DNA of 64,000 bases from Sipunculus nudus. Lineage: Eukaryota; Annelida; Sipuncula; Golfingiida; Sipunculidae. Positions within the stretch are counted from its first letter, which is position 1, and the number at the start of each line of letters is the position of its first letter. This document shows positions 1-64,000 of this stretch, one piece after another. The stretch is taken from the NCBI GenBank assembly GCA_026874595.1, contig CM049318.1:57942250-58006249 (forward strand), in the 5' to 3' direction. The notes beneath the pieces were generated by a model. It did no database searches, was not told where the DNA came from, and saw nothing but the letters and a program-made list of their open reading frames with translations. The position numbers and the translations under genes are program-made.

Positions 1-128
1 CTCCACTTCGGCCTTGAATTTGGACCAAACTCAAGGGTCCTGGACTCGGATTTTTTTTTCGCTTGCACTCGGACTCTTTACTTGCACTGGGACTCCAATT
101 TGGACTCGACTGTACATAACACTGCTTA
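1..128 (+). repeat. hAT-like element end rich in GGACTCG
   Basis: Imperfect reiterations of GGACTC/ACTCGG fill the first 110 bases, and the block ends in GACTCGACTGTACATAACAC followed by TGC. The same terminus recurs at 1350-1370. Degenerate GGACTCG runs ending in a CACTG-type terminus are known from non-autonomous hAT-like elements in fishes and invertebrates, so I infer the right end of such an element; the left part lies outside the window. Confidence 0.4.
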
Positions 129-890
129 GTTTAGTTTCAGAAATGCTTGACAGATAATACAGGAACATTTTGGCATTTGTAAAAAAAAAAAAAAAATCGC
201 GTGAGAAGTTTCATCAATAAATTGACTTCAAAGACTGGTTATTTAATAAAACGTGCGGGAGCCAAGAGAGGCACTTACTAAATAAGGTAATCCTTGCGGA
301 AACATATAATTGTTTTGAAAAACATGCGGTTCCTAGCAACCAACAAATATCAAAATCATGCGTATGTAAGTATTTCTTTCTTGAACTGGTTCTAGGCTTC
401 ATTTAAAAAAAAAATTAAAAGTCTTCCTAAAGCAAAAAAAAAAAACATGAAAAGGTAACAAGGACTACGGTAATTGCATGGAGATAGAGCACACTTCCAA
501 CACGACTCTGGAACAATTGAACACTTTCAAAGCTAACTCTGACAATGAATGAATAAATATCTTTAATAGCAACTCCGTTGTATGAATAACATTTTTATTT
601 TTTTTAAACATTTTATATACATATATATTTTAATTAATTGATACCCTATGCTGTATATGATACTACGTGGTGCCTTCATAAAAATATAGATCCAGTTTCT
701 TACATATTTGTTATTGGACGTGGTTTAATGTTTCCGCTTTTTGTAGTAAAACCTACCTTGGTATCATAAAACTGTTTCTATGGAACCTGATGTAACATTA
801 CGGTTTCTGGTTATACCTGTGTATAAGGTTATATAATAGAAAGATTTTTACATGCACGTGCACTGTAACTACATCATGTTACAATTATAT
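129..890. other. AT-rich unique DNA, no gene seen
   Basis: Contains A tracts at 181-196 and 431-445, a T tract near 596-605 and a short TA-rich run near 615-630. Short ORFs here have no recognisable domain or splice context. I see no gene or repeat family. Confidence 0.4.
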
Positions 891-1000
891 GGACTCCAGA
901 AGGGACTGGGACTGAGTCCGGACTGTAGTCCACGTTTTAAAAGACTCGAGGGCTTGCGCTCGGACTCAGGGGTAAGGACCGAAAATCAGACCGAGTCCAT
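891..1000. repeat. GGACTC/GAGTCC mixed-orientation block
   Basis: Short GGACTC and GAGTCC words occur in both orientations, for example GACTGAGTCCGGACTG, so the block can fold on itself. It is probably an internal piece of the same hAT-like element as 1-128 and 1256-1370. Confidence 0.4.
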
Positions 1001-1255
1001 TTCGTGTCTAGTAGAAAAGAAAACGCTGTCACATACTGTATGGTACACATGGGTGAAGTACTTACAGAATATTACAACAAATAAGACAACGCATACCAAT
1101 TTTTAGCTCAGCAATAGGGGCTAAACTTAATTATACGTTTGACTTCAGGGTATTTATAAACTAACATATAATTTGCCTGATTAACTCAAATATCCTTTTT
1201 AAACTTCTTTTAAAATTATATTTGTATCGACTTGAAATTGGAACGGGTTCCAAAT

Positions 1256-1370
1256 GACTCGGACTCAAAGAAAGTGGACTCGAACCTCAAGATCTGGGAC
1301 TTGGACTCGAGTGGCCTAGACTCGGACTAGCACTCGGACTCGGAGGACGTGGGCTCGACTACATCACTGC
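1256..1370 (+). repeat. Second GGACTCG-rich hAT-like end
   Basis: Reiterated ACTCGGACTC words finish with CTCGACTACATCACTGCC, matching the terminus at 100-128 in the same orientation. Two right ends about 1.2 kb apart suggest two nested or tandem copies. Confidence 0.4.
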
Positions 1371-1530
1371 CTTTTGTATAAATTTGATATATACATGAGC
1401 TATCTATGAATCAGATAAAGCCTCCTCTGAGACGATCATTCAACTGTCTGTCAATGTTACAGCCAGAAAATGGTTTGCTCTACGCTTATTTTACTCGATC
1501 ATGTATGCATTCATTTTTTATAAACTTTTC

Positions 1531-1752
1531 TAGGTGGATGTAACCGCCTCCACTTTTTAATGCTGAGTTATCTAATGTCTAATTCTTAACATGAGTATGT
1601 AAATCTAATTCTGTTTGGGCCTAAATGACAGGGCAGCAGAAACATTTTATTTTATATCCCGGTGTCACCCAGGCCCGGTGTCTGCTGCACCTGCAGGTTC
1701 AGTGTGTGTAATCAACCCCAATCGTGGGTTATAACACCGGAGGAACTATCTA
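1531..1752 (-). mobile_element. tRNA-derived SINE, family 1, 3' part
   Basis: Read on the minus strand this matches the body and tail of the fuller copy at 4301-4722: a CACACTGAACCTGCAGG-like segment, a CTGCCCTGTCATTTAGGCC-like segment, and a tail with GGAGGCGGTTACATCCACC. The tRNA-like head is missing, so the copy is 5' truncated or too diverged to follow. Confidence 0.6.
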
Positions 1753-2611
1753 ATATGGCTCTCGTGTTTGATTGACACATGGGTGTTGGGTACAGCCAGC
1801 TTCCTCAACGACGTTAAGTGGATAGTCATGGGCTTTATAATAGAGGTGAAGAAAAATTTTGTAGATGTCACTGTACGCCGAGCGCAAAAGTATCCAAGAC
1901 GCACGATCCAGCGCAGCTCCAGACCATCCGAACCGAGGGCAGGTCGAGAAATCGGACGAGCAAGCAGATGAGCAGCACCCACGTCCACTCGGTGACAATC
2001 GCATGTACTTGGTGCTAGTCTTGAACCCTTACAATGAAAGATTTGAAAGCGATCACATAGTTTTCCTCATCAGCAATGTTAATATTAAATAATGTATGAT
2101 TTATCTTTACAGCGTTTTATATTTGAAACAAATTCCAATTAGGTTATACTAAAGTAGTGTAGTAAATTTAGTCTCATACACGTAATCGGGTCCCACATAC
2201 ATTGAACTTGATGATATATTCCACGTCCCTGGCTATAATTCCTTTAAATGGTAACGCACCAGAAGTAATTAGATTATTTATTCATTAATTACTTCATATT
2301 TTATGTGTGATGAGGATATGATGGAATTCTTTATTACATGAATATTACATAATGATTAAGAGACGGATTGTGTTAGAACATGAAAGACCAAAAACGGCTA
2401 AACTGTAAATTTACTCTCTGGATAAGGTAGAAATAAATTAGAAACCAATTTGCTGCAATTCCCTGACATGTTAATTTAACAATCAAGCCAATTCAGCTAA
2501 ATTGTGCAACGCTATCGTCAGACCCATTAAAGTGACGGTTCAAATTAGTGTAATATAGCGACGCGTGGGACACGCAGGCCAGAAACAATTACGGATGTCC
2601 TTGTTCAAACA
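1753..2611. other. Mixed unique DNA, no gene assigned
   Basis: A GC-richer patch at about 1770-2030 contains overlapping open frames on both strands, the longest 84 codons; none shows a domain, splice-bounded structure or family resemblance. 2100-2611 is AT-rich unique sequence with TAATTA-like words. Confidence 0.35.
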
Positions 2612-2960
2612 GGTTTTTTTCCGTTTTACAAGTTTAATCCATCATTCTGTGCATTTAAAGCTGAGGTATTTGTTAAAATTCAGCAGCATTTGAACAGGGA
2701 TATTGTAAGGCAAGGGAGGATAAACTAGATTAGATGATGATGGATATCATGAAAATCAAGAAATTCTTTTTCCATAACAATTGTCTTGTGAAGCACTCGT
2801 TTTAAACCAATAATGAATGACAGAAATTTGTTTCTCGGTTTCTTTCATTCAATTTGAAACAGCTTTTATAAATCCCCCATCCGACGAGTTGCTTAATGGA
2901 TATTAAAAGTAAGGTAATTACGGACAGCTTGATTAAACAGCGAGTCTAGTAATTAAGAGT
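2612..2960. promoter_or_regulatory. Duplicated AT-rich noncoding module, copy A
   Basis: Non-coding stretch with colinear similarity to 10106-10475. Shared landmarks in the same order include TCCATCATTCTGTGC-like, TAGATGATGATGGAT, AATTGTCTTGTGAAGCAC and AGTAAGGTAATTACGGACAG, at offsets of about 7496, 7516 and 7522. It carries homeodomain-type TAATTA/TAATTAC words and no open frame. It could be a duplicated enhancer or an unrecognised old repeat; the regulatory reading is inference. Confidence 0.4.
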
Positions 2961-3634
2961 GCTTGAAGCACTAATTCTGCCTTGTGACTATTGAGTATCC
3001 CTTTAATATTGATGTTTCAAATCAAACGTTCATGACAACTATATCCATTTTCTGTTTTTTCCTTGCTGTCACATATCACATAAAATTCTTTCTAGATATT
3101 TACGCTTTTATATAACACCAACAGTGAATATTAAGTATCGTAAAGATATTGATGTGGTAGTTTAAAAGTAACAAGGATAAACAAATCTCATGTGATTGAA
3201 CACAATTTAAATGTCTGAATAATACGGTAATAAAATTTCAATACTTCTGAATCAATAAAACAGATGGAAATAGGTTTTATTTTACTTGATACGGTGATAA
3301 ACAAATGATATTGTAGTTTATGCCAGAAATAAGATTTAGACCAAAAGCCAGTAGTATATGACGAACTTTTCGCCAATGAATTCCCAACTGACATCAACGT
3401 CATAGATATATCCCGTGCCGGTAAACAACAATGCCTGTTAGTGTCCAGGACACAAATGAGAAGCTGCTTACGCTACCGTCCTGTCATGTGGGCCCAAACC
3501 CAAATGAAATTTTGCATATGAACATAGTTTTGGCTAAAGATAGCTCTCCAAAAGATAGGCATTTACCTCCATAAAATATAAATAAAAAAGATAAATAAAA
3601 TAAAAATACAACTAGAAATCTGCAATCTAATCAA
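2961..3634. other. AT-rich unique DNA, no gene seen
   Basis: No recognised repeat or coding exon. A GTGTCCAGGACAC palindrome lies near 3441-3453. Confidence 0.35.
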
Positions 3635-3815
3635 TACAAGCTCCGCCATTCACTTTATCGGCCAATATTCCAAGGTTCTTTCGTGCATAAATCATTCCAC
3701 ATTTGTTAATATTCCTTAAAAAGTTCCTGAATCTGGATCATGTGCCGGGTCTACACAAAATTCCAATCGATTTTTCCTTGGCTCATTCCCGAAATGCCCT
3801 GAAAATTTCAAGCGA
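3635..3815 (-). repeat. Dispersed repeat family 2, copy a
   Basis: On the minus strand it contains TTTTCAGGGCATTTCGGGAA, then GATCCAGATTCAGGAACTTT and a CTCCGCCAT-side terminus. The order matches copies at 7670, 23578, 29593, 31513, 56815 and 63400. The class is unknown to me; copies are flanked by unlike DNA, so it is dispersed rather than tandem. Confidence 0.6.
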
Positions 3816-4300
3816 TATTATTGGAACAGACAGACACACTCAAATACACGAATCGGAATGGACGCATACCCTCGATCCTCAAAATCTTAAAATCTGGCAT
3901 AGCTGGCTTCACACAGAATCTGTATTACAGATCTCGACACCAGCCACCAAACAGCGACCCTCTTTTCCTTTGTGAACATGTGCACTTCACCAAGACAAAC
4001 AGTTTGAACTTTGCTGACACACGTAGTCTTGCCAGTCTTCGGAGTACTTTCGTGTCCCATCCCGAAACCGTTCATGGCAGCTGCCATTTTGCGTATACAC
4101 TAAAACTCGGATCTCACAGGTCGCATGTATGAATTATGGATATATAGTATATAGTATATAAAACTGAGATTTCTATCCTGTACGGCCATTATTGTAACAT
4201 CCTACGATACAGGAGCCTTATCCCCAAGCCGTCTGTAAACTTTACCATACAAAGTTTCGAAGTCTGATCCTTTTTTTTATTTTTGTTGTTGTTAATTTTC
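3816..4300. other. Unique DNA, no gene seen
   Basis: Open frames up to 103 codons on the plus strand have no domain and no matching splice signals. Considered non-coding. Confidence 0.35.
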
Positions 4301-4340
4301 TTTGGAAGTAACTGCGTCCACTTAAATGTTAGCTTAACTA

Positions 4341-4395
<55 letters not shown>

Positions 4396-4722
4396 TTGTA
4401 GAATTCAATCCTGATTTATTTCGGACTACATGACAGGGCAGTAACACACGCTGCCTCTCACCTCTCATTTATATCCTTGTGTAATCCAGGCCTACTGCCT
4501 CTGCTGACCCTGGGTGTGTAATCGTCTCTATGGCTGGGTCATACCAAGGAGGAACCCCCGAAAGGCGCACTCTGTAAGTGAAACAGGGCCGTGAGGCTCG
4601 ACCTCAAGTGCGCTCCCCCTAGGTGGGTCCAACTGTGAAAAATCCTACCGCCTCGGTTGAGATTTGAAATCACGATCTTCCGGCTTTTAGTCTAGTGCTC
4701 TGTAGCCAAAGACCACAGAAGT
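4301..4722 (-). mobile_element. tRNA-derived SINE, family 1, near full length
   Basis: Reading minus from 4722: a tRNA-like head with GGTCTTTGGCTACAGAGCAC (box A region) and a degenerate box B, then a body with GGTATGACCCAGCCATAGAG and GATTACACACCCAGGGTCAG, then CTGCCCTGTCATGTAGTCCG, then a tail with GGACGCAGTTACTTCC. A (TA)n array has grown inside the tail. Other copies: 1531-1752, 13402-13660, 26200-26290, 26450-26822, 46025-46395. Confidence 0.75.
4345..4392. repeat. (TA)n microsatellite in SINE tail
   Basis: Uninterrupted TA dinucleotides within the SINE tail. Open frames across it encoding alternating Y and I are artefacts. Confidence 0.97.
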
Positions 4723-5809
4723 TGGGTGGAATGTCTGATCCTGTCCATTGCCCTAAAATATCAATATTCAAATAATAATTTAAAAGTTTTTTTTTATTAC
4801 TGGACCATAACTTATAAGTCATCTATAAACCTATTTTTTTGTTTTTCTGCTGCAGCAAATTCATCATTTTCATCATTAACAATTATAGTTTATTTAACTA
4901 AAATGTCACTTCAAGCGGCGGTGATGTCATTAAGATAAACGAGGGAAGTTGAACCAAATTTGATACATGAAACACAACACTACCTAACTTAACTAGTCAC
5001 TTGAGTCATTTTTAAATACATTAACGCCCCAATACACCTACATTAATCAAATGACGACAGGCAATTCAGACAGATGTAGCACTTAATCTAATACCGAATG
5101 TAATCAATTTAAATTGTGTTTTATTATAATGTATTTATTTGCTGTTATCATTAAATAATTCATAACTGAGGTTTAAAGGGATTGAATAGTTCTAAGACAA
5201 TATTGTGCTTCGCCTAAAATTGTTTTGACAAATTCATAATCCTAATTCAATTTTACAAAATAAAATATAGTCATCAGTTTCAATCAATATATCAGATTTC
5301 ATCTGACTGATATACAAGCGAGTTTCAATCTAAAATTATGAATGATTATTCACCCGTTAATATTCATTTAGTCGCATGGAAATTAATTGATTGTGGTAGA
5401 TGTGACTATTGTTTATCGTATCAAGAAACAAATCGATTTCTTTTTTGCCAGAACGTAAGGATTTTCGAAAGGTTTAGCTCGTGAAATGTAAATATATGAG
5501 GATGCTGCCAAATAATGTATCTAGTTTTCTTTCAGTCGATGAAAAAAATCAATATACTTCATAAATTGTCAGTGTAAACAAAGGAAATGTTGTTCATCTA
5601 ACTGTGTCCTGATCAACAATTTTATTTTAAATGTGAAATTATTGTAAAAGAAAGAATACATTATTGCAGAAAAACGATGCAAGATGGAGCACCATCTTAC
5701 TAAATCCATGAGGTCCAATGTTATCCCTGATTGTGCTATGTAAATTGCAAGAATTATATGAATACACACTCACACACCATATCACATACTCACACATACA
5801 CGCACGTAA
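4723..5809. other. AT-rich unique DNA
   Basis: No gene or repeat family recognised. 5100-5450 is very AT-rich, with many TAATTA, ATTTAAAT and TAAT words of the kind seen in noncoding conserved DNA, but this is only composition. Confidence 0.35.

Positions 5810-5871
<62 letters not shown>
5810..5871. repeat. Compound (CA)n(TA)n microsatellite
   Basis: About 20 bases of CA repeats run directly into about 40 bases of TA repeats. Confidence 0.97.
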
Positions 5872-5874
<3 letters not shown>

Positions 5875-6227
5875 ATTATATAGTGTTAATAACAGCTACT
5901 GCATGTGTTGTCCATTGCCTATGTATATTGTGTGTATCTATGCATGCAAATATATATGTATATGCACGAATGCACATAGAGATATTTATTTATGATCATG
6001 TATGTGTATGTATTTGAATAAAAAAATCAATATAATTCTGACAGATATAATTCTGACAGTACTTTGGTCCAGTAAAGTTGTTCCTATAAATTTATTTACA
6101 TATAGAAATTAAAATGTATTAAAAGATCCTGCCTTTTTGTTATCTTTTTGCCTTACTGGCCACCATATTTGGTTTATATTTAAGCAAACTATGTAACTTG
6201 ATATGATATGTTCCTCACGCATCGGTT

Positions 6228-6310
6228 ATACACTGCAGTTGTCACAGATCTCCTCGTGGAACCGCTGATTTGTATAGCAAGATTTTCTGGGTTCGAACAC
6301 CAGGGTGCGC
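6228..6310 (+). repeat. Degenerate tRNA-like segment, possible SINE head
   Basis: A box-B-like GGGTTCGAACACC lies at 6290-6302, with a poor box A about 50 bases upstream. No acceptor stem or anticodon arm can be drawn convincingly, so this is at best a SINE relic. Confidence 0.3.
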
Positions 6311-7397
6311 ACAAAGCAAAAATTGTTATCAGACCAATGACAGCGTGGTATCGCTTTGCGCGTCCAGACACCTGCACTCGTTGGTCTGATAGTTTCTGGC
6401 ACAGGGCTAAGAATCAGGCCAATGAGAAGGTGTGTTCTGGTGTAATCTGATTCCCGCGGACAATATCCAGGTGGGAATCAATCTGCGAAAAGAGTTTAGA
6501 TTTTCATATTGCAAACTCAACCACTTTTCATTGTGCGACACATCCAAAGTGTGTTAAAAGGTACTTTGAAAAACTATGTCTTTAGGGAGGGCCATGGCAA
6601 GCCGATTAGTTCTCGATCTAATCTAAATATTCCGTTCAGTTATGCATTGCAGCTAATTTATTAATCCACCGATGGAACAGCGACAATATTAATTTCGGTG
6701 CCTGGAGAGATTTAGTTTTGACAGTAAATTATCCATAATGATCTTATTCACAAAATGATCCAGTTAGGGACGATCTAGCTTATAATTTACATGCGAAACT
6801 AAAATGTGTTAAAAGAATCATCTTTTCCGTCGTTGTAAAATAATATTTATTTCGTACATATATAAGAGCAGACATAAGTAATGTGCAATAAGGGGAATAA
6901 ATGGAAAAGAATACAGCGCAAAGACTATTGAGCAGCCGTAAAATTAATTTCAAGTTGACAGCTCTTCAATTAGAGCATTTATCACAGCATAGTCTAGTGT
7001 TTGTATATCAGCCGAGCAATCGCGCACAGAAATGGCTTCATGAATGACGTCAGCGATGCACATCTGTGTTGTTGTCAGTATATGTTTTATATTTCTATTA
7101 TCTATGTTACAGATATTACATTTCTTTACCTTATATTTGTCCATCAGATATGCACAATTTTTACCAATACAACTCGAAAAATCCGACAGTGCACGAGTAG
7201 ATGCAAACTTTAATAGATTGTTATTAGATTTCAACATGTTTCTTAACATGTGCTGGCCATATCGGCAGTTATTTATGGATTAAGTAAGACGTATTATATA
7301 AGAAGAGTAAATCATCGGTCAACGTCCTCTAATATCCACACTTGAAACTAAAGCTAGAAGAATGTAATTATGTTATGTCCCTTTGAGAAAAAGAAAA
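6311..7397. other. Unique AT-rich DNA with possible regulatory stretch
   Basis: 6590-6800 is non-repetitive with spaced TAAT/ATTA words and no open frame. A TGACGTCA word lies near 7044. Open frames at 6950-7283 are under 100 codons, overlap on both strands and show no family resemblance. Confidence 0.3.
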
Positions 7398-7412
7398 GGG
7401 GGGGGGGGGGGG
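7398..7412 (+). repeat. Poly-G tract (15)
   Basis: Fifteen consecutive G. A second G15 tract lies at 7655-7669, 257 bases away. Confidence 0.95.
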
Positions 7413-7654
7413 AGGAGGCCCTCAGCTAATAAATTTTTAGTAAAGGTTTCCTTGGCCAATTGAATACTAGTTCGTTATATGATTCAAGGAATTCATAAGA
7501 ATCTTCCCCGAAGAATTCAAATCTTGTTGTGTAAAATGTTCACTTTGAATATCTGAATGAGACTGTTTAAAATGGATCAGAGCACCTGCGGGCGTTTTTT
7601 TTTTGACAGCAAATACTTGTGTGTCGCATAATTAGCAGTCATTGCCTCTGGGAA

Positions 7655-7669
7655 GGGGGGGGGGGGGGG
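7655..7669 (+). repeat. Poly-G tract (15)
   Basis: Fifteen consecutive G immediately upstream of the dispersed repeat at 7670-7911. Confidence 0.95.
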
Positions 7670-7911
7670 ATGCGTTCATCCCCGTTCGTGTGTGTGTCGC
7701 AATCATGGAGGAAATCTCATAAAATTTTCAGGACATTTTCTGAATGGACAGATGAAGAATCAATTAGATTTTGGTGTGGATCCTGAATATGATCAGGACA
7801 CAGGAACGTAATCAAGGAATATTTACAAATGTACAGTCAAGTATGCACGAATAAACCTTAAGTGAATGTTTTGGGGCATCCCACCTCCCATATAATGCAG
7901 ATTTCTAGGTT
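7670..7911 (+). repeat. Dispersed repeat family 2, copy b
   Basis: Has the family order: CGTTCGTGTGTGTG, AATTTTCAGGACATTTTCTG, ATTAGATTTTGGTGTGGATC, CAGGAACGTAATCAAGGAAT, GCATCCCACCTCCCA and the end GCAGATTTCTAGG. Confidence 0.65.
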
Positions 7912-8362
7912 TTGGATAAATTTTACTAATACAAATTTGCTAAAATTTATAATATCGGCTCGAACTTTACATGTAGCATCCGGATATATAATAATTCTTA
8001 CTGTTTTGATAAAGGTCTTTTACCGTTATGCAAATTTATACAAATTATCCTATTACTTGACGAGAAAAACTCCTAAATCTATACTCGTCAAAAAGGTCAA
8101 GGTGGTCAGATTTGAATATGCATAAACTGCACAAACATAATAAAACAATATTTTGTTACATAGTATGTTTTTTCTAAATACTTCAAAATATGTTCTTTAG
8201 TCTTAATTAGGTTATATATAAAAAAATATTACTGTGCATGAAAAATGAACTTTCAGGGTCATTCATGTTCTTTTCATATATGCCACCCGTTAAAATGAGG
8301 CTTACAGCATGTGCACTCTCTCCTGAATAGCTCATACATTTTCAGAAAGTGCACTTTTTTCT
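7912..8362. other. AT-rich DNA, no gene seen
   Basis: No recognised element; an 87-codon plus-strand open frame running to 8125 has no domain and starts inside the family 2 repeat. Confidence 0.35.
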
Positions 8363-8831
8363 TTAAAGGGGCCTTATTATCTACCTTTTACCTTGATATA
8401 AAGAATTTACCCAATTTCTGGCTTACGCTGTGTATATATTAATGATCTAAGGATAATTCCGGTTAAGAAAGGTTCTTCTAAAGCTTCCGTGAAGATTGTA
8501 TATGAACTTTCTGTTTGTAAACACAGCAGTTTAAAAACAAGGGAAAATATTTAACCTAAGGTGGTAGGTTGCATATATGCAGAGGTTGAATAGTTACTTG
8601 TTGCAAAACGCCATTTGCAAAGCCTTTGCTTATCTGACTCGCTGCAAGGTGTCCTTGTTGAACGTGTTTGGATTATTTTGACGGGCACCCACATACTGAA
8701 AACAAGCGGATATACATAAATCGAACAGCCTGTTTTGTGGTTGGATTGGTGATTTCTTACCTATTTTTATGAAAAGTTCAGGGAATTATCTTTAGTTTAC
8801 AGACGCCAAATATCGGATTGGGCCCCTTTAA
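8363..8831. mobile_element. TTAA-flanked MITE, copy 1 (piggyBac-like)
   Basis: Begins TTAAAGGGGCC and ends GGCCCCTTTAA, a perfect 11-bp terminal inverted repeat with TTAA at both tips, the target site used by piggyBac-type elements. The body (469 bp) is non-coding and is shared with 9635-10012, 24389-24876 and 54921-55100. Calling it piggyBac-derived rests on the TTAA ends only. Confidence 0.65.
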
Positions 8832-9279
8832 CATCCCCACTGGCAGTGGATTAGAGCGACACACGGAGCTCTCGGAAGGGCACTGTTACAGCAAGCTCTT
8901 CACCTGCCTAATCTGTAGAATTTATGTGATTTCTGGCTTACTTTGCGTACAGTTGGGTTGAACAGATTTATTTATAAATGATTACAAGTGTAGCCGTTTT
9001 GGCCAATAGAGAAGCTTTCCTGTATGAAAAAATATAAAATATATTAGAAACAACACAATCACAAAGAAAGCACATGTATACAGTTTCCTAACCACAAGCT
9101 AATATATAAACATAAGCATTTATCATCACACGTGTTGACAACACAATAACATTAAACATATGTTTATCGTACACAGAAAAGGCAAGGTGCTTTCTTGGTA
9201 TTTTCAGTTAATATTTTTTCATGTTTTTAAAGTTAAATATATAAGTTTTACTATTGTGTTATGTCAGACAGTACAACTG
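8832..9279. other. Unique DNA between two repeats
   Basis: No gene recognised. A GAAGCTTTCCTGTATGAA word near 9010 recurs at 10085, suggesting that flanking sequence was copied with the MITE or LINE. Confidence 0.3.
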
Positions 9280-9603
9280 TTGATGGTGTCAGAGATTTCG
9301 GAATTATCAGAAGCAACTGATCAGTTAAAATCGGTGTGTAAGTCTTATCAATTTAATCACATGAAAAAATATTTTACCATTAAACTTCATCGTCAAATTG
9401 CTAGGATATAGGACAGATTACCCTCTGTGCGCATGTCACGAGGCCGAAGAATGTGTCGAGCACGATATGTTGGAGTGCCATCTCTATAAAGAGAAAAAAC
9501 AAGATCTTTACTCATGTATTAAGTATAAATGTGACAAAGAAGGAATTGAAGTGGGATCGCATGTAAAAATGAAACCTGTAACGCGAAGTGTCAAAACACG
9601 TTA
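9280..9603 (+). pseudogene. Non-LTR retrotransposon ORF2 C-terminus, frameshifted
   Basis: Two overlapping plus-strand frames join by a frameshift at about 9400-9411. The second frame carries the cysteine/histidine motif of LINE polyprotein C-termini, read as CACHEAEECVEHDMLECHLY (C-x-C-x8-H-x4-C), preceded by YRTDYPL. This zinc-knuckle-like segment normally follows the reverse transcriptase domain in Jockey, R1 and related clades. Only the last ~100 residues remain and the reading frame is broken, so it cannot encode an active enzyme. The clade cannot be assigned from this piece. Confidence 0.7.
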
Positions 9604-9634
9604 GACAATATTTCTGTTGTATGAAGATAGAAAG

Positions 9635-10012
9635 TTTAAGAATTGTAGGTAATTCCTGTTAAGAAAGTTCTTACAGTGCCTCTGTGAAGGATGTTTATCT
9701 ATAAGCTGTTAGTAAACATCGTACATGCGCCAATATTGACCAACAGAAAAAAAATATGTAACGAAATGTGACTGGTTGCATATGTGTGGAAGTTGAAAGG
9801 TCACTAAGTACCAAATTTACAAAACTCTGGTTTGTCTGACCGTCCGCCAGATGTCCTTGTTGAATGTGGTTGCATTATTTTGGCCGGCCCTCTACATGGT
9901 ATACACGAGTAGATTTAAACCAAACAAGCAGCTTGTGCACAGTTAGATCGACGGGTTTCTGCCTATTTTCATGAAAGGTTCAAAAAATATCTTTTATCTA
10001 TATGCGTCAGAT
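9635..10012 (+). mobile_element. TTAA MITE family, copy 2 (partial)
   Basis: Matches the body of 8363-8831 in the same orientation, with TAATTCCTGTTAAGAAAGTT, then TGTCCTTGTTGAATGTGGTT, then CATGAAAGGTTCAAAAAATA. The terminal TTAAAGGGGCC sequences are not preserved. Confidence 0.6.
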
Positions 10013-10038
10013 ATGATATGATATGATATGATATGATA
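10012..10038 (+). repeat. (ATGAT)n pentanucleotide array and hairpin
   Basis: About five ATATG/ATGAT units, followed at 10050-10085 by AAGCGCA ... TGCGCT, a short inverted repeat. This arrangement is common at the 3' ends of molluscan LINE or SINE copies. Confidence 0.8.
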
Positions 10039-10105
10039 GAGTTCATTTATAAAGCGCAAATATAATATACATTTCTATGCGCTGAAGCTTTCCTGTATGA
10101 AACAA

Positions 10106-10475
10106 AAGAAACTTTCTCCGTTAAACTTGCATCCATCATCCTAAGGCTTTAAAGACGATGCGATTTTGACGAATGTTCTGTCATTTTAATAGCGTAGTTG
10201 AAAGAGGAAAGGCAAAAATACAAAATTAGATAATGATGGATTCGACAAACTCAATTTTACACGAAAGTCTTTTCCGAAAACACATTGAGATGTAATAATT
10301 GTCTCGTAAAACAGTCGTTTTGATTCCGTACAGTGATAAATGACATTGCTTGTTTTGCTACAATTTGGAATAACATTTACAAAATCTTATTACCGTTGAG
10401 ATGCCTTACAGGAATGAAGAAATGAAAATAGTAAAGTAATTATTGACGACTTGATTACACTTCATTCAGCGAATA
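10106..10475. promoter_or_regulatory. Duplicated AT-rich noncoding module, copy B
   Basis: Colinear partner of 2612-2960. It keeps TCCATCATCC, TAGATAATGATGGAT, AATTGTCTCGTAAAACAG and AGTAAAGTAATTATTGACGA in the same order. No open frame and no terminal repeats. It may be a duplicated regulatory element or an ancient repeat. Confidence 0.4.
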
Positions 10476-10727
10476 ATTGCAGTATCTGAAAAGCTAAATA
10501 TGTCTCTTGATCAAACGTTGTTGTCTGAGGGTAAAAAAAAGCAATGTCGTGTAACAATGATTTTAAGAGCAGTTGACTTTCACACGACAAGCTGTTAGCA
10601 AGACATAAATTATAACAATAAAACACAATGTCACTCCTGTTAGAAGCTCTGAATCGATACGACATCCCTGTGACAGGCCCTTGAGCATGATACATCATCA
10701 GTTATTAATAAAGCAACGTGAGCAACC

Positions 10728-11005
10728 AGGGGTAGGACGTAGCCTAGTGGTTGAGGCGTCAGGCTTCGGAGTTGAGGGTCCCTGGTTCGAACACCACCGA
10801 TGCTTCCATGGCATAATGTAGTCAACTTGTTGAACCTTAGAGATTCGCTCGAATGTTTTAACGACATGTTGTGACTTCTGGAATATTTCCTACCCCGTTC
10901 ATATAAAACCTGAAATATAATTCTTATCATATGGATACGTTCATCCTCATTCACAGACAGTGCCACCAACAGGCTATGGACGTATCCTTTAAAATAATAA
11001 CCCAA
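10728..11005 (+). mobile_element. tRNA-derived SINE, family 3
   Basis: The head GACGTAGCCTAGTGGTTGAG contains a good box A (TAGCCTAGTGG) and box B (GGTTCGAAC) 45 bases further, with intact tRNA-like spacing. The downstream body to about 11005 is unrelated to tRNA. Flanking sequence does not complete an acceptor stem, so a SINE is more likely than a tRNA gene. Confidence 0.6.
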
Positions 11006-13401
11006 TTAAATGCCTAACATAAGCTCCCCTGTGTGCATGCATCACTTGACCCAACCAAATAGTTTTTTTTCTATTTTTAGATTGAAAATCTATCAGTGCA
11101 AGACGGTATTGAGAGTCTGACCAAACATATAAAGGCGTGTAAACAGTATATTAAACAGAATATTTTGGACAAGCCAAGCCGCTCCAAATTCTATTTCCAG
11201 GGTCTTGGTCGGTTTTAATATAACAATAACCGACATCTTTCTAGCGTATAATGCGACTTACTGTGTTTGTGGGATCTTTTTCTGCGTTTGAAGAGTTGCC
11301 CTGGTATAGTTCAAGGACCAATTTCCTCCACATGATATCAAAAATAGATATATTCAGAGTGCTTTTAGCCGAGTTAAAAAGGCGGCCTATGCACTAATGC
11401 GTGATCAAATGTTAGAAAAACATGGAATGTAAAAGACAGGTTGCAGGTTTACCTTTATTATTCAGGAATATTAGAGCCTGGGCAGTCGAGTGGCTGAATA
11501 ACGGTCTTAAAAGCGGCGGAGCGAGAAACTTGATTTATATGCTTTCTGATCATTCCTTAAGTACAACACGGAATACCGGAAAATAATATGTGTAATGATC
11601 ATTACCCGTTCATTGTACTTATAACCACAGTATGTCCCTTTACATGATCATGCTATTTTAAAAAAGTATTGTTTCATGCCTCTTCCGTAATTTAAGACAA
11701 ATTTTTACCGAAGGACTATCGTTTATTATTATTTACTATTTTTTTTAATATTTTGAACAAAAATGCAAAGAAACATATTTATTTGATGGGCAGCTAAATT
11801 TGGAATGAGTAATCTGAAATTTATTTTCGAGTTACCCAAAGGGTACCCTGAAATATGAGTTCAAAGTTACCTGGGGTAATATGAAAACGTTACACCTGGC
11901 ATACAAGCCGCCGTATTGATCAGGGGACAAAACACCTTCCTTAAACGCGATTCATGTCTTTTGATAGTACACCTTGTCCGTTGAGGAACTTTATAACCCC
12001 ACACATTTTCCTGGATGTCAGCCGGTCTCCCACGGGAAGGAAGAGGATTACCAAAGGTGCGTCCCTGCGTACATCGGTGTCTGTACACACGAACAGTTAC
12101 ATGGAGTTCAATGAATCAGGTCTGCAATGTGGTCAGATTACTGTCAGACAACTGCTTTTTGAGCGATTTTATATGATTTATTTTTCGACGGTTTCTATCC
12201 AGAGCCCAAAAAGCAAATATTTTGTTGTTTGTAGAGCCATATGCGTCCATCCTGAAAAGTGCATTACCTTGACGACAGCTTAAGGTTTTATAATCCTATT
12301 AATGTCGTGACTTTGGTTTACTGGATCGTGCAGTCAAATAGATGGTTTGTCTGCCCCTGGTTGGCTCTAATAAAATCAGCAAATAATCAGCTAAAATTCA
12401 CAATATTTTAGTAAAATATTTTTTTTTCGGTGGACATTCTTAGGTCCCCCCCCCCCTGAGGACAAAACCACCAATTTTCTTTTTTATTTCTTTTTTTTTA
12501 TTTCTTCTTTCATTTTCTGTTCGCGCTTATCTCCAATATACGAATTTTCTCAAGCTAAAATTTGGACACGATATTAGTCCTAGGCTACAGATTGGCACCT
12601 TGACTTTAATTCTCAGGTTGTACACCCTATAGCCGATTCCCCATTATCGCTCATTTGCGGCCGTCGTGGGGAGGCTTCAATTGCTGGCCCTGCAATAAGA
12701 TACATCCTGTTTTAATATTTGGCTGATCAAAAATTCGTGTTATAATGCTTGCTAAGGAAGGATTAGGCAGAACTTGGTGAAAAGGAGTTAGAATGCTTCC
12801 AATTTCCTTGCAACTGTCACCTTGAACAAACAGAATCTCTCTTTGAAAAAAGTTATATATCACAGTGTAGTAAAAAAAGTTGACCAAAAGAGTTCTTTTT
12901 AAAGATATTTTAAAGGAAATCTCAATAATCAACTCACTACAGTGTAGACAGATAACTCAGTACATTAACAAGGGAAATTAATCATCATTTCCGTACTTTT
13001 ATTGAACGAGGTATTTACACCAAACACAGCTGGCTACCCCACAGTGAAACACAGATATCAGCGCGACCAGATTGTCGCCACTCAATAGTGTAACCCCGCG
13101 TGTAGGGCCTTCTTCAGTGACCTGGCCAGCGATCATTGTATTAGAGGGCATCGCAGCTCAACCATCAGATACATGTTGTATATAAAAAACAGTACATAAA
13201 ACAAATAGATACCTAAGTGGGTCTATGTATATACCATCGCCAGAACTGAATACTTCCCCACACAGGCCTCGTGTTATACATGAGAAATTTCGTCGATGAA
13301 GGCGGTATATCACTCGAGCAGTTTGCGCAAAACCTCTACCAGTCAGGATTTACTTAATTCTTATCTAAACTAATTATCTAAACTATTTATAGTGTTTATT
13401 T
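11006..13401. other. Unique AT-rich DNA, no gene assigned
   Basis: Includes a C11-type run near 12447-12458 next to a T run, and GC-richer patches at 11870-12090 and 13020-13150 with short open frames on both strands but no domain. I see no exon bounded by convincing splice sites and no repeat family. Confidence 0.35.
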
Positions 13402-13660
13402 GACCGGCTCTGTGGTCTAGAGGTAGAACACAAGCCGGGAGGTAGTGTTCAAATCTCACCCAAAAAGAGGTGAGACTTTTCACGGTCGGCCCCCACCCAG
13501 GGTGAGCGCTCTACAATGGGAAGGCTGTGCCCACAGGCGTGTATCACTCACAACCGAGTTGAGGGGGGGGGGATTCTCGGCGTTATGACCCAGCAATAGA
13601 GATGATTACACACCCAGGAACCACTACGCTCATCTATGAGCATGACAAATAGAATTCCGT
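13402..13660 (+). mobile_element. tRNA-derived SINE, family 1
   Basis: Plus-strand copy beginning GACCGGCTCTGTGGTCTAGA (head with box A TGGTCTAGAGG) and a box-B-like GTTCAAATCTC. The body includes GTTATGACCCAGCAATAGAG and GATTACACACCCAGG. A G10 run interrupts it at about 13563. The 3' tail is degraded. Confidence 0.75.
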
Positions 13661-16600
13661 TGGTTATTATAGGACCGTTTAAAAAGTTCTAAAAAAAAAC
13701 ACGAGGAAATATTGTTAAAGTGCAATGCGGACAAAATGATGCTGTACATATATATGTCAGGTGACAAGTACAATACAGGGATAAATTATCGGACCACCTG
13801 TAAATATGTTAAAAAAATAAAAAAAACGCCGGCATATTGTTAAGGGTGCAACCATAGACAAGTGTTTATAAAACATATTCCTCTCCTAAAGCAATAGGTG
13901 TTTGATTTATGTAAGATAACGCTAATATATTGAAAGGACTAAGAGAAGTTTTTATGCATCGGTGGGATAGAACCTTGCTGATCCGCGTGTTGTAAATTTC
14001 TATAAATGTCCGATGAATACTTTTTTCGTTGACATGCTTGGGTCCGCTTCCATGATAACGCCACACGAGACCCCGTAATAAACCCAGTCGACCAGCGGAG
14101 AGAACCACCATACTTGATCAGACAGGTGATCGGCCGGGGAAAATGAGATGTTTATATTCGGACTAAATCACATCTCTAAGACAGCGGCTTCAGACCACTT
14201 GGAGGAATTTACAGCGCTGGAATGGAGTGGTTTCTAACTCCAAGTTCTCCCATGATGTATATATATGGTGTTCTGACCCTAACGTAATTTGTCAGGACAC
14301 TTTGTAAAACATGCGACGAGAAAATCGATTTCTCTCTAGGGTTTCTCCGATTCGTCTTGGGTTCAGATACCACTAATGCTAACAAATAAATAAAAATACA
14401 CTGGCTTAAGGGATTGTTGTACATTTTCCCTGTATTAGCAAAGTGACAACTGGATATAAAACAACCCGAATTAGATTATTGTTTTAAATATACTATTGCA
14501 TCCTTTTTTCAGTCACATGACATATCTTGTTTTTTATCCATGATCTAGTCCCTCAGGAAAGAAAACAAAAAATAAAAAAAGCTGAAAGTTATCAGATACG
14601 AAAACATTTCACAAATGAGTTTGACAAGTGAGTTATGTTGTCGGGGCATCAGCAATGATGATATGTATGCAAATGTGTCGGCAGCCACAGTTTCTAACTT
14701 CATTATGAAGCAATCAGTTCCATTGACTATTTTAACAACCTGAGACCGAGCATGCTGTTTTGAATCAATGATTATTCATTTGCAAGCAAAGATTTCTGAA
14801 TACAGATTAATAATTATAAAACCCATGAATATGTTTTCAGATAAAGAATAAAAATAAAAAAAATCACAGATATATCCCAAATACCTAAATGATAAAATAT
14901 CAGATTTAAAATGGATCGAGTCTGTCGCTTTGTTATGGAAAAATACTATATATTATATAGAAGATAATGATAATAATGTACGTCCAATTTAAGACAATGT
15001 TCGTTCAACTAAAGACAATAACTATTTTATGTATATTAGTGTGTAGTCTTTAATTTCATTATTGCAGAAGGAATCACTGGAAAATTATTGCTTCGTCATC
15101 AATCACGTGAATTGACGACTTGTTTTAGGGGCTCTATACATCAGACGGATTTATTTGGTAATATCATTTTGAAAATTATAGCTTAGTATCCATTAATGGG
15201 GTACTTTATTGCTTTTTTTTTACAATGTTGTTTCATATGTTTTAAAGTTAATGTGTGTTTGTCAATATCGAGCCCTAAATTCCTTTTTGGTTAGTTTCTA
15301 ATCAGGAAATTATTCAATGTTGGATTGAACATAAAGTACGTGCTTACACTAGTTTGAAAGTAATACTGAAAACATCTGATACTTCTTAATCTCATCCCCC
15401 AATAACTATCGATATTTCAACTACTTATTCTCATGTTTAATGATAAAAAACAAGGCAGTTTGTCGTCTTTTAAAATGTATAATTTGATGGAAATAAATTT
15501 TGTGACTTTTAGTGACTTTAATCGTTAGGATCTTATCGAAAGATACACGCATTATAACTTTTTTGAGCAGCAGATATATTCTGGCATTCTGTAGGTAATA
15601 CTACCAGCCGCTAAAAGATGTCGCGTGAGCCAGTATTGAATGTTTGAAAAAATTAATCACGATGTATGTCAACGGAGGGCTCAACCAGGAACCTCCCCCA
15701 ATAACATACCCGAACACTTTGTGTCAGTTGTCGCCAACAGATGGCGCTAGCTAGAAAGGTCTTGTGGTTGGTCTGCATATGCCACTGTACGACAGAAGAA
15801 TAAGACCGTGGACTAAGTTATTACTCTTGCAAAAATAATCCCTCAGGAAGAAACAATAAACGTAGAAACTGAAAGAAAAAGTTCAATAGGCCTACCACGT
15901 AGAAAACTGCCCTTTCCTGGTTGTCGGACATACAAATACCAAGTGCACCTATCGAAAAAGCACAATCGGTTTAACCAGGCTTAGAAATACAGAGAATATA
16001 AAACAGATTTCTAATAACATTAAGACGTATCAAATGACAATCTCTCGTTTCTCTCCGCGAGTTACTGCGTTGGCGAGTAAAATCTGCCACAGAAACCAAA
16101 AGCTTGATGTGATCTGACAGGAAACAGCAATACATCAGAGTATTCGAGAGAACACAGTTTCTATAGTTTTTCCCTGCCAGCAATAAAAGCTGTAATTTTA
16201 AGAATATCCTTTGAGGAGTGTTCTTCTAAAATGTTCCATTCCCTTATAGCCAATATAATGTATAGCATCAAGACCCATTTCCAATGAAAATTCGAGATTA
16301 TCTCTGGATAATGTATATAAATACAGATAACAAGTATGACGAGTTTTTAGTTTATACACGAAGCTTTACCCTAAATATGCAGGGATCAACATGAAAAAAA
16401 CGTTACTCCCCCTCCTCTTCACAGGGTGCTAGTTAAGCCAGAAGTTCTGTTAAAATATTTGAATTTGTTTAAACATATGTATAAATATTATCCACCAAAC
16501 AAGGTTTGAATATTAGGTAAAGTATAAATATGCTATATAAGGAAAATGGAATAAAACTAATGAGCCAAAAACCATTTTCAACTTGTCTTTCTTCTTCTTA

Positions 16601-17720
16601 TTGTACAGCGGAAAATCCATAAGGTAAATCCTGAACGTGGAGTTCCTTAAAGAGTGTGTTTCATTCATGTTTACAGATAAAGCACACTCGCGTACATCGT
16701 GTACATACAAATTGTTTACCTGAATGATCAAAAATAAAAATATTTGCGAGTCTTAGAGTTTTCAAGAATAAATCCATGAAATCTTAAGAGATCAATGAAA
16801 GATGAATCATATTTTTATTATTGACTTCAACATTTATGCATGTTCTCTTAGATATTTTCTGTTTTGGCCGAGCACGCGCCCTGAAAAAAATGTCCTGTCC
16901 GGTGGGCGAGTAGAAACAAAATCGCACTGGCCCACACGGTATTTGGATTCGCCTCCGGGGAGAGGGCGAGTGTTTATGTCGAACCCTGTAAAAATGAAAA
17001 TTGGTCGCCCTGTCTTGGGAAATGGATGAAACTGACATAGATACGCCGGGAACGTCTTGCGCCTTGCACTGTCATAGATCCAGATCCGTGTTATTAATAA
17101 GGTTAAGTCACCTATATCTTAAGTTCTCCAAGGTGAAATAACATATGGAAGGTAAGCTACGATCCAAGCAAGATGGTATTACAGTCCTACAGATATATCT
17201 TTCAGATGGATAACCAAAAAAAAACGACCTTCCTTGACTGAACACAAAATGACCCGTATCAAGTAACTAACACACGGCCGTGATATCAGGATATATGTAT
17301 CTGCTAAACGTAACCCAAATAAGCTAGTTTTATCCCCCGAAAGGATCTATTACCTACCATTATGCCAGTTTCTTCTAATTACCCCCACATGCATGTTCTA
17401 AAAATTGCCAAATCTGGTATAATATTTCTGAAATTTCTCTGTATATATCCATAAGACACATGAGTTGTTATAAGATGCAGGCATTATCGGTTTCTACTTT
17501 AAGGTACATTTGAGAGTTTAATGGTAACTCCATTACCTGGTATCAATGTAATACCTGTATCTGTCAGCTTAAGTCCATCCAAGCTTTTTTGCTTTATACA
17601 GAGGCTGCTACCATATGAAAGTGACCTTTTTTTACATACCAGGTATGATAAATACACATTGGATATAGTGTTTTATTCATAAGATATGATGGCATCTGAC
17701 AATATTTCGCTCTACAACCG
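13661..17720. other. Gene desert segment
   Basis: About 4 kb without a recognised gene or repeat. Short open frames at 13866-14111, 14209-14424, 15971-16183 and 16513-16731 are 70-81 codons with no domain. 16860-17030 is a GC-richer patch with open frames on both strands of 75-84 codons and no recognisable product. 14440-15600 is very AT-rich. Confidence 0.35.
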
Positions 17721-17797
17721 TATGCTTTACGTAGGCTAATACCAGGCGCTCAGTGGTGCAAATACGTAAGCATAGCGCGCACGCCACCTGGTAGCCC
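17721..17797. repeat. Two interleaved inverted repeats
   Basis: Arm A TATGCTTTACGTA (17721) pairs with TACGTAAGCATA (17763), and arm B GGCTAATACCAGGCG (17734) pairs with CGCCACCTGGTAGCC (17783). The order A-B-A'-B' is interleaved, so the two stems cannot nest. Confidence 0.55.
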
Positions 17798-18424
17798 TAT
17801 ACCGCGCAACTTCAAAAATCAAGATTTTTAACTTCCAACCGGTGTTTCTTTTGTGTTTCCTATTTCATATTCCTTCTTGTCGTTTAAGAGCCGTCGCACA
17901 TGCGCAAAATAGGACCTCTGTTCACGCAGTCTTGATATTGTAAACATACAAACGCGAATTGTGTTTACTCACACAAAGATACACACATGCGTATTAACAT
18001 GTGAGCTGGAGATAGTATTGCTGCATTCGTTAACTCTGGGTAATATGGTAAATACGAGCTGACAAGTGGGAAGTAGCGTTCGACACGTGGCCCCGGTAGT
18101 ATTTACCACTGGAGAACTGGGGCTTGATGGAGCCCATCTGTCCCACTGTCCGATCTGCCTTCAGCTTTATCTTCCGCTTTGACGGCGTCAAGGGAGCAAA
18201 TAATGATACCAATATTTTCCTGCTGAAAATAATTTTTTTTTCAGAGTCAAGTAAAATTGAACCAATCTGACATATAACATATTTTTGTAAATCAGGCTGT
18301 TTGACAGAGAGGATCAAATTTGGTTCGTGTAGCAGTCACTGGCCATTACCGATCACATAAATAAGATCTATTATGTAAACAACGAACCCCCTGCTTTCAA
18401 CCAATGACCTTTTTTTAAGACAAA
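17798..18424. other. Unique DNA with a weak minus-strand exon candidate
   Basis: On the minus strand an acceptor-like TTATTTTCAG at about 18221-18230 is followed by roughly 110 bases of GC-richer sequence and a donor-like GTAAAT near 18103. One frame across it stays open with a basic segment including KRKIKLK. I cannot name a family, and a second frame is also open, so this is only a candidate. Confidence 0.2.
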
Positions 18425-18563
18425 TCCAATGCATGACGGGGGGTTTTGGGGGACGACCCCCCCCCCCCCACCCCCGCCCTTAACCAACGACCGATTTTAG
18501 ACAATTTTTATGCCTGACACCCGTTGACTCCTCCCCTGCAAAATCCTGGATCCGCACCTGACA
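18425..18563. mobile_element. hAT-like GGATCCAGG-terminal MITE remnant with poly-C
   Basis: A poly-C run near 18460-18471 precedes a terminus ATCCTGGATCCGCACCTG, the inverted form of the CAGnnGCGGATCCAGGA-type hAT terminus seen also at 42560, 45635, 49764 and 58455. Confidence 0.45.
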
Positions 18564-19035
18564 ACGTGCTCACAACCAAACATCTAATCAATTAATTATG
18601 GCTAAAAATTTAATCATATAATGATACTAAAATATGATAATAATAAAATAACAATGTAAATATCCTAATTCCCATTTGATGCGCTATTTTTTTACTGAGC
18701 GTCACGGACATATTTTCTTTCTATTGAAAGCCCTGACGCAATTATGAATACATTAAAGAACTTGAATTCTGCCGACCCTGATGTGGGACAGATAAAAAGA
18801 AACCATTTGCATGATCGAGACCTGAACATCCGAGACCGGGAAAAATTAGTCACGACACGGGTCTTCCAACCCACATCTCTGCTTAATAGTTAGTTATCGA
18901 TGACGTCCAATGGGAATTTAAATGAAAAAAATTATTCACTGACAGCAGTTGACGGCAGCAAGCAAAGGACATTTATGTGAATCAGCGCGGAACAAAAACA
19001 GTGGGTAAAAGCTGTATAACAAGAACACTCACGGG
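18564..19035. other. AT-rich unique DNA
   Basis: No gene or repeat recognised; a 60-codon minus-strand open frame has no domain. Confidence 0.3.
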
Positions 19036-19162
19036 ACTGGTCAAAAGTAGTCTTAATTCACAGGTGGTCTTTGGAGTAAGGTCAGTTATGACCATGAGTG
19101 AGTGCTTTCGGTTCATTCAAGGGTGGTCTTAATAGACGTGGTCTTTCAGACAGGTACCACTG
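19036..19162 (+). mobile_element. pogo/Tigger-like element, right end
   Basis: Ends GACAGGTACCACTG followed by TA, and contains GGTGGTCTTAATAGACG. The inverted form begins CAGTGGTACCTGTC, the style of Tigger/pogo terminal repeats, which insert at TA. No left end or transposase is present nearby. Confidence 0.5.
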
Positions 19163-20689
19163 TAGTCCCCACTTATATCCCAGGACGAGGCACAATGAAG
19201 TTCTAAAGCAAACCACACAGTTCCAAAGAATGCATCGACAAAGCTTGTGCCCATACATTATGCAACACGCGTCCTCTCATGCACAGATGTACACAAAAAC
19301 GACAAACGTGTGCCATCTTGGCAGCCTGATCCAGGGGAGAGTTCTTTCACATGTGATCTGTCTATAAAAGCTAAGGATAGATCTCATGCCAACATTTATC
19401 CGCACAGCACGCTTTTACACCGATATCGACCTATTTCGCCTGAGAAGTGTAAATTACAATCATTTAGTAAATAGAGCAAATACAGAGTATGCTTCGACAA
19501 CATTCATTCCAATATAACCAACAACAGGTAGTTCAGCGACACCTCTTGTGATCTTTTCAGCATTATGGAAAAGGATTACCTGCATGGATAGGGGGATTAA
19601 CCATTATTGCATGCTGACATCAGACACGATTCACAAGGGATCGCGAGTCACATGTTGTTACATTTTCTGACCATGCACGTGGGTCGGCGACAGGGTCAAA
19701 TGTCAGGTCAAAAATGCTTAAATCCTTCACTGCCAGTAAATTTCATTCATGTGCAAACGATACCTTAACCTTGCGCCATGGTAAAGGAGGGTTATGTGGG
19801 TTTCGTCCCTTCCAAGACAACTTGAAATTGTTCTTTATTTTCTTTTAAAAAATGGTACAATATATTCATTTGAGGTAAGCATCTTAGGTACATATATAAA
19901 TATATGTTTTTGTATTAATGATTCTTAATAAACAACGCCTGTTTTATTGTTTTAAAGTTTAGTCATTGCACCCCTCTCCCCCCTTCCTTTAAAGAAACCT
20001 TTGAAACAGTCCTGCATGCAGTTTAAATCCTTCATTTCCCGTAAAATAACGGGGATTCAAGGCGTCCTACGGAGGAGCGACCATAGCAAAGCGCCGGAGA
20101 CAGATAACGTTCCCATTACACGGGTTAAGTTTATACTGATTACAGTGTCGGCGAGGAATGTATCCCTGACAGCACATACGGCCATACCGTCTGCAAGTGA
20201 GAACCAACTGAGATATTGCTCGTTCCCGTAGAAGGATGGTGCATTGTAGGCTATATAATGGTATATCCGCCCTGCCCTGGTTTCTGTCTCTTGTCTGCAA
20301 TGTATTCTGAGACTGCTCAGGGTTCGTAATACTTCGAAATTTTTACCTTTTCCACGGTCACACATTTAGTCACACTTCACTCAGTGTAAACGTGATTCTG
20401 TTTTCTGTTCTTATATGCACTCTAGCATGCAAAAAGAACCGCATGTTTTCAATAGTAACCCTGTTAAATAAGAGACACGCGTGTGCGGTAAAAACAAACA
20501 GGAAAATATAGGAGATGAGGGCCTAAATGCCGAAAAGTATAAGATTTATAGGATAATATAGGAAATATAAGGAAACGGTGGAGCACAACCTGTAAAATAT
20601 TTTGTTTTTGTGTCATGTCTTTTTACTACTTATTGGCTACTAATGTGGAAAACGTCGAGGTGTTCACCTTTCTAACGGATTTGTACAAA
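19163..20689. other. Unique DNA, no gene assigned
   Basis: 20040-20370 is GC-richer with overlapping open frames of 76-102 codons on both strands; the 102-codon minus-strand frame ends in a hydrophobic stretch but lacks splice-bounded context or a family. I leave it as non-coding. Confidence 0.3.
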
Positions 20690-20985
20690 ATGAACAAGAG
20701 CACAGCAAACGTGTATAATACGCCTGTCGTGTATCAGGTGACCTCTGACCTTATTAAATATGCATAAATTTGATGAGAAGGTAATCAGGTGAGGATTTCT
20801 ATTGGTAAATGTGTATGAGTTTCATGATAATCCTAATGATTTCGAGATAATCTGTTAGTAAGTAGTTATGGTGAGTTTCGTGAAAATCCATCAAATTATC
20901 ACGGCGACACTTAAAGTTAACGGACGGACGGACTGACGGTTGGTATTCCATAATACTCACGTTATATGCCGGGCGTATAATAATG
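20690..20985 (+). repeat. Dispersed repeat of bivalve style
   Basis: Contains AGGTGACCTCTGACCTT, then TGGTGAGTTTCGTGAAAATC, then ACGGACGGACGGACTGACGG and CCGGGCGTATAATAATGAC. Degenerate repeats ending in ACGGACGGAC and GGGCGTATAA are frequent in bivalve genomes; this is recalled, not searched. Single copy in this window. Confidence 0.45.
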
Positions 20986-21904
20986 ACTTTCCGTGCACGT
21001 GTTTGCCTGTCTGAGACAGGCGGGAAGGCGTTTTTACGACGCCTGCTGTTATAATTAGACATACCAGGTATGTAAAATATATACGAAAAATATCGTTTTC
21101 ATCTCAAAATATTATGGTATATACTGATATTCCATTCTTAAACCGTTCGCTTACTCCTGGGCACACACATGGAAAAAGCCTGCATCGGGCGCTATCAGTG
21201 TTGCAAAATATTAACGTAGCGAGCACCTCAGAGGTCATCTGCCAGAAGTCATCTGCCAGCAGAATACCCTATCGAAAAGAAAAGATGTCTGGGACGACTG
21301 CAGAATATAACTGCTGTGCCAGGACCGTAATCAGCTTTGGGCACTAACGGTGAACAGTACTAAGTAAACTAAAGATAATTGGAGAGACGACCAATGGGAC
21401 ATTGAAAGATTATTAGGTCTAATTCAGAATTTTCCTGAATTTCTGAATCTTTATTATTTGGGATAGCTACAATCATATCATTGATTTTCCTGTAGGAGAA
21501 GCTTACGTGTTTCTAGGCGAAATGGAATTAAACGAACTTTAGATCAGAAAAGTGGAGAATGAAAAAAAATTGCTCTCATGTTCATGTTTCCTCGGATAAA
21601 AATAATTTTAAAATGAGATATCCTATTTCAATTTACTATCAACGTACCCAAGCTAAAGAAAATTAATCAAATTGTGTGCATTTCCCTTTCTTATCTTTAG
21701 GCAGATCATTTTGTAATTATTCATCTTTTCCCAAAAAATATGAGCTGAACTGCAAACTTTCCAAATAAATTGAGATCACTAACTTTTACTCAGTAGCAAC
21801 AAGAAAGTTTCATGCACTGCGGTATTTTGTAGTCTTTGCTCCTATTCGGGAATAAGTTCAAATATTTTTAAGTTAGTCGTTACATTCACATAAGTTGTAA
21901 TTAA
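20986..21904. other. Unique DNA, no gene seen
   Basis: Includes a 77-codon plus-strand frame at 21114 with no domain. No repeat family recognised. Confidence 0.3.
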
Positions 21905-22228
21905 CGTGTGTTTTTAAACGCGCGGTATAAGCGGTATGCGAAAACGATATTTCCGCTCTATTTATTTTATCATTAACCGTTTATACTGGGCCCGAGGTAT
22001 GCGGTATGATAAGTGAAGAACTGGACCCGCATACCGCTCAGTGGCTGTAGCGCCCACGGGATGGGGTTCTGGTTACCCTGTATTTGACCAAGGGATCCAG
22101 AAGGTTTTGACATCACCAGTCCAATACGGCAGTATACCGTCAACACCGACAAGTAAATGATCCATGCATTCTGTATACCGCGTTCTGTTGCCGCAATCCG
22201 CAAACTGCGCATTATGTAAACGCAGCTT
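21905..22228. mobile_element. MITE with GCGGTAT subterminal motifs
   Basis: The left end TGTGTTTTTAAACGCGCGG and the inverse of the right end (TGCGTTTACATAATGCGCAG) align as an imperfect inverted repeat of about 35 bases. GCGGTAT or ATACCGC occurs at least four times inside in both orientations. About 320 bp, non-coding. The superfamily is not clear. Confidence 0.55.
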
Positions 22229-23577
22229 AAAACAGATATTTCAGTTTCTGTTGAATGTCATTGTAATTGACCTAAAGCCCCGCCCACCAATATAATTATT
22301 AAAATCTGTATATAATTAGGATTTAAATAAGACTTAAATAGGATTAAAATTCTGTAAGGAAGATAATATGAATATATTTAAAATCTCACAAAGATTCATA
22401 GGGAATAATAAAACAGGGTTGTCATCAGTAATCCAATTTCACAAATGAATTCTTAAGCTTTCAGGTTGACCACAAATGCATCGTCAATATTGTAAATTTC
22501 AAACCTGTATCAAAAGCAAATATTTCTTTGTCTCAGTTATTTACAACCGCACTTTTTTTGTCAATTGTTCATCGCTACATCTTGCTTGTGTCACATTTAT
22601 TCTTTCAAGCTTCGTAAATTTACCTCAGTTTATACAGTGTTACACTGCATTCAGCGATAATTAAATGTAAAATCTGGTACAGAAATATTTTTTTCTGCAG
22701 AATACTTCCACATATCTTCGTCAGAATAGTGATTCCTCTTCATAATAAGGAATGAAAACAGGACAACTTAAAAACGTTTTTATATATGAGCCCCTTTCAG
22801 GTCACTTTAGTGTGTGGTTTGAGAGATTTGACAATATAATATGGCTGGCCATTTTCTTGTGTTCTCCTTTTACTTGGCGAATTTTCCAGCAATGTCAGAA
22901 CCATTTGTAGATCACTCCATCTTCAAAATGTAATTCTGCTGTCACGGACCGCAACCCAAGGAAATCAATTTGCAGTTGTCCAAAAGCAATTACACACGCA
23001 GTCGGAAATTTGAGACTGGCTGCACGGTTTTATAGAGACATAACTGGTTCTTAAGCGATCACTGAAACACATTTACGCAGCTCACCACGTTCTGGGCCGA
23101 GAAAATATTACTAATCGATCATTCTTTGGAATGGTTGAATACTTTCTTCTCCATAAAGATTCGGAAAACCCCAAATTTCTTATCTTTATTTAATCCATAA
23201 CCCGTGCTATCAAGTAAATTTTTTTCACATGCAAATAACGTGTGTGATTAACAGAAATTCATCTCCTGAAATTAATCTAATTATTCACAGCTGTAATTAG
23301 ATTGGTCTAAAATATCATCAACATGGATATAAGGGATTAAAAATGCAAGAGTTATCCCGAAAAGGTGACGCATTTTGATTTGCTAATTATTCATTGTTGT
23401 TTAAGCACCTCCGTTTTTTATGTCGGAGAGGATCAAATTAAAATCAAATTTATTCACACAGGCGTCTCTTTCAGCAGTTCTTATCATTATACGGACAGGT
23501 CTCTGTCAAACTAAAGCACTAAGCCTTATCAAAACTACGTCTCTCTTTTTGCAGTAATTATAGAAATATACTTCTAA
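22229..23577. other. Unique AT-rich DNA
   Basis: No gene. 23190-23420 is dense in ATTAAT/TAATTA words without an open frame and could be regulatory, on composition only. Confidence 0.3.
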
Positions 23578-23860
23578 CTAGAATGGCTTTGCAGCGCGTG
23601 TATTTGTGTGTTTCTGTGTTAGTTTGTTCACAACATAAATCATGCAGACATGAAAGGAATTATGACATTTTCAGGGCATTTCGGGAATGGGCCAAGCAAG
23701 GATCGATTAGATTTTGTACTGATCCAGCATCTTCTCCGGATTCTTGAGTGTCATCAAAGAATAATCACAAATGCACGGTCGCTTGTGTACGAATGCATAT
23801 CAGTGTGGCCCGCCACCTGTTCAGGTCACGCTCAAGAACCAATCACCTGGAAGTGACGGT
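23578..23860 (+). repeat. Dispersed repeat family 2, copy c
   Basis: Contains TTGTTCACAACATAAATCAT, TCAGGGCATTTCGGGAATGG, GATCGATTAGATTTTG and GTGTCATCAAAGAATAATCA in family order. The 3' end is diverged. Confidence 0.6.
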
Positions 23861-24388
23861 GTCCACTGTTAGTGTAGTCGCCCATGTAGCAAAATCACAG
23901 TCCTGTAGGAATTTAATGCCCAAATTGAGATATCACTTGCTTTCACTTCATTTAGGTGTAAGCTGATGAAAAATGCTAGGTAACAAACTTTATCAACCCT
24001 CTGACCACCTAAAAATCCAAGATGGCCGCCATCATATAAAAAAGCCTAGATAATGCTTTGATATTGCAACTATCCCATCAAAATGAATAATATTGGATCG
24101 ATTTATAAGATTTTGAATGAGCACTGTTAATACCAACTACTCCAGGAGCTGTTAAAAGGTTAGGGAGGGTATTCAAGGTCAAGGTCAAACTTATTTACCA
24201 ACCTTCTATCATAAGAATAACATTAGACATCTTGGGGATTACGCTGTCATATATTATGTAATATGGGTTTCAAATAGTCAACATTTGAAATAATTGTCTT
24301 TATAATTGTTATGGCAGAATTATATACAATAGGGACGATATTAAAATACATTACATTATGATACTGTCATATGTTTTTCAAACGGACA
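23861..24388. other. Unique DNA with GGCCGCCAT-type motif
   Basis: Near 24011 the word TCCAAGATGGCCGCCAT resembles a YY1-type site and recurs in weaker form in the array at 27511-28010. CAAGGTCAAGGTCAAAC lies near 24177. No gene. Confidence 0.3.
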
Positions 24389-24876
24389 TTAAAGATGCCC
24401 ATTCACCTACCTTTTTGAAAGAAAATGTTGTGATTTCTTGCTTCTCTGTGTATATATATTAATGATCCAAAGGTAATTCTGGTTTTAAAATGTTCTAAAA
24501 AACCTCCGTGAACGATGTATGAACTTGTTCATCAACAACATGTTTGTAAACACAGCAATTTTGACAAAAGGGGAAAAAATGTTACCTAACATGGTATGTG
24601 GCATATATGCGAAGGCAGAAAGGTTATTTGTTGCAAAAGGCCTTTTGCAAAACTCTCGCCTACCTGACTTGCTGTCCGATGCCATTGTTGAATTCTTTTT
24701 AATTTTGCCCCCCCCCCCCCCCCCCCACACACACACATATCATACACACGTTGATATAAACAAAACAAGCAGCCTATGTGCCTGACATCAACGTTTTCTG
24801 GCCTATGTTGTATAAAATCTCAAAGGGATTACCTTTTTTATAATGGTCAGATAGGTGATGTAATTGGCCCCTTTAA
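24389..24876. mobile_element. TTAA MITE family, copy 3
   Basis: Right end GGCCCCTTTAA is intact and the left end is decayed (TTAAAGATGCCC). The body shares TATATATTAATGATCCAAAG, TTTGTAAACACAGCAATTTT and GCATATATGCGAAGG with 8363-8831. A C19 tract (24708-24726) with a CA run interrupts it. Confidence 0.65.
24708..24726 (+). repeat. Poly-C tract (19)
   Basis: Nineteen consecutive C followed by (AC)n, inside the MITE. Confidence 0.95.
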
Positions 24877-26199
24877 AATATGAAATTGATGTAAGTTTTA
24901 CATATTTTACATATTGCTGATTCTCTTCTGATTTATTGCTTAGTATTAATCTTCGACAGTATTAATGCGAAACAACTATTTTGAAATCAGTTTGTGTGGT
25001 TAGTAAAAAAAAAGATTTAGGAACAATCTATAGCATGTTAACTATTCCATACGCCTGGCACACATCGAGGAGCTTCATTAGAAACCTTTGTCTGAATATC
25101 TTTGGAGTTTACCTGAATATGGGCGGTAATAGGTCAGCTGTTATTGTATATGTCACAAAAAATTGAAAGATACCCCTACCATGGATGATAATATCAGGGA
25201 TTACTATCAGGTCTGCATCGGCCAGAAGATGCGCGTGCATAAGAAAACCAGAATGCCACAGCAGCCAGTTATAAGATACGCTTAGGACGTATTCAAATAA
25301 TATTGAGATGGGCAGTGGAATATATGATATAAGGATAACTGTTTCAAATGACCAAATAAATGTATGTAGGTAAAATCAACACGGATTTATCTTGAACATG
25401 GTTGAAATTGTGTATTATATGTCAATCCTTAGGCACAGCAATGTCTAAAGGACATTTATTGGGAACATCGGAAATATTTGTTTCTCTGCAACAGTCCTAT
25501 TATATAAATTATTTAGTGAAACCGTTGACCATGCAACTACGGAGGCCGATAATGCTGTGTAAGAGTTTCAGTGTATAATTGGGCTTTCTGCTCTTCTTGA
25601 ATTAAAGAAACAATGTAAGATCTCTGGTGAAGGTTCCCTACTTAATTTGGAAACACTCTACTGCATGATCGTACTTATTATTACATACCTGTTATGAATG
25701 TTGGTAATGTCGTTGGTAATATCGGGGGATTAAAGACATTGAAATTCAAAAATATGTTGAAATCAGTTGTCAATTCATGAATCAAAACATCTGTAATAAC
25801 ACGATAGTATAATCACATGATGAAAGCTTCAAAAGTTTTCTCTCAAAGGTTTCTCTGTGCACACGATATGAAACCTTGATATTAATAATGCCTCCTGTAT
25901 AGGGTGAAAGTTTGAAATATGCAACTTAAAGAGGAATATTTTGAGGCATTATTCACAAAAGAAATATTAGGATTTTCTGCTCCTCAACTTTTATTCCTTT
26001 ATATGTATTTAGATAATGTGGTTAAACCTTAGTGGGGCTTAGCTTTAATATTCATATTTTTACAAGTTAAAACTAAGGATATAAATTGCCCGGTTCATAC
26101 ATGTTGATTCATCGGTGAAAATGCGCATCCAAGTCAATCACTTACAAAATATCAACACCTGAATTTAATTTTCGTGGTAAAATAAATGACAGATTAACA
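24877..26199. other. AT-rich unique DNA
   Basis: No gene or repeat family recognised. Confidence 0.35.
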
Positions 26200-26290
26200 G
26201 GAAGGCTGTGCCTCGCTTAGACACGAGTGCAATTTGGGGATCTATACTCTGGTGTTATGACCACCAAGAATGCAATTAAGGAAAGACCCC
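26200..26290 (+). mobile_element. SINE family 1 fragment
   Basis: GGAAGGCTGTGCCTCGC and GGTGTTATGACCACCAAG match the middle of the copy at 13402-13660. Head and tail are missing. Confidence 0.45.
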
Positions 26291-26449
26291 CTTCCTAAGA
26301 ATACAAGTATTTAGATGTCGTCTTAACGCAGCAAATCATACATACGTCAATTAATAATTTAATTGCTATGGAATAAAAATGAAATCTGAAAACAAAAATA
26401 ATCACGAATAAATGGGAAAAGAATCAAATAAAATGAGAGCGCTCAACGG

Positions 26450-26822
26450 ACCGGGGTTTTTCACCACTCGAAACAGCTGATGGTTTACATTATTATGGCA
26501 TTTGCATCCCCTGGTTGATGCACAGTGGACAGTGATTCCATCCAGCCGTAATGGAAAGGTCGTGCCTAACGGCCCTGGTTTGCTCACAAACGAGTGCTCC
26601 TTTCGGAGGATCCTCGGTGATTTGATCCAGCAATGGGGATGATTACGCATCCAGGACCCGTAGGTGCAGTTAATGGGCTTGGTTAATGCCAGGATATAAA
26701 ATGAGAGAAAGCGTGTGATACTGCCCTGTCACGTAGTCCGAAACCGGAATGGAAATCTACAGATGTACATATATGTAGTTAAGTTTGCATTAAAATAATG
26801 GAAGCGGCTACCTCCATCAAAA
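26450..26822 (+). mobile_element. tRNA-derived SINE, family 1
   Basis: Body with TGATCCAGCAATGGGGATGA, GATTACGCATCCAGGACCC and CTGCCCTGTCACGTAGTCCG, and the family tail GGAAGCGGCTACCTCCATC. The tRNA-like head is not recognisable. Confidence 0.65.
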
Positions 26823-27510
26823 CAAAATTATAAAAAATTTTCATCCGTGGTGTTGGCCTTTATGCCCGGATCTACATGGTCCGTTTTATCCAACAAGTGT
26901 ACAATAGAGATATTTGTACTCCCGTAATGTTCAAACTTTCCTTTAGGAATAATGCGTACTCATATGCCATTTTACATATGCAGATGTGCCTTTCTTTTCT
27001 GCTGATCAAATATGGCTGATTAGTCTTTGTGTACATTATTTGTCTCTTTTTAGCTTTAAGAAGTGCCTTGCCTATGACTTGTAATAATTAGACCTGTTTC
27101 AGCTCATATTCAGATAAACTATATTGAAATATAAAATATCAAGACAACGATTTTTCCGATCTCCCTTTCTACAAGGTACTTGGAATAGTTTAATATGACA
27201 TGAATATTTCTGTATCAAGACCACCAACAAGGCTTTTGGAATCTTGGAATCTTCCATATAACCACACAAATTGGTTATAAATGTTTGTTTTGTTGTAATA
27301 TGGTAGGCATATTGACCATGTAGCACTACTATGACAGAATCAGCAATATAAAAAAGAGATCACGAGCATCAATTTCATAAGGTCTATTTCCTTTTGATCA
27401 CCATATCACATAACATATAACAATGAAGTGCCCATGATATTTTTATGCTTTAAAATATTAGTACATACATTTGACTTTGACCTTGCGTACCCCCTTTTAG
27501 CTTCCGACAA
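26823..27510. other. Unique DNA, no gene seen
   Basis: A 75-codon minus-strand frame at 27099-27326 has no domain. No repeat recognised. Confidence 0.3.
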
Positions 27511-28010
27511 CTCCTGGTTAGTTGCAATTAACAGAATACATTCAAAAAGTATAAATCGATCCAATTATCTAATATCATTAAGTTTTATGCGACAGTTACA
27601 CGATTATATCATTATCTTTATGTTAAGATTGCCATGGTCACTCTTTTTATTCCCTGGGGTGATAGAGCTCATAAAAACTCCTTTTTAGTTGCAATCAACA
27701 GAACACATTCAAAAACGTATAAATCTATCCAATATCATTAAGTTTTAAGCGACAGTTACAATATTATAGCATTATCTCTATGTTAAGACTGGAGTGGTGG
27801 CCATCTTGGATTCCTTGGGGTCACAGGGTTTATAAAAAATAATAACCTGCATTCATTCATCAGCTTAAGTGCAAATAAATTGAAAGCAAGCACTATCTTA
27901 TTCAATTTCTAAGAAAACGTCGTTCTGTTACACGTGCAAGTACACTTTATCACCAACACTCAATAATACCAATGGGTGAAGGCGACCATCTTGTATTTTC
28001 GGTGTTAGAG
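27511..28010 (+). repeat. Degenerate tandem repeat, period about 168
   Basis: TTAGTTGCAATTAACAGAA at 27518 recurs as TTAGTTGCAATCAACAGAA at 27684, and CGACAGTTACA and TATGTTAAGA recur at the same spacing. A third, more diverged unit carries GCGACCATCTTGTATTTTC, parallel to GGCCATCTTGGATTCCTTG in the second. Confidence 0.65.
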
Positions 28011-29592
28011 GGATCTGAAAATTTGTTACCAAACATTTTTCATAAGTTCATATCCTGTTTATGCTAAATCAGTCATTTTGCAATTCGGGCATCAAATTCA
28101 TACGGAAATAAACATCCCCGTCTACACTATGTGTTCACAAACCGTTTTTGAAACTCTTGCTCCCATGGCGGAGTTATGTATCAATGGGATGAGGATTTCT
28201 AGTTTATATTTATGCTTTTATTGTGCTGAATATGCACATTACTGGCCGTACTCTGTCATGTATTTCTATGTGCAAGCCTGTCGTCAACTTACAACCAGCG
28301 CAGATATACCCACTATGCAGCCAACGAAGAATAAATTGTCCATTTGACCGCTAAATGCCAGTCTATATTTTCACAATCTAGCCCGAAAGGAGGCGCCCTT
28401 TTCTGCATGAAAAGCATGAAGCGCCTCAATTGGGACTCGTCTCGCACACCACCATGGTGGTAATTATAAACATGTTAAACCTAACGATTGCTTTTCACAT
28501 TAAAACTGGTACTGTGGTAAAGAGAGGAGGTATTTTGCAACACCAGACTCCGTATTAAAGTTTTTTTTTATTGTAATAAACGTAAAACACGACTTTTTAT
28601 GTTTTTATTTTAAATACTTCCACCAAACAAATATTTTAATCTGACCCTGCTCAACTGTGATTGGTATCATGAGTTCCATGTCCATTCAGTCTGTTTGAAA
28701 AAAAGGCCTGTAAGTCATGTTTTCATGGTTAAGTCTCAGGTGCCAATTAAGAAATCGTGGGATATCTTGCATTTGGCTTAGGGAGACAAACAGACGACTT
28801 CACAAGAAAAACATTGGCAAAAATGACATAATCTTGGAAACCCTTAGACAGAACAGACAATAGTAAAGTAAGAAAAATGCACTATTTCCCGTTTTTATTT
28901 TTTGTTTCCTAAGACATCTGTGTCGAACATACCTATTTATATTAAAAGTATTTTTTATCTATATTATTATCCATACCTGTATGTGTGTACATAATCATGC
29001 TTGTACATCGACTGAATCACGTCTATCAGAATTAGATTTTTAGACACAGGAACGCACTTTGAGTTTTTTTTAGTTAGATGTTAAATGATAGAAACACATG
29101 CACACGTCACAGTCATACACACGGACACATCTTTATAAGAACATGAGTGCACAAGGTGTATAGAGCTAACACCTCATGTCACATGGGCTTTGTTAACCAC
29201 AATGTACAAATTAAAGTCGGCGTCCCCCCACCCCTTCCCCCCAAAATAAAAAAAAAAACTTCTCTAAATCTCTCAACCACTAATAATATTGAGAACAAAA
29301 GTCACCACCCCAAGAATAATGTAATTTACCTAAATCTCAACCCACTGAATACTAAGGTATAACATAAAGATTATAAATTTATTCAATACAGTATTTGTGC
29401 TCAATTTATAACATTTTATTATTAAAATTCAAATCTGATTAATTACTTTGCTTCAACAACATACTGTAAAGTAGACCAACAGTTATGTCGAGGTTCCATA
29501 GATCATACTGCATGGAAAATACAGTAAGAAAATTAAACTAAACTCAGACACTACGGGAGAAAGGTTGCTGTGTTCAACTAGTAATCTACATT
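28011..29592. other. Unique DNA, no gene assigned
   Basis: An 89-codon plus-strand frame (28078-28347) has no domain and no splice context. Contains a C-rich run near 29224-29240. Confidence 0.3.
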
Positions 29593-29842
29593 CTAAGGAG
29601 TGCAAGCCTCCGCCATGAGGGGTTCCTTTTGTGGGATGCCCCCAAAACCGTGTTTGCATTCATTTAATCGGCCTATATTCCGAGGTTCATCAGTGGATAA
29701 GTGACTACATTTGTGTATATATTCCTTGACGACGTCCCCTAATCCGGACAATGAGCTGGATCCACACCAAAATCTAATATATTATTCATTAGCTAATTCC
29801 GGAAATGCTTTGAAAATATCATGAGACTGCGTTCACGATTGC
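29593..29842 (-). repeat. Dispersed repeat family 2, copy d
   Basis: On the minus strand: GTCTCATGATATTTTCAAAG, ATTAGATTTTGGTGTGGATC, GACGTCGTCAAGGAATATAT, GGCATCCCACAAAAGG and CATGGCGGAGGCTTGCACTC. Confidence 0.65.
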
Positions 29843-30570
29843 TTAATTTATATTGTGATTAAACACAAACACATACAATAACACACACGAAAGAGGAGGA
29901 ACGCATACTGTCCTGGCGGAGAAAAATATACACTTTCAGCAGATTTCACCGTCTGTAGATAAAACATTAATTACACATGCTATCTGGCCGGACCACGCAT
30001 TACATTAAATATAAAGTGCGTCAATGGTACAGCCAAAGAAAACGTGCGCAAAATGCAGCAGACTTCCTTTGCTTTTAATTAAGTCATTTCTCCTTTCCTA
30101 TTAAATTTTTTACAAATTGTCTGCATGGTAAGCCTGGCAGGCTGAGATAGTAATGTCTGCCTGGTCGTAATTATGATGGCCAAAATAACTCTGCAATTAG
30201 TGGAACTAATTAGCCTCCACGAGACCAGAGATTTCTGCGAGATCTATTTAATCATGAGAAATACCAAGTGACTTAAGTGAATAATTCTGACTATTCTCAC
30301 TTGTACAGCTTCTCATGGTGGACGCTAACTATTTATAAATGACAATTAACGTGATCATTTTTTTAGTCAATACCAGCTACGGACACCGACTCCATGGAAC
30401 ACAAACACAGTCCAATTATTTGAGGTTGGAGTACAATCCGCTTTTCTCGATTAAGATTTCGATAAAAAAATAATAGTATAACTTTTTTAGATTAAAAATA
30501 TTCATGGGTTTTGTTTTCTTAATCCACACTTTTGTAATTTAAGGCTTAGATGCAAAGATACCGCTGCAGG
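29843..30570. promoter_or_regulatory. Candidate conserved noncoding element
   Basis: 30020-30350 is unique, unlike any repeat in the window, with paired homeodomain-type words (CTGCAATTAGTGGAACTAAT, TTTTAATTAAGTCATTTC) and a GCCTGGCAGGC palindrome near 30134. There is no open frame. Regulatory function is inferred from composition only. Confidence 0.3.
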
Positions 30571-30775
30571 ATTTTAATTCTGATTCATATTAACTTATTT
30601 ATATTTAACATTTTATTTTGATTGATGTTTACTCATTTATTTCTGAACTTTTAATTCTTATTCATATTGATTCATTTATTTCTGAACTTTCATTCTCATT
30701 CATATTATTTTAAAACTTTTAATTCTAATTCATATTTACTCATTTTATTCTGAACTTTTAATTCTAATTAATTTC
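30571..30775 (+). repeat. AT-rich minisatellite, unit about 40 bp
   Basis: About five units of GAACTTTTAATTCTTATTCA followed by TATTTACTCATTTATTTCT-like sequence, between 30571 and 30775. Confidence 0.75.
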
Positions 30776-30796
30776 ACCGGTAGTCTTACTTTTTTT

Positions 30797-30862
30797 AGCG
30801 ACGCGGTTGTTACACCGGACATGTGCGCCACCGACATGGGGTCGAATCCGGGATCGGCCTAA
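30797..30862 (+). repeat. tRNA-like segment, probable SINE head
   Basis: GCGACGCGGTTGTTACACCG with box-B-like GGGGTCGAATCCGGG about 40 bases downstream. No closing acceptor stem is visible, so a tRNA gene is unlikely. Confidence 0.4.
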
Positions 30863-31019
30863 TATTTCCCCGTGAGCAAAATGTTAACATAACTATATAT
30901 AAAGTGGGATAAATTGGTTTTAAAATTATAATCGATGACTGAAAATAAAAACGACAGATAATCGATTATTAATTGATTATTTTCTGTAATCGATTATGCA
31001 AAAGTGCAATCGATTTAAT

Positions 31020-31020
31020 C

Positions 31021-31055
<35 letters not shown>

Positions 31056-31056
31056 T
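31020..31056 (+). repeat. (GA)n microsatellite
   Basis: GA dinucleotides with one GG interruption. Confidence 0.95.
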
Positions 31057-31199
31057 TATATAATTTCATTTTCCAAAGAAAAATAAAAGTCCTATTCAAT
31101 ATGCAATTCAAGAAAGCTAGCAGAAAAAAGATTGATTTTGCAATATCAATGAAACTTGAACATACAGTTCAAAGAAAGTGGAGATCCTCAGAGATGTAA

Positions 31200-31512
31200 A
31201 TAATTCTGCACATGAAACGACAAGAACTTTATGAACCCTGTCATGAGCGTGAACCGGAAGAAAACCACACCAAGGACATTTAATCAGGCCCCTGATTAAG
31301 GTATCAACTTCTTACAGAAGAACCACTGTATCTTATTGCCAGGGTTAATTAATTAGGGATTAAAACCCACAGAGAAATCCACGTAATTCAGCCCCAGCGT
31401 CCGGGAGCCGTCAGTTAGCGTCCCGTGTGGCTTAACCTCAGCCTCTGTAACTGATGAAGATGACGACTTCGTTGGTCGTGTGCTGATTAATTATGGTTAT
31501 AGTAATTACTTC
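31200..31512. promoter_or_regulatory. Candidate conserved noncoding element
   Basis: Unique stretch with CATTTAATCAGGCCCCTGAT, a 9-bp-arm palindrome (ATCAGGCCCCTGAT core), GGTTAATTAATTAGGGATTA and GTGCTGATTAATTATGG. No open frame of note. Directly upstream of a family 2 repeat. Confidence 0.3.
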
Positions 31513-31792
31513 CGCCAGGAGGGTGTGCGTTCATTCCCTTCCACGTATTGGCGAGTTTGTTCACAAATAACGCACACAATCTTGAACGGAATCTCATGAA
31601 ATTTTCCGGGCATTTCGGGAATGGGCCAATTAGATTTTGGTGTGGATCCGGTATATGATCCGGATTCAGGAACGCCATCAAGGAATACCCTCAAGTGTGC
31701 AGTCCGTCATGCACGAATGGACCTAGGAATATGGGCCCGAATAAGAGAATGGCAGAGGCCTGCATTCATTAGAATGCAAGGTTTCTAGTTAT
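31513..31792 (+). repeat. Dispersed repeat family 2, copy e
   Basis: One of the best preserved copies: TTTTCCGGGCATTTCGGGAA, ATTAGATTTTGGTGTGGATC, ATATGATCCGGATTCAGGAA, CGCCATCAAGGAATA and GAATGCAAGGTTTCTAG. Confidence 0.7.
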
Positions 31793-31904
31793 CAAATATT
31801 TTTGATCACCCTTCACAAAAATAGTGAGAAGATACAGAGCACACGATCTCACTCCTTTACCTGAGTTTAGTCCAATGCAAATGATTTTGCCTTTAAATCT
31901 TGCA

Positions 31905-32140
31905 CATTTGCATTTGCATTTTACATTTGCACCTTTAAAAATGCTGCACATGTGCATTTGCATTTTAAATTTGCACCTTTAAAAATGCTGCACATGTGCA
32001 TTTGCATTTTAAATTTGAGTCAAATGCCAAATGGAACTTCTTCTTAAAAAAATGTGATACAAACATTTTTTATTTTGTTTTGGAATTCTGTGTTTTCAGT
32101 TTAATTTGAACATATTATTTTATTTTGTAAATTGAATATT
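31905..32140 (+). repeat. Octamer-rich repeat, copy 1
   Basis: Two 44-bp tandem units (starts 31930 and 31974) carry CACATGTGCATTTGCATTTT. The octamer ATTTGCAT occurs four times here, twice overlapping. The block continues to TTATTTTGTAAATTGAAT and recurs as a direct repeat at 32500-32695. Confidence 0.75.
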
Positions 32141-32499
32141 GAATATAGAGACATTGAATAGCCCTTATTTATACGAATGCCAGGGATGAGGCGTATCATG
32201 TTTTACCTTCCGTTATTTGGTTTGTCTGACATCGAAAGGTTTAGAACACAAATTGAAAACACAAATTCTTTGAGAGTTCAGATAATACCCTTTAAATCTT
32301 GGAGTCAAAACAAAAAGAAATAATTCAAAGTACATCATCCCATTGTGACTCCGGCTGTTTCATCATTATATAGGGATATTGATAGGTGTTAGCGCTTTTT
32401 TCTGGAGGTGGCCTGGGATATGGTTGCTGAACCTTGACAGCATTATTAAAATTACAGCATTATGTGACTCCGAGAATTTGTTGCCTCAGATCTTTTCCT

Positions 32500-32695
32500 T
32501 TTTTGCATTTGCATTTTACATTTGCACCTTTAAAAAACGCTGCACATGTGCATTTGCATTTTAAATTTGAGTCAAATGCTAAATGGAACTTCTTCTTAAA
32601 AATGTGATACAAACATTTTTTTATTTTTTTAGTATTCTTTGTTTTTAGTTTAATTTGAACATATTATTTTATTTTGTAAATTCAAGTACAAATTT
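32500..32695 (+). repeat. Octamer-rich repeat, copy 2
   Basis: Direct repeat of 31905-32140 with one 44-bp unit instead of two. Shared words include GAGTCAAATGCTAAATGGAA and TTTAATTTGAACATATTA. ATTTGCAT occurs twice. Confidence 0.75.
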
Positions 32696-32746
32696 ATATC
32701 AGTGGCAAAATTCAAATCATACTTACATAGAGTACAAACTAAGACT

Positions 32747-32749
<3 letters not shown>

Positions 32750-32787
<38 letters not shown>
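32750..32787. repeat. (TA)n microsatellite
   Basis: Uninterrupted TA dinucleotides. Confidence 0.97.
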
Positions 32788-32789
<2 letters not shown>

Positions 32790-32889
32790 ACGTATTGATA
32801 TGAATCCGCTTAACATTATACATTTGCATTTGAAAATATATTTAATTTATATCTACCCGCAGGTACGGTAGACACACGGGTACAAAATA

Positions 32890-32962
32890 ACATGACGGGA
32901 GAATTCAGAATTAGATAAGAAGGTTTAAAGAAAGGAGGCAGTTACCTCAACTGAAAATTAAA
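32890..32962 (+). mobile_element. SINE family 1 tail fragment
   Basis: AAAGGAGGCAGTTACCTCAA matches the family tail and is followed by an A-rich stretch. Only the tail is recognisable. Confidence 0.35.
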
Positions 32963-33648
32963 AAAAGCAACAGTTAAAGCATTTCGTTTTGCCTATCTCT
33001 GTTAAATATAAGCACGAGGGTATCATTCAAGTCACTTTTGCAAATTTACCTCACAACTTCCAAAGAAATTGCTGTTCTGCTAAGGGTCGTTCCTGCCAGC
33101 GCTAGCATGGCAAAAAACACGCTTACTCTAAGTGATTATATAATAAATCTGATAATATATTTAAGGAAAAATCTTAGCCCTCTAGGAGTTTCTTTCTTAT
33201 TATGTGTCAAAGAAAATTAGATTTAAGAAGATGTATAGAAATACAACCTGTTCTCAGCAAAGGTAGTTTAGGAACACTATGATACCTTGGGTCGAAGGTC
33301 TTCCGCAGTGTCGTAGTAACAAGGCACCAAACCTAATATTAACGCCGAGGTCGTTCGCACTAAATTTTCACTCATGATCTTTTACGGGCACGCGCCGACA
33401 CTATGATTTTTGAGTATTGTGATAAATAATAAAACAGTGACAGCTGGGTTATACCTTAGGCCTATCCGGACTGCGATAACGTCGGATACAGGCTTTCTTG
33501 GTCTGACCCTATCTGTTCTGTGGTCATTACTCATACTTCTGGCTCAGTATCTGCTGATCCGACTCACTTTGTTTCACAGTAAACATTTTCATTTCAATGG
33601 GAATACTTGTTTCACGTTTAAACAACACGTCATATCAACAGAGAGATA
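32963..33648. other. Unique DNA left of the large TIR element
   Basis: No gene recognised. Short open frames of 60-88 codons lack domains. The segment ends in the TA that flanks the element. Confidence 0.3.
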
Positions 33649-34030
33649 CACTGCAAAAACAGTGTTTAGGGCCTAAACACATTTCTAAACGCCTGATTTG
33701 TCTCCACTTTTACCACACGTTTAGCTGCTACACATGTTTAGATTGCATGTGCTTAGCCCTGAAAGTGTTTACGGATGATACACGTTTAGCTGTTTATCAT
33801 GTTCAGGGGCTAAACACATTCCTAAACGCCTGATTTGTCTCCACTTTTACCACACGTTTTGCTGCTACACATGTTTAAATTGCATGTGCTTAGCCCTGAA
33901 AGTGTTTACGGTTGAGACACGTTTAGCTGTTTATCATGTTCAGGGCCTAAACACATTCCTAAACGCCTGATTTGTCCCCACTTTTACCACACGTTTAGCT
34001 GCTAGGCATGTTTAAAACGCACGTGTTTAG
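33649..34030 (+). repeat. Left subterminal array of the TIR element
   Basis: Three units of about 136 bp start at about 33671, 33810 and 33945 with CTAAACACATTCCTAAACGC, followed by GATTTGTCTCCACTTTTACC, CACACGTTTAGCTGCTA, CATGTGCTTAGCCCTGAAAG and GTTTAGCTGTTTATCATG. GTTTAG/CTAAAC occurs repeatedly in both orientations, as expected of transposase-binding subterminal repeats. Confidence 0.75.
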
Positions 34031-34639
34031 CCCTTAATTCATATACACCAGGGATGTATATTATCAAGACTGCCACAGATAAAATACAAAAATCTATATT
34101 GCCTGCTATTCTACTTTACAGTTTGTTAACAACAGCTAATTATCAAAATGTTAAAATAATTGAGCAAAAATCATTTTTAGCATACCAAAGAAAAAAAATA
34201 TAAATTGTGCCCAAAAACTCTTCCACACATCACACCTATCCCCTTCTAGTGCCCACCATTAGCCACTAGCCTTGCTCATTTGTTAAATACACTGGGTATC
34301 TGAATGTTTACATAACAAATGATTTTACTTTCAAAATAAACATTTATTCAAACAAAAGGTATTTATTAACAAAAGATATGTGTGGTTCCAAGCAGCTTAC
34401 ACAAAATACGGCCTGTAGGCCCAATGCAAACCTGTGTAATGAAATAGTAAGTACACTGCTCTTCACTTGTTTCCCCCTACAATATATATTTTTCAAGTTA
34501 ATGAATTTATTTTAACTAGATAAATATCATGAGCACTAAATCTCCTGCCAAATAGGAATGCAAGAAATGTGAACTTTGACTGGTATAATACTAGAGAAAT
34601 TTATCAAAGTTAATAAGAATGCAATGGAAACCCAATAAA

Positions 34640-35110
34640 GTGAGAATACCCATACACATGCCTTAAACACTAGGTATAGAGGTAGATCAAATGACACTTA
34701 TTGACATACAAGATCACATATGAATTACATAAGTCAAAGTTAAAAAGACAATCATTCAATAGTTACTAAAACCTCATCAGCTCAGGAGACCCATACAATA
34801 CACATGACATTATTATTAGAAGTAGGTATGAGTAAAATGTTTTGAGATAACACCTCACATATGAATTATATTAAAACTGTTAAAAAATAAATCAATTAAA
34901 AATATGAAAATCATTCAAGTGTAACCAAAACATAACCAGGTAAGAAGATCCATAGACCCTCTTACAATTTTATTTAAAAGTGGACATGAGTTGCACTTTT
35001 TGAGTAATCCCATACATGTCATGTTTGATTTAAATCTTTTTTTTAATCATAAAAAATTAAAAGATCTTTCAAGAATGACCAAAACGTAATTATCATTTCC
35101 ATACAGAGAG
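34640..35110 (+). repeat. Degenerate tandem units 3' of the cargo gene
   Basis: CACATATGAATTACATAAG at about 34713 recurs as CACATATGAATTATATTAA at 34856, each followed by ATCATTCAA, by ACCAAAAC-like or ACTAAAAC words, and by CATGAGTTG/ATGAGTAAA. A third weaker unit begins near 35014. Period about 143-160. It lies downstream of the stop codon and may be in the 3' UTR. Confidence 0.5.
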
Positions 35111-35591
35111 CTTCAAAAATATTACTACTAACATATACAAACCTAATACATCTCTTGGCATGTTGCAATAAATGTTGATAAATGTATGCCATGGCACATG
35201 TTACAGCTTCTCAAAGTCAACATAAAAGATAAACTAAGTAATAAGTCCAATAACTAAAACTAAGTCCAATAATTCAACCAAAACACTGCAAGCAGAACCA
35301 TTAAAAAAAAATTTAAAAGAATTATTCTAGAGACAACTCCTGTGTCACGCTAACCAATACAGACCTTATTCTTAACTGGAAAAACATTTTGCAGAACGAC
35401 TCTAGCATGTTTACAGAATATAATCAAGTTTTAGTTTCCTGTGACTGGCCAAAGGTACTGAACCAAATGCATATGAACAAAATTACAGAATCAGTTATAT
35501 GACTTTTTTTAACTGCAGTCATATCCTTGAATACAGATTTACAACATTTACCATGTTTATGCACTGGTGTCCATATGTCATCTAGTGATAC

Positions 35592-37684
35592 TTAAATTTC
35601 ATTAAATTTCTTTTCAAATTTTATGTACACAGATGACTTGAAGAAAGGATTTTTGGTGTCACAGATCATGTATCTCTGAAGAAAACCCAAAAGTTGATAC
35701 TCCTTTGGGTATGAAAGGTCCCAGGCATAATATGCCCCTATCAAGCAGTAGAGCACCTGAAATAGACACGAGGTGTCTAGTGTAATTTCCATTGTGTCTG
35801 CCACAAGCCAAGCCTGATCAATCCTTGTTCCATCTTTGGTGGTGTTAACCCTTGGAGGAGACTTTGCAGCACATCCTGTGTCCAAGTCCACTGCCTGCAA
35901 ATTGGTTAAACTTGCATCAGAGCATCGGAAGTAATCTTGAATAAAGGGCTAAACTGTAATATGTGATATACTTGTTTAACAGGGGGTTGATTCTTTTAAG
36001 ATTCTTATGTTATATGACACAAGTTACCTGACTAATTTTTCAAAACACCATGAATTTGGTCTTTGCGTAAGTAAACTTTTATCCATGTTAGTCAAGCCAG
36101 TTTTGTAATCCTAGCATTCATAGCTAAAACTTTCTCATCTGGCCCAGGCATTCCATTTGGTCAAAATGAATTTCATAGTCAGTGTACTAGTAACTGTCCA
36201 TTTACACAGTTTCAACTTGTTGATTTAAAAGTTTTCACCTTTTACATCTTAAGATGGCATACCACTGGTAAATGTGAAAGATCATTCCTATGGCAATTTT
36301 GTTTGATGGATCTGTCCGTTGCACAATTTGTTTTGCTTAAAAGTAGTTTTATACACTTGTATACAAGGATCAACAGTCACCATTATTGATTTTGATACAA
36401 AATCTGACCATACATCATTTGTTTAAATATGTCCCTTAGTTGAGTTTTGTTGTGCTCTCAAGGATAAATGTGGCAGTGCATGCCAAGGCACCAGCCATGG
36501 TATCCCTTGACTTTTCTCAGGGGACGAAAAACATTACATATTATTTCCACTTGATCTGCTCATAACTGAATATAAAAAAAGGTCAGCTTTTGCAGTTATT
36601 CCATTCTTACAACAATCTTCCATACTGCTGAAGATATGATGACATATTTTACCCATCCATGGCCATCATATGCTTTTATCATTTCGGGTAGAATCAGTAA
36701 GCTTAGTATGAGCAGAATCATGAAGAATAAAGTTTTACAGCAAAATAGCCTGGTGTCAAATGTTTTATTAAGAACATGGGCAATCAGCTGAAAATATTTT
36801 TGTGGTTTTAGAATTAATCAAGGATATTAAGTTTTCAGGTTTTCCTGGTGACCATAATACTCGACTTCCACACACCAAATATATCTGAAATGCCAGCATA
36901 TGAGGCAACCAGAGACAGTAAATTATATAACTTCTGAACATAAATATCCCACTTAAAGTTCACATCAAGTGTTCATCAAATATTTAAACTTTTAAAAACA
37001 TATTTTGTCTCCATGACAATACTGATAAACAATAAATAATCAAGGTTGTTCTGTAGATAATGACACCTAACTCCAAGAGGCGAACTTGTTCAAGCAATAA
37101 GTAGCAGTGAGCCAGTACTTACATCAACCACTTCGATTGCTGGCTTCATCTTGTTCTTGAAGCTCAATCTTTTTTGGAGGGCAAGAATTACTTCAAGCTC
37201 TTCCTGTTCCTCATTATACATGTCATCCTGAAAAAAAGACAATTGTGATTAGCCCAACATTTCACAATAATGAAAAATAAAACCATCTTTTTTATGTGTT
37301 AGATCCAATCAAAACTAAAAATACAAGATAAATGATGTAATTTTACAAAAATACAACCCTAAAATAAGGTATAGGAAAGGATACCAAAAACACCATTTAA
37401 TAAACTCTGGGCCCTAAACTTTATTACCACAAATGTATAAGCTTTTTCCATTTATTGTACACAGGTTCTATAAATACACTGATGATGATAGAGTCAAGAA
37501 GTTCTATAAAAACTGTTCTTTTTTAGAATATTAAATTCCCTTTCTAGTGTTTTCTCCCTTTAAACACTGGAATTTCAAAAATGGGTTTTACCTCTTTCTC
37601 CAATTCAGTCATTGAAATGGTCACATCCAGGATGTTGGTTAGTTTGTCCATCATTTCGTTGTATGATGCTTTTGTATCATCCAT
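35592..37684 (-). CDS. SAMD3-like C-terminal domain protein, spliced, 166 aa
   Basis: Coding exons are 37684-37592 (31 codons), 37227-37123 (35 codons) and 35894-35592 (100 codons plus stop). Introns begin GTAAAA and GTAAGT and end TTTTTTTCAG and ATTTGCAG; all joins are phase 0 and the frame stays open. The start is the first ATG after an in-frame stop in exon 1, if exon 1 joins exon 2 directly; ten more open codons precede it in exon 2. Exons 2-3 are acidic and probably helical (YNEEQEELEVILALQKR). The last exon ends in a domain with YYAWDLSYPKEYQLLGFLQ. From memory, an aromatic-D-x-x-YPK segment then FLQ marks the C-terminus of SAMD3-like/uncharacterised proteins in fishes and molluscs. The SAM domain and the long middle region of those proteins are absent, so this is a short or truncated member. 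Function unknown. It lies inside the 33649-44055 TIR element. Confidence 0.65.
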
Positions 37685-38130
37685 TTGAATGAGGCTTTCA
37701 AACTCCAGTACAATCTGAGAAAGGATTGAAGCTTTTTACAGAATGTTTGCACCTTCTTTTAAAGGCATTTAAAGGGAGTGACTGTTATTACATTAGCAAA
37801 AGTAGTCATAGATGCTTTAATTCAACATATCACACTAAGTTTAACACAAACATACTACTACATCAGGGTAAAGGAAAGCAGGCAATCTCATAGACAAGTT
37901 TCAGTATTAACATGACTTAAATATAAAATAAAAGACCCACAGTTTAGTGTGCTCAGTTGAATTGAATATTTGTATAAAATCCTAGCATATGGTAAAGGAT
38001 CAACAGTTATTATATATTTTCTATATCCAGGTCACTGAAATATTTAAGTACAACTATTTCATATACAAGAATTACCTTTATCTCACTTCTCATTTGACCA
38101 CATAAAGACAACACATTTGGTGTTGAATGG

Positions 38131-39015
38131 TGTTACTTTGGAGCCCCATAGCTAAAAGAATATGAGTAACTGAGACCTAATTTCAGGTTTCTAAGAAGAC
38201 ATATCATGGGTCTCCCAGTATGTCAGAATATAATAGGTCCAGTCATTACCTTTGTATCCTGTTAACAGATGACCACTTTTCAAGGTCTCGAAAAAATACA
38301 GGTAAAAAACTGTAAATAGTCGAAAAAATAAAGGTGGTGCCACCAGTCTGCAGAACCTGATGAAACATCCCTAACCAATTTCCATGCTAAAAATCATAAT
38401 GATCCATGAAATACATGTTGAGATATTTAAGGTTTGTATTTAATTTTCCATTATCCTGGGGGTTACTTTGGAACACCATAGGTAAAAGAATATGAGTAAC
38501 AGAGACCTAATTTCAGGTTTCCAAGAAGACATATCATGGGCCTCCCAGTATTTCAAAAAAGAAGATTCTAGGATTAGTCGTAAACTGTGTGTCCTGTTAA
38601 CAGATGACTGCATTTTTCAAAGTCTCAAAAATACAGAAAAAAAATGGTAAAAAATTGAAAAAAATAGATGGTGCCACCAGTCTGCAGAAACTGATGATAC
38701 ATCCCATGACCAGTATCCTTGCTAAAAATCATGATGATCCATGCATTAGTTGTTGAGATATTTGAGGTTTTGTGTTAAATTTTCCATTATTCTGGGGGGT
38801 ACTTCAGAGCCCACTAGATCGGAGGATATAGATCAAAGTGACCGAATTTCAGGTTTGCAAGGGGAATTTTCATGGTCCTCTCAGAATGTCAAATTACAGG
38901 ATGCTAGTTCCAGCATTTGTGGTTTGTGCCCTGTTAATGGACAGAGGCCCATTGCCAGACAGACAACTGACAAAGAGGGTTTGCTATAGCTCAGATGACT
39001 TACAGTCAGCTAAGC
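38131..39015 (+). repeat. Tandem repeat, period about 330-338, three units
   Basis: Units begin TGTTACTTTGGAGCCCCATA (38131), GGTTACTTTGGAACACCATA (38461) and GGTACTTCAGAGCCCACTAG (38799). Within them CTAATTTCAGGTTTC, CCTCCCAGTAT, GTGCCACCAGTCTGCAGAA and AAATTTTCCATTAT-type words recur. A related tail reappears at about 41690-41870 (GACAGACAAAGAGAATCAC against GACAACTGACAAAGAGGG), so the TIR element at 39483-41205 probably split this array. Confidence 0.75.
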
Positions 39016-39606
39016 TAAAAATTGCTTAGGCCCACAAAAGGTTATTTTTCACCTACCTTTTTTCAGAAACAAGTGCAGGGAGCCAATTTTTTACCTTTTT
39101 ATTACTTCTTTTTTTTAAATTCAATAACCAACCTAATTTTTTAGCTTTAATTTTTAATTTTAAGATTTTAACTGATTAAATACTTACATTTACATACTGT
39201 TAAATCAACAATACGTACAGGTAAATAATAAGTCACAGTACAAAATTAGCAAAATTTTTTGTGCTGATTTTAAATAACTTAAAAAATTTACAAAATTAAT
39301 CTTATTATTTATACAGAATTGAATTTTGAATAAATAAAATTATATCCCTGAACAAAAATCTATAGCTATAGCTATTCATAGGTTAGGTGACTAAATATCT
39401 TCTTGATTTTTTACACATTGCATTATGTTCAGGCCCATAACCTCTAGAAACTAGAATACGGGTAGTCGACATGCGACTACGTGTATCCGCCTAAATCAGA
39501 GTGGAACGGGTGAAGTGAGGCATGGATTAAGTGGCAAGGGGAAACAGAGTGAAGTGTTGCATATTAGCATGGATGTCTGCAGCCAAATTGTGTATGAAGG
39601 TTGCCA

Positions 39607-39628
39607 CCCCCCCCCCCCCCCCCCCCCC
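39607..39628 (+). repeat. Poly-C tract (22)
   Basis: Twenty-two consecutive C, the longest homopolymer of the window, at the left edge of the 280-bp array. Confidence 0.95.
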
Positions 39629-39629
39629 A

Positions 39630-40978
39630 CCACAAAATCCAGAGGGCCGTCCCAGTTGTATACATATGCAAAATTTAAGGCAGATAATTCAAACCACTAC
39701 ATGTACATGAGTGATTTTAGCCCGTGGCAGACAATCAGATGGACGCTGAGCAAAAATGGTTGCAGGTGACGGCACCAGTTTTGCATATGATAAAGAGCTA
39801 TGTGAGAACTATACACATGCAAAACTTTGGCCCAATCGGTCAAACGGTTCCCAAGATATGAGCTTGGAAGTCTGCTGCATAAACAAGAATGCAGGTGGCT
39901 CCACCTGTCATAAAATCAAGAGAGCTGTCGGGGATGTATAAACCTGCAAAATTTTAGCCAGATATGTCAAACCACTAACGAGATATGAGTGATTTTATCC
40001 CATGGCAGACAAACAGACAGGAGCTGTGCAAAAATGGCTGCAGGTGGCACCACCAGTTTTGCGTATGTTATAAAGCTCTCCAAGGGCTACATTTGTGCAA
40101 AAAAATTTTCCTGATCGGTCAAACGGTTCCCGAGATATGAGCTTGGATGTCTGCAGCGTAAACGTGAATGTAGGTGGCGCCACCTGTCATAAAATCAGGA
40201 AAGCTATCCAGGATGTATACGCATGCCGAATTTCAGGTGAATTAGTCAAGTCACTGCAGAGATATGAGTGATTTTAACCCAAGGCAGACAAACAGATGGA
40301 CACTGTGCAAACATGGTTGCAGGTGGCGCCACCATTTTTTGTGTATGTTATAAAGCTCTCCAAGGGCTACATTTGTGCAAAAAAATTTTCCTGATCGGTC
40401 AAACGGTTCCCGAGATATGAGCTTGGATGTCTGCAGCGTAAACGTGAATGTAGGTGGCGCCACCTGTCACAAAATCAGAAAAGCCATCCAGGATGTATCC
40501 GCATGCCAAATTTCAGGTGAATTAGTCAAGTCACTGCAGAGATATGAGTGATTTTAACCCATGGCAGACGAACAGATGGACACTGTGCAAACATGGTTGC
40601 AGGTGGCGCCACCATTTTTTGTGTATGTTATAAAGCTCTCCAAGGGCTACATTTGTGCAAAAAAATTTTCCTGATCGGTCAAACGGTTCCCGAGATATGA
40701 GCTTGGATGTCTGCAGCGTAAACGTGAATGTAGGTGGCGCCACCTGTCACAAAATCAGAAGAGCCATCCAGGATGTATACGCATGCCAAATTTCAGATGA
40801 ATTTGTCAAGTCACTGCAGAGATATGAGTGATTTTAACCTAAGGCAGACGAACAGATGGACACTGTGCAAACATGGTTGCAGGTGGCGCCACCATTTTTT
40901 GTGTATGTTAGAAAGCTCTCCAAGGGCTACATTTGTGCAAAAAAATTTTCCTGATCCGTCAAACGGTTCCCGAGATAT
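39630..40978 (+). repeat. 280-bp tandem repeat, about five units
   Basis: Unit anchors are near 39634, 39911, 40190, 40470 and 40750. Each has GAGATATGAGTGATTTTA, GGTTGCAGGTGGCGCCACCA, CCAAGGGCTACATTTGTGCA, TTTTCCTGATCGGTCAAACG and GATGTCTGCAGCGTAAACG. The last three are nearly identical, the first two more diverged. The 62- to 70-codon minus-strand frames recurring every 280 bases are by-products of the repeat. Confidence 0.9.
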
Positions 40979-41912
40979 GTGGGTTTATGTGTGGAAACAG
41001 ACGCACAAACGGATGCAGAGCGCAGAGGAAAGGTCAGAGGTCAAAACAAAATCGGGGCGCAGCAGTTCACATGTGACCCGAACATAATCCCGGGTTTCGT
41101 AAAATTCCGCCCAGCGGTTACGGAGGAGTTCTCCGGAAACCTACGCGGCGGCGGCAGCGTGCAGCTGAAAACATAGTATCCGCAAAACTCTGTTTTGGCG
41201 GATACAATTACATAATACTGACCTGGTTCCTGGTATTTTCAAAGGAAAAATATAGAGGAGTATGTATATACAATTTGATAAAAAAACGGATCAGTGGTTT
41301 TGACAACAGGCAGTTTTTAGTGTAACAATGAGTTTTTAATGAAAAATTCAGGTTTCTAATTTATATCTCAAAGGAATAACGTCGTAACAAAAACGCAGTT
41401 TTCAGTATGGAAGGAGATTCTGGGGACATTTATGCCAAATTTTTTATCTGTAGGTCCAATGGCTTTTGTATAAAATTTTAATTTTTACTCAAAATGGAAT
41501 AATCACCACAATTTTTATCTTTCTTTAAAAGAGGTGGATGGCTAAACTCTGCAAAACTTTGCATGATGGCAGTCTGTCTTAAACATCAACTTGAGCAACA
41601 TTATTATATTTGATGAACAAACAGATATTTGTTCAATAGCCTTGATCACTGGCAAGCATTTGTGTGAGTGCTACAAAATGTTTTTTGCCCATACTAGGTC
41701 ACAATGACCTAAATTGGGCATCTAGGTCTGAGATTTCCCGGGAACCCTGGATGTGGAGTAAGAAATTACTAGATCAGACAGTCGATATGTTACCTGTTAA
41801 CTGAGTTGGCCACCAAGATGACAGACAAAGAGAATCACTTTAGCTCAGGTAACTTGAAGTCAGCTGAGTTGATAATGATACAATATAATAAAAACATAAT
41901 ACATGAATAATA

Positions 41913-41915
<3 letters not shown>

Positions 41916-41959
<44 letters not shown>
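41916..41959. repeat. (TA)n microsatellite
   Basis: TA dinucleotides directly abutting the pogo-like end. Confidence 0.97.
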
Positions 41960-41962
<3 letters not shown>

Positions 41963-42130
41963 CAGTGAAACCCCGGGCTATGGACACCCCTCTGGGATGG
42001 ACACCCCACCTAACGGGCATTTTTGGGACAATCGAGCATTTTTACTCTTTTAAGAACAACTCTGGGGGAGACACCCCGCTATTCAGGACAACAGACACTT
42101 TTTGTCAGCCTGATGCCTAAAATCACCCCG
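41963..42130 (+). mobile_element. pogo/Tigger-like element, left end
   Basis: Starts CAGTGAAACCCCGGGCTATG and continues with GACACCCC repeats, the pattern of Tigger/pogo terminal repeats. It inserted at a TA array, consistent with TA target preference. No matching right end in the next kilobase. Confidence 0.55.
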
Positions 42131-42159
42131 GCTAACCATATAAAACCGTAGTGTTTTGA

Positions 42160-42277
42160 TGCCGTTCCTGGGTCACAGTGTTCAGTACATCATTGTGGAG
42201 CTGTCATAAGTTGATGGAAAAAATTAATGCATTATTCACTACCAACCAATTTTGTGCACACTATATGAATGCCATAT

Positions 42278-42335
<58 letters not shown>

Positions 42336-42570
42336 TATATATTTTAAAAGAAAATCCACACCGTGCACACCCTCCCCTCCCCCTCGGGAGTGATTAATAT
42401 CTCAGATTAAAATACAGAAGCGGTTCCAAGTTTTTTTAGGGGCTTCAGACAAAATTTTCCCGCCTGGACCCCCCTTTTTCAGACCTGAGGACCTTTTTTT
42501 TAGGGTTTTCATTTGTCCTCCTGGGTTGGACCCCCCTTTTCCTAAATCCTGGATCCGCCCCTGAAATATG
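42160..42570 (+). mobile_element. hAT-like remnant ending CCTGGATCCGCCCCTG
   Basis: Shares GGGTCACAGTGTTCAGTAC, GTCATAAGTTGATGG, TTAATGCATTATTCACTACC and CCTGGACCCCCC with 44200-44460, and ends in the inverted CAGGGGCGGATCCAGGA terminus used by a common hAT-type MITE family. A (TA)n array (42279-42342) has grown inside it. Confidence 0.5.
42279..42342. repeat. (TA)n microsatellite with one interruption
   Basis: TA dinucleotides interrupted once by TAAAATA near 42328. Confidence 0.95.
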
Positions 42571-42835
42571 TAGGCAGAATTGGCCAAGCAGACCAAATGA
42601 CCAGTTCAGCAGTTGAAATGATCGTATCGGGTCAGAACAAGGGTGACATAATGACTAGTCAAGTACAGTATCAAGGTAGAAAAATGACCTGAATCCATCT
42701 GGTGAACAATGCACCCAGTTCTGGAGTTGAGAACAACTTAATAAAATCCTCGCTTCCCTCTGTCAGTGCGATTAGTCTCAATATTCTGCACAAACAATTT
42801 GTAACAGCAAATGACAGGAAGAACAATATACTTAC

Positions 42836-42978
42836 CAATACATGAAGAAAGAAATTTAGAATGCACCGAGTAGAAATGGTAGGCCTACTTCCGCTCTGAT
42901 CAACAACTGATGCCGACTTCTCACACTGAATCCGAAAGGCGCGGGGTCGTCAGCAGCAACAACCAATCAGCACTGCCC
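42836..42978 (-). other. Exon 1 (5' UTR) of the SAMD3-like gene
   Basis: Ends in a consensus donor, TATTG then GTAAGTATATTG on the minus strand. Its 5' end is put about 25-30 bases downstream of the TATA box. It is GC-richer and CpG-richer than its surroundings. In the frame that reaches the ATG in exon 2 there is a stop at 42952-42950 and no ATG after it. Near its end an out-of-frame ATG TAT would be completed by exon 2 to a two-codon upstream ORF. Direct joining to exon 2 is assumed. Confidence 0.5.
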
Positions 42979-43003
42979 GCGGTGACGACACCAGCCTGAC
43001 TGT

Positions 43004-43011
43004 TATTTATA
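43004..43011 (-). promoter_or_regulatory. TATA box of the SAMD3-like gene
   Basis: TATAAATA on the minus strand within GGCGGTTATAAATAACAGTC, a GC-rich context, about 168 bases upstream of the exon 1 donor. An ATTGG (inverted CCAAT) lies in the transcribed side near 42962-42966. A strong core promoter match. Confidence 0.55.
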
Positions 43012-43164
43012 ACCGCCCGTCTGCCCGCGTGCACTTGTACTTAAAAGGTTCTAAATGCGAAACAATTGTAAAACATAAAAGTAGATACATTATGATAGGC
43101 CTACGTAACATGCCACGTAACATGCCACGCTGTTGGCACTAAGGTTTTAATTTTTTAAGGTATT

Positions 43165-43500
43165 AATTTAATAGGCCCGGTGGCGGAAGGGAGGGGGGGG
43201 GGGGTTAAAATTGATAATTAATTTTATTTATTCTTTTTTTTTTCGTTTATTTTTTTTGCCGGACAAAACTCTCATATATTATTTGCTTAACAAATAAAAA
43301 CCGATTCTACTACCAGAAGCAACAGGATTTTGAAAAGGGAGGTGTGGGGGTGTCAAACTCTATAGCTCGTCCGGGGAAAGGGGGGGGGGGGAGGGTTAGG
43401 AGTCTAGGTGGCAAAATTTGGTATTAAACATTAAAATATATATATATTTGGGCTCGAAAAGAGGAGGTACAGACCCTTAGGACTCTCTTTACCCCTGAAT
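43165..43500. mobile_element. hAT-like remnant (GGCGGA ... AATCCGCCACTG)
   Basis: Starts near GGCCCGGTGGCGGAAGGG and ends CCCCTGAATCCGCCACTGCA, giving a short inverted GTGGCGGA terminus. The interior has two G11 runs (about 43192 and 43381). Confidence 0.4.
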
Positions 43501-43594
43501 CCGCCACTGCACACACACACACACTCATACACAATTATTTTACACACACATAAATCTATAATAGCCTATACTTGTTATGCTAAACACATTGCTA

Positions 43595-44055
43595 TATGGA
43601 TGTATGAATACCGATGTGTTTAAACGCTAAACACGTTTAACCTTCAAACGAGCCGCACCATGGTGTTTAGCATTGGAGGTGTTAACTTAACCATGTGCCT
43701 TTAATTATCATTAGGCTAAACATTTTGTCAGACATGTAACGCTGCTAAATGTGTTTTACAAAATGTGTTTATATGCTAATCACGTTTAACCTTAGAACGG
43801 GTCGCACCATTGTGTTTAGCAATCGAGGTGTTTAGCATTTGTGTTTAGCATAACCATTTGCTTTATATAACCCTATATAATTGTTAGGCTAAACATTTTG
43901 TCAGACATGTAACGCTGCTAAACGTGTTTTGCAATATGACACATTTCGTTCCTAGTGGACCTATATATGTTTTGCTTTAAAACACATTCCTAAACGTTTA
44001 TAGGATTAAAACATGTTCCAGATGTGCTTAAATGCTAAACACTGTTTTTAGAGTG
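43595..44055 (-). repeat. Right subterminal array of the TIR element
   Basis: Two units of about 150-170 bp, at about 43621 and 43760, share ATCACGTTTAACCTTAGAAC-like, GCACCATGGTGTTTAGCA-like, AGGCTAAACATTTTGTCAG and ATGTAACGCTGCTAAA sequence. Near the tip, AACACATTCCTAAACGTTTA repeats the motif that starts each left-array unit. CTAAAC/GTTTAG words are dense. Confidence 0.7.
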
Positions 44056-44199
44056 TATTATTCTACTCATGGTGTCAAACCTATAGTGTTGTTTATATAG
44101 TCCAGGCAATATTCGACATGATAAGTTATTAAGTCGCGAATTCTAATTCCTATTCTAATAATTGTTTTCACCGTATACTATATATTTATATAATTATAT

Positions 44200-44460
44200 A
44201 TACTGAAAGGGTTTGGTTGCCATTGCAGGATCACAGTGCTTGATACGTAAAGTATAGCTGCTATAAGTTCATAAAAATGCATCAATGCATTAATGTCACT
44301 ACCCGCAGGTTTCGTGCTCACTGCGTGGCACTCATTAGGTGACTCTCTTTATAGATTTATATGGTTTCAGACTATTTTTGCAGCCTGGACCCCCCTTCCT
44401 TTCGGACCTGTGTACCTCATTTTAGGCTTTGAGAATGTCTCTTGGTTTTTCTAAGGGGAG
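44200..44460 (+). mobile_element. hAT-like remnant, second copy
   Basis: Matches 42160-42570: GGATCACAGTGCTTGATACG, CTATAAGTTCATAAAAATGC, GCATTAATGTCACTACC and CCTGGACCCCCCTTCC. It lies just outside the right TIR of the 10.4-kb element. Confidence 0.45.
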
Positions 44461-44839
44461 ATGGTATATAAAGCCATCGAACATTATCCAAGTTCCCGGG
44501 GTTATACCATTTTGTTCGTGGTCTTTGATCAAGAAAAAAAAAAGAAATTAGGCAGCGCGTGCAAACGGATAGAAAAGCAGCCGCTTCAGAAGTAATTTAC
44601 CTTAAAAAACACTAAAGCCCAACAACAGGAAATTGGTAAAGTTACAGGTAGTGGGGGTTTTGGTCTGATATAGCCGACGATGTCAGTCTCAACCAACTTT
44701 ATTTTACAATTTTCCTTCCTGGTCTTTCAGGCCTGGTAATTCTTGTAGCTTTTCTCGGCTCCCTGGGGAGTGTACACCACGCAGCCACACACGGTGCTAT
44801 ATGGTTATTCGCTCTACATTTGCCTGACACCCATGATTG

Positions 44840-44996
44840 ACCAGTACCCATTCACTCCTTGGTGAAGAGAGCGTACCCTTGTGGTTAAGACTTTGACTAG
44901 GAGTCTTAGCGCGGAAGGCTTTCACATCGGGACGCGAACCTACCAACTTGCGGTGATGAGTCCAGCTCACTAACCATTACGCCACAACGCTCCGAA
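44840..44996 (-). mobile_element. tRNA-derived SINE, family 4
   Basis: On the minus strand from 44996: GGAGCGTTGTGGCGTAATGG with box A TGGCGTAATGG, then box B GGTTCGCGTCC at tRNA spacing. The head resembles the one at 59909 on the plus strand (GGAGCGAGTGGCGTACTAG). Confidence 0.6.
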
Positions 44997-45634
44997 TTCA
45001 CGATAAACCATCGTTTGTAGGTCTTAAGATAGTAATTTTTTCATCAAGAAACGCCCGCATATTTAAAAATTGTTAAAATTATTAATACGGATTTCTAAAT
45101 TAAGAAACGCCATTTTTTATGACCAAGTAGCGTTTTAGTGCAGTCCAATTAACGGCCAACCAACCAAGTCGCCAAACCTCACCCAGATCAACAGTCGATG
45201 TAAGGGGGCGATTGATAGTCCAGCTGACCCCACGACGTTCCGTCAGTCTACGTGAACATACACCCAAGGACTGCCCAAAGAACAGTCTCTGTCAACAGAT
45301 TCAAGTTGAACCTGTTTTATATATTGTTGTTTATTCATCGCACCCTCCTATGGGTTGCAGCTTTCAATATAAGCTTATTGTATACATATGCCAAGAGGCG
45401 ATACTGGCAACTTTAAGATCCGTCAGTGTCTGAAATTTGTCGAAGATTTATTTGAGTTATCCAATACAGACATATCAAAAGACATGATGTCACTGTGCAT
45501 ATTTCACACATTGTCAGATACAAACAATGTTATTGATAAAGTTTTAAACGTTTCACACCTATTTTAACACGATGTTCAGGTTAAATAATCCAATGGTTTA
45601 AAGATAGCAAGCTCAGTTTTATATCACAGACGAT
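44997..45634. other. Unique DNA, no gene seen
   Basis: A 73-codon plus-strand frame at 45212 has no domain. No repeat recognised. Confidence 0.3.
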
Positions 45635-45710
45635 TCCAGAAGCGGATCCAGGGGGAGGGTCCAGGGGGTATGGACCCCCCCCCCCCTTTCCTAAATCCTA
45701 TGGTACGAAA
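45635..45710 (+). mobile_element. hAT-like end with poly-C
   Basis: AGAAGCGGATCCAGGGGGAG followed by GGTATGGACCC and a C13 run, then CCTAAATCCTATGG. Confidence 0.4.
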
Positions 45711-46024
45711 TTCTATAAATTAAAGATATAATATGGTGATCCAGATTACCTTCACAAATTGATGTGCTGTTAATCAGTGTTATCCTGACCAACCTCAGTT
45801 CTTCAAAACCGTTTCAGAACAGTAAAGTTGCTGAGAGAGAAAAAACATCCAAAACCATAATAGTTCACCAGGTAAAATAAAACCTGAGTAATTAGTATAA
45901 TTAATCTTGTACAATATTCTTATATGAGATTAGCAATTTATCCTTCATGAATATTTGATTGGTTTTTGATATGCTTCGCACATTTTAAAATAAGTAGGAA
46001 TAGTATTTTTAATTATCATTTTAT

Positions 46025-46395
46025 GGTGGAGGTAACTGCCTCAATTTTTTTATATGCTGGCTTAACTAGGTGCTTTGTACATCTGCAGAAGTATAATCTG
46101 GTTCTGTTTTCATGATAAGGTTGAAACACAAGAGTATCTTGGCGTGCCGCACCAGGCTCTGTGTATCGCACGTGCGAGTCCTGGGTGTGTAACCTAGAAG
46201 CACCCATTAAAGGCGCACTCGTTTGTGAGTGAAAAACCACCTTATGGTACAGTCTCCTCAGTGAGCCTGCAGAGCGCTTACCCTTGGTGGAAGCATACCT
46301 TGAAAAATCTCCCGTTCCTAGGCTTAGATTCGAACTCGCGATCTCCCGGTTTTTAGTCATTTGCTCTGACCCTATATAGACCAAAGAAGCCGGAA
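46025..46395 (-). mobile_element. tRNA-derived SINE, family 1, near full length
   Basis: From 46395 on the minus strand: head GGTCTATATAGGGTCAGAGC, box-B-like GAGTTCGAATCTAAG, a body with CCATAAGGTGGTTTTTCACT and AGTGCGCCTTTAATGGG, and the tail GAGGCAGTTACCTCCACC. A 122-codon minus-strand open frame here is SINE sequence, not a gene. Confidence 0.7.
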
Positions 46396-46519
46396 AAAAA
46401 GACTTAAAACTGACCTTTGGCTCAGACCTTCAACGTTTTAAAATCCAGGTTACTTCCTATGTGGGGACACTGTTTCCAAACAGTGAAGGATTGAGTAACA
46501 TTGCCAGAACAATGACATA

Positions 46520-46737
46520 TTATAGAGCACATGTTTATAAATTAATAAACTGATCTGGGGTGCATAGTACCAAGTTCCTACCACAGCATTTATCTCGTAA
46601 AAGTTACACGTAATGCCGAACAAATATGGAGTATATGTTTATAAATAAATAAAATGATCTGGGGTGCGTTGTACCAAGCTCCTACCGTAGTATTTATCTT
46701 GTAGAAGTTACACGTAATGCCGAACAGATATGGAGTT
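46520..46737 (+). repeat. Two-unit tandem duplication, period about 104
   Basis: TGATCTGGGGTGCATAGTAC (46551) recurs as TGATCTGGGGTGCGTTGTAC (46655); both are followed by AGTTACACGTAATGCCGAAC. Confidence 0.9.
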
Positions 46738-46859
46738 ATAAAAACATTTCCCAAATGTTAAGCTCCCCCGACACGTCTAAAATTGAAAAATTTTCATGGA
46801 ATTTTTTTTGACAAAATGACGTGAAACTAATTTCTGAACAGATTATCTCAGTTTCTTTT

Positions 46860-47560
46860 ATCAAGGATATTGTCGGCAGGTTGCAATACATCAAAGAGTG
46901 ATTGTGGGCTTTCTTAGTGAAGTCATGCGGGCTCGTGCTGTCATTTCAGAGACCAAATCAGTCGTGGTTGTTCAAGATTACAAACCCAGAACGAAAGTTG
47001 ATAAATACACTTCGTACGCCTGTGCACTTCTTACGGACAGATCGGCTCTAAGGGTGCCCATGTAAGTGACACTAGAATTATGGAAAGCTCATGTGCAGGA
47101 AACATTTGTCAGAAAAAGATAATATGGCTCATGTCTCAGCAGATCCAGAAGCCCGTCTGCTTCTGGAAGAAACAGGACTTTATCATGTCAGAACTGTTTA
47201 TCACGCCAGACGGTATACTCGACGCTAACCCTCTGGTGTCCTGCCCAGCAAATGGAATAACATGGCAGAGTTCTCTCCGGGATGTTAACGCCTGTTTTTA
47301 CGCTTGTATCAGACTGTCGTGAAAAATGAGTGCACGCGGGGATATTGCTGTGAAAATAGGTGGTTCGCATTAACGGCATCCATTAAGAACCAGAGACGGC
47401 TCCGTCCAAACCTTGCCAGTCGTGTTCTCGAGGACGCTGATAATGAAGGAAAACGTGTCACGCGAGTTTGTCAATATTTGTTCGTAAATTATCAGTACGT
47501 CCAAATGTTAGGCTGTTATTTTTACCTTAGGATATGCCACGATCAGCTGCGTTGAAAATA
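46860..47560 (+). other. GC-richer unique segment, possible exon at 46951-47060
   Basis: An acceptor-like TGCTGTCATTTCAG ends at about 46950 and a donor GTAAGTGAC starts at about 47061; one frame between them is open, with a VVVVQDYKPRTKVDKYTSY segment. Further frames at 47080-47555 are 63-83 codons. No family recognised and no partner exons, so this is a weak candidate only. Confidence 0.2.
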
Positions 47561-47914
47561 ATTTCAACTTTTCAATCTACTCCGGTGCAGAACTTACAAA
47601 AATTGAGATATTGAGTGTTTTTACCGAATCCTCACTGTTGGACAGGGGATGTTTTCAAGATGGGTTATCTATACAATAAATTGATTTTGGAGAACATGAC
47701 AAAAACAGCCGGGGTACATTCTTACATAACATACTGAATCTACTCTGGACAGCTGTCAACGTATTCCTCAGGGCACAAAAGGCGCATGTTTCCCGTTTAC
47801 ATTAGGCGTGGTCACGAGTTGACATTTCCTACAGTCATACAATTGTTCAAATCTAGGTAGTGGACAAGGTTTATTCAGCGTTAGTCATTTTTACTGAGTT
47901 CAATACAAACTTGG

Positions 47915-47929
47915 CTATCTATCTATCTA

Positions 47930-47980
<51 letters not shown>
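47915..47980. repeat. (CTAT)n(TA)n compound microsatellite
   Basis: Four CTAT units then about 45 bases of TA, abutting the candidate LTR. Confidence 0.97.
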
Positions 47981-47986
<6 letters not shown>

Positions 47987-48673
47987 AGGTGCTCCTTTTA
48001 TTGTGTGACACGGGCGTAACTCGTGTTGTCGTTGAACTTTATGTTTAATCCGTACTGGTTGAACTCTCGTTGTCATGCTGGCTGAGGGTTTTCACGCCAG
48101 GCCGAGGTCACGTGATGAGCCTGGTATGTAGAGATACACACAGCGCTGTTTTTCTAAAGAATTCCTGAAACGCGTGCTTACTGTGTTGTGTAGGATCCTT
48201 AAGACTGTTCGAGAAGTGGAAAATTCGCTTGAGGTGTGAAGGTATATAAAGGGGCTGTGTTTTAGAGCCAGGCAGAGAGGAGAGCAGATTCCAGCGGACG
48301 CCGAAGCGTGTGTGTCGGTTTGTGGAACCTTATCCGACGTGTGCTGCAATTATAGATTTTCTTCAGACTCTTTTGGACTTCAGTTTACTTTCTGGATTGT
48401 AACAAGAGCTTTACACTGGACTGTCATTCTCCGAGAGTATATATTTAAAGAACTTATCATGGTGACGGTATTGGTATCCAGGTACTGTGCACATTATTTT
48501 CTGTGTGATTGTATTGACTTGTTGCTATACCGCTGTTTTACTGTATATTTGTATTGATTAAGTGTATTGTATTGTTAGGGTTGTTTTAAGAATAAATTAT
48601 AGTTATTTGTTAACAAAATACCACTGACTTCTTTTTTCATTCCCCTAGACATTTCACGCTGCCTAGTGTTACA
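47981..48673 (+). mobile_element. Candidate solo LTR
   Basis: Starts TGTTGTAGGTGC and ends CCTAGTGTTACA, so it has TG...CA termini with short inverted TGT/ACA tips. Inside, TATATAAA at 48243 and AATAAA at 48591 are placed as in an LTR (U3, then R and U5). About 693 bp and GC-richer than the flanks. No second LTR, primer-binding site or gag-pol sequence is nearby. No clean target duplication: the left flank is a TA array. The alternative is a cellular promoter with first exon. Confidence 0.45.
48243..48250 (+). promoter_or_regulatory. TATA box in candidate LTR
   Basis: TATATAAA in the context GGTATATAAAGGGGCTG, with a purine-rich GGCAGAGAGGAGAGCAG about 30 bases downstream. Confidence 0.5.
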
Positions 48674-48748
48674 GAATCTAATTTTTTTAATCTCTGTTAC
48701 AGAATTTGTGTTCATCACGCATACGTGATCTGATCATATTAGGTTCCG

Positions 48749-48751
<3 letters not shown>

Positions 48752-48799
<48 letters not shown>
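48752..48799. repeat. (TA)n microsatellite
   Basis: Uninterrupted TA dinucleotides. Confidence 0.97.
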
Positions 48800-48801
<2 letters not shown>

Positions 48802-49064
48802 CATGTTTTAATTCCAGTTAGAATTATCAGTCGTTTAAGATAAAATATAAATAAAAATATCATATTTGCTGGATCAAATCTACTGAAATGAAGAATTATC
48901 AATAAACAAAGCATTAACAACTGCATGTAAAAATGCTTTATATTGAAACAAGTACGAAATCTGCAGAAACAGTGACAAGAATCTCATGAATTTTTTTTGA
49001 CAATTTAATCATTATTATAAACTTGGCAAACTTCTAGGAGGACGTTAAGTACTGGATGCGAGAT

Positions 49065-49116
49065 GGGGGGGGGGGGGGGGGAGGCGGCACGGCCCTCTGT
49101 GACCCCCCCCCCCCCC
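49065..49116. repeat. Facing G17 and C14 runs
   Basis: G17 at 49065-49081, a 21-base spacer, then C14 at 49103-49116. The two runs can pair as a hairpin or cruciform, or each form a quadruplex or i-motif. Confidence 0.9.
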
Positions 49117-49763
49117 TTGGCCACGCCCACAGGTACATCAGCAAAGAAGAAACAGATTAGTCATGTCTGCAATATAAAAAGTTAAACTAAACCTTAATGA
49201 AATGGATCAGAGAAGACTCCATTAAATCTTGTTGCGGATCTAGATGAGGATCCAGATAACGTATGGATCCGTCTTTCTTATGCGGAGATATACGCGCTCT
49301 ATTGAGTGTCGTACTTTGGTTTCATTTGTATATTTGTTTTCCAACCATTGAAATGCCTCCCTTGCTGACATCTGGTGAGAAACATTCGAACACATGTTGG
49401 TCGTGGAGCCACATGGCTATGACCATCTTAAATGTCCAAGTTAATAGCCGGCGAATTGAGCTCTCATAACTTCAACCTTAATTCTTTGGGAAAGGTCATT
49501 TTCATTTTTTTTTAATACAAAATTGCCACTTGTTAATTAGAGCTAAACGTGCTGTTTTGAGGACCTCAGGTAATGGTGTTTTTTTAAATAACAATCGGTC
49601 CATATCGTGTACGTGGGACTTTTATTGAACGAAGATGAAGGTTACAATACCATTAGAACAATATTTTATTATTTAAGTTTCTTAATTTCATGTTTTTTGT
49701 ATATACAGAGCTAGTAATACATCGGATGTTCATAAGACCTCTAAGAAATTACATATTCAAGAG
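49117..49763. other. Unique DNA, no gene seen
   Basis: A 68-codon plus-strand frame at 49263 has no domain. No repeat recognised. Confidence 0.3.
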
Positions 49764-49960
49764 CGGATCCATGATCTGCGAAAAGGGGTCCAAACACGGA
49801 AAATTGATGGGAAAATCAGAATAATGTCTTCTGCTCCGGAGAGGGGGGTACCTAAATTTAAACATTTTTTAAAACCCTTTTAAACATTCCGGTGGCTAAA
49901 AGGAAGGTAAAGGGGGAGTCTGCCCCCTCTCCCCACCACACACAGTGTATCTTGCCATTC
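49764..49960 (+). mobile_element. hAT-like remnant (GCGGATCCATG end)
   Basis: Begins AGAGCGGATCCATGATCTGC with AAAAGGGGTCC, similar to the other GCGGATCCAGG copies. The right end is not clear. Confidence 0.35.
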
Positions 49961-49973
49961 CATTTATCCTGCT

Positions 49974-50044
49974 GGCGGGGTTTGAAATGGGGACATTCCA
50001 CCTCGTATATACAAACTCCCTTAACCACTGAACCATGTCCTAAG
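49974..50044 (-). repeat. tRNA-like segment, probable SINE head
   Basis: On the minus strand GACATGGTTCAGTGGTTAAG includes box A TGGTTCAGTGG, and CATTTCAAACCCCG sits in the box B position. The box B is poor. Confidence 0.45.
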
Positions 50045-50132
50045 CCTTTTCAAATGGAGTTCTAGCTTTACAAAAATATGATTAATGAGATATATTCAGA
50101 ATGCACAGAGCTTCATTCTTGTTTTTCCCCAG

Positions 50133-50410
50133 GACCGAACTTTTGCCTCGGGTCAGTCCTTCCAGGGCCACCAAATCCAACAGTTAGTGTTGTTAATGAC
50201 AGGACGGAAGCTACCGTCGACCTGTCGGATCGCGGGGTCACAAAAATCGATAACGGATTTCCGCACTCACAGGCAAATGCCATAAGTTGTAATGAGCAGC
50301 GCATTGTAGATGTTATAAACAATTACCGGGCCGTTGATTGGAATTCATATGGTTCTGAAGACTTATTAAAGCTTACTTCAAATGAAGGATCGGCATTATT
50401 GAGTCTATAG
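50133..50410 (+). CDS. Weak terminal exon candidate, unknown product
   Basis: A good acceptor (TTCTTGTTTTTCCCCAG) precedes about 92 open codons ending in TAG at 50408-50410, with one base carried from the previous exon. The GC content is above that of the flanks. The translation includes GPPNPTVSVVNDRTEATVDL. I recognise no family. No upstream exon was identified, and open frames of this length also occur by chance in this window. Confidence 0.25.
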
Positions 50411-50552
50411 CAAGGTTGAGACCTTTTCACGTATGATTTATTAATAGGCTTACGCTTTTGGTCGCGGTTTCAGTATGTCCTCCCTATTGAGCCACCGAGG
50501 AAAAAAACTCTAGTCAGACTATCTCACACCAACAAAAAAGACGATAATGACA

Positions 50553-50610
50553 ATTGTAATAATAATAATAATAACAACAACAGTTATAATAATAGTAATA
50601 GTAATAATTA
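50553..50610 (+). repeat. (AAT)n/(AAC)n trinucleotide array
   Basis: Imperfect AAT, AAC and AGT triplets. Confidence 0.9.
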
Positions 50611-50639
50611 CAACAAACCAACTAATCCACCCAGGGTCA

Positions 50640-51392
50640 AACATATTATAAAACATCGCCCTTGTGGTGGGGGCATTAAAATGAGTGTGGACTTACCCAC
50701 CCTGTTAGACTGTATCCTTCTGCAAAGGCCTTAATTTGTACATCAACATTTGCAAAAACTTGTGTAAAATCTCACGTTATCAGTTCATATTAGCTGAATA
50801 CAAAAGTTTCTCAAACAAAACTATCCCAGCATACTGCCTTACTCTCTCCGAAACACCTATTTCATACGATGTTATGGTCCTTTCTATGTGAGTTGAAACA
50901 GTCAACGTAGCTCCTTTTACCCTAACTGGACAGCGCGACCACATATCTTGCGCATGCGCTCTAAATCCCAAAGGAGGAGAACAAACACCGATCTAAAGCT
51001 TGAAAAAAATTATTTGTGAATCTGAGCGGTACAGCCAACAGGTAGCCTGTGGCATTGTTCATGTTTTGCTCCCGACTGAAGTTTATATCACTCATGTACA
51101 GAAGTAAACAAACGATTTTAGAATGAAATATTAGCAGGTATCATATATTAACGAGAAAACAATCCTTCTCATTTATATTTGACATATGCGATGGAGCATT
51201 TACTGAAATTCAAGACCAAAAGTACTCTATGCATCGAGTAACTTTCTCAATATGTGCATGTGAATAACCTCCTTTGTCCGACTCTACCATGTACCATGTG
51301 TGATAAAAAAAATAAAACTTGCCCAGAAATGAAAAAAAAAAAAAGATAAAATACCAATGCGTGTTATAACGTACGGATCGATATGAATTTTT
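50640..51392 (+). repeat. Diverged duplicated module, copy 1
   Basis: Colinear with 52155-52935. Shared landmarks: CATCGCCCTTGTG, AAAATGAGTGTGGAC, CTTACTCTC, GCGACCACATATCT, GCGCATGCGCT, GAACAAACACCGAT, GAAGTTTATATCACTC, AGCAGGTATCAT, TATTAACGAGAA, CGTGTTATAA and GGATCGATA. The interval between landmarks varies by only a few bases. No coding frame is shared by both copies. Confidence 0.8.
50950..50959. promoter_or_regulatory. NRF1-like palindrome, copy 1
   Basis: GCGCATGCGC, the core of the NRF1 consensus, kept intact in both diverged copies of the module. Regulatory function is inferred. Confidence 0.4.
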
Positions 51393-52154
51393 CATCTCCT
51401 CGTATGGGTTGATTGTTTGGGTTGTGAGTTTACAAGTATGTATTCACGTGTTAATTCATCATTCGTATCCTAATGTTAAGATTATGGTCTGTTTACCACA
51501 ATATGAATGCAACATGATGGAAGACAACTGCGACGCATTCCTCGATTGTATCACGACTCAAGTTAGGCTTACTAGCCCAATTATCAGTGCCTACTGAGTC
51601 GGGTTGTCACGGCTGGGCTTTCCTTTGCATCTTAACGGTCACAAATAAGAAAGGACAGCAGCACAAACCAAGACTATCAACACAAAACTTACACTACCAG
51701 CAAAAAATCCACACTACCCTTGACTTTCTAGTCTGTCTATCCACGTGTTTTATCCAGGAAATGTAGTTTTTTATTTTAACCTTAAGTGTTTAAAAACAGG
51801 AATTAAAAATAGTAGAAATTAATCTGAGACCACATATCTACATCCACCATAATGATAATCAAACGTTGGTGTGAACTGCACAGAAATATGGGTTTCACCA
51901 AGATTATTGCTCGGTCACAGGTGGGCCCCGCTCGCCAAAACAATGGCTCCAAATTTCACTGATGGCTGTGGCCCATTGTAAGGATAAAAAACAATGGATA
52001 GGATTCCTTTTAATCATACCATGGTCATACGAATTACCTCCAAAAGTCAAAGGAGAGAGCTTTAGGATTATACCCAACCCTCCACAAAATTTCATCAGAA
52101 TTCGTTCCTGACATTTTGAAGAAGGTTGCTAACAGACAAACCAAATAACTTACC
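51393..52154. other. Spacer with a bivalve-style dispersed repeat
   Basis: 51430-51490 resembles 53690-53756 and so extends copy 1 of the module. 51890-52140 read on the minus strand carries TTGGTTTGTCTGTTAGCAAC, AAATTTTGTGGAGGGTTGGG and CAATGGGCCACAGCC, a style of dispersed repeat frequent in bivalves (recalled, not searched). Confidence 0.4.
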
Positions 52155-52935
52155 CAGTGTAAAACAGTATACATCGCCCTTGTGCTGGAGGTAATAAAAT
52201 GAGTGTGGACGTACACAACTTGTTGGATAGTTTTCTTGTGCACAAAGCATACAAGGTACATAACATTTGCAAGAATGTGTGTTAACGTTATTATAGAAAA
52301 ACCATTAAAACACACCGACTTACTCTCCCCAATTTCCTGTTTTATACGTTGTTGTGGTTCTCCCTGCGTGAGTAAACACATTTACGCGTCCGTTTACCCT
52401 TATACACTACTGTGCGACCACATATCTAATAATGCGCATGCGCTACAATTCATCAACAAGAACAAACACCGATTGGAAGCTTGATTTTCTGGGCTGCGCA
52501 GTACGGCCATCAGGTACCATGTGACATGTTTTGCACGACTGATTGTGCCCGTCGGAAGTTTATATCACTCGTATACAGGAGTATTGTTTTAGAACGCAAT
52601 AGTAGCAGGTATCATCATCACATATTAACGAGAATACACAATACTGTATGTATTTTTTGCATACCTACTATCAGTACAGGTCTTTATCCATGATTTCTCT
52701 ATAATTACTATAATGGCTCCAAATGCCATAACGCACTTATGCCTTATGAAATTAGAGACCAAATGACTTTATGTTTCGTTTAAATTTCTCACTGTTTTGT
52801 GTGTGTTTCTTTAAGCACAAAGAATTATATTCTTTGGCGGACCCTACATTGTGTGCGTGAGAAAACTTGTGCAGAAATAAAAAAAACACTGAAAAAATAC
52901 CAACTCGTGTTATAATGTAAGGATCGATAAAAAAG
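52155..52935 (+). repeat. Diverged duplicated module, copy 2
   Basis: Partner of 50640-51392, about 1.5 kb downstream in the same orientation. After GGATCGATA (52921) the similarity is interrupted for about 750 bases and resumes near 53690 until it is cut by the LINE poly(A) at 53756. Confidence 0.8.
52434..52443. promoter_or_regulatory. NRF1-like palindrome, copy 2
   Basis: GCGCATGCGC at the position equivalent to 50950-50959, although the adjoining bases differ by a small indel. Confidence 0.4.
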
Positions 52936-53690
52936 CTCTTCTTCCAGACAAAACAGGATCGTGGATTAGTGTTCCGGTCATGAGATTGCCAGCTGCGCAA
53001 ACCCGATACAAGTCAAAGTGATTGGACAAATTTTAGGGCTCTTACCCGTCACAAATTCAGTTCCTGTGCTACTTTTTGTCCGTAATTGCAATTTCGGATT
53101 GTTTCATTGAACATGCAGCAAGCCATTACAAATTTTGTTCCCATGCGGGCCAGTGCTTAACGCCCATAACGAGCCTTTATTTGAGAAATCTATCCCTGGG
53201 CGTTGTTGAAATGTCACGTTTTGTAAAAATCTTTATACGACAATTTTCCACCTTCTTTTACATCTAGATATACTTCATTTCCCTCAATGCTTAAATCTCT
53301 TACCAACGCAGGATTTCCGGGACGTAGCGCTATTTCGGCCCTCTAACATTAGTAAGTCTACGACTGGCGTATTAGCGTCAGGTGGCTTTGCATCTTGTAT
53401 AGAAGACCGCATTGTACAGCTCCATGAGGATGCAAAAATTTTCGTCATTTTTACAACGCCTCATGGTCTACAAGAACGGTGTCACTTGACATAAACTAGA
53501 CAAGTCTTTTTCGGTATATTAACGACACCTACCACGTGCGAGAAAGTTTTAGCTGAGTAATATTTTAAATTCCGCTGCATATTTGTTGAATTTCTGACCG
53601 CAAAAATACAAAATGGCTGGCACGGGTTACTGAGCGGCAGTTTACGTACATGGGATATAAGAAATGACTTGTTACCGTGACAGACTTTCA
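52936..53690. other. Unique insertion inside module copy 2
   Basis: About 750 bases absent from copy 1. No terminal repeats, no coding exon and no repeat family recognised. Confidence 0.35.
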
Positions 53691-53928
53691 GTTCGGTTTG
53701 TAATTTCATTTGCATTCGTTTGTGTTAACTCATCATTTGTAGCTTAATATTAAGATTTTTTTTTTATTTAATGAAACTTTTATTCGATTCAAGTAAAGTA
53801 CAAACAAGTACAATATCACATTACAATTACAAAATTACTAAATAAAACACATAGAAAAAAAAATAATCTACACATATATGCAACACACAACTACATCCTA
53901 CATGTAATCAGAAATTTTTTAGCAGCAT

Positions 53929-54062
53929 GTATATCTATTCCACAACATGTTATGTTTTGCTAATTTATCTTTGCTTATTGCAATATTTCTTTCTATTTTA
54001 TAGTTTAAACGAATAAAATTGATCACACCTTTTAAACACGGTGTTTGCTTTTTACACTTTTG

Positions 54063-54129
<67 letters not shown>

Positions 54130-54921
54130 CAAGCAATATAATTTTATCCAGTAATCTATCTGTGCTCAAATTCTATTCTAGGGATATTAAAATTGCCCAG
54201 CCAGATTAAAACTGCTGTCCACAAGTTTTATATTTGATAACATTGATAAAAGAAGTGTGTTATGGTTTCTTTCTCTCTTCTGCAAAAGGTGCATAGGTCA
54301 TTTTCAGGTTATCCCAACTTAGCAAAAAAAGGGTTTAATGCTATTATCCTATGTAATATCTTAAACTGGAAATACTTTAATTTTGTAGCTAATGTTAATG
54401 ATGGAATATTTACAAAAGCTTTTAACACTTGATCTTGGTTTATAACCCCTATTTCTTGCAGCCATTTTATCATAACTCTATTGGGCTGTGTGTGTTTTTA
54501 TTCAAAAGTTCAGCATATATTATTTTCACCGGTTTTTTCATCTGCATTATCTTGTAAACTTTATGTCTCGAAACAGGATTTGGTTCAGACCTCTTAATTT
54601 TCCATTTCCATATGTTAGGTATAGCTTGTATGATACTATTATAAGCCATTATTTTAATTTTTATCTTGTATAACTCTTCCAGTTCACTGATAGTGTAGAA
54701 AAAATAAGTATTATTTACATTTTTTGTGATATCTTGAATATATCTTATCCCTGCATGATACCAATCTTTATACAAAAGAGCGGAGTTGTTAATCTTAATA
54801 TGTGAATTGAACCACAGAGTCTGGCTTAAATATTCACCAACAGTTTCTGGATTATGAAAATTATAATTACACCATTCAGTGATAATTTCTATCCAAAAGG
54901 TGTCTGACTTATCTCCAAATG
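53929..54921 (-). pseudogene. LINE ORF2 C-terminal domain, frameshifted
   Basis: Encodes the region after the reverse transcriptase of L1/Tx1-type ORF2. It begins with LYKDWYHAGIRYIQDI and YNSIIQAIPNIWKWKI in one frame, shifts near 54470-54490 to KLKYFQFKILHRIIALN, and shifts again near 54290 to the zinc motif DLCTFCRREKETITHFFYQC (C-x2-C-x8-H-x5-C). A stop follows, then K-Y-Y-I where the (TA)n array begins, then beyond the array a closing IERNIAISKDKLAKHNMLW. At least two frameshifts and a stop make it inactive. Confidence 0.8.
54064..54120. repeat. (TA)n microsatellite grown inside LINE ORF2
   Basis: 57 bases of TA lie between the codons for the KYYI segment and those for KCKKQTP. The ancestral L1 motif there encodes a run of Y and I, so the array probably expanded from coding sequence. 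Confidence 0.9.
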
Positions 54922-55100
54922 TCGTTATTAAATGGGTTTGGATTATTCTGGCGGCCCCCCACATGATGTAAACATGTGGATATAAAAAAAATGAACAAAT
55001 TGTGTGCGGTAGGTTCAGTCGTTTTCAAGCCCATTTTTAGAAAATGTTCAAGAAAGTATTTTAGTTAACAGACGACAGATATTGGAATAGACCCCCTACA
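54921..55100 (+). mobile_element. TTAA MITE family, copy 4 (right part)
   Basis: GGGTTTGGATTATTCTGGCG, ATGTAAACATGTGGATATAA and ACAGACGACAGATATTGGAA match the right third of 8363-8831. The left part is absent; the LINE lies there. Confidence 0.6.
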
Positions 55101-55650
55101 TATGGATAACAGATCCAGTTCAGCTTCGGAATGGACTGAGAGATAATAGAGACCTATTAATGCCTTCCTTTTTAAAGTGGAAATAAGCTGTAGTTATTGA
55201 GTCACAGATCCGGATATTAATACACACTTATATACATACAGGCCGACAAACAGACAGCATATAGCAATACCCTATTCCTCCCGTTCGACGGCGAGAACAA
55301 TCAAATAAATATTTACCATATATGTATTTGTCAAAAGTAAATCTTAATTAAAAGTCTGAGAGTTTGTCAAGTCAAATTCGTTGAAAGACTGCCTGTGGTG
55401 TCATTGTTTTTTTATTGTTCAGAGATGTAGTACTTTGAAAGTGAGAACTTTAGGAGTGAGTCTAAACTGTATAAGGTAAGACTCATTTCTTTATCAAACC
55501 AATAAGTTCTTCATCCTGAATTATACATACGTTTCCCCCACACAAACACAGCATATGGTTTTACAGAATTTAACCAGGTAAGACATTGACATTTCAGGAG
55601 TTTCTTCTGAGCCGTTCATTGTGGCCTTTATTGAAAAAAGGACAGAATAC
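55101..55650. other. Unique DNA, no gene seen
   Basis: No coding exon or repeat recognised. Confidence 0.3.
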
Positions 55651-56060
55651 CGAATAATAAATGCAATACGTTGTAACGGAACCTAATCAGATTAATCCAG
55701 GGAAAAAAGAATCTTTCATGTTTACCAATATGTCAATATTAATCAGTCGGGCATTGGCTCTGAGAGCGCATGTTTCTGGCGCATAGGCCCGTTAATATTT
55801 AGGTAATCATGTTGACAGTCAGGGTTCTTCAGAAAAATGTCAAACACATTAAGGATGGCGGGCGGCCGTAAAATGGGCTCTGAGAGCGTGCTCGAGAGTC
55901 GCCAGAGAGACATTTAACACTCATTAAAGACAGTAATGAAGTTGTTAATGTCCGAGGTGCCAGTCTTGAAGTCGCTTAAAAAAATAAAGCCTGTTATTCA
56001 CGTCACACACGAGTTTCCTGAACGATACCTGGCGAGCGAGACGCCTTTCTGCAAAAACCA
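55651..56060. promoter_or_regulatory. Candidate conserved noncoding element
   Basis: Unique sequence with CTAATCAGATTAATCCAGG (paired bicoid/OTX-type GATTA words), GGCTCTGAGAGCG twice (55757 and 55877, about 120 bases apart), and GGATGGCGGGCGGCCG. No open frame. Regulatory function is inferred from composition. Confidence 0.3.
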
Positions 56061-56814
56061 CTAATGGACAGATGGCTGGAGAGTTTAACGTTGATGACTA
56101 CTTCCCCCGTGCCCCGCTCCACCAATTTCTCCCCTTCCGATGTATCAACAGAATTTGCATCCAGGGTCATTTCAATTTATTTTTAATTTTAGTTTCATTC
56201 TGGCACAATATTTATGTCAAAAGTTTTGCCAAATTCAAGATGTTTTATTGTGTGGTCATAAGTTTGTTTGCAATTGCTTGTGACATCAAAAGTGAAAAGC
56301 TTAGTTGAGGGAGTGTGTCAAATATAAAACGTCAATTGTACACATTGTCTTCAAATAATGGACAATGATTATCCTACTGCATCCCATAATGAGGGTATAG
56401 ATAGCTAGGAAACTATAAAGATACAGATGTATTGAATTGTACCACGAATTACATCACATAAGTGAGCCCTTAAGAGGTTTTTGGTGCTTGATGAAGATTT
56501 CTTACCATATCAATGCCTTTTATGGTTTCATTTACGTATATAGTTCTGTTGTAATACCATTGTAATTTCCAGTAAGTAATAAGCAAGAATTAATGTGGAT
56601 TGACGGATTACTACAGTTATACTGGACCCAAGAATTATCTAGTATACCCTTTTAAACCCTCAACCCTGTAGGGAAGCAATCTCAAAGTGGTAAATGAGGT
56701 AATTTCTACATCTATATTTAGGGTCAGATTTTTTAAAGGGGCTGTGCGGGAGGTGCGTGGGTGGGGGCTTTCTTAACCATCGACGGGACATATCCCAGAT
56801 TTACAATCCTCCCC
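56061..56814. other. Unique DNA, no gene assigned
   Basis: A 78-codon plus-strand frame at 56072 has a hydrophobic stretch but no splice context or family. No repeat recognised. Confidence 0.3.
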
Positions 56815-57135
56815 TCCCCTGGAGGCACTGATTCTGGTAAATTAAGTATTTATTTGATAAAATCTCAACACTTGAATATTCATGATACACCAGTTAGGTG
56901 TGTTTATTCGAGGCGTGATGTGCTGTTATTGCCGCTGTCAGCAGAGTACGCATAACATAACAGACGCAGTGATTTACGGAATATCATGAACTTTTCAGGG
57001 CATTTTGAAATCGGGCCAGTGAAGAACCACTTAAATTTTGGTGTGGATTGGAAATATGATCCGGATTCATGAATGTCATCTAGGAATAATCACATATGCA
57101 TGAATGATCTTAAGAATATGACCCGACTGAGGGAG
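56815..57135 (+). repeat. Dispersed repeat family 2, copy f (long form)
   Basis: The upstream part, with CACTGATTCTGGTAAATTAA, ATTCATGATACACCAGTTAG and GTGATGTGCTGTTATT, is shared with 63400-63852, followed by the common core TTTTCAGGGCATTTTGAAAT and ATTTTGGTGTGGATTGGAAA. Confidence 0.65.
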
Positions 57136-57719
57136 TTTAATTATCTGAACTTATTTAGATCACTTTCGGAATTGTATTGTACTAAATTGATGAAATTGAT
57201 GACCTCATTGTATTATCTACAAATTCTCCTCCGGGTATCTTTTAATGAATGTACTTATTTAGCATGCGACAGACCAAAATTTAGCTAAATGATTAATTAT
57301 ATCCAATATTGAATATTCACAAGAAATTTAATTATAGTGATATAAATAGCAGCACTCTTAGTTTAAATAAGAAACCATCATTCTGATTAATTATAACTTG
57401 CTGCAGAAAGAGACTGACAAATACTGTTGGCACTTTTTGGAATTAAATTAATGAGTTCCGCTAAAATGTTGTAAGGCGCTGGTTTCGTTGGTATAAGAAG
57501 TTGTGAAATCTCCCTAATACCAAAGTTGTCAACTTGGAATTTCTGGGACAGTGCAAGCAGTTCAATTTAGAGTATTTTTATAACCGATTCAACTGGTGAT
57601 GTAGTAAGGGAATGTATGTTGAATTCTGTATACTTTTTTTTTACAGGCATGCTGTAAATTGAGATTGAATTCAACAATATGATAAAATGTTACTAGCGGT
57701 ATGCCCATATTTTGACATG
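57136..57719. other. AT-rich unique DNA
   Basis: No gene or repeat recognised; dense in TTAATTA-like words. Confidence 0.3.
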
Positions 57720-57960
57720 CGAACTGGGACATCTGGGCATTAATGAGTAAGCGAAATGGCAGCCCCATGGGCGTTTTAGAAAAACTGGGAGAAATACACC
57801 TCTCAGGGATCCGTAGGGATGGGGGGGATGCGAAACAAAGTGTACCCCAAGGACAGCGAATCTATCTGCGGAGACAGTTTTGTGGCAAGAGAATCTGTGT
57901 CGGCTGAGTTAAGAGGGGTATAACGCATTTTAGGACGAGGCCCAAATTCTCAAATTAAAG
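57720..57960 (+). repeat. Local repeat family 5, copy 1
   Basis: Contains GACATCTGGGCATTAATGAG, AATCTATCTGCGGAGACAGT, TTTTGTGGCAAGAGAATCTG and GAGGGGTATAACGCATTTTA. Two more copies at 58908 and 62393, all plus strand. Confidence 0.6.
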
Positions 57961-58069
57961 TAGGATTTAGCCTCATACACGGAGCTTTGAATAATCCAGA
58001 AGTCATCAGGTTTTTAAAATATTAGGGCAAAAATATGAGGTCCTATCGAATATTCCCTACTTTGCCATT

Positions 58070-58146
58070 CGGGCACTTGCTACATTCGAACCGGGATCCT
58101 ACCCCTGCGTAGTCCAAGGCCTTATACCCACTATGCTACGTTCTAT
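58070..58146 (-). repeat. tRNA-like segment, probable SINE head
   Basis: On the minus strand ACGTAGCATAGTGGGTATAA with box A TAGCATAGTGG, a CTTGGACTACGCAGG anticodon-arm-like segment and box B CGGTTCGAATG. Acceptor stem pairing is weak. Confidence 0.5.
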
Positions 58147-58454
58147 TCCGTTTTCTGAAGTTACAGTCTAGCAGCGGTCTTTATCGCTGGATTCCAATAA
58201 AACAAAATACATATTAGCGACAACCAAGGAACATACTTGTTAGGCCGCCAGTGACCTCGTTAAATCAACGGCAATTTGTGTAATAAAGCTAAACCAAAAT
58301 GGTCGTCTTTTTATCCATGTGTATAGGCATCGTCTATCAGGAGGTTGTAGTGTATTCATTGGGAAAAAGCCAGGTAATAATGAAAGAGGATAGGTGTGAA
58401 TTTTATTATTCCTCCAGTGTGGTTGGTTATTATGTCTGGCCTCGGTATGGTCAT

Positions 58455-58530
58455 TACGATAGGTGAGCATCGGTGGATCCAGGATTTTGTTCAAATTGGA
58501 GTGGGAAATCAAAAGATATCAAAGCACACA
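58455..58530 (+). mobile_element. hAT-like end fragment
   Basis: ATCGGTGGATCCAGGATTTT resembles the GGCGGATCCAGGATTTT termini of the other copies. Confidence 0.35.
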
Positions 58531-58907
58531 CAGAACTACGTAGATTACACATCCGAATTTATAAGCTGGGGTGCTTCTTGTAATATCTATGATTAAATCA
58601 TGACATCGGTAGTTTTGCTTCTCTTTAATGTATGTGATTCTCAACTATAGTAACGTAAGAAAATGGTATTTTGTCAAGAAAATTGTTTATCTAATACTGA
58701 AAAAAAGGTTGTGTTATCAGTATCATGATATTCTGAGAAAATTCGTTCTGTATAATTCATAAACTCCAAACTCCGATCCCCGCGATGGTGATGGGCATGA
58801 CGGTGGCATGGTCAAGGTCGCCAATCCGCTGTATCTTAAATTAGTCTGACTAGCGGACCTTATGCGTGTTGCGTTTGTATCGTTTGTATCTCTGCACTTT
58901 GACCACC

Positions 58908-59150
58908 GTCATCGACTATTGACATCCAGGTTTTAGTCCCTATAGGAAATGACTGCTTCTGACATTGCCCAATTGAAATAAGGGCCAGCGAGGATTCGAT
59001 AAGGGCGCGGGGATGCCAATCCGGTCAAATCGCACATCGAGAAAAGTACCTGCGGAGAGATTTGGAGGCAATAAGACGTGTATCTGCCTACATTAGAGCG
59101 GGATAACGCTTTTGCGCGAACACGCCCAACATCCTAAAACAAATTTAGAC
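58908..59150 (+). repeat. Local repeat family 5, copy 2
   Basis: TTGACATCCAGGTTTTAGTC, CGATAAGGGCGCGGGGATGC, CCTGCGGAGAGATTTGGAGG and AGAGCGGGATAACGCTTTT follow the order of the other copies. Confidence 0.6.
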
Positions 59151-59908
59151 TTCCATATCATTACTCCAGTCAGTGTGTTACTGTAAAAAGTTCATCCTTT
59201 ATCTGGTTTTATTTTTTGTTCAAATTTCATAGTTTTCTCGATGTTTTATTGTCTCATTACGCGCACTTTCCATCTGGGACAATTTTTTATGTTTTCATCA
59301 TGTTCTGTCTGCCGGCCGGAGGGGTTGGAACTGCCAATTAATGGAAAGTTTGCTCACAGTCATGTTGTTACCTAACCAATTACGCTTCCGGCCCGACACT
59401 AAACGGAGGTTGACCAAGTCATTAACATCAGTTAGTGGTAGAAACTATGAGAAGCTCTTGACGGAAATTGTTCCATTATCACTGCCCAATAGTGACGTCA
59501 TCTCGTCTGTTTTACACAGAGGTAAGACGGAGGGGCTGCGGCATACAACACAACGAGGCGTTTCTTTTCTATATTGTACATTCATGCGACAATGCTGAAA
59601 TTGTTAAATCTTTTGGAAAATTCTAGTCTGGTGACATTTGTGTAGTAAAAGTTAGGTATCGTTTGTTATGGGTTCAAGACTAAAATGGAATTTCAGTTAT
59701 GGGTATCGTTCCCTTAAAAAAAGTGCATGAAAATGTATAAAAATTACCTTAAGTGTTTTGCTAACCGACAGGTGAACAGGTTTTATGAAAATAAAAAAAA
59801 ATAATACGGTTATTTTCCAACCTTTTGAATGATTCGTTCATTTCAGATAATGCTCAACATTTGTTTTTGTTTTGCAAATGCAAATAATGCAAATGCCCTC
59901 CTGAATGT
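59151..59908. promoter_or_regulatory. Candidate noncoding regulatory stretch with CRE word
   Basis: 59290-59530 is unique, with GGAACTGCCAATTAATGGAA, TAACCAATTACGCTTCC and a full CRE palindrome TGACGTCA at about 59493. An 85-codon plus-strand frame from 59341 to 59598 overlaps it and shows no domain. Confidence 0.25.
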
Positions 59909-59990
59909 GGAGCGAGTGGCGTACTAGTTAGGGCGCTGGACTCGTGACGGCAAGGTAATGGGTTTGTGTCCCAATCTGACCGCTTTAAAG
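59909..59990 (+). repeat. tRNA-derived SINE head, family 4
   Basis: GGAGCGAGTGGCGTACTAGT with box A TGGCGTACTAGTT, GCGCTGGACTCGTGACGG (anticodon-arm-like) and GGGTTTGTGTCCC as box B. Resembles the minus-strand copy ending at 44996. Confidence 0.55.
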
Positions 59991-61212
59991 AAGCCTTATA
60001 TTTCTAAGATCGTGCCAACCCGTTTCTATGACAGCTGTTTTTTGTTTTGGTGCGCGTGTTTTTTATGACGTAAAGATGAAATCAACAAAAATAGGTGAAG
60101 CCGAGTGTAAAACGGTTACTTGGGCAGAGAGAGAGAGAGAATCTAGATATAGGAGCCCCAAAACTAAACAAAATCAGCACCAACAAGTTAAAACATCCAA
60201 TGCTTATATGTGAACAATTTGCATACGATAATACTAGAAAAGACGAGAATTATTTAATTTCGAATGGAATTCAATCATTCATTACATCTGCAAATCGTGT
60301 GGAGATTCCTCTAAGAATGTCAATTTGGATTCATTGAAGTCTTTTTTACCAAAGATGTTCCAAAAAATACGTTAACTTGTACGACGGAAATTAACAATTA
60401 CTTGAAACGTTTCCTGATCGGTTCACTCGGAAACCTTGTTGAATTTAAAGTCAACGGTGTGTGGCTGAAGCATATGACGTTAAAAACGCTATGATTCAAT
60501 AACTTAATCTCTTCTAAAATTATAAAGTGTAATTATTTTATGTGCTTTGTTTGCTTATAAATACACAATAAAACAAGACATGGTGTTTGTGTCTTTTAGT
60601 ACAAAGTAACAAAAAATAATTTTACATAACGACAGCGATAGTTAAAAAAAACTGTCTAGCCTATTAAATGAGATAAGAAGTTTCCGTAATACTAGTAAAT
60701 GTATATTTTTATCTGTATACAGGTATAACCATATATTGCATAGATAAGACCCATTGCATAGATAAGACCCATACCTTCGGAGACTGCATGAGTAAGAATT
60801 ACTTGTAATGTAATATTAAAGACTATTTGATAAATGCCTGTATTTATTACCATCACTGGGAAAAATACGTCTGGTGATCAGAACTTAAGTAAGAGATGAG
60901 TGACAGCTACACAACATTCGACTGAGCCTGAACGCCGGAAACTTGTGGAGAATGATGGATTTCCGCAATTCCCGGGGGCGTATGGGCGTATGTCTCGTCG
61001 TCGCTATTGAACCATTGAATGTCAGTCATCTGATGAGCCAACGAGGCGAAACCGGCGGTAGTGACTCAGATCCATCACCTACCTTTATATATACTTACTC
61101 TGTTACTTAACATAGAGCGCTGTGTGGCCGCGGAGGAAAGACTGCATTCTCGCAGATCATTTCTACATATATATATACACACACACCAATATATACATAT
61201 ATATCTACAAAT

Positions 61213-61217
<5 letters not shown>
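59991..61217. other. Unique DNA, no gene seen
   Basis: Includes a short direct duplication at 60735-60773 (TTGCATAGATAAGACCCA twice) and a (GA)n run near 60126-60140. No coding exon recognised. Confidence 0.35.

Positions 61218-61266
<49 letters not shown>
61218..61266. repeat. (TA)n microsatellite
   Basis: Uninterrupted TA dinucleotides, preceded by shorter TA and CA runs from 61166. Confidence 0.97.
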
Positions 61267-61268
<2 letters not shown>

Positions 61269-61645
61269 ACTCATACACTTTTCCCACGTACATGTACATA
61301 TATACATAAGATTTACAAATTTAAGACTCAAGGAATTGAGGAATCAAGAAGAAAGAAATGTTTTATTTATAAGTAAAGAACCCCCCGCCGGTAATCTGCA
61401 GCGGGGGTAATCTGAAATCGCTACACAGTGTGCCGTCGGCAGATTTTGCCAGGTCGCTTACCCCGCGGGCTAGGATCAGTCTAACATGTATTGCTGACAT
61501 TAAGACCAGTCATAGAAAGCGGCTCTAGATATCTCCAGGCGCTTGTATATATTGGTAGTTTTTATGCTTCCGACATTGTTATGGCAACTGACCGCCCAAA
61601 GCGATGCCTCAAGCCATCTAGCCATACACGATAAAAAAATGGCTG

Positions 61646-61649
<4 letters not shown>

Positions 61650-61695
<46 letters not shown>
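61650..61695. repeat. (TA)n microsatellite
   Basis: Uninterrupted TA dinucleotides; the second of three within 620 bases. Confidence 0.97.
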
Positions 61696-61699
<4 letters not shown>

Positions 61700-61780
61700 T
61701 TTATATTTTTTCATTCAATATGAAACTCTCAAATTCTCTCTCTTTCAATTAGCATTGAACATAAATATATTATTTAGCAA

Positions 61781-61782
<2 letters not shown>

Positions 61783-61833
<51 letters not shown>
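61783..61833. repeat. (TA)n microsatellite
   Basis: Uninterrupted TA dinucleotides; the third of three within 620 bases. Confidence 0.97.
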
Positions 61834-61835
<2 letters not shown>

Positions 61836-62392
61836 CCACGACCAAATTTGGTGGTAATCGGAATCATCATAAAGTGTGTTGTTCAAAAGTTTCCTTACCA
61901 TTCCAAGATCATTGTCATTCTCTAGTTTATCGGGAAAACTCCCTCCCTCATTAAATAGATCATTTACTGGTTTTAGTGTTGTTACGAAGACAGTTCAGTC
62001 TGCTTTTGTCACCCCGTAACAGTGTCCTTACGTCTCGTTCGGGTAAGACGGTAGATGATTCATTAAAAGATAATTTTTTGCGTTTGTAATAATAGACACA
62101 AACTCCGACTCACCACGCTTGGCTTTATTTTGTTTTTAAACGCAAGCAAATAATTGAAAACAATTATACGCTTTACAATTTTATAGAGTTGTAGAGCTAA
62201 TAGCATCATATGGTTAGACTTACACCCTGGACTGTTTATTGCCACAGGGTAACCGTGATTACCGAACAGAAAACGTTTATTTTAAGTACATCGCTATCAT
62301 CATCCGACGTGTATCTAAAGGTGTTTATGGTAGCATCCCAGGTAAAAAAAAAATATTATAAATGATCAGCGGTATAATCATTATTTCTTCAT
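61834..62392. other. Unique DNA, no gene seen
   Basis: No repeat family or coding exon recognised. Confidence 0.3.
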
Positions 62393-62650
62393 GCGACCAA
62401 TGACATCCGGGTTTTATTGTATGTGCAAAATACCCATGAACAATTTCGAGTAACTGGGAAAAATAAACCCGCCATGGTGCGATAAGGGCGCTCGGATACG
62501 ACCAAAACGAACCCCGAGAACGGAATCCAGGTTAGAATCTATTTGCGGAAATGGTTAATTAATTTTGCGGCAAGGGGACTATAGTGTTGGTAAAGTTAAG
62601 AGCGGAATAACATTTATTTTACAACATCCAAATCCTAAAATTCTAGAAGC
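62393..62650 (+). repeat. Local repeat family 5, copy 3
   Basis: AATGACATCCGGGTTTTATT, CGATAAGGGCGCTCGGATAC, ATCTATTTGCGGAAATGG, TTTTGCGGCAAGGGGACTAT and AGCGGAATAACATTTATTTT match copies 1 and 2 in order. Confidence 0.6.
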
Positions 62651-63399
62651 ATGAGATAAACTCGACATTTTCAGATCTTCAGATAAATGGAATCATTTCT
62701 TTTATCATTAATAGTTTCATGATAGTTTTGCGTTAAACCTTAACTGAATGAGTTGAGAGTTAAGAAAATATATATTTGTAACAGAGGCTCTTTGTCCAAA
62801 GGCAAAAAGGCAGGCACTATTTGAAAAAAATGACGTCAATATCAAAAGCGAAGTATCAAGTTTTTCTTCGTCGTTGGTTGGATCTTTGGTTGGTCTGTCT
62901 GTAATTTTGCTACAAATAATTATGAACGAATTTTGACGAAATCGATTTGAAGCCTGAGATATATATCGTGACACCTGAGAAACGATTCTTGAAATCTTAG
63001 AGGCAATCTGGATCATTATTATATTTTTAAATTAAGTTGTTCCTGAACAATTGTTAGATAGGGCAAAATCAGTTTAGAAAATTAAATAAATTCAAGGTAT
63101 TCCCGGCCGCTTTCCTTCTATTGAAAGATCATTTCCTCTGTGATTCAACCATTGATTTGGTAGACCGTGATATCTTGGCGGAGGTGGAAATGTGGTCTTT
63201 GACTACTCTACTTTTAGTTTGAACTAGTGGCCAGAACATTTTAAACATATGATAGAACACATTGGACATTATTTTAAAACAATATTATTATTTAATATTA
63301 TGGATAAATGAAATAATGCAACTCAAAAGTAATACCAATGCAAGGGCGCTCGGCGAACCTTATTGCCAAGTTGTGGAATGATTGCGGGAACCATGCACT
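62651..63399. other. AT-rich unique DNA
   Basis: A 99-codon minus-strand frame at 62717-63016 has no domain. No repeat recognised. Confidence 0.3.
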
Positions 63400-63852
63400 G
63401 ATTCTGATAAATTAAGCATTTATTTGTTTAATCACAACATTTAAATATTCATGATGCACCAATTAGGTGTGTTTAATCAGTGCGTGATGTGCTGTTATTA
63501 CTTCCGTCAGCAGATTATGTGTTCATCCTTCGTTCGTGTGTATGTTTGTATGAACGTTTGTGTTTGTTCACAACGTAACTCACACAGTGATGAACATAAA
63601 CTCATAAAATCTTAGGGCATTTTGGGACTAGGCCAGTGAAGAATCTATTGGATTTTGGTGTGCATCGGGAAATTGATCCGGATTCAGGAGCGTCATCAAG
63701 GAATAATCAGATATGCACTGTCACTCATGCATGAATAATCCTTGGAATGTGACCCGAATAAGTGAACGCAAACACGGTTTTGTAGCATCCCACAATCGGG
63801 ACTCCCCACATGGCGGAGGCTTGCATTCCAAAGAATGCAGATTTCTAGATGC
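63400..63852 (+). repeat. Dispersed repeat family 2, copy g (long form)
   Basis: The longest copy. It has the upstream part shared with 56815, then CAACGTAACTCACACAGTG, TTAGGGCATTTTGGGACTAG, GATCCGGATTCAGGAGCGTC, CATCAAGGAATAATCAGATA, GTGACCCGAATAAGTGAACG, GTAGCATCCCACAATCGGG, CATGGCGGAGGCTTGCATTC and the end GCAGATTTCTAGA. Confidence 0.7.
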
Positions 63853-64000
63853 TAATACTTTGGCCGTTAATTAATCTCTTTAAGTGGTAAATGAGAAGTA
63901 TTTAATTACAAAATGTAGGTCTTCTACCATGAATGCAGTAGAGTACCCTTTATCCCGTAACCATCTTCCGTACAGCATTCAGGAATTTAATTATATGAAT

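Follow-up and report, generated by a model that had tools for sequence, protein, structure and literature searches.

A Probable CACTA/EnSpm-like Transposon Copy in Sipunculus nudus Harboring the Tail of a SAMD3-like Gene That Is Most Likely Part of the Element Lineage

The region 33649..44055 (10,407 bp, no strand assigned) of the 64-kb stretch of the Sipunculus nudus genome analyzed here (the window) is a real mobile element, since its ends pair genome-wide, its family shows 2-bp target duplications, and empty sites exist for one family member, L020. It is very probably a non-autonomous copy of a CACTA/EnSpm-like transposon, the branch being left open, whose full form would encode both a SAMD3-like protein and a C2H2-finger transposase. 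The apparent captured cargo is most likely the transposon's own equipment, and counts of SAMD3-like genes in animals may therefore partly be counts of transposon copies.

Results

Ends, Target Duplications, and Subterminal Arrays of the Window Copy

The element is bounded by a left terminal inverted repeat (33649..33669, plus strand), reading CACTGCAAAAACAGTGTTTAG from 33649, and a right terminal inverted repeat (44035..44055, minus strand), reading CACTCTAAAAACAGTGTTTAG when inverted from 44055. The two are identical at 19 of 21 positions and terminate in CACTG and CACTC, respectively. The dinucleotide TA was read directly at 33647..33648 and at 44056..44057 as the left and right copies of the target site duplication (TSD), and the two flanks, when joined, aligned to their own two sides with a 2-nt overlap. 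Adjoining the ends are subterminal arrays dense in CTAAAC/GTTTAG, the left one (33663..34034) consisting of 2.7 units of 137 bp each and the right one (43580..44034) of diverged units with copies spaced 149 and 173 bp. Counted on either strand, CTAAAC was present 13 times in the first 400 nt (6 plus, 7 minus) and 11 times in the last 495 nt (7 plus, 4 minus), as compared with means of 0.33 and 0.38 and maxima of 3 and 5, respectively, in 2,000 shuffles. The motif thus occurs in both orientations at both ends, far above the shuffles; 4 further occurrences lie in the element interior and 20 outside the element across the window. Inverted CACT ends with TA on both outer sides, and repeat arrays at both ends, had been proposed in the first-pass annotation, and both were borne out.

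The Element Family Across the Genome

A genome search with the 400-nt ends revealed 24 left-end places among the matches listed, 22 of which had a right end facing them at a distance of ∼5.5–19.7 kb. These paired copies are spread over many chromosomes, and 18 of the 22 contain the same last exon between their ends. The genome-wide pairing supports the original description of a large element that is non-autonomous, begins and ends in CACT, duplicates 2 bp of target, and carries subterminal repeats. The ends were not restricted to short MITEs, every paired copy listed being at least about 5.5 kb in length, with the proviso that a 400-nt query may overlook very short MITEs. In the 20 fetched copies, homology to the window copy sets in at the element end or no more than a few bases from it (just inside it in L018), and their left ends read CACTGC, CACTGT, or CACTCT in 18 cases, the exceptions being L009, with a changed first base, and L018, in which the end is lost. 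L009 (C6) showed 98.7% identity to the window copy over 33650–43445, its homology also beginning at the element end. Matching 2-bp target duplications were found in 14 of the 16 copies with both flanks read (9 TA, 3 CA, and 2 TG), L009 being included after allowing one altered terminal base; L023 (TG/TT) and L024 (CA/GG) were without a match.

For L020, 18 of the 38 other listed repeat copies align across the joined point, providing paralogous empty sites. No empty site was visible for the window copy in the one assembly, where its flanks match only themselves, and none was found among the fetched loci for 13 copies. A single copy was known at the first reading, and the inverted repeats span just 21 bp, both of which would suit a region that is no transposon at all, whether a segmental duplication or a gene rich in repeats whose inverted ends arose by chance. 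Such an explanation is vanishingly improbable given that 22 paired copies are spread over many chromosomes, that homology in the 20 fetched copies starts at or near the element end, and that L020 has empty sites; segmental duplication was rejected on these grounds.

The SAMD3-like Gene of the Window Copy

The window copy harbors, on the minus strand, the last part of a gene that we take to be SAMD3-like. Exon A (37592..37714, 41 codons), exon B (37123..37227, 35 codons), and exon C (35592..35894, the last exon, with the stop) all have phase 0; splice sites are present, as is a stop codon. Besides the window copy, exons A and B were each found in 9 and exon C in 16 of the 20 fetched copies. Upstream, also on the minus strand, the sequence contains a promoter-like TATAAATA (43011–43004) and a possible non-coding first exon with a GT donor at 42835; this region (42836..43011) is kept in 12 of the 20 fetched loci and may be transcribed and spliced. 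The gene had initially been described as well formed, which is accurate for its splice sites, stop, and promoter-like motif, but no more than 176 aa can be read, and these form the tail of a longer gene. The search for further upstream coding exons in other copies yielded none that was convincing.

Exon C occurs at at least 18 places in the genome with 84–100% identity, and all the matches listed lie inside copies of the same element family. No close parental exon C outside the element was present among these matches; a parent could be distant or lost. Variants in exons A–C comprised 60 replacement or stop changes versus 26 silent ones (ratio 0.57, p = 0.02, simple binomial test).

A Full-Length Copy and the Internal Deletion

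A 19.6-kb copy on C4 (71910465–71930050), here called C4, has the same ends as the window copy and TA/TA flanks. It carries a SAMD3-like gene of ∼485 aa with a putative SAM domain, whose exons join with compatible phases and without a stop, and whose last three exons correspond to the gene of the window copy. A C2H2-finger transposase frame, now broken by at least two interruptions, sits on the same strand between the first two SAMD3-like exons. The complete gene set was seen in C4 only; a 19.7-kb copy on C11 is without it. The earlier observation that no transposase is visible holds for the window copy, with none among its frames, but does not extend to the family.

Comparison of the two sequences indicates that the window copy is an internal-deletion derivative without ∼10.6 kb of the C4 copy. 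The deletion junction lies at 41462..41466, and the content absent there comprises the transposase frame, both SAM exons, and three more SAMD3-like exons. L009 and L010 align straight across this position, hence the junction is common to these two and the window copy, with a divergence of 1.3–1.6%. A block with a 280-bp minisatellite (39451..41205) is missing from both C4 and L026.

Association of SAM Exons With Related Transposases

The SAM region of C4 matched SAM_2 (E = 0.041, profile positions 3–59 of 66) and SAM_1 (E = 0.12), the only two Pfam families listed for it, both below the Pfam cut-off; solved SAM domains came up only after unrelated chains, with E no better than 0.38. At 12 of 21 places, the query's own included, a SAM exon was located 13–51 nt upstream of a related transposase match on the same strand, where ∼0.0001 would be expected by chance. 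Examples of such pairs are those at C2:35706673, C10:46223788, and C15:10172498. Seven of these 12 pairs represent one near-identical family, and SAM exons also adjoin five more divergent transposases (SAM identity 49–62%); the remaining 9 of the 21 places were without a transposase among the matches listed. Since a SAM exon lies upstream of related transposases, the SAMD3-like gene is most likely a component of the element lineage.

The competing explanation is that a host SAMD3-like gene was acquired a single time by a CACTA-like element, in an ancestor of the family, the layout of C4 being secondary. Gene capture by animal TIR elements has been described (PMC8277862), and the order of SAM exon and transposase is not constant: in C4 the first SAM half is placed just upstream of the transposase and the second half downstream, whereas in a relative, L046, the second half lies upstream. 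Also in keeping with capture, 21 of the 22 divergent SAMD3-like last exons had no transposase within 100 kb among those listed (one did), which tells against a simple rule of pairing. Another point against the preferred reading is that the other transposases listed had no SAMD3-like last exon next to them, 28 kb separating the closest pair. However, 17 of these 22 exons reside in a single second repeat family, for which 17 full-length matches (counting the query itself) but no ends were seen; they are therefore not simple host genes and represent few independent cases. Moreover, a single late capture would not yield SAM exons beside five divergent transposases and one close family, and exon C is without a close parent among the matches listed. 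Such a capture is thus quite improbable. The first-pass reading of a host-like gene carried as cargo was dropped as the main one, as the C4 gene is complete and wraps the transposase frame, and SAM exons lie upstream of related but distinct transposases elsewhere. The associated suggestion, that such elements explain multi-copy SAMD3-like genes, gained support within this genome only, from the copies of exon C and of the second family.

Superfamily Assignment

The family shares with CACTA/EnSpm elements the CACT termini, a short duplication (2 bp here, 2–3 bp in the superfamily), and subterminal repeats in both orientations, which in CACTA/EnSpm elements bind the transposase. The C4 transposase pieces showed 36–37% identity to L046, which in turn matched L047, a Pfam Transposase_21 protein of the same genome (BLASTP E = 2e-7 over ∼220 aa). 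The tie of the C4 frame to Transposase_21 (CACTA/EnSpm) would thus run only through two intermediates. Pfam transposase models, including PF02992, gave no direct match to the C4 pieces or L046, and the only Pfam hint for the C4 pieces was DUF4218 (E = 0.05). The AlphaFold model of L046 (mean pLDDT 34) was set aside.

The lack of a direct Transposase_21 match, together with the restriction of all 14 matching duplications to TA, CA, or TG, could also indicate another CMC branch (e.g., Mirage) or an unnamed CACT-ended group instead of CACTA/EnSpm proper, a placement that overlaps with the preferred explanation. Elements of the Chapaev branch of CMC generate a 4-bp TSD, which was not seen here: the matching duplications are 2 bp, and the flanks compared differ beyond them. 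The BLASTP link of L046 to a Transposase_21 protein speaks against a placement outside CACTA/EnSpm proper, as does SmTRC1, an animal CACTA-type element that also has 2-bp duplications (PMC1636069). Such a placement is considered unlikely, and the assignment as CACTA/EnSpm-like, of open branch, is retained.

Discussion

The full form of the element would specify two products from one strand, with the transposase frame in an intron between two SAM-domain exons. This arrangement points to a single promoter near the right end for both products: the SAMD3-like protein would arise when the transposase exon is skipped and the transposase when it is used, comparable to tnpA/tnpD of maize Spm, so that a C4-type unit would be alternatively spliced. 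In the window copy, an internal deletion would have removed the transposase together with the front half of the SAMD3-like gene, with the promoter region, the ends, and the last three exons remaining, and the deleted form could be mobilized by transposase supplied in trans. The SAM fold is known for polymer formation, and the SAMD3-like helper may gather transposase on the CTAAAC-rich ends through SAM–SAM contact.

More broadly, and only tentatively, a CACTA-like lineage in animals may encode a SAMD3-like transposase partner in the same transcription unit, multi-copy SAMD3-like genes (perhaps SAMD3 itself) being this partner, mobile, left behind, or domesticated. It is possible that the SAM protein polymerizes on the subterminal repeats, thereby bringing the ends together or controlling the element, a role that in Spm falls to TNPA, an unrelated protein. 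This would be an animal instance of the Spm design, i.e., a transposase and an unrelated helper on one strand, the helper carrying a SAM domain. No earlier report of a SAMD3-like or SAM-domain protein paired with a transposon was found among the papers listed by searches of the openly licensed literature. With a divergence of only 1.3% between the window copy and the sister nearest to it, the predicted splicing, the binding to CTAAAC repeats, and the movement are open to direct testing.

Comparison With Known Systems

In fish and invertebrates, SAMD3-like proteins are annotated as multi-copy and usually listed as host genes. They combine a SAM domain at the N-terminus with a distinctive C-terminal portion, and, going by this general description, the family's protein would resemble them in both. 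Maize En/Spm, the founder of CACTA, generates a 3-bp target duplication, whereas that of the window-copy family is 2 bp. The two also differ in that the second product here is SAM/SAMD3-like and the transposase has C2H2-like fingers and is located between two SAM exons; to our knowledge, TNPA contains no SAM domain. CACT ends, subterminal repeats, and deletion derivatives are common to both, and the splicing of a single transcription unit into two products, described for En/Spm, would apply to the present family as well (PMC1636069).

SmTRC1 of Schistosoma mansoni is likewise an animal CACTA-type element with 2-bp duplications (in 7 of 14 copies) and internal tandem repeats, as in the window-copy family, and it gives rise to alternatively spliced transcripts (PMC1636069). 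It differs in that its Transposase_21 domain was recognized directly and that a CCC core, not CACT, was suggested for the ends of animal relatives; a SAM-type second protein is not mentioned for it in the available part of that source (PMC1636069). The captured fillers of animal Pack-TIR elements are short (median 224 bp) and derive from non-TE sequence (PMC8277862). Pack-TIRs and the window copy are both TIR elements that lack a transposase and enclose a gene of another kind, but, in contrast to a Pack-TIR filler, the gene of the window copy most likely belongs to the element itself and is what a deletion has spared.

Terminal Structure and Genome-Wide Copies of the Element

The element at 33649–44055 (10,407 bp) is bounded by the left end CACTGCAAAAACAGTGTTTAG and, inverted, the right end CACTCTAAAAACAGTGTTTAG, which match at 19 of 21 positions and have TA on the outer side of both. 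Units of 137 bp (n = 2.7) adjoin the left end, and the right end continues into diverged units. Counting both strands, the first 400 nt contain 13 copies of the hexamer CTAAAC and the last 495 nt contain 11, against means of 0.33 and 0.38 and maxima of 3 and 5 among 2,000 dinucleotide shuffles. The CACT-type inverted ends and CTAAAC-dense arrays described in the first-pass annotation are thus present. The subterminal unit number differs among copies, the left end at C4:71910465 (L016) having about three extra 137-bp units by BLAST offsets.

A search of the 1.43-Gb genome with the left 401 nt gave 27 matching rows at no fewer than 24 places, and the right 400 nt gave 24 rows at no fewer than 23 places, both being lower bounds as the best candidates alone were scored. 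The predicted pairing of such ends across the genome was borne out, with 22 left-end places facing a right-end place in the expected orientation, ∼5.5 to 19.7 kb apart; unpaired among the matches listed were the left places C17:21.3M and C7:34.4M and the right place C2:70.1M. The window copy showed 98.7% identity across 9.8 kb to the copy on C6 (L009) and 98.4%, in the longest block, to that on C12 (L010). When queried with 200 nt of window flank included, matches to the 20 fetched copies entered the flank by a few bases at most; hence, none of them shares the left flank of the window. The flanks of 13 copies (60 nt each side) also appeared unrelated by eye. The window element is mobile.

Target Site Duplications and Empty Sites

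An identical dinucleotide was found on both sides in 14 of the 16 copies with both flanks readable (9 TA, 3 CA, and 2 TG), L009 being included after allowing for a changed first base, and was absent in L023 (TG/TT) and L024 (CA/GG). The duplicated dinucleotides are pyrimidine–purine steps, which suggests a target preference of the element. An assembly search for an empty site of the window copy, with its two flanks joined, hit only the window's own two sides. The right flank of another copy, L020, is located in a dispersed repeat. Among the best 40 of 761 candidates scored, the listing holds 38 other copies of this repeat, and 18 of them run through the joined point without the element (75–86% identity). 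These are paralogous empty sites.

SAMD3-Like Gene of the Window Copy

The gene within the element, which we call putatively SAMD3-like following the first-pass annotation, ends on the minus strand with exons A (37714–37592), B (37227–37123), and C (35894–35592, the last exon), which join in phase 0 and encode 176 aa with a terminal stop. This protein gave no Pfam match of note. Exons A and B were each found in 9, and exon C in 16, of the 20 fetched copies besides the window, several of these exons carrying stops or frame changes. Among the matches listed, exon C has 18 close places (84–100%), all within copies of the element, so that the same last exon does recur between paired ends, and 22 divergent places (34–54%) elsewhere in the genome. 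Variants among copies in exons A–C, each counted once, comprised 60 that replace an amino acid or introduce a stop and 26 that are silent (ratio 0.57; binomial p = 0.02, copy relatedness ignored), providing weak evidence that the gene was formerly under selection.

In the window subfamily, the intron includes a block of 1.75 kb (39451–41205) that contains a 280-bp minisatellite; the block is absent from the C4 copy and L026 and has an inverted match in L025. Intronic repeats of ∼335 bp (38096–38907) have extra copies in L011, L025, and L027.

Full-Length Copy on C4

The C4 copy (L016 and L044) spans 19,586 bp with TA on both flanks. Its identity with the window copy is 98.6% over 33663–39450 and 92.6% over the right part; ∼10.6 kb of the C4 copy is missing from the window copy at 41462–41466. 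The extra stretch holds, on the minus strand, an exon with the first half of a putative SAM domain, a transposase frame, an exon with the second half of this domain, and three more SAMD3-like exons. The large transposase frame starts 56 nt beyond the first SAM-half exon, carries N-terminal C2H2-like fingers, and is stop-terminated; two or more breaks interrupt it, and its pieces were searched separately. With exon borders predicted from splice signals, the SAM and SAMD3-like exons together with A, B, and C have compatible phases and no stop, giving 485 aa. Matches of the SAM part to SAM_2 (E = 0.041) and to SAM_1 (E = 0.12) fell below the cut-off, with no other families listed, and among solved structures this part matched SAM domains at E ≥ 0.38, ranked behind unrelated chains. 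The full form is shown to be two nested genes on one strand. The earlier description of an element with no visible transposase therefore holds for the window copy but not for the family.

Inside the 19.7-kb copy on C11 (L024), a frame at 9417–9998, oriented from the left end, resembles LINE ORF1, suggestive of a retrotransposon insertion at this point.

Transposase Affinity and SAM–Transposase Pairing

The first C4 transposase piece (480 aa) matched 90 genome rows, its own included, and its best long relatives showed 32–36% identity, several with open frames of more than 800 aa. One of these relatives, L046, has an 811-codon frame; in alignments with two of the C4 pieces it is 36–37% identical. 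A Pfam search gave no direct Transposase_21 match for the C4 pieces or L046. The genome contains seven matches to this family (PF02992), and one of them, L047 (E = 6.5e-15), matched L046 at E = 2e-7 over ∼220 aa. As L046 resembles both the C4 pieces and L047, the element is called, putatively and via these two intermediates, CACTA/EnSpm-like.

In L046, a SAM second-half exon lies directly upstream of the transposase. Used as a genome query, this exon matched 21 places, of which 12 (its own included) are 13–51 nt upstream of a same-strand transposase match, compared with ∼0.0001 expected by chance; the other nine are without a transposase among the matches listed. Seven of the 12 pairs form one near-identical family, to which the SAM exons of the remaining five are 49–62% identical. 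The layouts differ, the transposase following the first SAM half in C4 and the second in L046. The pairing thus appears to be older than the window element family.

For the 22 divergent last exons of SAMD3-like type, the matches listed place a transposase within 100 kb in a single case (28 kb away), which argues against a general SAMD3–transposase rule. Seventeen of the 22 fall in another repeat family, L048, with 17 full-length matches (96–100% identity, own place included) on many chromosomes. The SAMD3-like last exon region (L048:2001–4001, C17:3852400–3854400) is part of the repeated unit; hence, SAMD3-like exons in this genome are also copied along with a second repeat family. Upstream of this exon, a stretch resembles by eye the repeats at 38096–38907.

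Deletion Derivative and Comparison With Known Systems

The deletion junction of the window copy is common to L009 and L010; most simply, the derivative would have moved after losing its interior. Close to its right end, the derivative retains a promoter-like TATA together with a possible first exon. One promoter could serve both products, with the choice made by splicing; transposase supplied in trans would move the deletion derivative, and the SAM protein may assist at the CTAAAC-rich ends.

There is precedent for CACTA elements, for deletion derivatives, and for alternative products. Maize Spm produces tnpA and tnpD from one unit and may serve as the model for the proposed two-product unit. 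In the openly licensed papers searched, no earlier report was found of a transposase enclosed by a SAMD3-like second product with a SAM domain. Among animals, alternative transcripts and 2-bp duplications are reported for the CACTA-type element SmTRC1 (PMC1636069).
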